Below, piece after piece: positions 1-37,396 of a stretch of DNA of 37,396 nucleotides. Position numbers and translations under genes: made by a program. The first letter of the stretch is position 1; each line of letters begins with the position of its first letter. The stretch covers positions 1 through 37,396 of the forward strand of contig NZ_BHZI01000016.1 in assembly GCF_004305975.1 (NCBI RefSeq). The letters run 5' to 3'. Source of the DNA: Streptomyces otsuchiensis (lineage in GTDB: Bacteria > Actinomycetota > Actinomycetes > Streptomycetales > Streptomycetaceae). Below the pieces are notes generated by a model, which saw nothing but the letters and a program-made list of their open reading frames with translations, searched no databases and was not told where the DNA came from.

Positions 1-116
1 GGGAAGAGGTCGGCGGTGCCCTGGTCGTCGGCGGAAGCGACGCCGGCGGACATTCCCAGGGCTATGAGGGTCAGGGTGGCGGTAGCGAGGCCACAGGTGT
101 GGCGGGTTACGCGCAT
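1..116 (-). CDS. Secreted protein, N-terminal fragment (signal peptide)
   Basis: Only the first 38 codons lie in the window; the gene continues past the left edge. The start is ATG at 116, preceded on the minus strand by a good ribosome binding site (GGAGGA, 4 nt before the ATG). The peptide begins with a short basic stretch (MRVTRH), then a hydrophobic core of about 18 residues, and ends in a VASA-DDQ signal-peptidase-I-like site. The product is therefore very probably exported by Sec. The mature protein is not visible, so no function can be given. Upstream DNA (117-394) contains two palindromes that may control it. Confidence 0.75.
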   Translation of the reverse strand, partial: MRVTRHTCGLATATLTLIALGMSAGVASADDQGTADLF

Positions 117-143
117 CTAGTCCTCCGCAGGGAACACAGCGAC

Positions 144-192
144 GGTGCGTGCGTCGCACCGCTTGTGTCGATACGACCGGGAATCCGGTCGT
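144..192. promoter_or_regulatory. Two palindromes upstream of the secreted-protein gene
   Basis: A 20-bp perfect inverted repeat lies at 173-192 (arms ACGACCGG and CCGGTCGT around GAAT). A second lies at 144-160 (GGTGCG, 5-nt spacer, CGCACC). Both lie 28-76 bp upstream of the ATG at 116, where a promoter would be expected. The symmetry is seen directly; operator function is inferred. Confidence 0.4.
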
Positions 193-394
193 CCCGCGCG
201 GCGAGCCGGCCGCCCGGCAGGGGCCGGGGGCGGGCTCGACGAAGCTGGGTGGAGCGCATATCCGCTGGTCACGCCCGTGTCGAGGAGGCGCGGGGGGCGC
301 GGGGCAAGTTGCGGCGAACGGGGGTCACTCCGATGGCCGCAGCGCCGGGCCGCCCGGCGGCGACCCGGTGGGCCCGGGCGCCGCGGGTGGCCTC

Positions 395-958
395 TCAGGC
401 GGTTCCGGTGGAAGCCTCGGCCGTCCGCGGCTCGACGGCGTAGCGGACGTTGAGGACGTCCCCGGAGCGGGAGACGTGGTGCGGCCGGAGCCGGACGTGG
501 TCGGTGACGGAGGCGTCCAGCAGCGGGACGCCGGAGCCCAGGACGACCGGCACGATGTGCAGCACCACCTCGTCCACCAGCCCGGCCCGCAGCACCTGCC
601 GGGCGACCTGACCGCCGGTGACCAGCAGGTTTCCGTCGGCGGCCCGTTCGCGGCCCAGAGCGACGGCCTCGGCGACGGTGAGCGAGACGAACTCCACGAG
701 CGGGTCGTCGACGGGCGGCGGGCGGTGGCTGAGGACGAGCTGGGCGCCGGTGAACGCACCGCCGAACGGTTCCTCGCTCTCCCGCCGTCCGGTGTCGTAG
801 CTGCGGCGGCCGCTGAGGAAGGCGCCGGTGGTCCGCATGACCTCCTCGGCGACCGGGTTCTCCGCGCCGGCGTGGGCGAAGGCCCAGCTCATGTCGTCGT
901 CGGGGCCGGCGATGAAGCCGTCGAGGGAGGTGGTGGCGTGCACCAGGACAGCGGTCAT
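395..958 (-). CDS. Dihydrofolate reductase-like (RibD C-terminal domain) protein
   Basis: A 187-residue single-domain protein of the RibD_C/YyaP type. It has the N-terminal strand and SLDGFIAGPDDD motif of this fold, a GRRSYDTG segment, LLVTGG in the NADPH-binding half, and VVLGSGVPLL near the C terminus. The family comprises NAD(P)H-dependent reductases; most members of this stand-alone type have no assigned substrate, and this one is unlikely to be the housekeeping DHFR. The ATG at 958 overlaps the upstream regulator's stop in an ATGA arrangement, so the two genes are translationally coupled. A second reductase of the same family lies across the divergent promoter at 1625. Likely cytoplasmic and controlled by the HxlR protein. 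Confidence 0.85.
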   Translation of the reverse strand: MTAVLVHATTSLDGFIAGPDDDMSWAFAHAGAENPVAEEVMRTTGAFLSGRRSYDTGRRESEEPFGGAFTGAQLVLSHRPPPVDDPLVEFVSLTVAEAVALGRERAADGNLLVTGGQVARQVLRAGLVDEVVLHIVPVVLGSGVPLLDASVTDHVRLRPHHVSRSGDVLNVRYAVEPRTAEASTGTA

Positions 959-1515
959 GACGGGGTGGTCTCCTCGGGTGCGGATGCGGGTGCGGGTGCG
1001 GATGCGGGTACGGGCGGGTGCGTCGGTGCGTGGGCGGCGGCACGTTCGTAGGAGGCGCGGAGCCGGGCGGCCACCGGCGCGGCACCGGACGGGCGCGGCA
1101 CCCCGAGGTGGCTCTCGCGCAGTTCGTCCATGAACGCCGCCCACAGCTCCGGCCCCCCGCGCTCCAACAGCTCCGCGCGAACGGCCAGTTCGGGCGTCAC
1201 CGGCAGATGGCGGCGTCCCCACGCGCCGAGCTGGACCAGCACCGGCACCAGCTGGATCGCCCGCTCGGTGAGCCGGTATACCCGCTTCTGACGGTGGGTG
1301 GGGTCGGGGTGCCGGGTGATCAGCCCGTGCTCGGCGAGCCGTCGCAGCCGGTCGGCGAGGACGTTGGTCGCTATGCCCTCCTCGGAGCCGGCGAGCAGTT
1401 CGCCGTACCGGCGGCGCTCGCTGAACATCAGGTCCCGGATGACGAGCAGCGACCAGGAGTCGCCGAGCACCTCCACCGTGAGGTTGATCGGACATCCCGA
1501 TCGGCCGTCCGCCAC
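955..1515 (-). CDS. HxlR-family transcriptional regulator
   Basis: A 186-residue protein with an HxlR winged helix in its first 110 residues. It starts with a GCPI segment followed by LGDSWSLLVIRDLMF, then a helix-turn-helix and the wing (HRQKRVYRLTERA). In several HxlR proteins the N-terminal Cys senses quinones, aldehydes or disulfide stress; C8 here could act the same way. The C-terminal 25 residues are a low-complexity Pro/Ala tail encoded by short hexamer-like repeats. The start is GTG at 1515; an AAGGAG lies 15 nt upstream, a long spacing, so the start is slightly uncertain. Its coupling to the reductase gene at 395 and its position opposite the paralogue at 1625 suggest it controls both. 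Confidence 0.9.
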   Translation of the reverse strand: MADGRSGCPINLTVEVLGDSWSLLVIRDLMFSERRRYGELLAGSEEGIATNVLADRLRRLAEHGLITRHPDPTHRQKRVYRLTERAIQLVPVLVQLGAWGRRHLPVTPELAVRAELLERGGPELWAAFMDELRESHLGVPRPSGAAPVAARLRASYERAAAHAPTHPPVPASAPAPASAPEETTPS

Positions 1516-1533
1516 ACCGTCACCCGCCTTCTC

Positions 1534-1559
1534 CTTGCCAACTGCAAGTGGTCAGCGTA
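1534..1559. promoter_or_regulatory. HxlR-type operator and promoter
   Basis: The inverted repeat CTTGC-CAACT-GCAAG lies at 1534-1548, just downstream of a minus-strand -10 hexamer TACGCT (1554-1559). A regulator bound here would cover the transcription start and the AAGGAG of the HxlR gene, which fits autorepression. The symmetry and hexamer are seen; binding by the adjacent HxlR protein is inferred. Confidence 0.5.
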
Positions 1560-1624
1560 GCGTCGCGCGTCGCGGGCGGCCAGAGCGGGCAGGCGGCCAC
1601 CGAGGACAACGACGGGAGATCACC

Positions 1625-2194
1625 GTGCGGACCCTGTACGCGTTTCTCTGCACCAGCCTCGACGGGCGGATCGCCGACGCGGACGGCGGACTGGCCTGGC
1701 AGTCACTGGACGAGGAGTTCGACGCGCTGTCCCTCAACCAGCTGGCCGAGACCGACGCGATCGTGCTCGGACGCCGTACGTACGGGGAGATGGCCGCCTA
1801 CTGGCCCGCGGAGACCGGCCGCGCCTACAACCCGCGCGTGGCCGAGCTGATGAACGCCCTGCCCAAGCTGGTGGTCTCCACGACGCTGCGCCCCGGCGAC
1901 ACGACGTGGGAGAACAGCGAAGTGCTGGACGTCGGCGACGGGACGGGGCTCGGCGCCGCCGTCCGGGAACTGAAGAACCGGCCCGGCCGGGCGGTCGCGG
2001 TCCTCGGCAGCCCGACCCTCACCGCCCGGCTGCTCAGCGCCGGGGTGCTGGACGAACTACGGGTACTGGTCAACCCGGTGGTCCTCGGCGAGGGGCCGGT
2101 GCTCTTCGACGGTCTGCTGAACCGGGCGACGCTGCGCCTGACGGAGGCGCGCCCGCTGACCTCCGGCGCGGTGCTGCTGAACTACCGGCCCTGA
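1625..2194 (+). CDS. Dihydrofolate reductase-like (RibD C-terminal domain) protein
   Basis: A 189-residue single-domain RibD_C/DHFR-fold protein. It shows TSLDGRIADADGG at the N terminus, GRRTYGEMAAYWP in the first third, a nucleotide-side segment AVLGSPTLTARLL, and VNPVVLGEGPVLFDGL near the end. This matches small YwjB/YyaP-like reductases of unknown substrate. The start is GTG at 1625 with GGGAG 6 nt upstream. It is transcribed divergently from the HxlR gene and is a distant paralogue of the 395-958 reductase, so the three genes look like one regulated unit. Cytoplasmic; nothing in the sequence gives the substrate. Confidence 0.85.
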   Translation: MRTLYAFLCTSLDGRIADADGGLAWQSLDEEFDALSLNQLAETDAIVLGRRTYGEMAAYWPAETGRAYNPRVAELMNALPKLVVSTTLRPGDTTWENSEVLDVGDGTGLGAAVRELKNRPGRAVAVLGSPTLTARLLSAGVLDELRVLVNPVVLGEGPVLFDGLLNRATLRLTEARPLTSGAVLLNYRP

Positions 2195-2251
2195 CCGGCG
2201 GCCGCCCCGGCGCCCGGCACGGGCGCGGGTGCCGACCCGTACCGGCGCTCG

Positions 2252-2767
2252 CTACCCGCGCCCACCACCACGCTTGCGGCGACGCGCCGGGTTGCCGGAC
2301 CGCTTGCTGGTGCGCCGCCGGTACAGGTCCGTCGCCTCGTCGTAGTGCGCCCGCCGCAGCCCCTCCCCCGGCGCCTCCATGCCGCTGCGGATGCCGTAGG
2401 CCAGCAGGATGCCGATGAAGCCGATGGCCTTGATCGAGCGGAAGGCGTGCTCGTCACCGGGGACCGGCCGCTTGTAGGAGGACCAGGTCCGGGTGAAGGC
2501 GACCGACGAGCAGATGGCGAACGCCACCACCAGCAGCATCGTCAGCCACGCCGCCGAGTCGGCGATGTACAGGCCGGAGTAGGCCAGGCGGAGCACCAGG
2601 ATGCCGAGCGCGGCGAGCGACACGGCGGCCAGCCCCAGACCGAACCGGCGCAGGGTGTACATCCGCGAGTGGTCCACCCAACTGGTGCCGTAGAAGCGGA
2701 TGGGCTCGGGCTTCGGGGCGTCGTCGCCCTCGGCGACGCTCTGCGGCTCCTGGCTCATGTCGGACAT
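2252..2767 (-). CDS. Small integral membrane protein, unknown function
   Basis: A 171-residue protein with a soluble N terminus containing an FYGTSWVDHSRMYTLRRF-type segment. Three predicted membrane helices follow at about residues 42-64, 71-92 and 109-127, then a charged tail that ends Arg/Lys/Gly-rich. I do not recognise the family. The sequence looks like a conserved actinobacterial membrane protein rather than a chance frame: composition, hydrophobicity pattern and codon third positions are all protein-like. The start is ATG at 2767, behind a GGGGAGAG about 12 nt upstream; an in-frame ATG at 2758 lacks a binding site. It converges with the reductase at 1625 and lies just left of the MITE-like element. 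Confidence 0.7.
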   Translation of the reverse strand: MSDMSQEPQSVAEGDDAPKPEPIRFYGTSWVDHSRMYTLRRFGLGLAAVSLAALGILVLRLAYSGLYIADSAAWLTMLLVVAFAICSSVAFTRTWSSYKRPVPGDEHAFRSIKAIGFIGILLAYGIRSGMEAPGEGLRRAHYDEATDLYRRRTSKRSGNPARRRKRGGGRG

Positions 2768-2841
2768 TATGACGGGCGGCTCTCCCCGCCCCGCCGGGAG
2801 GTCGCGCGCCCCGGCGCGCCGGGGGTGGTGCGACCCCCTCA

Positions 2842-3005
2842 GAGCGTGTTTGAGACCCCGCGCCGGGCCCGCGACGCCAGCTACGGCCATCTGCTGCGTT
2901 GTCAGGAACGCCCGAATACAACCTGGTATGAGGGCGCCCCTCCGCCTTGCAGCTGACCGCATCTGACGCCGCGAGCTGATCCGACGCGGGGTCTCAAACA
3001 CGCTC
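2842..3005. mobile_element. MITE-like element, 164 bp, 21-bp terminal inverted repeats
   Basis: The ends are perfect inverted repeats of 21 bp, beginning GAGCGTGTTTGAGACCCC on the left at 2842 and in reverse complement on the right ending at 3005. Similarity extends to 25 bp with one mismatch. TCA flanks both ends (2839-2841 and 3006-3008), which fits a 3-bp TNA-type target duplication as made by some IS5-family transposases. The interior has no plausible gene but folds on itself; 2903-2941 is an imperfect palindrome. It is therefore a non-autonomous element or deletion remnant that needs a transposase elsewhere. Assignment to the IS5 group is inferred from duplication size and end sequence only. 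Confidence 0.8.
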
Positions 3006-3608
3006 TCAGAGGGAGTGGACCTCGGTGAGGTCGATGTCCACGGCGAACGGCACGGTGAGCCGGAGCCGGTCGTGGAAGATGCCCGTCGGCAGGTAGACGG
3101 CGGTCGCCGGGTCCCGCTCGTAGACGTACACGACCGGGGAGTCGTCCTCGGACATCTCCACCCGCCAGAAGTGCGGAATGCCGGCGGCGGCGTACTTGCG
3201 GGGCTTGGTGTCCCGGTCGCGGGACGCGGAGTCCGGCGAGACCACCTCGACGGCGAGCAGCACGTCCGCGGCGTTGTAGCGGGTGGTCCGCAGTCCCTTG
3301 ACGGCTTCCGCGCGAATCACCGAGATGTCCGGTTCCGGAGCGGTGCTGTCGTCCAGCACCACGGTCGTCTCCCGCCGTGCCCGCAGATGACGCGGCAGCT
3401 GCCGGCGAAGCCCCAGCTCCAACATGAAGATCACCAGCGAGTGGAAGTCCCTCTGCCGCCTCATGAAGACAAGGCTCCCGTCGATCAGCTCCGTGTGGGG
3501 CGGGAGGTCGGCGAGACGGTAGAGGTCGTCCACGGTGTAGCCGCCCTCGGGCGGCACCGGCCAGGACCTGGCGGACTGCGGTTCAGCGGCGGTGAGGAGT
3601 CCTCCCAT
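3006..3608 (-). CDS. Uma2-family (DUF820) putative PD-(D/E)XK nuclease
   Basis: A 200-residue protein of the Uma2 family, abundant in Streptomyces and cyanobacteria and of unknown cellular role. The restriction-endonuclease-like core is visible: E40 in ELIDG, D94 in PEPDI, E121 in LLAVEVVSP, and K138 in KPRKYAAAGIPHFW. These are the residues expected to bind metal and cleave. The start is ATG at 3608 with GGAGG 13 nt upstream; a longer reading frame continues upstream but looks non-coding. The TGA stop (3006-3008) is formed by the right-hand target duplication of the MITE-like element, so the insertion left the protein unchanged. It lies downstream of ilvD but behind a terminator, so it is probably expressed separately. 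Confidence 0.85.
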   Translation of the reverse strand: MGGLLTAAEPQSARSWPVPPEGGYTVDDLYRLADLPPHTELIDGSLVFMRRQRDFHSLVIFMLELGLRRQLPRHLRARRETTVVLDDSTAPEPDISVIRAEAVKGLRTTRYNAADVLLAVEVVSPDSASRDRDTKPRKYAAAGIPHFWRVEMSEDDSPVVYVYERDPATAVYLPTGIFHDRLRLTVPFAVDIDLTEVHSL

Positions 3609-3704
3609 GGACGGGATTCTGCCTCCGGGATTCAGGCTACCCAGCGCAGAAAGGGGTCGCCGTCGCTCGATCCGATGAACCTTCGGGACGGTGGGAACAG
3701 CGGC

Positions 3705-3741
3705 GGGGCCGCCCTCGCCGCACTGGCGTGAGGGCGGCCCC
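3705..3741 (-). terminator. Terminator hairpin downstream of ilvD
   Basis: A perfect 12-bp stem (GGGGCCGCCCTC at 3705-3716 with its complement at 3730-3741) encloses a 13-nt loop that can pair further. It lies 54 bp past the ilvD stop. There is no clear U-tract, as is usual in this GC-rich background. Confidence 0.6.
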
Positions 3742-3795
3742 GTCCAGGACCACGGCCGAAGCACGGCTCGGCTCAGCCAACTCGGCCCGGCCGGC

Positions 3796-5640
3796 TCAGC
3801 CCTCCAGCTTGCTGATGTCGCGGACCGCGCCCTTGTCCGCGCTGGTGGCCATCGCGGCGTAGGCGCGCAGCGCCAGCGAGACCTTCCGTTCGCGGCCGAC
3901 CGGCGCGTACCGGCCCTCCAGCGCCTCACGGCGGGCGGCCAGGGTGGCGTCGTCGACCTTCAGCTCGATGGTGCGGTTCGGGATGTCGATGGCGATCTGG
4001 TCGCCGTCCTCGACCAGCGCGATGGTGCCGCCGGCCGCCGCCTCCGGGGAGACGTGGCCGATGGAGAGTCCGGAGGTGCCGCCGGAGAACCGGCCGTCGG
4101 TGATCAACGCGCACTTGGCGCCGAGACCGCGGCCCTTGAGGAACGCCGTCGGGTAGAGCATCTCCTGCATCCCGGGGCCGCCCTTGGGGCCCTCGTAGCG
4201 GACGACGACCACGTCGCCCTCCGTGACCCGCTTCTTCAGGATGGCGTCGACCGCGGCCTCCTGGGACTCCACGACCACCGCCGGGCCGGTGAAGCGCCAG
4301 ATCGACTCGTCCACGCCGGCCGTCTTCACCACGCAGCCGTCGGCGGCGAGGTTGCCGTAGAGCACCGCCAGGCCGCCGTCCACGGTGTAGGCGTTGGCGG
4401 CGTCGCGGATGCAGCCGTTCGCGGCGTCGGTGTCGAGGGTGTCCCAGCGCTCGGACTGGGAGAACGCCGTGGCCGAGCGGACGCAGCCGGGCGCCGCGTA
4501 GAACATCTCGGTCGCCTCCGGGGAGGGCGAGCCGCCCCGGATGTCCCAGCTCTTGAGCCATTCGCCGAGCGAGTCGGCGTGCACGGCGTGCACGTCCTCG
4601 TGCAGGTGCCCGGCGCGCTGGAGTTCGCCGAGGATGGCGGGGATGCCGCCGGCCCGGTGGACGTCCTCCATGTGGTAGTCCCCGTTGGGCGCGACCTTGC
4701 AGACGCACGGCACCCGGCGGGAGACGGCGTCGATGTCGCTCATCGAGAAGTCCAGCCCGGCTTCCTGCGCGGCGGCCAGCAGGTGCAGCACGGTGTTGGT
4801 GGAGCCGCCCATCGCGACGTCCAGCGCCATCGCGTTCTCGAACGCGGCGCGGGAGGCGACGGCGCGCGGCAGCACGGTCTCGTCGTCCTGGTCGTAGTGG
4901 CGCTGGGTGATCTCGACGACGGTGCGGCCGGCGGCCTCGTACAGCGCGCGGCGCGCGGTGTGGGTGGCCAGGACCGAGCCGTTGCCGGGCAGGCCCAGGC
5001 CGAGCGCCTCGACCAGGCAGTTCATCGAGTTGGCGGTGAACATGCCGGAACAGGAGCCGCAGGTCGGGCAGGCGGCCTCCTCGATGCGCTCCAGGTCCTC
5101 GTCGGAGACGGTGTCGCTGACCGCCTCGGACATGGCGTGCACCAGGTCGAGGTTGGAGCGGACGGTGCCGTCGACCAGCGTCGTCTTCCCGGCCTCCATG
5201 GGCCCGCCGGAGACGAAGACCGTGGGGATGTTCAGCCGCAGCGCGGCCATCAGCATGCCCGGGGTGATCTTGTCGCAGTTGGAGATGCAGATCAGGGCGT
5301 CGGCGCAGTGCGCCTCCGTCATGTACTCCACCGAGTCGGCGATCAGGTCGCGGGAGGGCAGGGAGTAGAGCATCCCGCCGTGGCCCATGGCGATGCCGTC
5401 GTCCACGGCGATGGTGTTGAACTCCCGCGGGATGCCGCCGGCGGCGCTGATCGCCTCGGAGACGATCCGGCCGACGGGCTGGAGGTGGGTGTGCCCGGGG
5501 ACGAACTCGGTGAAGCTGTTGGCGACGGCGATGATCGGCTTGCCGAAGTCCTCACGCGCTACGCCGGCGGCCCGAAGCAGGGAACGGGCCCCCGCCATGT
5601 TGCGGCCGTGGGTGACGGTACGGGACCTCAGGGTCGGCAT
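3796..5640 (-). CDS. ilvD: Dihydroxy-acid dehydratase
   Basis: A 614-residue enzyme that dehydrates 2,3-dihydroxy-isovalerate and 2,3-dihydroxy-3-methylvalerate, the penultimate or third common step to valine, isoleucine and (via ketoisovalerate) leucine and pantothenate. The sequence is close to E. coli IlvD from end to end: [12 protein letters not shown] at the N terminus, [12 protein letters not shown] from C118, [19 protein letters not shown] from C191, and [19 protein letters not shown] near the C terminus. The cluster-ligand cysteines are present, as is the Lys/Mg site region around C122-D123. Length is standard. The start is ATG at 5640 with GGGAG 9 nt upstream. A possible -10 (TACCCT, minus strand, 5752-5757) would give a leader of about 110 nt. 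Confidence 0.98.
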
Positions 5641-5820
5641 GGCTCGGCGCTCCCGGACGTGGATCGGATCGGCTTCGGCTCCCGCCCCCGCCGGCGCGCT
5701 CGTCCGCTCGTGTGACGGCGTCCGCGCCCCGGGCGGGTGCTCGGTCCTTCGAGGGTACGCCGCCCGCCCGGCTGGCGGGACGGTCATACCGGATGGTGAG
5801 ACTTTCCGGACGTACCGGAA

Positions 5821-5847
5821 CGCCGCACGCCCCGGGGACGTGCGGCG
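5821..5847 (-). terminator. Hairpin terminator after the Cys-rich gene
   Basis: A 9-bp perfect stem (CGCCGCACG and CGTGCGGCG) surrounds a 9-nt loop, 21 bp past the stop codon at 5868. It separates this gene from ilvD, which is transcribed in the same direction. Confidence 0.5.
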
Positions 5848-5867
5848 CCGGGCGGCGGGTCTCCGCC

Positions 5868-6815
5868 TCAGCCGCAGCCGCCCCCGGCGCCACAGCCGGG
5901 GCGGGTGGCGGGGTCGGGGTCGGCCGGGTGCGGGGCCAGCAGCGGCAGCGGACGGGCACCGGGCGGCAGCCCCGGCGGCCGGGTGGCGGCCAGCCGCTCC
6001 GCGCACATCCCGGCCAGTACCTCGTAGCCCTCGCTGCCCATCAGTTCGACGAGTTCCGGCTTGTAGGAGACGTAGACCGGGCGCTCCGCCCCGTGCGCGG
6101 AGGTCGCCCCGGTGCACCACCAGTGCAGGTCGTGCCCGCCGGGCCCCCATCCGCGCCGGTCGTACTCGCCGATGGAGACGTACAGCCGCTCGTCGCCGTC
6201 GGGCTGCTCCACCCACTCGTAGGTGCGGCGCACCGGCAGCTGCCAGCAGACGTCGGGCTTGGTCTCCAGCGGCTCGCGCCCCTCGGTCAGCGCCATGGTG
6301 TGCAGCGCGCAGCCCTCCCCGGCCGGGAAGCCGGGACGGTTGAGGAAGACGCAGGCGCCGTCGACACGGCGGGTCTGCCGTTCGCCGTCGTCGTCGAGGA
6401 CCACCCAGCCGTCGGGGCCGGTGCCCTCGGCGTGGAACTGCCAGGTGTCCGGGGTGAGGCGGGCGGCGTGTTCGGCGACGCGGCGTTCGTCGTCCTCGTC
6501 GGAGAAGTGCGCGCCGAGGGTGCAGCAGCCGTCGCTGGCGCGTCCGGCGCGGATGCCCTGGCAGCCGCGGCCGAAGACGCAGTTCCAGCTGGAGGTCAGC
6601 CAGGTCAGGTCGCAGCGGAAGACCTGCTCGGCGTCGGCGGGGTCCGGGAACTCCACCCAGGCGCGGGGGAAGTCGAGCCCGACCTCCTCCCCCGCCGCGC
6701 GACGGCGCGCGCCGTCCAGCTGGACGGGAGCGCGGTCGGGCGCGGCGCCGTCGCGCACGCCCTGGCCTGGGGCGTTCCGGCCTTTGGCGGGCTTTGCCCG
6801 TTTCGTCGATGTCAC
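5868..6815 (-). CDS. Cys-rich protein resembling YkgJ/DUF3109 metal-cluster proteins
   Basis: About 315 residues. A basic N-terminal tail is followed by a cysteine-patterned core: [21 protein letters not shown], then [15 protein letters not shown], then [11 protein letters not shown]...GCALH, then [16 protein letters not shown]. The spacing of CC/GCC, a later CxxxN..GCxLH and a final PxxC resembles the YkgJ/DUF3109 family, thought to bind zinc or an iron-sulfur cluster. The assignment is by pattern and not certain, and no reaction is known. The C terminus is Pro-rich and ends CGAGGGCG. I chose GTG at 6815 because a -10 hexamer (TACCCT, minus strand, 6822-6827) lies exactly 6 nt before it, as in other leaderless genes here; GTG 6818 or ATG 6854 are alternatives. 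It is divergent from the phosphatase at 6853. Confidence 0.75.
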
Positions 6816-6821
6816 CACGCC

Positions 6822-6844
6822 AGGGTACGGCGGAGGAGTAGCGT
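6822..6844. promoter_or_regulatory. Back-to-back -10 elements of a divergent pair
   Basis: Minus-strand TACCCT (6822-6827) lies 6 nt from GTG 6815. Plus-strand TAGCGT (6839-6844) lies 8 nt from ATG 6853. The two -10 boxes are only 11 bp apart, so their polymerases would compete. Both transcripts would be leaderless or nearly so. Confidence 0.45.
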
Positions 6845-6852
6845 GAAGGCCC

Positions 6853-7785
6853 ATGAGACTAGGTGTTCTCGATGTGGGATCGAATACGGTCCATCTGCTG
6901 GTCGTCGACGCACATCCCGGCGCCCGTCCGCTGCCCGCCTACTCCCACAAGGCGGAGCTGCGGCTCGCCGAACTGCTGGACTCCTCGGGTGCCATCGGCG
7001 ACGACGGCATAGACCGCCTCGTCGGCACCGTGCACGAGGCGCTGACGGTGGCCGAGGACCAGGGCGTCGCCGAACTGCTGCCGTTCGCCACCTCGGCGGT
7101 GCGCGACGCGACCAACGCCGACGCGCTGCTGCGGCGCGTCGAGGGCGAGACCGGTGTGACGCTCCAGGTCCTGTCCGGGGAGGACGAGGCGCGGCTGACC
7201 TTTCTGGCGGCACGCCGCTGGCTGGGCTGGTCCGCCGGACGGCTGCTGATGATCGACATCGGCGGCGGCTCGCTGGAGATCGCCCTGGGGGTCGACGAGG
7301 CACCGGACGCCGCGGTGTCGCTGCCGCTGGGCGCCGGCCGGCTGACGGCGGCGCGGCTGCCGGGCGACCCGCCGGACCCGGCCGACGTGCGGGCGCTGCG
7401 GCGCTCGGTGCGTGGCGAGATCGCCGAGGTGGTCGGGGAGTTCAGCCGCTACGGCGAGCCGGACCGGGTGGTGGGAACCTCCAAGACGCTGAAGCAGCTC
7501 GCCCGGCTGGCGGGCGCCGCGCGCAGCTCCGAGGGCCAGTACGTGCAGCGGCAGCTGGGCGCGGAGGCGCTGCGGGCGTGGGGCCCGAAACTGGCGGGGA
7601 TGTCGACCCGGGAGCGGGAGCTGCTGCCGGGCGTCTCGGAGGGCCGGGCCCGGCAGCTGCTGGCGGGCGCGGTCGTGGCGGAGGCGGCGATGGACCTGTT
7701 CGGGGTGCAGTCGCTGGAGATCTGCCCGTGGGCGCTCCGGGAGGGTGTGATCCTGCGGCGGCTCGACCGGCTGCGCGCGGCCTGA
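6853..7785 (+). CDS. Ppx/GppA-family phosphatase
   Basis: A 310-residue protein of the exopolyphosphatase/guanosine pentaphosphatase family (ASKHA actin-like fold). It shows the phosphate-1 loop [15 protein letters not shown] (residues 3-17), the Glu-containing [10 protein letters not shown] segment, and the phosphate-2 loop [14 protein letters not shown] (about 133-146). The C-terminal half is helical and includes [15 protein letters not shown]. It is the short, single-module form common in actinobacteria and lacks the HD-like C-terminal domains of E. coli Ppx. The family hydrolyses polyphosphate or pppGpp; sequence alone does not say which applies. The ATG at 6853 follows a -10-like TAGCGT by 8 nt; GGAGGAG is also present, 14 nt upstream. 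Confidence 0.9.
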
Positions 7786-7808
7786 ACGCGCGCACGGGCG
7801 GGGCGCCG

Positions 7809-7872
7809 CCGGACTCGGCCTCTTTCCGGCTCGGCTCCTTCGCGGCTCGGCCCCCTGCCGGCTCGCGCCGTC
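7809..7872. repeat. Degenerate 16-bp tandem repeat, four units
   Basis: Four 16-bp units with the shared core CCGGCTCGGC followed by a pyrimidine run start at 7809, 7825, 7841 and 7857. They fill the gap between the convergent phosphatase and ABC permease genes and touch the permease stop codon. Confidence 0.5.
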
Positions 7873-8713
7873 AGGCGGTGCGGCGCCGGAGGGTGGCCGC
7901 GCCGACGGCCAGGACGGCTGCCGCGACGGCGGCGACCACGGCGACGTCGCGCAGGTAGTCCCCCGTCACCTCGGCGTGGGTGACCACCTCGGTCATGCCG
8001 TCGACCGAGTAGGACAGCGGCAGCACGTCGGAGATCGCGCCGAGCACCGGCTGCATCTCGTCGCGCGGGACGAACAGGCCGCACAGCAGGATCTGCGGCA
8101 CGATCACCGCCGGGAAGAACTGCACCGCCTGGAACTCGGTGGCGGCGAAGGCGGACACGAAGAGGCCGAGCGCCATGCCGAGCAGCGCGTTCAGCACCGC
8201 CACCACCAGGAGCAGCCACGGCGAGCCCGCGATGTCGAGGTCGAGCAGCCAGACGGCGGTGGCGGTGGCGATCGACGCCTGGACGGTGGCGAGGCCGCCG
8301 AAGGCGAGGGCGTAGCCGGCGATCAGCTCCCCCTTGCCCAGCGGCATGGTCAGCAACCGCTCCAGGGTCCCGCTGGACCGTTCCCGCAGGGTCGCGATGG
8401 AGGTCACCAGGAACATGGTGATCATGGGGAAGATGCCGAGCAGCGAGGCCCCGACCGTGCTGAAGGCACGCCGGTCGGCGTCGAATACGTAGTAGAGGAG
8501 CACCAGCAGCAGGACCGGCACCGCCAGCAGTTGGGCGACGGTGCGCGGGTCGTGGCTCAGCTGCCGCAGGACGCGCCGGGCGGTGGCGAGCACCGAGGCG
8601 AGGTGACCGGCGCCGCTCGGCGCGGCGCGGCCGGTGTCAGTGCCGACGGTGGTGGCGGTGCCGGGATCGGCACCGGGATCGGCACCGGGATCGGGATCTT
8701 CGGTCCGGGCCAT
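7871..8713 (-). CDS. ABC-2 type transporter, permease subunit
   Basis: A 280-residue membrane protein. A low-complexity acidic/Gly/Pro N terminus (residues 1-35) is followed by about six hydrophobic segments typical of ABC2_membrane exporters, for example [31 protein letters not shown], and a C-terminal [16 protein letters not shown]. The [15 protein letters not shown] segment after the second helix is characteristic of the family. It pairs with the ATPase immediately upstream. The ATG at 8713 has AAGGAGG 7 nt upstream and lies 2 bp after the ATPase stop; a GTG at 8719 would leave only 1 nt to that site, so the ATG is preferred. Substrate unknown; likely a drug or lipid exporter repressed by the nearby TetR protein. 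Confidence 0.9.
8661..8696. repeat. 12-bp tandem repeat in the permease N terminus
   Basis: CCGGGATCGGCA occurs at 8661 and 8673, with a near copy at 8685. On the minus strand it encodes the repeated D-P-G-A units of the permease's disordered N terminus. Confidence 0.6.
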
Positions 8714-8715
8714 GG

Positions 8716-9486
8716 TCACCCCTCCTTCGGGGCCGCACGGTCGGTGTCGACGAGATGGAGGAAGGCGCTCTCGATGTCCGCGGTGCCGGTGCCCGCGCGC
8801 AGCCCGTCGGGGGTGTCGTCGGCGAGCAGCCGTCCGTCGCGCATCAGCAGCAGCCGCTGGCAGCGGTCGGCCTCGTCCATCACGTGCGAGGAGACGAGCA
8901 GGGTGACGCCCCGTTCGGCGGCGAGGCGATGGAAGAGGTTCCAGAGGTCGCGGCGGAGGACCGGGTCCAGTCCGACCGTCGGTTCGTCCAGCACCAGCAG
9001 TTCCGGGCTGCCGAGCAGCGCGACCGCCAGGGAGGCACGGGAGCGCTGGCCGCCGGAGAGCCTCCCGGTGAGAGTGGCGCCGTACTCGGCCAGGTCCACC
9101 TCGCCCAGCACCCGCTCCACCTCGGCCCCTCGACGGTGACCCCTCACCCCGAGGACAGCGGCGTAGTAGTCGAGGTTCTGGCGGGCAGTCAGGTCCGGGT
9201 AGACCGAGGGCGCCTGCGTGACATAGCCGATGCGCGCGCGGAGCGACGCGCTCCCGGCCGGGAGGCCGAGGACGTCGATACGGCCGGTGACCCTGGCCTG
9301 CGCCCCGACCACGGCGCGCATCAGGGTCGTCTTGCCGCAGCCGGAGGGGCCCAGCAGCCCCGTCACCGTGCCGCGCGCGACAGCGAAGTCCAGCTCGCGC
9401 ACCACTCGGCGCCCACCGCGCACCACTGTCAGCGCGCGGGCCAGCACCGCGGCCTCCGGGGTGGCACCGCCCGGGTTATTCATCAC
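8716..9486 (-). CDS. ABC transporter, ATP-binding subunit
   Basis: A 256-residue ATPase with all expected motifs: Walker [10 protein letters not shown] (about residues 45-53), Q-loop in [13 protein letters not shown], signature LSGGQRSR (about 143-150), Walker [13 protein letters not shown] (about 162-173), and the H-loop [10 protein letters not shown]. This fits the DrrA-like exporter group that partners ABC-2 permeases; the permease follows directly. I place the start at GTG 9486, codon-adjacent to ATG 9483, because the -10 CATTAT ends 7 nt before it, making a leaderless message. There is no ribosome binding site. The start codons lie inside a perfect 22-bp palindrome, so repressor binding would block the promoter. 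Confidence 0.93.
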
Positions 9487-9522
9487 TCGATGAATAATGC
9501 TGCGGCGGGATCGCACCGTCAA
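9476..9522 (-). promoter_or_regulatory. ABC exporter promoter with perfect 22-bp operator
   Basis: On the minus strand, -35 TTGACG (9517-9522) is spaced 17 bp from -10 CATTAT (9494-9499). A perfect palindrome at 9476-9497 (arms TTATTCATC and GATGAATAA around ACTC) overlaps the -10, the transcription start and the start codons. This is a strong repressor site. The natural candidate is the TetR protein encoded at 10413. Sequence elements are seen; the regulator assignment is inferred. Confidence 0.7.
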
Positions 9523-9566
9523 GCCCTGCGCCGGGTGGCGTCCACGGGGGCGCGCACGGCACCGTC

Positions 9567-9572
9567 TACGCT
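9567..9572 (+). promoter_or_regulatory. -10 element of the isomerase gene
   Basis: TACGCT lies 7 nt before the GTG at 9580, consistent with a leaderless transcript. No clear -35 is seen. Confidence 0.4.
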
Positions 9573-9579
9573 GGTGCGC

Positions 9580-10416
9580 GTGGTGCCACAGCCCGAGTTC
9601 CCGGCGGCGAAGGTCGGCCTGTCGACGGCCTCCGTCTATCCGGAGAACACCGCCTCCGCCTTCGAGACAGCCGCACGGCTGGGCTACGACGGCGTCGAGG
9701 TGATGGTCTGGACGGATCCGGTCAGCCAGGACGTCGACGCCCTGCGGCGGCTCTCCGACACCCACGGGGTACCGGTCCTCGCCGTGCACGCGCCCTGTCT
9801 GCTGATCACCCAGCGGGTGTGGTCCACCGACCCCTGGCTGAAGCTGCGGCGCGCCCGCGCGGCGGCCGAGCAGCTCGGCGCGGACACGGTCGTCGTCCAC
9901 CCGCCCTTCCGCTGGCAGCGCGCCTACGCCCGGGAGTTCGTCACCGGAGTCCGCCGGCTGGCGGACGACACCGACGTGCGGATCGCCGTGGAGAACATGT
10001 ACCCCTGGCGCTACCGGGGCCGCGAGATGCTCGCCTACTCCCCCGACTGGGACCCGACCCGCGAGGAGTACCGGCACTTCACGCTCGACCTCTCGCACAC
10101 CGCGACCGCACGCGTCGACACCCTCGCCATGGCGGACCGGATGGGCGACCGGCTCGCCCACGTCCACATCGCCGACGGCACCGGCACCGCCAAGGACGAG
10201 CACCTGGTGCCGGGGCGCGGCAGTCAGCCCTGCGGCGAACTGCTGGAAGGGCTGGCCGCGCGCGGATACCGGGGGCATGTGGTGGTGGAGGTCAACACAC
10301 GGCGGGCGATGTCCGCGGCCGAGCGGGAGGGAGACCTGGCGGAGGCCCTGGCCTTCACCCGGCTGCACCTGGCCGCCCCGACGACTCCCCGCACAACGCC
10401 CCGGACCGGCCGTTGA
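9580..10416 (+). CDS. Sugar phosphate isomerase/epimerase (AP endonuclease 2-like TIM barrel)
   Basis: A 278-residue TIM-barrel protein of the xylose-isomerase-like/AP endonuclease family 2 group. Likely metal-binding residues sit in the expected strands: H in AVHAP (near residue 70), H in VVHPPF (near 107), E in VENMYP (near 138), D and H in LDLSHT (near 170), H in HVHIAD (near 195), and E in VVEVN (near 237). The family isomerises sugars or sugar phosphates or, in the Nfo branch, nicks abasic DNA; the short loops and lack of Nfo signatures favour a sugar-type enzyme, substrate unknown. GTG 9580 is preferred over GTG 9574 because of the -10 box 7 nt upstream. Its stop overlaps the start of the TetR gene. 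Confidence 0.85.
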
Positions 10417-11150
10417 CCGCCACGACGGACGGGTCAGAGACGTCCGGCGGGGCCGGCGGCGAACGGGACGGCAGCACGAGCGGCGCCTCCGCCGCGCGGG
10501 CCACGACGGGACGGCGCCGAGGCCGCCCGGCCCGCGGCCACCACCGGGACGGCACCGGAACAGCGACCCACGGCGCCGCCCCGGCACCCGACACCCGGCA
10601 GCAGATCCTGACCGCCGCCCGTGACGCCTTCGCCGAGCTGGGCTACGACCGCACGACCGTGCGCGGCATCGCACGCGGCGCGGCGGTGGACCCCGCGCTG
10701 GTCCACCACTACTTCGGGACCAAGGAGCAGGTGTTCGCGGCGGCCGTGGCGGACGCCGTCGCCCCGGCGGTCGCGGCCGTCGGCGCGCTGCCCACGCACG
10801 GCGACCCCCGGGAGATCGGGGCCGCGTTCGTCGGTTCCTTCGTCGGCGTCTGGGAGGACCCGCGGACCCGGGATCCGCTGGTGGCCATGGCCCGTTCGGC
10901 GCTGACCAACGACACCGCCGCCGCGGTGGTGCGCGGGTTCGTCTCCGACCAGCTGATCTCCCGGCTCGCGGGACGGCTGGAGGGCCCCGACGCCGCGCTG
11001 CGGGTACAGCTCGCCGCCTCCCAACTGGTGGGGGCGGCGCTCCTGCGGTACGTGCTGGGCGTCGAGCCGCTGGCGTCCGCGCCGGCTGAAGAGGTCGTAC
11101 GCCGGCTGACGCCGCCGGTACAGAGCCTCCTCGCCGGGCCGACGGCTTAG
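10413..11150 (+). CDS. TetR-family transcriptional regulator
   Basis: A 245-residue protein. The first 53 residues are low-complexity and rich in Gly, Ser, Thr and Arg (including [12 protein letters not shown], which could contact DNA). The TetR domain follows at about 55-105: [41 protein letters not shown]. The rest is a helical ligand-binding domain. The start is a TTG at 10413 that shares TTGA with the stop of the isomerase gene; no ATG or GTG occurs before the TetR domain, so TTG and translational coupling are the best explanation. It probably represses the exporter pair through the palindrome at 9476-9497 and is co-transcribed with the isomerase. Confidence 0.85.
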
Positions 11151-11184
11151 CGGAGCGGCCGGCCCGGCCCCGCCGAGCCCCGCC

Positions 11185-12843
11185 TCAGTGGGCGCGGTTG
11201 GCTCCCGGCTCGGGCTCCGACGGCTCCGGATCGCTGGGGTCCGGATCGGGCTCGGGCTCCGACGGCTCCGGGTCGGGCTCCGACGGCTCGGGTTCGCTGG
11301 GCTCCGGATCGCCGGGGCCCGGGCCGGGACTGACCGGGCCGTGCCCCTCGATGGTGACGACCGCGCCCGAGGGCGCGACCGTGACCCGCCCCTGCCAGGC
11401 GCCCGACGGCTCCCGGTCGCGGTCCACCCACACCAGCAGCGTCACCCGCTCCCCCGGCTTCAGGGTGCCCGAACTCTGGCTCAGCCGGAGCCACCCGGCG
11501 TCCGTCGACACCCGCCAGTCGACGGGGGAGCCGCCCGAGGCGGTCAGGGTGATCCTGGTTCCGGACGAGGTCGCCACCGCCTCGACGGTGATGCGGCCCG
11601 GCCCGGCCGAGGAGTCGTCCGAGGGCGAGGGCGAGGAGGCGCCGTCGGCGTCGTCCCCGTCCGGGCCGTCCTGCTCGTCGGGGTCGTCCCCGTCGCGGCC
11701 GGACTCGGGCCGGGGGCCGGAGCCGCCGCCGGGCTGCTCGTGCTCCGCCCGGCCGGGGTCGCCCGCGCGGCCGGCGTTCTCGTAGGGGTACTCGTACTCC
11801 TCCCCCGACCGGTCGTCGTCGGTCGCGGCGGGCGCGGCGCCGGAGGACTCGCCGGTCACCGGCGCGCCGCGGTAGGCGGCCCAGAGCGCCAGCGCGGGCG
11901 CGGCCAGCACGGTGGCGACCACCGTCGTGGTCACGGCCCGGCTGCGCAGCTTCTCGCGGCGCGCGGCGCGGTCGCGCTCGTCCAGCGGGAACCCCGCCCG
12001 GTCGACCTTCGGCGCGTGCTGCGCCCGGGCTCGCGCGGACGCCACCCTCGCGGCGTGCACCGCCTGGCGCGGCGCGGGCAGCACCGCCAGCCGTTCGGCC
12101 CCGGCGGGGGCCGTCCCCGGCCAGCCCGTTCCCGCCATCGCCCGCTGCGCGCTGCGCCGGCACACCGGGCACTCGTCGACGTGACGCACCAGTTCCCGGC
12201 GCAGCCCGGGGGCCATCAGCAGCCGGTCCTGTCCGGCGAGGACCCTGACCACCGGGCAGCCGCCGGCCTCGACCGCCGCCAGCGCGCCGCGGGCGCGCTC
12301 CACCTCACAGGCACCGCTGGTCAGCAGGGTGCGGGCCTGATCCGCGGGGACGCGCAGCACCCGGCCGACCTCGGCCGGGGCGAGCTGGTGCCGGACCGCC
12401 AGCTCCAGCGCCTCCCGCTGCTCGGGAACGGTTCCGGCCGCCTCCGGCCAGGCGAGGGCGGCCAGCTCACGGCGGCGCTCCTCGGCGTCCTCGCCCGCGA
12501 CCCGGGGGACGACCGGAGTGTGCCCGTCGCGTTCGCGCTGGACGGCGAGCCGTCGCAGGCAGCTCCAGCGCGCCAGGGCGTACAGCCAGGCGCGGTGCAG
12601 GTCGGGGTCGGCCGGGCGGCGGCCGTGGCCGTGCAGGCGCTCGGCGACCGCGAGGGCCTCACCGAGCGCGGCGATGGCGGAGTCGTGCTCGCACATCACG
12701 GACAGGCAGTAGGTGAACAGCCCGTCGAGATAGGCGTCGTCGTAGGCGGCCGCTCCCGGACGCCGCCGGTGGTCGGGGGTCGGACCACGGCGCGCGCGGG
12801 AGCGGGAGGCGTGCCGGGTGCGCTCGCGGCTGGTGGACATCAC
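11185..12843 (-). CDS. ECF sigma-like / zinc-finger anti-sigma / BACON-domain membrane fusion
   Basis: A 552-residue protein with an unusual order of parts. Residues about 31-105 resemble ECF sigma region 2 (YLDGLFTYCLSVMCEHDSA ... HRAWLYALARWSCLRRLA). Residues 130-195 resemble region 4 (PEQREALELAVRHQLAPAEV ... ARTLLTSGACEVERARG). Residues about 221-231 contain an anti-sigma-like zinc-finger motif HVDECPVC. One membrane helix follows at about 303-322, an acidic linker, a BACON/Ig-like domain at about 430-490 (DWRVSTDAGWLRLSQSSGTLKPGE), and a repeated Pro-Glu-Ser-Asp tail. The topology implies a cytoplasmic sigma-like half tethered to an external sensing half. GTG 12843 lies 7 nt after a TAGCGT -10 box; ATG 12840 is the alternative. 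Function inferred from domain pattern; sigma activity is unproven. Confidence 0.8.
   Translation of the reverse strand: MMSTSRERTRHASRSRARRGPTPDHRRRPGAAAYDDAYLDGLFTYCLSVMCEHDSAIAALGEALAVAERLHGHGRRPADPDLHRAWLYALARWSCLRRLAVQRERDGHTPVVPRVAGEDAEERRRELAALAWPEAAGTVPEQREALELAVRHQLAPAEVGRVLRVPADQARTLLTSGACEVERARGALAAVEAGGCPVVRVLAGQDRLLMAPGLRRELVRHVDECPVCRRSAQRAMAGTGWPGTAPAGAERLAVLPAPRQAVHAARVASARARAQHAPKVDRAGFPLDERDRAARREKLRSRAVTTTVVATVLAAPALALWAAYRGAPVTGESSGAAPAATDDDRSGEEYEYPYENAGRAGDPGRAEHEQPGGGSGPRPESGRDGDDPDEQDGPDGDDADGASSPSPSDDSSAGPGRITVEAVATSSGTRITLTASGGSPVDWRVSTDAGWLRLSQSSGTLKPGERVTLLVWVDRDREPSGAWQGRVTVAPSGAVVTIEGHGPVSPGPGPGDPEPSEPEPSEPDPEPSEPEPDPDPSDPEPSEPEPGANRAH
11207..11320. repeat. Low-complexity repeats encoding the PEPSEP tail
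   Basis: GGCTCCGACGGCTCCGG-like units with GGATCGGG and GGGCTCGGG variants recur across this stretch and encode alternating Pro-Glu/Ser-Glu/Asp-Pro residues at the C terminus of the BACON protein. Such repeats are prone to length change. Confidence 0.6.
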
Positions 12844-13154
12844 TCCTGCGACGCTAGGCCCAGCATGACCGCCCGCTATCACGGACGGCACGAGATTCCC
12901 CCCAACGGGTGACCATCTGTTGCCGTTTCGACACACAGGGGTGAACACCGGTTCCCCTCACGCGGCCCGGTGCGACTCCTGAGCCCCCCGGAATCACCGT
13001 GGCATCGTGCGCCCCGGGCGCGTTCCGGTGCCGCCGCGCGCGAGTGGCGTACGCGAGGACCGTCCGGGAGCGCGGGACCGGCCGGGGCCACGCCGGGGTC
13101 GGCCGGGGCCACGCCGGGGTCGGCGCTGTCCGTGGCCACCGATACGGTCTGCCC
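12844..13154. other. Divergent intergenic region with a 21-bp tandem duplication
   Basis: This 311-bp gap lies between the BACON gene and radA. It holds a -10 box for each side: minus TAGCGT at 12851-12856 and plus TACGGT at 13143-13148. Two perfect tandem copies of a 21-bp GC-rich unit occupy 13080-13100 and 13101-13121, just upstream of the radA promoter. No RNA gene or credible small ORF was seen. Confidence 0.55.
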
Positions 13155-14588
13155 ATGGCTCGTAAAGCGGATCGGCCCTCCTATCGGTGCGGTGAATGCG
13201 GCTGGACGACGGTCAAGTGGCTGGGGCGCTGCTCCGAGTGCCAGGCGTGGGGCACCCTGGACGAGGTCGGCGGCACGGCGGCGGTGCGCACCACGGCCGC
13301 CGGGCGGGTCGCCACCCCGGCGCTGCCGATCGGGCAGGTCGACGGCCATCACGCGACCGCCCGTTCGACCGGTGTGCCGGAGCTGGACCGCGTGCTCGGC
13401 GGGGGCCTGGTGCCGGGCGCGGTGGTGCTGCTCGCCGGGGAACCGGGCGTCGGCAAGTCCACGCTGCTGCTCGATGTCGCGGCCAAGGCCGCCTCCAGCG
13501 ACCGGCCCACGCTCTACGTCACCGGCGAGGAGTCGGCGGGGCAGGTGCGGCTGCGCGCCGACCGTATCGGCGCGATCGACGACCACCTCTACCTGGCCGC
13601 CGAGACCGACCTCTCCGCCGTGCTGGGCCAACTCGACGTGGTCAAGCCCGGGTTGCTGGTGATGGACTCCGTGCAGACCGTCGCCTCGCCCGAGATCGAC
13701 GGCGCGCCCGGCGGCGTCGCCCAGGTCCGGGAGGTGGCCGCCGCCCTGATCCGCGCCTCCAAGGAGCGCGGCATGTCCACGCTGCTCGTCGGCCATGTCA
13801 CCAAGGACGGCGCCATCGCGGGCCCCCGGCTGCTGGAGCATCTCGTCGACGTCGTGCTGCACTTCGAGGGCGACCGCCACAACCGGCTGCGGCTGGTCCG
13901 CGGCGTGAAGAACCGGTACGGCGCGACCGACGAGGTCGGCTGCTTCGAGCTGCACGACGCCGGCATCACCTCGCTCGCCGACCCGTCGGGGCTGTTCCTG
14001 ACCCGCCGGGCCGAGCCGGTCCCCGGCACCTGCCTCACCGTCGCGCTGGAGGGCCGCCGCCCGCTGGTCGCGGAGGTGCAGTCGCTGACGGTGGACAGCC
14101 AGATCCCCTCGCCGCGCCGCACCACCTCCGGCCTGGAGACCTCCCGGGTGTCGATGATGCTGGCCGTGCTGGAGCAGCGCGGCAAGATCTCCGCCCTGGG
14201 CAAGAACGACATCTACACCGCGACCGTCGGCGGGGTGCGGCTCACGGAGCCCGCCGCCGACCTCGCGGTGGCGCTCGCCCTGGCCAGCGCAGCCAGCGAC
14301 ACCCCGCTGCCGAAGAACCTGGTCGCCGTCGGCGAGGTGGGCCTCGCCGGGGAGGTCCGAAGGGTGACGGGCGTGCAGCGGCGGCTGGCGGAGGCCCATC
14401 GGCTGGGCTTCACCCACGCCCTGGCACCGGCCGACTCCGGCGAGAAACCGCCGGGTATGCGGGTGCTGGAGGTGGCCGACATCGGCGAGGCGCTGCGGGT
14501 GCTGCCGGCCGGCCGCGGAGCCGCCCGGGCGGCGCGCACCCCGGCCGCACGCCGGGAGACCGGGCAGGGCGAGGATTCACGCCGGTAG
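13155..14588 (+). CDS. radA: DNA repair protein RadA
   Basis: A 477-residue RadA/Sms, the RecA-related ATPase that drives branch migration during recombinational repair. Visible parts: an N-terminal zinc finger with C12, C15, C26 and C29; Walker A AGEPGVGKST at about 94-103; a RecA-like core with LLVMDSVQT; the RadA-specific KNRYG motif at about 252-256; and a C-terminal Lon-like domain (VGEVGLAGEVRRV). The length is normal. ATG 13155 follows a -10-like TACGGT by 6 nt with no ribosome binding site, so the message is probably leaderless. disA follows 38 bp downstream; the radA-disA pairing is widespread in Gram-positives and ties repair to c-di-AMP signalling. Confidence 0.97.
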   Translation: MARKADRPSYRCGECGWTTVKWLGRCSECQAWGTLDEVGGTAAVRTTAAGRVATPALPIGQVDGHHATARSTGVPELDRVLGGGLVPGAVVLLAGEPGVGKSTLLLDVAAKAASSDRPTLYVTGEESAGQVRLRADRIGAIDDHLYLAAETDLSAVLGQLDVVKPGLLVMDSVQTVASPEIDGAPGGVAQVREVAAALIRASKERGMSTLLVGHVTKDGAIAGPRLLEHLVDVVLHFEGDRHNRLRLVRGVKNRYGATDEVGCFELHDAGITSLADPSGLFLTRRAEPVPGTCLTVALEGRRPLVAEVQSLTVDSQIPSPRRTTSGLETSRVSMMLAVLEQRGKISALGKNDIYTATVGGVRLTEPAADLAVALALASAASDTPLPKNLVAVGEVGLAGEVRRVTGVQRRLAEAHRLGFTHALAPADSGEKPPGMRVLEVADIGEALRVLPAGRGAARAARTPAARRETGQGEDSRR

Positions 14589-14626
14589 ACTCATGCCGCA
14601 CCGAACGAGATGACCCGGAGGAGTGC

Positions 14627-15739
14627 ATGGCAGCCAGTGACCGGCCGGCAGGACCGGTGCGATCCGGAGCGGAGGGGCTGCTGCGCGCGTCCCTGAGCGC
14701 CATCGCCCCCGGCACCCAGCTGCGCGACGGCCTGGAGCGTGTCCTCCGGGGCAACACCGGGGGGCTGATCCTGCTCGGTTTCGACAGCACCGTCGAGACG
14801 CTGTGCTCCGGCGGCTTCGTCCTGGACGTGGAGTTCACCGCGACCCGCCTGCGCGAGCTGTGCAAGCTCGACGGGGCGGTGGTGATCGACCCGGTCACGG
14901 CGAAGATCGTGCGCGCCGGCGTCCAGCTGGTGCCCGACTCCTCCATTCCGACGGAGGAGACCGGCACCCGGCACCGCACGGCGCAGCGGGTCTCCATCCA
15001 GACCGGCTTCCCCGTGGTCTCCGTGAGCCAGTCGATGCGGCTGATCGCCCTCTACGTCGACGGCCAGCGCCGCGTGCTGGAGGACTCCGGGGCGATCCTG
15101 TCCCGCGCCAACCAGGCGCTGGCGACCCTGGAGCGGTACAAGCTGCGGCTCGACGAGGTCGCCGGCACCCTCTCCGCGCTGGAGATCGAGGACCTGGTCA
15201 CCGTCCGGGACGTCGCGGCGGTGGCGCAGCGGCTGGAGATGGTCCGCCGGATCGCGACCGAGATCGCCGAGTACGTGCTGGAGCTGGGCACCGACGGGCG
15301 GCTTCTCTCCCTGCAGCTGGACGAGCTGATCGCCGGCGTCGAGCCGGAGCGGCAGCTGATCGTGCGGGACTACCTGCCGGAGACCGGGGGGAAACGGTCC
15401 CGCAAGGTCTCCGCCGCCCTCGCCGACCTCGACGCCCTCACCCACCCCGGCCTGCTGGAGCTGGCCATGGTGGCGAAGGCCATGGGGTACAGCTCCTCGC
15501 CGGAGACGCTGGACAGCGCGGTCTCCCCGCGGGGCTTCCGTCTGCTGGCGAAGGTCCCGCGGCTGCCGGGGACCGTCATCGACCGGCTGGTGGACCACTT
15601 CGGCGGTCTGCAGAAGCTGCTCGCCGCCAGTGTGGACGACCTCCAGGCGGTGGACGGCGTCGGCGAGACCCGTGCGCGGTCCGTGCGTGAGGGCCTCTCC
15701 CGGCTCGCGGAGTCCTCGATCCTGGAGCGCTACGTCTGA
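14627..15739 (+). CDS. disA: DNA integrity scanning diadenylate cyclase DisA
   Basis: A 370-residue DisA, which makes c-di-AMP from two ATP and slows when it meets branched DNA. The diadenylate cyclase (DAC) domain carries the catalytic DGA motif at 82-84 and RHRT at 115-118. A helical linker follows from about 150, and the C-terminal helix-hairpin-helix DNA-binding domain contains GTVIDRLVDHFGGLQKLL and DGVGETRAR. The start is ATG 14627 with GGAGGAG 3 nt upstream of the codon. A -10-like TAGACT at 14586-14591 overlaps the radA stop codon, so disA may have its own promoter in addition to radA read-through. The C-terminal sequence SSILERYV is typical of the family. Confidence 0.97.
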   Translation: MAASDRPAGPVRSGAEGLLRASLSAIAPGTQLRDGLERVLRGNTGGLILLGFDSTVETLCSGGFVLDVEFTATRLRELCKLDGAVVIDPVTAKIVRAGVQLVPDSSIPTEETGTRHRTAQRVSIQTGFPVVSVSQSMRLIALYVDGQRRVLEDSGAILSRANQALATLERYKLRLDEVAGTLSALEIEDLVTVRDVAAVAQRLEMVRRIATEIAEYVLELGTDGRLLSLQLDELIAGVEPERQLIVRDYLPETGGKRSRKVSAALADLDALTHPGLLELAMVAKAMGYSSSPETLDSAVSPRGFRLLAKVPRLPGTVIDRLVDHFGGLQKLLAASVDDLQAVDGVGETRARSVREGLSRLAESSILERYV

Positions 15740-15815
15740 CGGCGACGCCGGACCGGGCCGGACCGGACCGGGCCGGGCCGGGCCGCTTCTGACGGCGGGC
15801 GCCGGGCCGGACGCG

Positions 15816-16685
15816 TCAGTCCTCGTCCATCCGGAACGTCGTCTGGATGACGGCGAAGCCGTCGAGGTCGGCCTCGGCGAGATAGGTGCCGGTCGGCGCG
15901 GTGGGCCCGCTCGGCCCGTCGCAGGCGTCGCGGCTGGAGTACCTGCCGTCCCACTCCACGACGTGGCTCGCGCTGCCGCCCGCGGGGACCTCACGCAGCA
16001 GGGACGCGGCGCCCGCCGGGCAGTGGGCCGACGTCCACACCCGGTCGCCCTCGGTGGTCAGCCGCAGGCCGAGGGACTCGTGGCCGACATCGGTCTTGCA
16101 CGGGTCGGCGGTCTCGTTCCTGACGGTGAGACGGATGGTGGGCCGCTCGCCGGGCGCGTAGGAGTTCTGGTCGCTGCGCAGTGACGCGGTCACGCCGTCC
16201 GACCCGGCGCAGTCGGGCAGGGCCGCGACCCGCGAGCCGCCCGAACCGGCCCCGTCGGAGCCGCCGTTGGCGCCGTCGGTGTCCTCGCCGGTGTCGTCGG
16301 ACGCGTCGCCGTCGCTTCCCTCGCTGCCTTCGCCGTCCTCGCCGTCCGCACCGCCGCCGGCGCCGCTGCCGTCGTCGCCGGTGTCCCCGTCCGCGTCACC
16401 GTCCCCGTCCGCGTCGTCCTCGTCGCCGGAGCCGCCGTTGTCGCCCTGGCCACCGGGACGCTGGTCGATGTGGGACTCGGTGTCGGTGGCGCCCGGCGTG
16501 ATGGACGGCGCGGGACCGCCTCCGGCGCCGTCGTCCTGACTGCTGGACGCCGGTCCGGACCCGAACCCCCTGATCGCGGCCAAGGTCAGCGCACCCAGCA
16601 GGACCACCACGAGCAGCACGACGGCCCTCCGCCGCCAGTAGATCGAGGAGGGGAGCGGGCCGATTGGACTGCGCAGAGATCCCAC
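15816..16685 (-). CDS. Membrane-anchored surface protein with acidic linker
   Basis: About 289 residues. A short cytoplasmic N terminus precedes one membrane anchor (RAVVLLVVVLLGALTLAAI, about residues 20-38). A long Asp/Gly/Ser/Glu-rich linker of about 120 residues follows, then a compact C-terminal domain of about 130 residues. That domain has four to five cysteines (LPDCAGSDG, ADPCKTD, SAHCPAG, SRDACDG), likely disulfide-bonded outside the cell, and an Ig-like pattern (YAPGERPTIRLTVRNETADPC). I do not recognise a named family. It converges with disA and is divergent from mutY. GTG 16685 lies exactly 6 nt after the -10 hexamer TAGAGT, so the transcript is probably leaderless; a TTG at 16691 is the alternative start. 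Confidence 0.75.
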   Translation of the reverse strand: MGSLRSPIGPLPSSIYWRRRAVVLLVVVLLGALTLAAIRGFGSGPASSSQDDGAGGGPAPSITPGATDTESHIDQRPGGQGDNGGSGDEDDADGDGDADGDTGDDGSGAGGGADGEDGEGSEGSDGDASDDTGEDTDGANGGSDGAGSGGSRVAALPDCAGSDGVTASLRSDQNSYAPGERPTIRLTVRNETADPCKTDVGHESLGLRLTTEGDRVWTSAHCPAGAASLLREVPAGGSASHVVEWDGRYSSRDACDGPSGPTAPTGTYLAEADLDGFAVIQTTFRMDED

Positions 16686-16941
16686 GCGCAAACTCTACGA
16701 CGCCCGGCCGTAGTTCGAACGGCCGCCCACCGCGCGCCGCTTGCCGCGCGCCAGGCACGGAAGCGCGGCCGTGACCTCGGCCGTGCCGCGTCCGCCGCCG
16801 TGCCCCGGACCGCCCCGTCGCACGCCCCTGGAGCACGACACGCCCGGGACGCGCGGGGGCACCACTTTCGTGGGCCGTCGGGCGCCTTCCGGCGCGGGCC
16901 GTTCCGCCCGGCGGTCCGGACGTGCCAGGATCGGGGGTGCC

Positions 16942-17883
16942 ATGACTGCCATGAGTACCAGCACAGTGGAAACCGTCCCCAGCTCCGGGGAGACCGTCCC
17001 CGCCCCCCGTCCCGCCGACCTCCACGCGCCGGTCATCGACTGGTTCGGAGAGCACGCCCGGGACCTGCCCTGGCGCCGCCCGGAGGCCGGCGCGTGGGGC
17101 GTGATGGTCAGCGAGTTCATGCTCCAGCAGACCCCCGTCAGCCGCGTGCTGCCGGTCTACGAGGAGTGGATGCGCCGCTGGCCGACCCCGGGCGACCTGG
17201 CCGCCGAGTCACCCGGCGAGGCGGTGCGGGCCTGGGGCCGCCTCGGCTACCCGCGCCGCGCGCTCCGGTTGCACTCGGCCGCCGCGGCCATAGCGGAACG
17301 CTATGAAGGCGAGGTGCCGCCCGACCATCACCTGCTGCTCGCGCTGCCCGGCGTCGGGGAGTACACGGCCGCGGCCGTCGCCTCGTTCGCCTACGGCCAG
17401 CGGCACGCGGTGCTCGACACCAACGTGCGCCGGGTCTTCGCCCGGGCCGCCGGCGGCAGCCAGTACCCGCCGAACGCCACCACCGCCGCCGAACGGCGGC
17501 TGGCCCGCGCCATGCTCCCGGACGAGCCCGGGACCGCAGCGCGCTGGGCGGCGGCCACCATGGAGCTCGGCGCCCTGGTCTGCACCGCCCGCACCCCGAA
17601 CTGCGCTGCCTGCCCGATCGCGCAGCAGTGCGCCTGGCGCCGCGCGGGAGCCCCCGCCCACGACGGTCCGGAGCGGCGCGGCCAGACCTACGCCGGCACC
17701 GACCGGCAGGTCCGCGGCAAGCTGCTGGCGGTGCTGCGCGAGTCGGTGGACCCGGTGACCCGGGCGGCGCTGGACCGGGTGTGGAACAAGCCGGAACAGC
17801 GCAACCGCGCGCTGCGCGGGCTGATCACCGACGGGCTGGTGGAGCGGCTGCCGGACGGCACCTACCGGCTCCCCGGCAGCTAG
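16942..17883 (+). CDS. mutY: A/G-specific adenine glycosylase (short form)
   Basis: A 313-residue HhH-GPD glycosylase that removes adenine opposite 8-oxoguanine or G. The core is intact: catalytic E58 in SEFMLQQTPVSR, the helix-hairpin-helix LPGVGEYTAAAVASFAYG, catalytic D159 in LDTNVRRV, and the iron-sulfur loop C214-x6-C221-x2-C224-x5-C230. Unlike E. coli MutY it lacks the C-terminal NUDIX-like domain that recognises 8-oxoG; after the cluster there are only about 80 residues, predicted as a small winged-helix-like tail. This short form is usual in Streptomyces. The start is ATG 16942; ATG 16951 is possible. A strong hairpin terminator follows at 17913. Confidence 0.94.
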   Translation: MTAMSTSTVETVPSSGETVPAPRPADLHAPVIDWFGEHARDLPWRRPEAGAWGVMVSEFMLQQTPVSRVLPVYEEWMRRWPTPGDLAAESPGEAVRAWGRLGYPRRALRLHSAAAAIAERYEGEVPPDHHLLLALPGVGEYTAAAVASFAYGQRHAVLDTNVRRVFARAAGGSQYPPNATTAAERRLARAMLPDEPGTAARWAAATMELGALVCTARTPNCAACPIAQQCAWRRAGAPAHDGPERRGQTYAGTDRQVRGKLLAVLRESVDPVTRAALDRVWNKPEQRNRALRGLITDGLVERLPDGTYRLPGS

Positions 17884-17912
17884 GCGCGCTGCTCCCCGGC
17901 TCCTGGACGACA

Positions 17913-17944
17913 CCCGGCCGCCCCGTTTCCGCGGGGCGGCCGGG
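17913..17944 (+). terminator. Intrinsic terminator of mutY
   Basis: A perfect 13-bp stem (CCCGGCCGCCCCG with its complement) encloses a 6-nt loop and is followed by CGCTTT. It lies 30 bp after the mutY stop. Confidence 0.8.
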
Positions 17945-18072
17945 CGCTTTCCGGCGAGGGGCCCGCGCGGGGCACTCCGGGAGGAAGGGGTGGTGACAGC
18001 AGGGCGCCCAGGCAGCACCATGGCACTCCTCGGAGCGGGCATGCCGCGCCCGGAAGACAGGGGGAGCCGCCA

Positions 18073-18426
18073 ATGACCCAGTCCTGCGATCGGTCCGAGG
18101 CGTCGGCCCACGCCGAGGAGGACGTCACGATCGACCTCGACGTGCTCTCGGTCGCGGTCGGCGACGATCCGTTCGCCACCCGGCGGGCGACGGACCGCAC
18201 TCTCGGCCACCTGCACCGGGCACGGGTGGAACGCCGGCTCATCGACCCCGGCTCCTGCGGGCTCGGCCCGATCGGGCACCTGTGGCTGTTTCGCGATTCG
18301 GCGGTTCGCGGTTCGGCGGTTCGCGGTTCGGCGGTTCGCGGTCAGCGCACCGGGAGGAGCGGCGGCTCGATGTCCCAGATGACCATCGCCGCCTCGCCCT
18401 CGTGGTCGCCGCCGGTGGCCGCGTAG
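18073..18426 (+). CDS. Hypothetical small protein with repeated C-terminal tail
   Basis: 117 residues. The first 70 look like genuine coding sequence: GC-biased third positions, a strong GGGGGAG site 6 nt before ATG 18073, and a sensible acidic/helical protein (EDVTIDLDVLSVAVGDDPFATRRATDRTLGHL). I do not recognise the family. From about residue 75 the frame enters a 15-bp tandem repeat giving AVRGS units, and the last 85 bp run antisense to the end of the GNAT gene. The ancestral stop may have been lost through repeat expansion, so the true C terminus could be new sequence. The overlap makes the 3' end the least certain part. Confidence 0.5.
   Translation: MTQSCDRSEASAHAEEDVTIDLDVLSVAVGDDPFATRRATDRTLGHLHRARVERRLIDPGSCGLGPIGHLWLFRDSAVRGSAVRGSAVRGQRTGRSGGSMSQMTIAASPSWSPPVAA
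18301..18341. repeat. 15-bp tandem repeat at a convergent gene junction
   Basis: GCGGTTCGCGGTTCG is perfect at 18301-18315 and 18316-18330, with a partial copy at 18331-18341 and a diverged one before 18301. The array ends directly at the GNAT stop codon (18342-18344) and lies in frame with the upstream plus-strand gene. Confidence 0.8.
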
Positions 18427-18851
18427 GTGCGCAGCGCGGCGTCGTTGTCCGTGTCGAGACCGACCCACATGCCGTAGCAGCCGCGTTCCCGCGCGACGGC
18501 GAGCAGCGACTCGACCAGCGCCGTGCCGATCCCGCGCCGCCGGTGCTCCTCCCCCACACCCAGTTCGTACAGCAGCATCTCGGTGCCCTTGTCGGGGTGG
18601 GTGAGCTCCACGCCGCTGATCATGCCGACCGCCGTGCCCTCCGCGAACGCGAACAGCAGGTGGTGGGTGCGTTCGGCCAGGAACCGCTCGGCCCACTCGG
18701 CGCGTACCGGTCCGTCGAACAGTGCCGACGCCGCCTGGATCTCCGCCACCGAGGCCGCCGGGCGCACCTCGACGTCCCCGGCGTGTCCCGGACTCGGCGC
18801 TGGTTCCGCGTCGAGCAGCGCCCCGGCCCGTTCCGCCTCTGTCTCAGCCAT
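18342..18851 (-). CDS. GNAT acetyltransferase, AAC(3)-I-like
   Basis: A 169-residue N-acetyltransferase with a full GNAT fold. The acetyl-CoA site is the LLYELGVGEEHRRRGIGTALVESLL stretch (Q/RxxGxG/A motif RRRGIGTA), followed by GCYGMWVGLDTDNDAALRTYAATGG. The layout, with MISGVELTHPDKGTEMLLYELGV, resembles aminoglycoside 3-N-acetyltransferase type I and its many relatives of unknown substrate; resistance activity cannot be claimed from sequence. The first 28 residues are a variable tail. ATG 18851 has GGGGAGAGG about 11 nt upstream and a TACGCT -10 on the minus strand at 18894-18899. It is divergent from the NACHT gene. Confidence 0.88.
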   Translation of the reverse strand: MAETEAERAGALLDAEPAPSPGHAGDVEVRPAASVAEIQAASALFDGPVRAEWAERFLAERTHHLLFAFAEGTAVGMISGVELTHPDKGTEMLLYELGVGEEHRRRGIGTALVESLLAVARERGCYGMWVGLDTDNDAALRTYAATGGDHEGEAAMVIWDIEPPLLPVR

Positions 18852-19023
18852 GGTCGTCGCTGCCTCTCCCCGCTCGGTTCGGCCCTTTCTGCCAGCGTAG
18901 ACGTCCGGCCGGGTGAACGCGCCGCTCGCCGGCAGGCAGTTGGACAGACCCGTATGGCCCTCTGTCACCGCCCAGTTGCCCTAGGATCACGTCACCTGTC
19001 GCGCCACCACCGCTGGGGGGCTC

Positions 19024-22000
19024 ATGGACGCCGCGAACATCGGACTACGGCTGGCGTCGAGCGCCGTGACGCCGCTGGTGAAAAGCCTGTTCCACCGCGA
19101 GGAGCCCGGGGCCGGCCTGGTCGACCGCCCGGTGCGGATCTCCTCGCTGCTCTCGTGCGGTGGCGAGCGGGACCAGCGCCGGACGCTCGACGAGAAGCGG
19201 TTGCGCACGCTGACCGTCGAGCTGGTGGACCGCGCGGCGCGGGCGCGCGGCCCGCACGAGGCGCCCGGCGCGGAGGTGCGCCGCGAGGTCGCGGACGCCC
19301 TGACCCGTTCGCTGGCGGCCCTCGGCGAGCTGTCCATGGACGACGTGCAGGCGGTCGCGCTCGGCGCGGACGGACTGGCCCGCCGGGTCCGCCGACCGGG
19401 CGGGCTGTCGGCGGAAGCCGACTCCCTCTACGATCCGCTGCTGCGTGTCGTCTGCCTGCACATCCTCAACCACTTCACCCGGCGCTCCACCTTCGTGGCC
19501 CGGTCCCTCGTCGAGCAGACCCGGCGCTGCGAATCGATCGTCGCGCGGCTCGACACCCTCGCGGCGCGGGTCCCGTCGCAGCCGATGGCGGACGCGGCAT
19601 TCGAGGACAGGTACCGCCGCTACATCGTCAACGAGCACGACCGTCTCATGATCCACGGCATCGACGCGGACGGCAGCTGGCCCCTGGACGACGCCTACCT
19701 CAGCCTGGAGACCACCACCGCCGCCGAGACCCGCGCACCACAGGAGCGCGACCTCAGCGCCACCTCTCTCCCGCCCACGCCGCGACGCGCCGAAGACGCG
19801 CTGTCCGGCCGGCCGCGCGTCCTGCTGCGCGGCAACGCCGGGTCGGGCAAGACCACCCTGCTTCAGTGGCTGGCGGTCACGGCCGCGCGGCAACGGATGG
19901 ACGGGGACAGCCCGATTCAGGCACAACTGCTCGGACTGGTGCCGTTCGTGCTGCCACTGCGCCGCCTGACCCGGCACGATCGCGAACTGCCGCCGCCGAG
20001 CGCGCTGCTCAGCGCGGTCGGCTGCCCGCACACCCCGCCCGAGGGCTGGACCGAGCGGGTACTCGGAGCCGGGCAAGGGCTGCTGCTGGTCGACGGCATC
20101 GACGAAGTGCCCGAGAACGAACGCGAGGACGTGCGGCGCTGGCTGCGTTCCCTGGTCCGCGAGTTCGGGGGCAACCTGTGGGTCGTCACCGCCCGGCCGT
20201 CCGCCGTCGGCCATGACTGGCTGGCGGAACAGGAGTTCACCGACCTCTCCCTCGCACCGATGAGCCGCGACGACACCGCCACCTTCGTCCGCCGCTGGCA
20301 CACCGCCGCACGGGTCGCCCCGGAGACCGCCGACGAGCTGCTCGACGCCCTGCGCACCCGCCCGGACCTGGCCCGGCTCGCGACCGCCCCGCTGATGTGC
20401 GGGCTGATCTGCGCACTGCACCACACCCGGCACGGCTACCTGCCGCGCGGCCGGGAGGCGCTGTACCAGGCCGGTCTCCACATGCTGCTGGAGCGCCGCA
20501 ACCAGGAACGCAAGGTCCGCTCCACCATCGAACTCGACGCCACCACGCAGATCCTGCTGTTGCAGCGACTCGCGTACTGGCTGATCCGCAACGGCCGGGC
20601 GGAGATGGACCGTGACGACGCCGTGGAGATTCTGGCCGACGCGCTGCCCGGCATGTCGCAGGTCGCGGAACAGGGCGACGAGGAGACCATCTACCGCTAT
20701 CTGCTGGACCGGTCCGGACTGCTGCGCGAACCGGCCTCGGGGGTAGTGGACTTCGTTCACCGCACCTTCCAGGACTACTTGGCGGCCAAGGCGGCGGTCG
20801 AAGCCCGCGACATCCCCTTCCTGGTGAGCCGGGCACACCTGGACCAGTTCGAGGACGTCATCCGCATGGCCGTCGCCCATGGCCGCCCCGGCGAACGGGA
20901 CCGACTGCTCAAGCAACTCGTGCAGCGCGGCGACAAGGTCGCACGCCACCGCATCCGGCTCCACCTGCTGGCCGTGGCCTGCCTGGAGCACGCCACGGAA
21001 CTCTCCCCGGCGGTCCGTGACTTGGTGACCGACCGCGCCCGCGACTACCTGCCGCCCAGAACGTACGCCGAGGCCGAGTCACTGGCTGCGGCCGGACCAG
21101 TGGCACTCGACCTGCTGCCCGGACCGGACGGGCTCAGCGGCGACGAGATGCGGGCGGTGATCGACACCGCGAGGCTTGTCGGAACCGACCGCGCGCTCCC
21201 CGTGCTGCGCCGATTCCGGTCAGTGGAGAACCGTGCTGTCGCGGCGAGACTCCTCACGTGCTGGCGGGTCTTCGACCCCGACCGCTTCTCCGAGGAGATC
21301 GTCTCCCACCTGCCACCGCATGAGTACCACTTCGTCGGCTGGAACTCCCGCGTGCTTGAACTCATCGCCGCACACGGTGGGGTGCGCCATCTGCTCACAT
21401 GGGTACCGGTCGAGCCGTCCCAGCTCCGCGCGCTGCTCGCGTACAACAGCATCGTCTCCCTTGATCTCCATGGATCACCACTCGACGACCTCGGGATTCT
21501 GAGCGCGGCGGACAGCCTGGAACAGCTCACCCTCTCCGAGAAGTCCGCGCGCGGCGGCCTGGCCCCGCTGCGAGACCGCAACCTCTCACGGCTGTACCTG
21601 TACTGCGCGAAGTCCGATGCCGACCCGCGGATCCTCGACGGCCTCGCGGAACTCTCAACGCTGGAGGATCTGGCTCTCGGCGAGATGACTCCGTTGGCCT
21701 CTCTGGAACAACTGCCACTGAACGCACCATTGAAGCGTCTCAGCCTGCCCGCCACCGCACCGGACGTGAGCGCCATCATCAGGTGGCCGGGGCTGTGCGA
21801 GCTCGACCTCACCGAGTACAGGCGACCTCTCTCCGAGGCCGAGTGCCGGGCTCTGGCCGCACTACCGGAGCTTGACGACTTCAGGCTGCGTCCGGCCGCC
21901 TTGCGCAGTCTGCACCAGGCCGGCGTAACGCTGCCCGGAGTCACCTTCGCGCAGTTGGTCCCGCGCCGGAAGCAGCCGCATTCACGAGACGAACTCGCTT

Positions 22001-22176
22001 TACTCGCAACGGTGTTCCCGGCGCTGGAGACCCTGTATCTGAGCCCCGAGCTGGAAGACCCGTCTCCCCTCGGCGAGCACCCGAGGCTGGAGACGGTCAA
22101 CTTCCTCTCGCCCGTCACCCGCCAGGACTTCCCCCCGAACCTGACCGTGACCGCCCCGCCGTCCCCGCGCTACTGA
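19024..22176 (+). CDS. NACHT-domain NTPase with C-terminal leucine-rich repeats (bacterial NLR-like)
   Basis: A 1050-residue STAND ATPase. Residues 1 to about 200 are a helical N-terminal region of the kind found before bacterial NACHT domains. The NACHT module has Walker A GNAGSGKTT (270-278), Walker B LLLVDGIDE (353-361), a sensor-like VVTARPSA, and the winged-helix motif FVHRTFQDYLAAKA (about 577-590). A helical region follows, and from about 800 leucine-rich repeats (LEQLTLSEK, LSRLYLYC, LEDLALGEM, LKRLSLPA, LCELDLTEY). This is the architecture of NLR immune receptors; bacterial NACHT proteins include proven anti-phage factors, but no effector nuclease or TIR domain is visible here. ATG 19024 follows GGGGGG; a -10-like TAGGAT is at 18982-18987. 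Codons in the LRR part are less GC-biased than in the ATPase part. Confidence 0.9.
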   Translation: MDAANIGLRLASSAVTPLVKSLFHREEPGAGLVDRPVRISSLLSCGGERDQRRTLDEKRLRTLTVELVDRAARARGPHEAPGAEVRREVADALTRSLAALGELSMDDVQAVALGADGLARRVRRPGGLSAEADSLYDPLLRVVCLHILNHFTRRSTFVARSLVEQTRRCESIVARLDTLAARVPSQPMADAAFEDRYRRYIVNEHDRLMIHGIDADGSWPLDDAYLSLETTTAAETRAPQERDLSATSLPPTPRRAEDALSGRPRVLLRGNAGSGKTTLLQWLAVTAARQRMDGDSPIQAQLLGLVPFVLPLRRLTRHDRELPPPSALLSAVGCPHTPPEGWTERVLGAGQGLLLVDGIDEVPENEREDVRRWLRSLVREFGGNLWVVTARPSAVGHDWLAEQEFTDLSLAPMSRDDTATFVRRWHTAARVAPETADELLDALRTRPDLARLATAPLMCGLICALHHTRHGYLPRGREALYQAGLHMLLERRNQERKVRSTIELDATTQILLLQRLAYWLIRNGRAEMDRDDAVEILADALPGMSQVAEQGDEETIYRYLLDRSGLLREPASGVVDFVHRTFQDYLAAKAAVEARDIPFLVSRAHLDQFEDVIRMAVAHGRPGERDRLLKQLVQRGDKVARHRIRLHLLAVACLEHATELSPAVRDLVTDRARDYLPPRTYAEAESLAAAGPVALDLLPGPDGLSGDEMRAVIDTARLVGTDRALPVLRRFRSVENRAVAARLLTCWRVFDPDRFSEEIVSHLPPHEYHFVGWNSRVLELIAAHGGVRHLLTWVPVEPSQLRALLAYNSIVSLDLHGSPLDDLGILSAADSLEQLTLSEKSARGGLAPLRDRNLSRLYLYCAKSDADPRILDGLAELSTLEDLALGEMTPLASLEQLPLNAPLKRLSLPATAPDVSAIIRWPGLCELDLTEYRRPLSEAECRALAALPELDDFRLRPAALRSLHQAGVTLPGVTFAQLVPRRKQPHSRDELALLATVFPALETLYLSPELEDPSPLGEHPRLETVNFLSPVTRQDFPPNLTVTAPPSPRY

Positions 22177-22195
22177 AGGCGGCCGCGTCCGCGTC

Positions 22196-22558
22196 TCAGC
22201 GGTCGGGGCGGTGGCTCAGCACGTTCACGACCTTGCCGTTCGGGTCGCGGACGAAGAAGCGGCGGACGCCCCACTCCTCGTCGCGCAGGTCGCGCACGAT
22301 CTCGGCGCCCGAAGCCCGTACCTCCGCGTGGACCGCGTCCACGTCCTCGACCTCGACGGAGATGTCGGCGGGGGTCGGCGCCGTCGGGTCCTCGGTGCCG
22401 AAGGTGATCTGCGCGGTCGGGCTGGACGGGGAGGCCATGGTCATGACCCAGCCGAGGTCCATGACCTGCTCCAGGCCCAGCCGTTCGTAGAAGACACGGG
22501 AGGCGGCCATGCCGTCGGGTGTGGTCGGGATGTCGGGCACGACGCGGCGCACGGTCAC
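22196..22558 (-). CDS. VOC-superfamily (glyoxalase/bleomycin-resistance-like) protein
   Basis: A 120-residue vicinal-oxygen-chelate protein with paired beta-alpha-beta-beta-beta modules. It opens with RRVVPDIPTTPDGMAASRVFYERLGLEQVMDLGW, and the second half carries DISVEVEDVDAVHAEVRASGAEIV and the closing FFVRDPNGKVVNVLSHR. Such proteins bind small molecules or metals (glyoxalase, antibiotic-binding, dioxygenase roles); no substrate can be named. The start is GTG 22558, preceded by GAGG about 9 nt upstream; GTG 22552 is also possible. It converges with the NACHT gene, whose stop is only 19 bp away. Confidence 0.85.
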   Translation of the reverse strand: MTVRRVVPDIPTTPDGMAASRVFYERLGLEQVMDLGWVMTMASPSSPTAQITFGTEDPTAPTPADISVEVEDVDAVHAEVRASGAEIVRDLRDEEWGVRRFFVRDPNGKVVNVLSHRPDR

Positions 22559-22937
22559 AGCGGGCTGCCTCAGGTTCGGAGTGGTGGGGGTGGCGCGGAC
22601 AGCATGGACCGCCGGGTGTCCGCGCGAAGGTCGCCACCCCGCGACGGTCGCGCGAACGGCCCCCCACCCCCCGTCGTCCGGGCGGTCCCGCAGGTCAGAC
22701 GGCACTTCGGGCGGGCAACAACCCGTTTGCGTGCGGCAGCCACGAACAGGGATGATCACCGGGCGGCGCCCCGTCCCGACGTGGTGATCTTCCCCTTCCA
22801 CGACGGCACGCCCCGGCGGGCCGGACTGCGGGAGGGGCGCCGACCCGCCGGGCCGCTCAGCCGACAACTCCGCCCGATCGGCTGCTCACGCCCAGGCCGG
22901 GCACCACAGACCGAGCGCCGGCAGTGCCGCTCCGGCC
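22559..22937. other. 379-bp intergenic region between two VOC genes
   Basis: It separates two minus-strand VOC genes. I see a GATCACC...GGTGATC inverted repeat around 22755-22790 and a GC-rich repeat CCCGGCGGG...CCCGCCGGG around 22812-22857 that could form a weak terminator for the upstream VOC gene. No credible ORF, RNA gene or mobile element was found. Confidence 0.4.
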
Positions 22938-23396
22938 TCACTCCTCCCGCAGGTACGCGGAGTCGTCCCACGGCTTGGAGGTGTCCAGTCCCTCCGTCTC
23001 CTCGTTGAGGGAGAACCAGTTGCCCGAGAGGTCCCGAAAGACGGCCTCGATGCCGTAGGGCCGCTCCTGGGGCTGCTGGAGGAACTCCACGCCTTTGGCC
23101 GCCAGCCGTCGGTAGTCGCCCCGGCAGTCGTCGGTGCGCAGTACGGCGGCGCCGAGTATCCCCTTGGTGACGAGGGCGGTGAGTGCCTTGGCCGACTCGG
23201 CGTCGACGCCGGGGCCGTCCGTGCGCATCAGCGTGAACTCGTGGTCGTCCTGGCCCGGCACGCCGACGGTGACCCAGCGGACGTGGCCCATCGGGATGTC
23301 CGTCCGCAGCTCGAAGCCGAGGACATCGACGAAGAACGCCAGATCACGGTCCTGGTCGGTGGACCAGACGGTGGTGATGGAGACGTTCCTGATCAT
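22938..23396 (-). CDS. VOC-superfamily protein downstream of an AraC regulator
   Basis: A 152-residue glyoxalase-fold protein. It begins MIRNVSITTVWSTDQDRDLAFFVDVLGFELRTDIPMGHVRWVTVGVPG and ends each module with the expected strands (HEFTLMRTDGP; GIEAVFRDLSGNWFSLNEE). The E in GIEAVF and the C-terminal Glu-rich tail are typical of this subgroup, which is often encoded beside AraC/HTH regulators in actinobacteria. It may bind or detoxify a small electrophile; the substrate is unknown. ATG 23396 has AAGGAG at 5-6 nt spacing. It lies 51 bp after the AraC gene on the same strand and is probably in one operon with it and tag. Confidence 0.9.
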   Translation of the reverse strand: MIRNVSITTVWSTDQDRDLAFFVDVLGFELRTDIPMGHVRWVTVGVPGQDDHEFTLMRTDGPGVDAESAKALTALVTKGILGAAVLRTDDCRGDYRRLAAKGVEFLQQPQERPYGIEAVFRDLSGNWFSLNEETEGLDTSKPWDDSAYLREE

Positions 23397-23447
23397 GGTG
23401 GCTCCTTGCCTCGGATGCGGGAGCCACCACGGTAGACAGCGGCCGGG

Positions 23448-23963
23448 TCAGCCGGCTTCCTCAGAATTGCCGCGTTCGGCGCGCGTCAGGCCGCCGGTGT
23501 GTAGCAGGATGAAGCAGCTCGGGATGCGAGCCTCCGCACGCCGGTGGTGACGGTCGCGGTACTCGGTGGGTGTCGCCCCGGTGAGCCGCTTGAAGGTGGA
23601 TGAGAACGTCCCGAGGCTGCTGAAGCCGACCAGCGCGCAGATCTCGGTCACGGAGAGGTTCGCGGTCCGCAGCATCTCCTGCGCGCGTTCCACTCGGCGC
23701 AGGGTGAGGTACTGGCCCGGCGTCCGGCCGTAGGTCTCCCGGAAGGCACGGATGAAGTGGTAGGTGGAGTAGCCGGCATGGGCGGCGACGGCCGGGACGT
23801 CGGCGGGGCCGGACCACTCGCTGTCCATGAGGTCCTTGGCGCGGCGCAGTTGGCGCAGCCGGCCCAGGTCGGAGGTGTTCACCGCCGTACTCACCGGCCG
23901 ACTCGGCGGCGTGGGAAGCGTGGCCGGCATCGCGGGCCCCGGCCTCATGGGCCCCGGCATCAT
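23448..23963 (-). CDS. AraC-family transcriptional regulator, coupled to tag
   Basis: A 171-residue protein. The N-terminal 45 residues are a Pro/Met-rich linker. The AraC DNA-binding domain with both helix-turn-helix units follows (LRQLRRAKDLMDSEWSGPADVPAVAAHAGYSTYHFIRAFRETYG and LRTANLSVTEICALVGFSSLGTFSSTFKRLTG). There is no separate ligand-binding or Ada-type methyl-acceptor domain. ATG 23963 overlaps the tag stop in an ATGA arrangement, which argues for coupling; a GTG at 23894 closer to the domain is the alternative start. The VOC gene 51 bp downstream is the likeliest target. Control of tag itself is conceivable but unproven. Confidence 0.85.
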   Translation of the reverse strand: MMPGPMRPGPAMPATLPTPPSRPVSTAVNTSDLGRLRQLRRAKDLMDSEWSGPADVPAVAAHAGYSTYHFIRAFRETYGRTPGQYLTLRRVERAQEMLRTANLSVTEICALVGFSSLGTFSSTFKRLTGATPTEYRDRHHRRAEARIPSCFILLHTGGLTRAERGNSEEAG

Positions 23964-24604
23964 GGCGCGGTGACGGTTCGTCGGACGTGGCATCGGGCGA
24001 GATGGTCGTTGACCAGGCCGCACGCCTGCATCAGGGCGTAGGCGGTGGTGGGCCCGACGAAGCGGATGCCCCGGCGCTTGAGGGCCTTGGCGAGCGCGGT
24101 GGACTCGGGCGTGACGGGCGGCACGTCACCGAGGCGGCGTGGTGCCGGACCGGGCTCCGGGGCGTGGGACCAGATCAGTTCGGTCAGCTCCTCCGGCTGC
24201 CACTCCGCGAGGGTGCGGGCGTTGGCGAGGGTCGCGGCGATCTTGGCCCGGTTGCGGATGATGCCGGGATCGGTGAGGAGCCGGGCCGCGTCCTTGTCGG
24301 TGTAGCGGGCCACCTCGGCCACGCGGAACCCCGCGAAGGCGGCCCGGAAGCCCTCGCGGCGGCGCAGGATGGTGAGCCAGGACAGTCCGGACTGGAACGC
24401 CTCCAGGCTGAGGCGCTCGAAGAGGGCGTCGTCGCCGCGCACCGGGCGGCCCCACTCGTCGTCGTGGTAGGCGCGGTAGTCGTCGGGCCCGGCGCCCCAG
24501 GGGCAGCGGAGCCGCCCGTCGGGGCCGGCCACCGGCCCGCCGTTCTCCTCGTCACCGCCGGTGCTCCCGGCGATGGTGGCACCGGTCGTGGTGGAGTCGT
24601 CCAT
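23960..24604 (-). CDS. tag: DNA-3-methyladenine glycosylase I
   Basis: A 214-residue Tag-family HhH glycosylase that excises 3-methyladenine from alkylated DNA. After a 30-residue Gly/Asp-rich leader, the family pattern is clear: RCPWGAGPDDYRAYHDDEWG with the first zinc Cys, LFERLSLEAFQSGLSWLTILRRR, and near the C terminus FVGPTTAYALMQACGLVNDH followed by CH, with the remaining zinc ligands. The catalytic-pocket Glu lies in SLEAFQSGLSW. ATG 24604 follows a -10-like CAGACT (minus strand, 24611-24616) by 6 nt, so the transcript is probably leaderless. It overlaps the AraC gene by four bases and appears to head an alkylation/electrophile-related operon. Confidence 0.95.
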   Translation of the reverse strand: MDDSTTTGATIAGSTGGDEENGGPVAGPDGRLRCPWGAGPDDYRAYHDDEWGRPVRGDDALFERLSLEAFQSGLSWLTILRRREGFRAAFAGFRVAEVARYTDKDAARLLTDPGIIRNRAKIAATLANARTLAEWQPEELTELIWSHAPEPGPAPRRLGDVPPVTPESTALAKALKRRGIRFVGPTTAYALMQACGLVNDHLARCHVRRTVTAP

Positions 24605-24705
24605 GCGGGCAGTCTGCACCACACCACTGACAGTCGGGACGCACCCGCGAACGGCTGCGGCGACCGGCCACGGCGACGGCCCGGCCGGGCCCACCCTGGA
24701 AGACG

Positions 24706-24912
24706 TCAGGGAACCTCGCGCAGATAGAGCGCGCCGCAGGTGTGGCACATCATCGAGGGGTCGTCGCCCCAGCCCGCGTCGGAGCGGGCGGCGGCGTCGG
24801 CGCGCAGGGCCTTGCCGCACATCGCGGTCGTCGAGGTGCCGCGCACCATGTGCCAGCTGCGGACCCGGTCGGGGTCGTCCTCGGTGTACTCCGCACGCAT
24901 GGTGTGTTCCAT
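24706..24912 (-). CDS. Small zinc-ribbon-like protein
   Basis: 68 residues with the pattern SWHMVRGTSTTAMCGKAL...CHTCGALYLREVP. One His, one CGK Cys and a closing CxxC could hold a zinc ion. Very similar small proteins are common in Streptomyces, with no known function. The start is ATG 24912 with GAGGTGG 7 nt upstream; an internal ATG (MRAEYTEDD) is less well placed. It stands alone on the minus strand between tag and the MFS exporter. Confidence 0.75.
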   Translation of the reverse strand: MEHTMRAEYTEDDPDRVRSWHMVRGTSTTAMCGKALRADAAARSDAGWGDDPSMMCHTCGALYLREVP

Positions 24913-25124
24913 GACGGCACCACCTCGTGGTTCGGCTCACCTGGTCGGTCGGCCTCTCCATGGTGCGCGGTGCTCCGGAACCCCGCCAGCCGGGCGCGGT
25001 TCCCGACGGACGGGGCCGGGCCGGGCCGCCGACACAAGGCCCGGGGCATGGCGGCGGCCGGGGCAGCGAAGGCTGAGTGCCTTCGTCCGCCCCGGCCGTG
25101 CCGTGTCCGTCCGGCGGGTGCCGG

Positions 25125-26807
25125 TCAGCGCCGGGTGGCGTCGACCGCCTCACGGGGGCCGTCGGGGTCGTCGGAGACATCGGTGACATCGGCGGCCGGC
25201 TGCGGAGCGTGCTCGCCCGGCCGTCCGGCCACCGCCGCCGCGCCACCCGCATCGCCGCCACCACCGGCGGGTCCCGCGGCGGCCGGTTCGGCGCCGCGCA
25301 GCGGCACCTCCTTGATGAACCAGGCGACGGCGAAGGCCAGGACGGCGCAGCAGGCTCCGACGAAGAAGACCGAGGTCACCCCTGAGGTGACGGCCTCCTG
25401 GTACACCTGCCGGGCGCCCTCCGGGAGCGCGGCGAGCGAGGCGGCGTCCAGCTGGGCACCGCCCTCGCCGATCTCGATGCTCCCGGCGCCCCCGGCGCCT
25501 TCCCCGAGCGTGGCGGCGATCCGGGAGTTGAACAGCGAGCCGAGCGCTGCGATGCCGAAGGAGCCGCCGAGGGTGCGGGCGAGGGTGGCCGTGGAGGAGG
25601 CCACGCCCATGTCACGCAGCTCGACGCTGTTCTGCGGGATGAGCATGGTCAGCTGCATCAGGCAGCCCATGCCGCAGCCGAGGACGGCCATGAAGACGCC
25701 GGAGGTGACGCGGCTGGTGTCGGTGGTCATGGTGGACATCAGGAACAGCCCGGTGACCACCAGGGCACCGCCGGCGATCGGGAACACCCGGTAGCGGCCG
25801 GTGCGGGTGGTGGCGCGGCCGACGAGCAGGGAGACGATCATCATCGACAGCAGCATGGGCAGCAGCTGCATGCCGGAGTTGGTCGCCGAGGCGCCCTGGA
25901 CCGCCTGCTGGAAGACCGGCAGGAAGATCATGGAGCCGAACATCACGATGCCCAGCAGGAAGCCGATCCCCACGGCGATCGAGAAGTTGGCGTTGCGGAA
26001 GAGCCCCAGCGGCAGCAGCGGCTCGGCGATGCGCCGTTCCGCGACGATGAAGAGGGCGAGGGTCGCCAGCCCGAGGGCACCCAGGCCGATGATGACCGGG
26101 GAGAGCCAGGCGTACTCCGAGCCGCCCCAGGTGGTCACCAGGACGAGCGAGGTGATCGAGACGACCAGCAGGACGGCGCCGACGTAGTCGATGCGGGCGG
26201 TGCTGCGCCGCTTCGGCAGGTGGAGGACGGTGGCGACCATGGCCAGGGCGACCGCGCCGAGCGGCACATTGATGTAGAACGCCCAGCGCCAGCCGAGGTG
26301 GTCGGTGATGGCTCCGCCGAGGAGGGGGCCGCCGATCATCGCGACGGCCATGATGCTGGCGAACATGCCCTGGTAGCGGCCGCGCTCCCGCGGCGGGACC
26401 AGCTCGCCGATGATGGCCATGACGCCGACCAGCAGTCCGCCGGCGCCCAGGCCCTGGAGGGCGCGGAAACCGATCAGCTGGCCCATGGTCTGCGCGGCGC
26501 CGGAGGTGACCGAGCCGGCCACGAAGATCACGATCGCGGTGAGGAAGATGCCCTTGCGGCCGTAGAGGTCGCCGAGCTTGCCCCAGATCGGGGTGGAGGC
26601 GGCGGTGGCCAGGGTGTAGGCGGTGACCACCCAGGAGAGGTGGGCGAGTCCGCCGAGGTCGCCCACTATGGTCGGCATCGCGGTGGCGATGATCATGTTG
26701 TCCAGCATCGCCAGCAGCGCTGAGATCATCAGGGCCACGAGAACGATCCGGATGCCGCGAGGGCGTTTGCCGTCTGCCCGCTGAGGGGTTTCGGTCTGCT
26801 GGCTCAC
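25125..26807 (-). CDS. MFS drug exporter, EmrB/QacA (DHA2) type
   Basis: A 560-residue transporter with 14 predicted membrane helices, the DHA2 signature. It shows motif A-like GKLGDLYGRKGIF after helix 2, WRWAFYINVPLG between helices 5 and 6, and a periplasmic loop near the end containing EIGEGGAQLDAASLAALPEGARQVY. The C-terminal tail is Gly/Ala/Asp-rich and cytoplasmic. Such pumps export lipophilic drugs by proton antiport; the substrate is unknown. The start is GTG 26807 with GGGAG 4 nt upstream. It is divergent from a TetR gene and almost certainly controlled by it through two matching operators at 26838-26903. Confidence 0.95.
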   Translation of the reverse strand: MSQQTETPQRADGKRPRGIRIVLVALMISALLAMLDNMIIATAMPTIVGDLGGLAHLSWVVTAYTLATAASTPIWGKLGDLYGRKGIFLTAIVIFVAGSVTSGAAQTMGQLIGFRALQGLGAGGLLVGVMAIIGELVPPRERGRYQGMFASIMAVAMIGGPLLGGAITDHLGWRWAFYINVPLGAVALAMVATVLHLPKRRSTARIDYVGAVLLVVSITSLVLVTTWGGSEYAWLSPVIIGLGALGLATLALFIVAERRIAEPLLPLGLFRNANFSIAVGIGFLLGIVMFGSMIFLPVFQQAVQGASATNSGMQLLPMLLSMMIVSLLVGRATTRTGRYRVFPIAGGALVVTGLFLMSTMTTDTSRVTSGVFMAVLGCGMGCLMQLTMLIPQNSVELRDMGVASSTATLARTLGGSFGIAALGSLFNSRIAATLGEGAGGAGSIEIGEGGAQLDAASLAALPEGARQVYQEAVTSGVTSVFFVGACCAVLAFAVAWFIKEVPLRGAEPAAAGPAGGGGDAGGAAAVAGRPGEHAPQPAADVTDVSDDPDGPREAVDATRR

Positions 26808-26837
26808 TGCGCTCCCACCGGGGTGATCGGTCCACTT

Positions 26838-26903
26838 ACTTGCCGACCGGCTAGTTCAGGTACAGTATCGCAAGCTACGGCAGCCACTTGCCGGGCGTCA
26901 AGT
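26838..26903. promoter_or_regulatory. Divergent promoters with two matching TetR operators
   Basis: Two 18-bp inverted repeats, ACTTGCCGACCGGCTAGT (26838-26855) and ACTTGCCGGGCGTCAAGT (26886-26903), each with 7 of 9 symmetric pairs, lie 48 bp apart. The first overlaps the -35 of a plus promoter (TTGCCG 26840-26845, 17 bp, CAGTAT 26863-26868) for the TetR gene. The second overlaps the -35 of a minus promoter (TTGACG, plus-strand 26896-26901, 17 bp, GTAGCT 26873-26878) for the exporter. Each promoter thus has its own site. Elements are seen; binding is inferred. Confidence 0.7.
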
Positions 26904-26984
26904 CAGTTTGTTGAGCCGCACGCCCCGCCGGACCGGACCACCGGACCGGACTACCGGGGCGGGCGCCGAAGGGACGAGGACAGC

Positions 26985-27578
26985 ATGAGCGGCACGGGCG
27001 GCGGCGCACGCGGAGCGCGCCGGGGCAACACCCGCCGGCGCATCCAGGAGGTGGCGCTGCGGCAGTTCTCCGAGCAGGGCTACGACAAGACCTCCCTGCG
27101 CGAGATCGCCGAGGAACTCGACGTCACCAAGGCCGCGCTGTACTACCACTTCAAGACCAAGGAGGACCTCCTCGTCGCCATCTACGACGAGGAGACCCGT
27201 CCGATCGACGAGCTGCTGGCGTGGGCGGGCGAGCAGCCGCCCACGCTGGAGAACAAGCGGGAGATGCTGCGGCGCTACAGCGTGGCGCTGGAGGCCGCCG
27301 GGCCGATGTTCCGCTTCATGCACGAGAACCAGGGAAGCCTGCGCGGCTTCCGGCTGGCCGAACGCTTCCAGGACCGGGTCAGGACGCTCGGCCGGCTGAT
27401 CGTGCCGCCGCCTGCCGAGCTGATCGACCGCGTCCGGGGACTCGGCGCGCTCTACACGATGCACGCGGGCATCTTCAAAGCCACCCAGTACCTCGACGGC
27501 GACCCCGAGGAGAAGCGGCTGGCCGTGCTCCAGGTCGCCGACGAGCTGGTGACCGCCGCACACCACGACCCCGCCTGA
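26985..27578 (+). CDS. TetR-family transcriptional regulator of the MFS exporter
   Basis: A 197-residue TetR protein. The DNA-binding domain is at about 15-65: NTRRRIQEVALRQFSEQGYDKTSLREIAEELDVTKAALYYHF, with the KTKEDLL turn at its end. The remaining helices form the ligand-binding and dimer domain, including MFRFMHENQGSLRG. The start is ATG 26985 with GAGGA 4 nt upstream. Divergent placement beside an EmrB/QacA pump plus two TetR-type operators makes it the local repressor, released by the pump's substrate. It converges with clpC, with a strong terminator hairpin between the genes. Confidence 0.93.
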   Translation: MSGTGGGARGARRGNTRRRIQEVALRQFSEQGYDKTSLREIAEELDVTKAALYYHFKTKEDLLVAIYDEETRPIDELLAWAGEQPPTLENKREMLRRYSVALEAAGPMFRFMHENQGSLRGFRLAERFQDRVRTLGRLIVPPPAELIDRVRGLGALYTMHAGIFKATQYLDGDPEEKRLAVLQVADELVTAAHHDPA

Positions 27579-27629
27579 CGCGCGCACCGCCCGGCCCGGT
27601 GGCGGCCCGGTCCGGTCTCCTTCACACAC

Positions 27630-27677
27630 ACGACCGCGCCCCCGCCGCCTCTGTCGAGGCGGCGGGGGCGCGGTCGT
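27630..27677. terminator. Bidirectional terminator between tetR and clpC
   Basis: A perfect 21-bp stem (27630-27650 with 27657-27677) encloses a 6-nt loop (CTGTCG). It lies between the convergent TetR and clpC genes and can serve both. Confidence 0.85.
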
Positions 27678-27706
27678 CAGGTGCCGCTGTCAGCCGTTCG
27701 GCGCTG

Positions 27707-30232
<2,526 letters not shown>

Positions 30233-30799
30233 CGTTAATCGCTCCTCAGAGCGGTCAGTCAGTAAGGGGTCGGTCCCCTCTCTGTCCTTCCGCAGCTTAG
30301 TCCCGCGGCCCGGGACCGCTCATTCCAACTGCCGACACCGGTCCGAATCGCCGAAGCGCCGGATCAGCGCAGCCGACAACGGCCCTCCTGCCCCGAACAG
30401 CCGACAACAGTTCAACCGGATAGTGAGAGACGATGTTCCCGCAGATCGGGAGAATCCACCGGACAGGGCTTACGCCGAGGGCGAACAACGCTGTCCACCG
30501 TGCCGGTCGGATACCCGTGATCCTGCCGGGACCGCCCCCTCTTCACTAGCGGCTTCCTACCCGTCCAGGCTGTCACTCCATGCAGCCCGCTCCCACAACA
30601 TCCGCTACCGGCGAACACCGGCAACCGACAATCGGCGGGACACGCGGGAGCCGTACCCACCCCGGACGCCTCTTCCGGCACCCGGCGGCCACCATCACCC
30701 GACCGGCGCAGGGAACGACACGGGGAGGCGGACCCGCACACTGGGCCGCACCCTGTCAACCGAGCGTAACCCTTGAGGTGCGGCGCAGTTGATCCGGGC
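30233..30799. other. Upstream region of clpC, 567 bp without a gene
   Basis: Besides the ClgR box, it holds a possible proximal promoter on the minus strand (TGAGCG, 17 bp, TAAGCT at plus 30294-30299). The spacer of this promoter is an inverted repeat, GTCCCG-N5-CGGGAC (30300-30316). The direct repeat AGCCGACAAC occurs twice around 30370-30410. No ORF here looks real. Confidence 0.45.
30420..30486 (-). promoter_or_regulatory. ClgR-type box and possible activated promoter of clpC
   Basis: Read on the minus strand, GTTCGC-CCTCG-GCG lies at 30486-30473 and matches the GTTCGC-N5-GCG motif described for ClgR in Streptomyces. A -10-like CACTAT (plus 30420-30425) would place the start near 30412 and the box near -66, a good activator position. 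The leader would be about 180 nt. The motif is seen; use is inferred. Confidence 0.6.
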
Positions 30800-31327
30800 A
30801 TGACGTTGAGGATTCCCCAGCCCAGGCCGGCCGCGGACGTCGGCGAGGCGGGGCACTGGGACGCACTGGAGATGCCGGAGGCGGCGGGGCGCGCCGTCCT
30901 GGCGCGGCCGGGGGTCCATGACGGCCCGGCACTGCTGACGGCGCCCGGCCGGATGGCGCTGCTGCTGCCCGAGGGCAGCGCGGAGGAGGTTCCGGGGCTC
31001 CTGGCGTGGCTGGAGTGGGACGGCGTGGACCTCGGGCTCGTCCCTCGCGTCGCCTGGGCGCCCACGGCGCGAGCGGACCCCCGCATCCCCCGGAGGGCCG
31101 ACCAGCGATGGGTTCGGCCCCCCGGACACGGAACGGGGTCGTCCGCCGCCGCACACACCGGGGCCGATCTGGCCCGGCTGGTGGGCGTCGCCGCGTCCGA
31201 ATGCCTGCGAACGCGATTCGACCGGACCGCCGTCGAGGACGGCCCGCGTCGGCAGTCTCAGGCGGACGCCTTTTCGTATGCCTCGCGAATGTTGGCGGGA
31301 ACGCGGCCACGGTCATTCACGTCGTAA
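30800..31327 (+). CDS. Hypothetical protein between clpC and lsr2
   Basis: 175 residues. The N-terminal 85 residues look conserved and protein-like: PAADVGEAGHWDALEMPEAAGRAVLARPG ... GPALLTAPGRMALLLPEGSAEEVPGLLAWLEWDGVDLGLV. The HWDALEMP and LLPEG pattern resembles a family of Streptomyces proteins sometimes annotated as related to the primase/polymerase N-terminal domain; I hold this loosely. The C-terminal third is Arg-rich, and the last 70 bp run antisense to the end of lsr2, so that part may be read-through sequence. ATG 30800 has only a weak GGG nearby. A hypothetical gene at this position is usual in Streptomyces. Confidence 0.55.
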   Translation: MTLRIPQPRPAADVGEAGHWDALEMPEAAGRAVLARPGVHDGPALLTAPGRMALLLPEGSAEEVPGLLAWLEWDGVDLGLVPRVAWAPTARADPRIPRRADQRWVRPPGHGTGSSAAAHTGADLARLVGVAASECLRTRFDRTAVEDGPRRQSQADAFSYASRMLAGTRPRSFTS

Positions 31328-31590
31328 CCGTTCTCCTTGGCCCAGGCGCGAATCTTCGCGGTGTCCGGACCACCGGCGGCGGCACGGCCACCACGGGCGC
31401 CACGAGCGGCACGGCCACCGCCGCGACGACCGGCCTTGAGGTAAGGCTCCAGGGAGTCACGGAGCTTTTTGGCGTTCTCCTCGTTGAGGTCGATCTCGTA
31501 GGACTTGCCGTCGATCGCGAACGAAACGGTCTCGCTCGCGTCGCCGCCGTCGATGTCATCGAGGAGAAGGACCTGAACCTTCTGTGCCAC
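31258..31590 (-). CDS. lsr2: Nucleoid-associated xenogeneic silencer Lsr2
   Basis: A 110-residue Lsr2, the actinobacterial H-NS-like protein that binds AT-rich DNA, bridges it and silences horizontally acquired genes. The N-terminal oligomerisation domain begins AQKVQVLLLDDIDGG and contains AIDGKSYEIDLNEENAKKL. A basic Gly/Arg-rich linker follows. The C-terminal DNA-binding domain carries IRAWAKENGYDVNDRGRVP, in which RGR inserts into the minor groove. The start is GTG 31590 with GAGGAG 7 nt upstream; an upstream in-frame codon at 31605 would lie before this site and is rejected. Its upstream region is unusually AT-rich, so autoregulation is plausible. Confidence 0.98.
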   Translation of the reverse strand: MAQKVQVLLLDDIDGGDASETVSFAIDGKSYEIDLNEENAKKLRDSLEPYLKAGRRGGGRAARGARGGRAAAGGPDTAKIRAWAKENGYDVNDRGRVPANIREAYEKASA

Positions 31591-31759
31591 CGGGCTACTC
31601 CTCATTCTTTGCTCGCCGAATGTTTTGTGCTGCGTGCGTAATCAAACCGCCCTTCCGGGAAAAACACAAACCCTGGGCTGTCTTTGGGACAGCCATCTCG
31701 CCCGACAGCTCGGGACGATTCGGGCATAGCCCCCCAGAAAAAAATGTGCGGGTTGACAG
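31591..31759 (-). promoter_or_regulatory. AT-rich lsr2 upstream region
   Basis: This gap holds A- and T-runs that are rare in the window (AAAAAAA near 31738, GGGAAAAACACAAA near 31658, CATTC/TTTT near the gene). A possible minus-strand promoter reads TTGTGT, 17 bp, TTTGAT. A CTGTC...GACAG hairpin is near 31678-31694. Lsr2 favours such DNA, so self-binding is likely, but this is inference. Confidence 0.45.
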
Positions 31760-32272
31760 TCAGAGCACCAACAGCATGCGACTGTTACCCAAGGTGTTGG
31801 GTTTCACGCGTTCCAGGTCCAGGAACTCGGCAACACCTTCATCATAGGAGTGCAGCAGCTCGCTGTAGATGTCCCCGTCCACCGGCGTATCACCGATCTC
31901 CTGGAAGCCGTGACGGCCGAAGAAGCCCACTTCGAAGGTGAGGCAGAAAATACGCCTGACGCCGAGCCAGCGCGCGGTGCTCAGCAGCTTCTCCAGCAGG
32001 CGGTGACCGACTCCCTGACCGCGCAGTGACGGATCGACCGCGAGAGTGCGCACCTCCGCGAGGTCCTCCCACATCACGTGGAGGGCGCCGCACGCCACGA
32101 CGGCGGCGTCGTGATCCCGCTCGGCGACCCAGAACTCCTGAATGTCCTCGTAAAGAGTGACCGTGGGCTTGTTCAGGAGGATGCGTTCACTCGCGTAGGA
32201 GTCGACCAGCCGGCGCACTGCGGGAACATCGGCCGTGCGGGCCCGGCGTATCGTGATTTCCGAGGCGTTCAC
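31760..32272 (-). CDS. Amino-acid N-acetyltransferase (N-acetylglutamate synthase-like GNAT)
   Basis: A 170-residue GNAT protein resembling the short N-acetylglutamate synthase of mycobacteria (first step of arginine synthesis). Visible: ITIRRARTADVPAVRRLVDSY at the N terminus, substrate-side FWVAERDHDAAVVACGALHVMWEDLAEVRTLAVDPSLRGQGVG with the acetyl-CoA loop RGQGVG, and LGVRRIFCLTFEVGFFGRHGFQEI. The C terminus (SYDEGVAEFLDLERVKPNTLGNSRML) matches this subgroup. It acts in the cytoplasm. GTG 32272 lies 7 nt after a TAGCCT -10 box (minus strand, 32280-32285) with no binding site, so it is probably leaderless. The promoter fits into the 16-bp gap after the BlaI gene. Confidence 0.88.
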   Translation of the reverse strand: MNASEITIRRARTADVPAVRRLVDSYASERILLNKPTVTLYEDIQEFWVAERDHDAAVVACGALHVMWEDLAEVRTLAVDPSLRGQGVGHRLLEKLLSTARWLGVRRIFCLTFEVGFFGRHGFQEIGDTPVDGDIYSELLHSYDEGVAEFLDLERVKPNTLGNSRMLLVL

Positions 32273-32288
32273 GCGGGCGAGGCTACCG

Positions 32289-32777
32289 TCAGGCCGCCGG
32301 GGTATTGCCCTCAGGTCCGTCTGCCGAGACCTCGGGGTCCCCTTCCGGCCCCGGGGCCGGTGCGGGGCCTGGGTCGGCCTCCGGGCCGGTGCCCGCCGAC
32401 TCGGCGAGGGTGATCCCCGGGATGTCGAGCACACGGAGGGCGTCCCGCAATGCGGGGATCTGCTCGGGCGACATCATCGAGAAGAATGCGACCAGCGCGG
32501 CGGCGGGGTTGTCACTCGCGGACCACGCCTCGTTCATGAGCGCCGCGGAGTACGCGGCGCGGGTGGAGACCGCCTCATAGCGATAGGCGCGGCCCTCCTG
32601 GGCTCGGCGCACCCAGCCCTTGCGGTGCAGATTGTCGAGCACCGTCATGACCGTCGTATACGCGATCGAACGGTCCCGCTGAAGGTCCTCCAGAACCTCG
32701 CGTACCGTTACCGGCCGGTTTCTCTCCCATACGCGCGTCATCACGACGTCTTCGAGTTCTCCGAGTCGGCGGGGCAC
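32289..32777 (-). CDS. BlaI/MecI-family transcriptional regulator
   Basis: A 162-residue protein. The N-terminal winged helix of the BlaI/MecI/CopY family is clear: RRLGELEDVVMTRVWERNRPVTVREVLEDL, IAYTTVMTVLDNLHRKGWV, then the wing EGRAYRYEAV. A helical dimer part follows (ALVAFFSMMSPEQIPALRDALR). The C-terminal 35 residues are a Pro/Gly/Ala/Glu-rich tail. No BlaR-type membrane protease is encoded next to it, so the signal is unknown. GTG 32777 lies 6 nt after the -10 box TATCCT (minus strand, 32784-32789), indicating a leaderless transcript. It is followed closely by the N-acetyltransferase gene. Confidence 0.93.
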   Translation of the reverse strand: MPRRLGELEDVVMTRVWERNRPVTVREVLEDLQRDRSIAYTTVMTVLDNLHRKGWVRRAQEGRAYRYEAVSTRAAYSAALMNEAWSASDNPAAALVAFFSMMSPEQIPALRDALRVLDIPGITLAESAGTGPEADPGPAPAPGPEGDPEVSADGPEGNTPAA

Positions 32778-32942
32778 GCCTGAAGGATAGCGCGAAATGT
32801 CCGATCTGCCGGGATGGGTGCCGCGGCGGGGGCCGGGAGCAGAAACCCGGCCACGGGCGCCCCGGAGCGGGCGCGGGAGAACCGGACCCGGCGGCACGGC
32901 ACCCGCGTCCGGGGAGCCGGGCCGTGGGGCCGGGAGGGGGTG

Positions 32943-33134
32943 TCAGCCGGCGCGACCCTCGCGGGCCTCGACGCGGGCCTCGACACGGGCGGCGCTCGCG
33001 GCGGCCATGGCGTCCGCGGCGGCGTCTTCCTTGTACTTGTTGGCGCCGCCCTGCGAGCGGACCATCGTCACGATCAGGCAGGTGAAGGCGACGGCCATGA
33101 CGGTGGGGGGAAAGAGTGCGATGACGTAGTCCAC
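32943..33134 (-). CDS. Small single-pass membrane protein
   Basis: 63 residues: an N-terminal membrane helix (about 3-25, YVIALFPPTVMAVAFTCLIVTMV), then a basic/polar stretch (RSQGGANKYKED) and an Ala/Glu/Arg-rich amphipathic helix. I recognise no function; small proteins of this type are conserved beside coaX-lsr2 in Streptomyces. GTG 33134 has AAGGAG about 9 nt upstream. Transcribed in the same direction as its neighbours. Confidence 0.75.
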   Translation of the reverse strand: MDYVIALFPPTVMAVAFTCLIVTMVRSQGGANKYKEDAAADAMAAASAARVEARVEAREGRAG

Positions 33135-33195
33135 GGTCTCCGGCTCCTTGGGTGGGCGCCCGGGCCCGCCCGGGCACTCCCCAGCGTATCGGGAC

Positions 33196-33378
33196 CTATT
33201 CGGTGGCTTCGTCGGGGGGCGGGGGGCTCTGCGGCGCGGGGCGTTTGCGGCGGAAGACGTCCGCCGGAGTCGGGACGGGACGACCCGGGGCGGGATTCCC
33301 GCCGGACCGCCGGGAGTCGTCGCGCCCCCGGCGCCGTGCGTTCTCCTGCTCGCCGTTCTCGGCGTCTGACATACGCAT
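33196..33378 (-). CDS. Small disordered basic protein
   Basis: 60 residues, rich in Arg, Pro, Asp and Glu with no hydrophobic core (MRMSDAENGEQENARRRGRD ... PVPTPADVFRRKRPAPQ). I do not recognise it. Support for being real: ATG 33378 lies exactly 6 nt after a good -10 hexamer TAATCT (minus strand, 33385-33390), the layout shared by several leaderless genes here, and the frame keeps actinobacterial codon bias. It could also be a chance frame in GC-rich DNA. Confidence 0.5.
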   Translation of the reverse strand: MRMSDAENGEQENARRRGRDDSRRSGGNPAPGRPVPTPADVFRRKRPAPQSPPPPDEATE

Positions 33379-33655
33379 GCGACGAGATTAGCCGCTAAAC
33401 GGACAATTCACAGAAGATGCGGGTCACCGTGTGTCCGCGCCGGGCCACACCGGCGCGCCGGACACCGCCGAGCACCGGCGGACAGTGGGCCGCGCCTGAC
33501 CTCGGCGAAGGCTTTCACCGAACGGGCCCGTCCCCGGATTGCGCCGAACGGGTGGCGGGAAACACGCCGGCCCCGAACCGGATTTCCCGCCAGTCCGCCC
33601 CGCGCGGCGAACGCCGGGCCGATCGCCGTCCTTCGTGGTGAGCGGTACGGCGCGC

Positions 33656-34452
<797 letters not shown>

Positions 34453-34453
<1 letters not shown>

Positions 34454-35520
34454 CAGTCGCGCTCCCGGGACCGAAGGTCCAGCCCGACGTCGAGGATGGG
34501 CGACGAATGGGTGAGCGCGCCCACCGCCAGGAAGTCCACGCCGGTCTCCCCGTAGGCCCGTGCGTTCTCCAGCGTCAGCCGCCCCGAGGACTCCAGCCGG
34601 GCGCGGCCGGCGACCAGCGCGACCGCCTCCCGGGTCTCCTCGGGCGAGAAGTTGTCCAGCAGCAGCAGGTCGGCGCCCGCCTCCAGCACGGGCTCGATCT
34701 GGTCGAGCCGGTCCACCTCGACCTCGATCGGCAGGTCCGGTGTGCCCCAGGCCGCCAGCTCGGCGCGGACGGCGGTGAACGCCTCGGCGACCCCGCCGGC
34801 GGCGACCACGTGGTTGTCCTTGATCAGCGCCGCGTCGGACAGCGACATCCGGTGGTTGGCGCCGCCACCGCAGCGCACCGCGTACTTCTCCAGCGCGCGC
34901 AGACCCGGCGTCGTCTTCCGGGTGTCGCGGACCGTCGCCCCGGTGTCGCGCAGCACGTCGGCCCAGGCGCGGGTCGTGGTGGCGACGCCGGAGAGCCGGC
35001 AGAGCAGGTTGAGGGCGGTGCGCTCTCCGGTCAGCAGGTCCCGGGTGCGGCCGGTGACCGACAGCACCACCTGGCCCGCCTCGACCCGGTCTCCGTCCTC
35101 GACGTGCCGCTCGACCTCCATGTCGTCGGTGGCCACCACCGACAGCACCGCCTCGGCGACCCGCAGCCCGGCGACGGTCCCGGCCTCGCGGGCGGTGAAG
35201 TCGGCGGTCGCCACGGCCTCGTCCGGGACGGTGGCGTTGGTGGTGACGTCGGGGCCCTGGTCGAGGTCCTCGGCCAGCGCCAGGTGGGCGATGTCCTCGA
35301 CGGCGACCGGGTCGAGCCCGGCAGCCTCCAGCAGACCGGCCAGCTCGGCGTCGAGTCCGCAGACCACGTCCAGGTGGCCGGCGCCGTCCCCGGCGCAGCC
35401 GGAGCCGTCGGCGGAGCAGCCGCAGCCGGGCGTCTCCGCGTCGGCGCCCGGCCCGGAGGCGGCCGGCAGCAGGTTGAGGACGGCCGGCTCGGGCCGGTGA
35501 TCGGGGCTGGCGGTGGTCAT
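34453..35520 (-). CDS. nadC: Nicotinate-nucleotide pyrophosphorylase (carboxylating)
   Basis: A 355-residue quinolinate phosphoribosyltransferase that converts quinolinate and PRPP to nicotinate mononucleotide. The catalytic domain starts near residue 60 (LEAAGLDPVAVEDIAHLALAEDL). Key motifs: ERTALNLLCRLSGVAT, RDTRKTTPGLRALEKYAV, GGGANHRMSLSDAALIKDNH, VEVDRLDQ, and LDNFSPEETREAV. The first 60 residues are an extra segment with four Cys in a Gly-rich run (PGCGCSADGSGC, VVCGLDAE), not part of the catalytic fold. ATG 35520 overlaps the nadB stop as ATGA. The gene lies between nadB and coaX in one coupled operon. Confidence 0.97.
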
Positions 35521-37396
35521 CGAGTGATCTCCTCGGAGTCGCCGGGCGGGACGGCGGAGCCGGTACCGGCCACGTCGTCGGAAGGGTCGGAGGGTGCGGG
35601 CGTGGTGGCCGTCGCGGGTGCGGTGGCCGTCGCGGGCGCGCCGCCGGGCGGGGTGGCGACCGGGCCGAAGGACTGGTCGGCGGTGGTCCCCACGGACAGT
35701 TCGGCCGCGCCGGTCCCGGGCGCGAGGGAGACCAGCAGATGGCGTCGCCAGCCGGTGTCGTCCCGCTCGGGGTGGTCCTCCCGCCAGTGGCAGCCGCGGG
35801 TCTCGGTGCGCCGCTCGGCGGCGGCGACCAGCACGCGGGCGACCAGCAGCAGATTGGCGGTCTCCCAGGCGTCGACGCCCGGTTCGGCGGGCTTGTCGGC
35901 GGTGCGCAGCGCGTCGAGGGCGCGTGCCGTCGCCGCCAGGCTGCGCGCCGAACGCAGTACGCCCGCGCCCTCGGTCATCACCCGCTGGATCTCGCGCCGC
36001 GCCTCGGGTGGCGGGAGCGGGCACCCGGCGGTGGCCGCGTCCGGGGAGACCGGCGGGACCGGGGAGTCCGCTGCGTCCGGTGCGTCCGCTGCGTCCGGTG
36101 CGTCCGCCCGGTGGGTGGGCAGTTCGGCCAGACCGGTTGCGGCGATCCGCTCGGCGAAGACCAGGCCCTCCAGCAGCGAGTTGGAGGCCAGGCGGTTGGC
36201 GCCGTGGACCCCCGTGCAGGCGACCTCGCCGCAGGCGTACAGCCCGGGGACGGTGGTGCGGCCGTGCAGGTCGGTGCGGACCCCGCCCGAGGCGTAGTGC
36301 GCTGCCGGGGAGACCGGGATCGGCTCGGTGACCGGGTCGATCCCGTGCGAGCGGCAGGAGGCGAGGATGGTGGGGAAGCGGCGTTCCCACATCTCGGCGC
36401 CGAAGTGCCGTCCGTCGAGGTACATGTGGGCGGCGCCGGTCTCCCGCATCCGGCCCATGATGCCCTTGGCGACGATGTCGCGCGGCGCCAGCTCGGCCAA
36501 CTCGTGGCGGCCGACCATGAACCGCTCGCCGGCGCCGTCCACCAAGTGGGCGCCCTCGCCGCGCACGGCCTCGGAGATCAGCGGCTGCTGCCCCTGGGCG
36601 TCCGCGCCGAGGTAGAGCACCGTCGGGTGGAACTGGACGAACTCCAGGTCGGAGACCTCCGCCCCGGCGCGCAGGGCCAGCGCCACGCCGTCGCCCGTGG
36701 AGACGGCGGGGTTGGTGGTTGCGGAGAAGACCTGCCCCATGCCGCCGGTCGCCAGCACCACCATCGGCGCGTGGACGGCGCCGACGCCGTCGTGCCGGCC
36801 CTCCCCCATCACGTGCAGGGTGACTCCGGCGGCCCGTCCGTCGGGGTCGGTGAGGAGGTCGAGGGCGAGCGCGTGCTCGATGGTCTCGATCCCGGCGTCA
36901 CGCACGGCGCCGACGAGGGCGCGGGAGATCTCGGCGCCGGTGGCGTCGCCCCCGGCGTGGGCGATGCGTCGGCGGTGGTGGCCGCCCTCGCGGGTGAGCG
37001 CGATCTCGCCTGCGGGGGTGGTGTCGAAGCGGGCGCCGGCGGCGATCAGCCGGCCCACCGCGCCCGGGCCCTCGGTCACCAGGGTGCGGACGGCCTCCTC
37101 GTCACAGAGACCGGCTCCGGCGACCAGGGAGTCGTCGAGGTGCTGTTCGGGGGTGTCGCCCTCGCCGAGCGCCGCGGCTATGCCGCCCTGTGCCCAGCGG
37201 GTGGAGCCGTCGTCCAGCAGGGCCTTGGTGACGATCACCGTGCGGCGCCCGGCCTCCGCGCAGCGCAGCGCGACGGTCAGTCCGGCGATGCCGGAGCCGA
37301 CCACGACCACGTCGGCGGAGACGGCCCAGGTCGGGGCGGGGCCGAGCACGGCGCCCGGGACGGGACGCGGTGCGGCGGAGGCCGCCGGGGCGGGGC
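35517..37396 (-). CDS. nadB: L-aspartate oxidase (start at or beyond the window edge)
   Basis: A flavoenzyme that oxidises aspartate to iminoaspartate, the first step of NAD synthesis. Visible: the FAD-binding VVVVGSGIAGLTVALRCAEAG, RWAQGGIAAALG, the active-site region TREGGHHRRRIAHAGGDATG, ATGGMGQVF, FVQFHPT, and ASGGVRTDLHGRTTVPGLYACGEVACTGVHGANRLASNSLLEG. A Pro/Ala/Asp linker encoded by a tandem repeat splits the flavin domain from the C-terminal helical domain. The Ala/Thr/Pro-rich tail is extra. A GTG at 37349 gives 610 residues, but it has no ribosome binding site and the frame stays open to the right edge, so the true start may lie outside. NadA is not in the window. Confidence 0.95.
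   Translation of the reverse strand, partial: PAPAASAAPRPVPGAVLGPAPTWAVSADVVVVGSGIAGLTVALRCAEAGRRTVIVTKALLDDGSTRWAQGGIAAALGEGDTPEQHLDDSLVAGAGLCDEEAVRTLVTEGPGAVGRLIAAGARFDTTPAGEIALTREGGHHRRRIAHAGGDATGAEISRALVGAVRDAGIETIEHALALDLLTDPDGRAAGVTLHVMGEGRHDGVGAVHAPMVVLATGGMGQVFSATTNPAVSTGDGVALALRAGAEVSDLEFVQFHPTVLYLGADAQGQQPLISEAVRGEGAHLVDGAGERFMVGRHELAELAPRDIVAKGIMGRMRETGAAHMYLDGRHFGAEMWERRFPTILASCRSHGIDPVTEPIPVSPAAHYASGGVRTDLHGRTTVPGLYACGEVACTGVHGANRLASNSLLEGLVFAERIAATGLAELPTHRADAPDAADAPDAADSPVPPVSPDAATAGCPLPPPEARREIQRVMTEGAGVLRSARSLAATARALDALRTADKPAEPGVDAWETANLLLVARVLVAAAERRTETRGCHWREDHPERDDTGWRRHLLVSLAPGTGAAELSVGTTADQSFGPVATPPGGAPATATAPATATTPAPSDPSDDVAGTGSAVPPGDSEEITR
36071..36106. repeat. 18-bp tandem duplication in the nadB linker
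   Basis: CTGCGTCCGGTGCGTCCG occurs twice, perfectly, at 36071-36088 and 36089-36106; each copy contains two 9-bp subunits. It encodes the repeated Asp-Ala-Ala/Asp-Ala-Pro residues of the NadB linker. Confidence 0.75.

Follow-up and report, generated by a model that had tools for sequence, protein, structure and literature searches.

A single gene (19024..22176, + strand) in the 37,396-nucleotide stretch of Streptomyces otsuchiensis DNA analysed here (the window) encodes an NNH1-NACHT-LRR protein of 1050 aa, which we consider likely to be a bacterial NLR, i.e. an intracellular immune receptor with a non-catalytic NNH1 domain and LRR cassettes that are swapped. In such a receptor, the LRR would recognise a molecule that derives from a phage or plasmid or has been altered by an invader, the NACHT switch would then be released, bind ATP and oligomerise, and the clustered NNH1 domains would arrest growth or cause death as their output. 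NNH1 would most likely be a non-catalytic helical signalling module that works when clustered, at the membrane in its own right or through a recruited host protein whose gene lies elsewhere. Homologous recombination would swap the LRR cassettes, using as conserved borders the NACHT part on one side and the gene end or downstream flank on the other, so that lineages would come to differ in recognition specificity.

The reading frame starts with an ATG, is uninterrupted and complete, and follows a GGGGGG run of the ribosome-binding type (19015-19020). The same coordinates (19024-22176) were predicted by a codon-position gene finder, a crude tool whose predicted starts are possibly off. The layout proposed in the initial annotation (helical N-terminus, complete NACHT, LRRs) was recovered by Pfam for the NNH1 and NACHT domains and by a family profile for the LRRs. 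The NACHT domain (PF05729, residues 266-428, 19819..20307, +) scores far over the Pfam cut-off (E=4.3e-28). Three motifs were found in the 1050-aa protein; a reference alignment of 40 sequences, the window protein included, shows no variation at their key residues: G270, G273, G275, K276 and T278 of the Walker A motif GNAGSGKTT (19831..19857, +), D357, D360 and E361 of the Walker B motif LLLVDGIDE (20080..20106, +), and H579, T581, F582 and D584 of the FVHRTFQDYLAAKA motif that closes the NACHT module (20752..20793, +). A linker conserved in the same alignment (FEDRY..., WPLDDAYLSLE; about residues 186-258, 19579..19797, +) has F193 and Y197 invariant in the 115 segments covering them, and lies near the point from which NACHT proteins with different N-termini are homologous. 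The hinge and LRR sensor part (about residues 700-1025, 21121..22098, +) is followed by the last ~25 codons (22099..22173, +). C-terminal LRRs are predicted there, clearly only with the family profile. For the window protein alone, Pfam LRR profiles did not match at E<=0.1, and phmmer gave a weak match of residues 800-921 to an LRR protein (PDB 5il7, E=0.0015). With the 40-sequence profile, solved LRR proteins (5il7, E=3.3e-20; internalins) are matched across roughly positions 800-1040, and 19 of the 40 aligned members match Pfam LRR_4 at E<=0.01, the window protein not being among these 19.

Bacterial NLRs, or bNACHT proteins, and their clades were reportedly described by Kibby et al. in 2023. 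According to the accessible part of one source, bacteria encode NACHT modules and LRRs in one reading frame as "bona fide bacterial NLRs" (PMC12169576). Bacterial NACHT-LRR proteins have already been reported and the window protein adds another, with an intact NACHT NTPase, C-terminal LRRs and a distinct N-terminal module by sequence. It shares with the bNACHT proteins, as far as the accessible text describes them, the succession of N-terminal module, NACHT and C-terminal sensor, but its family has NNH1, is Streptomyces-centred in our draws and shows replacement of the LRR between related species; this likeness is drawn from sequence alone. PADLOC models gave only P-loop-level matches to the window protein (best E=0.0035 over 32 residues), and its score with the antiphage EruA model (NCBIfam NF058535) was below the cut-off (34.7 bits vs. 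1000).

The N-terminus, initially described as having no visible domain, is actually a curated Pfam domain, NNH1 (PF22733; about residues 7-180, 19042..19563, +), which occupies the effector or adaptor slot. The match is near full-length (E=2.7e-43, 148.6 bits where the cut-off is 27), no difference from the Pfam family was seen, and 40 out of 40 aligned members carry the domain. What had looked like a missing effector is this named helical domain, which is probably non-enzymatic. The same annotation had rightly seen no nuclease, TIR or protease motif in the first 200 residues, since the Pfam scan found none of these domains there. We know of no tested function of the NNH1 family, and our literature search returned no described activity for it. 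Set beside pore-forming, resistosome-like NLRs (plant CC, fungal HeLo), NNH1 has a first helix with ordinary hydrophobic moments in an amphipathic/transmembrane analysis, and its profile found nothing credible among PDB sequences (best E=0.015, an LRR protein). Lack of a readily discernible effector has also been described for bNACHT clade 14, in the accessible part of the source (PMC12169576).

In the same receptor, NNH1 might instead be an unrecognised enzyme, such as a nuclease or a hydrolase, with D107, H146 and R154 as part of its site, a possibility that we regard as unlikely. These three residues are invariant in the 40-sequence alignment and conserved at 88-91% in 117 segments, and the same N-terminal slot can carry a trypsin-like enzyme (see below). 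However, no enzyme family in Pfam matches the region, and among the polar columns of residues 1-180 only D107 and C144 reach at least 90% in the 117 segments. Moreover, H146 and R154 are replaced, as aligned, in 9 out of 9 sequences of a diverged NNH1 branch. The HEPN motif is Rx4-6H, and the H-then-R order observed in NNH1 is at odds with it. Given the conservation of D107, H146 and R154, an enzyme limited to the branch of the window protein is possible. The A1-derived NNH1 profile misses the diverged branch, which is still NNH1 by Pfam (for L145, 27 bits vs. 165.7 by Pfam); the pair and dS comparisons, the counts of NNH1 matches near clpC and the 117-segment conservation therefore concern the window's own branch.

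We compared the gene between three related species (S. bohaiensis, S. spiramenti and S. lonarensis) that carry it where the window does. DNA identity is about 95% over NNH1 and NACHT (92-99%), falls to 39-61% over the hinge and LRR, which differ wholesale, and is back to about 95% at the 3' end of the gene. The boundary of the divergence is sharp, and the next gene downstream has also returned to ~95% identity. For one pair (L032/L033), amino acid identity is 93% in NNH1, 96% in NACHT, 97% in the post-NACHT part, 54% in the hinge and 31% in the LRR. At the gene end, L032 and L039 have 25 out of 25 residues identical, and L032 shares 61% DNA identity with the window. At identical residues, the proportion of differing silent third positions also rises, from 9% in the core (40 out of 446) to 46% in the hinge and LRR (32 out of 70; Fisher test, 1e-12), with further jumps from 12% to 36% and from 14% to 59%. 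The LRR looks as though it had been exchanged as a cassette, a reading that rests on this one locus, the only one from which the silent-site jump is known.

Accelerated point mutation or relaxed constraint, in place of cassette exchange, would be an improbable source of this LRR divergence. In its favour, alignments and dS are unreliable at 31% amino acid identity, and a search of 295 genomes yielded no donor for the exchanged LRR, the best match outside its own genome having 36% identity. In S. bohaiensis the copy ends early and the remaining LRR lies in another frame, so constraint may be relaxed there. Furthermore, in other long pairs with cores at 78-88%, the LRR dS is only 1.2-3.1 times the core dS, and L025/L027, the second long pair whose core exceeds 90%, keeps 91% identity in the LRR. 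For dS we retained non-redundant members with CORE >450 bits, NNH >120 bits and a length >780 aa, i.e. 67 plus the window. Mutation alone nevertheless fits poorly with the jump of silent sites at identical residues, with the sharp boundary and the ~95% identity regained at the 3' end of the gene and in its downstream neighbour, and with the full-length frames of L032 and L039, both of which show the jump. Across the family, using pairs with a core identity of at least 60% and at least 80 aligned C-terminal residues, the core and the C-terminus stand at 66% and 31% in 384 pairs of long members (47 proteins of at least 960 aa), vs. 73% and 69% in 26 pairs of short members (19 proteins of <900 aa); two intermediate proteins were left out. 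If cassette exchange is correct, a recombination-driven recognition repertoire would exist in a bacterial NLR without reverse transcriptase. A different sensing end on kept motor and output parts is the pattern that an arms race would be expected to leave in a receptor. These natural alleles, which differ mostly in the LRR (two full-length, one ending early), make LRR recognition testable.

We then considered the distribution of the gene. Among 48 genomes of the genus assembled in at most 10 contigs, NNH1 is present in 29 and absent from 19, and is thus a common domain. The clpC site (see below) shows 16 presence/absence changes on a 51-row tree, 12 of them forced by starred branches; nine rows of this tree have fewer than 50% of the columns, and L068 and L111, which hold occupants of both types, are labelled NNH1. 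G037 is the row closest to the window on this tree and is empty at the equivalent position; the empty state clusters on the tree no more than shuffled labels do. The patchy distribution that the initial annotation anticipated was supported by the presence/absence comparison it had proposed; universal, slow conservation, which it had named as counter-evidence, was not seen, the gene being non-universal. Its divergence is concentrated in the LRR. Across the phylum, 6 out of 198 drawn genomes have NNH1 matches, 5 of them from this genus (the window's own included). The matches of one whole-protein scan, which scored two candidates per genome, are not NNH1 counts. Homologues were found in 14 plasmid records, 5 of which are predicted mobilizable. 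No relative was found in the phage collection, and viral contigs yielded one, at 28% identity and at the level of NACHT. This distribution supports a predicted accessory gene of the immune type.

STAND regulators are common in Streptomyces. This frequency, together with the N-terminal Cro/C1 HTH domain of plasmid relatives (see below), would suit a STAND-type regulator of transcription or development that serves a housekeeping function, a reading that we judge very unlikely. In domain profile scans the window protein has no DNA-binding (HTH) domain; membership of a STAND regulatory family had also been named beforehand as counter-evidence. The absence of NNH1 from 19 of the 48 genomes, the frequent gain or loss at the clpC site and the replacement of the sensor likewise argue against such a role.

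The gene stands alone, as initially proposed, between a divergent GNAT acetyltransferase gene (18342..18968, -; gene finder start at 18767) and a convergent VOC/glyoxalase-fold gene (22196..22867, -; 22196-22558 by the gene finder), both assigned by domain match and both outside the system. The description as an isolated accessory gene held for the accessory part (29 of 48 genomes, 16 changes, G037 empty), but the locus is more than isolated. It belongs to a variable interval bordered by what we take to be a mutY-like A/G-specific glycosylase gene (16966..17883, +, from the gene finder) and, 5.5 kb from the window gene, by what is presumably clpC (27707..30232, -). In many other species, NACHT genes directly adjoin the 3' end of clpC, and across the genus NACHT genes recur at the clpC end of the mutY-clpC interval. 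In the 48 genomes this site is occupied by the family in 27, of which 22 have a single NACHT gene of the family and 5 have two, while 21 have none; over all 50 clpC loci, i.e. the 48 genomes (one 78% complete) plus G037 and G043 added by choice, the counts for none, one and two are 22, 23 and 5. From 46 NNH1 matches, 22 lie <8 kb from clpC and 24 are not within 20 kb of it. The clpC site would be a simple place to seek further immune receptors in Streptomyces genomes. Our literature search, which covered few subscription papers, showed nothing, among the titles and abstract openings listed, on a NACHT site beside clpC or on bacterial NLRs that exchange their LRRs.

Such proximity could suggest that the NACHT proteins guard chaperones by monitoring ClpC or proteostasis, which we consider highly improbable. 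The distance between clpC and NNH1 is at most 20 kb in 20 of the 48 genomes and in 13 of 29 further loci, chosen by hand from 56 NNH1 matches (no NACHT gene was predicted in two of the 29, L160 and L181), and single copies lie beside hspR-dnaJ-like genes (L137) or one gene from an Hsp90-like gene (L143). There is also a precedent, as bNACHT25 senses DnaJ according to the accessible part of the source (PMC12169576). However, the same part reports unchanged bNACHT25 defence in an E. coli clpA/X deletion (PMC12169576). In addition, clpC and its neighbour converge at the occupied loci of the 50-locus set, and the window gene lies at a distance from clpC. A chaperone guard was set aside, as DnaJ-, HspR- or Hsp90-like genes occur at just 2 of 40 non-clpC loci in the stretches retrieved or displayed (2/24, with Hsp90 spotted by eye, and 0/16).

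The immune receptor proposed here shares its chassis with proteins that have other N-termini. At 10 of the 50 clpC loci, a homologous NACHT gene lacks NNH1; in 8 of these 10 (all but L101 and L109), Pfam detects a trypsin-like domain, and all 8 small ORFs scanned at these loci match Trypco2. Trypco genes beside trypsins are described in the accessible part of an earlier paper (PMC7159879). The trypsin-NACHT proteins share homologous NACHT and post-NACHT parts and the clpC site with the window family, and some have LRR matches, but they have a trypsin-like N-terminus and a small partner gene in place of NNH1. NNH1 therefore fills an exchangeable slot. On Streptomyces plasmids, NACHT versions with a Cro/C1 HTH were found (L124-L126 and L129). 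Homology to the plasmid proteins begins at residue 182-192 in 8 of 14 matches, including L124-L126 (H5, H3, H7), and at residue 159 in L129 (H13); L124-L126 also have LRR matches. These versions differ in that the HTH replaces NNH1 and that a 69-80-aa hydrophobic ORF is divergent. Since a Cro/C1 HTH version exists, some relatives may be regulators.

Incompatibility genes are known for allele-like replacement of their recognition part. The allele-like swap at a fixed position, the plasmid homologues with 5 of 14 predicted mobilizable and the concentration of NNH1 in a hyphal genus would all agree with kin or self/non-self recognition (allorecognition, plasmid or hyphal incompatibility), as with fungal NLRs, in place of phage defence. 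We hold this to be quite unlikely, and the flanks of the NNH1 genes at the clpC site, where no recurrent partner gene was seen, speak against it. Animal and plant NLRs combine a switch with an LRR sensor, occur in clusters and have hypervariable LRRs; the window family shares these traits as a likeness of layout, not as shown kinship. Somewhat short of an even chance, in our estimate, is the broader proposal of a chromosomal Streptomyces NLR locus like a plant resistance-gene cluster. At a fixed site, next to clpC or inside the mutY-clpC interval, this locus would hold between one and three NACHT receptors, with an exchangeable executor (NNH1 or trypsin plus Trypco2) and an LRR cassette that recombination between conserved flanks swaps without a reverse transcriptase, giving different alleles at an otherwise ~95% identical locus. 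If this is true, bacteria would share the plant and fungal NLR solution, in which the switch and executor are kept and the LRR is changed. In the accessible part of the description of NACHT/STAND antigen sensors of multicellular bacteria diversified by DGRs, a retroelement varies a C-type lectin domain (PMC10907252). To that extent, these sensors also have a constant NTPase, a variable sensor and multicellular hosts, whereas the window family varies its LRRs in a recombination-like mosaic.

Finally, a separate effector encoded beside the gene was rejected, as the recurrent clpC-site neighbours, i.e. a gene that we take to be M23-peptidase-like and the acid-phosphatase, TetR and MFS genes, are also present where the NACHT gene is absent. 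Single exceptions among the clpC-site neighbours are a 523-aa ORF at L067 and a 341-aa ORF at L078 (Pfam: no match).

The window gene (19024-22176, forward strand) is an intact frame of 1050 codons, and its start and stop were reproduced by a codon-position gene finder. The initial annotation had described an NLR-like NACHT-LRR protein without a visible effector domain. The layout proved right: Pfam placed NACHT at residues 266-428 (E = 4.3e-28), and the motifs first named by eye were found, their key residues being invariant across a 40-sequence alignment. However, the N-terminus is not blank, as it carries an NNH1 domain (residues 7-180; Pfam, E = 2.7e-43) that is present in all 40 aligned members. 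Pfam detected no LRR in the window protein, and phmmer gave a weak match. A profile built from the 40 sequences (window protein included) aligned to LRR proteins of known structure at roughly positions 800-1040 (best E = 3.3e-20), and LRR_4 was matched by 19 of the 40. The window protein is a real, well-formed bacterial NLR. Its kind is already known; its evolutionary pattern is unusual and testable. Earlier reports describe bacterial NACHTs with LRRs in one frame and clade 14 defence NACHTs without a readily discernible effector (PMC12169576), Trypco genes next to trypsin genes along with conflict systems in multicellular prokaryotes (PMC7159879), retroelement-diversified sensors on NACHT proteins (PMC10907252) and a CARD-NLR-like system (PMC13236601). 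The window's own genome holds one more NACHT-level relative (G000:C48:8761-9813; 29% over residues 259-592).

We then examined how widely this gene is distributed. Within the genus, 295 genomes were sampled (the window's own included), and 186 of them matched the whole protein at E ≤ 1e-100, often twice. NNH1 was detected in 29 of the 48 genus genomes with at most 10 contigs (46 hits) and in none of 14 control genomes. An order-level draw of 60 genomes (own included) gave 30 with NNH1, in three of five genera, and a phylum-wide draw of 198 genomes gave six, five of them from the same genus (own included). The gene's kind is common in the genus and far from universal. The accessory status proposed initially is thus borne out by the presence/absence comparison, and the universal conservation that would have argued against the initial reading was not observed.

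The window gene is flanked by GNAT and VOC genes, inside an interval bordered by what we take to be mutY and clpC. The same position is occupied in three related species, S. spiramenti, S. bohaiensis and S. lonarensis. In G037, the genome nearest to the window on a 51-row tree that is without these three species, a Tag gene directly follows the GNAT gene, with neither a NACHT nor a VOC gene between. In many other species, relatives directly adjoin the 3' end of clpC and are convergent with it. To count such cases, a 20-kb stretch adjoining clpC was taken from each of the 48 genomes that had no more than 10 contigs and from two further genomes of our choice. Among these 50 loci, 22 had no NACHT gene of the window family, 23 had one and 5 had two, some of them broken (21, 22 and 5 for the 48 genomes alone). 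Tandem arrays of three such genes also occur beside clpC (e.g. L051, L052, L154). Within 20 kb of clpC lie 22 of the 46 NNH1 hits, in 20 genomes and all 1.5-7.7 kb away, against about 0.2 expected by chance within that distance (our own arithmetic, 40 kb out of 8.5 Mb). Of the remaining 24 hits, two (L138, L139) adjoin the TetR and MFS genes that flank the site elsewhere, and clpC was found again in 13 of 29 loci of a second, hand-picked set. Presence or absence at this site, by gain or loss, requires 16 changes on the tree, at least 12 changes of the empty state being forced by starred branches. Shuffled labels gave a mean of 16.8; clustering of the empty state thus does not exceed that expected at random. 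The NNH1 label is clustered (12 changes vs. 16.4 shuffled; as low in 8 of 500 shuffles). No description of a clpC-side NACHT site was found in the literature searched, the search being incomplete. A short NNH1 fragment about 1.5 kb from clpC (G067:C1:4346775-4346975, in L095; 152-aa open frame, 42 bits) is likely a relic in a genome otherwise without NNH1 hits. Elsewhere, one NNH1-NACHT gene is convergent with adjoining hspR-dnaJ-like genes (L137:4673-9579), and another is separated by one gene from an Hsp90-like gene (L143:7603-15456).

The N-terminal part differs between homologous genes. At 10 of the 50 clpC loci, a NACHT gene has a homologous NACHT part but scores 28-41 bits on the NNH1 profile, on which NNH1 members score 176-376 bits, and Pfam NNH1 gave no match at these genes in the ten genomes. 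A trypsin-like domain exceeded the Pfam cut-off in eight (L068, L074, L076, L085, L087, L090, L094, L111) and was not detected by Pfam in L101 or L109 as called. Each of the ten loci has a small ORF (111-152 aa) upstream of the low-scoring gene (at L109, of the broken copy only), and Trypco2 was matched in all eight ORFs scanned, those of L085 and L094 being left out. Both kinds of NACHT gene share one locus in L068 and L111. On Streptomyces plasmids, all four scanned versions of this chassis carry an N-terminal Cro/C1 helix-turn-helix (L124:2719-5673, L125:2695-5610, L126:2734-5634, L129:2776-4938); on plasmid L127, the chassis gene follows an annotated trypco2 gene and its trypsin match is just under cut-off. 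Homology to the window protein begins at residue 182-192 in 8 of 14 plasmid hits. On homologous chassis, residues 1 to about 185 are thus an interchangeable module at the effector position. Immediately upstream of the plasmid helix-turn-helix genes lies a divergent ORF of 69-80 aa that is strongly hydrophobic (no Pfam match in the two scanned), an arrangement suggestive of a regulator or guard paired with a small protein of the membrane.

An enzyme in NNH1, confined to the window's branch, would fit the invariance of D107, H146 and R154 in the 40-sequence alignment. These residues stand at 91%, 88% and 89% in 117 non-redundant NNH1 segments of that branch, where D107 and C144 are the only polar columns at ≥90% within residues 1-180 and the remaining conserved columns are mostly L, A, G and P. 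However, in nine sequences from a diverged branch the alignment shows neither H146 nor R154; D107 is missing as well from eight of these, although shifting the alignment by one residue could recover it. The one member scanned as protein (L145) still matches Pfam NNH1 (165.7 bits). Given the few conserved polar columns and the loss of H146 and R154, NNH1 is more likely a structural or signalling module, and an enzyme less likely. The linker after NNH1 is better conserved (F193 and Y197 100%, E194 96%, D190 94%), and the NNH1 profile found no credible match among PDB chains. A diverged NNH1-NACHT subfamily (L134, L150-L153, L172, L175; 97-120 bits to its own NNH1 profile) occupies another site with recurring neighbours. 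In L145, L169 and L171, NACHT relatives adjoin small roadblock/GTPase-like genes that form a conserved set, presumably a conservon.

At the other end of the protein, S. spiramenti (L032) and S. bohaiensis (L033) are 93% identical in NNH1, 96% in NACHT and 97% after NACHT, vs. 54% in the hinge and 31% in the LRR. At the DNA level, identity is 92-99% in the NNH1 and NACHT regions, drops to 39-61% between about 8160 and 9050 in L032 coordinates, and recovers to 93-95% in the final codons and the VOC gene. S. spiramenti and S. lonarensis (L039) differ more mildly (LRR 68%; DNA minimum 57%). As dS is unreliable at 31% identity, we counted fourfold-degenerate third positions at identical residues. 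Silent differences rose from 40/446 in the core to 32/70 in hinge and LRR for the first pair (Fisher P = 1e-12), from 54/436 to 54/152 for the second (P = 2e-9), and from 61/435 to 39/66 for the third (P = 2e-14). Import of a diverged LRR cassette at this locus would explain these silent sites, which amino-acid selection alone would not. Several points speak for LRR divergence without such import: the jump is known from one locus, a search of 295 genomes yielded no donor, and the S. bohaiensis copy has an early stop, beyond which the remaining LRR and the conserved gene end lie in another frame (L033:8600-9110), possibly through an assembly error. Moreover, the only other long pair with cores above 90% (L025/L027) still has 91% LRR identity, and in the remaining long pairs (cores 78-88%, LRR 30-63%) LRR dS is just 1.2-3.1 times core dS. 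Against divergence without import, silent sites differ at identical residues in all three pairs. Family-wide, identity falls from 66% in the core to 31% in the C-terminal part of long members (≥960 aa; 384 pairs), with no such loss in short members (<900 aa; 73% vs. 69%, 26 pairs). No description of LRR exchange in bacterial NLRs was found in the literature searched, again incompletely.

The best reading of this modular, mosaic protein is an NLR. By analogy with its domain families, the LRR would act as sensor, NACHT as a switch that oligomerises and NNH1 as executor. Since the gene is solitary at the clpC site, where its recurrent neighbours also occur at empty sites, the output is probably provided by NNH1 or by a host protein whose gene is located elsewhere. 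Partners may exist at six loci (L042, L058, L146, L148, L149, L178), because two genes follow the NNH1-NACHT gene there in the same direction. One of the two encodes a P-loop protein, and the product of the other begins with a hydrophobic stretch; in the pair scanned with Pfam (L146:12481-16254), the former matched AAA_16 at a score under the cut-off and the latter gave a weak match to the periplasmic-binding family Peripla_BP_6.
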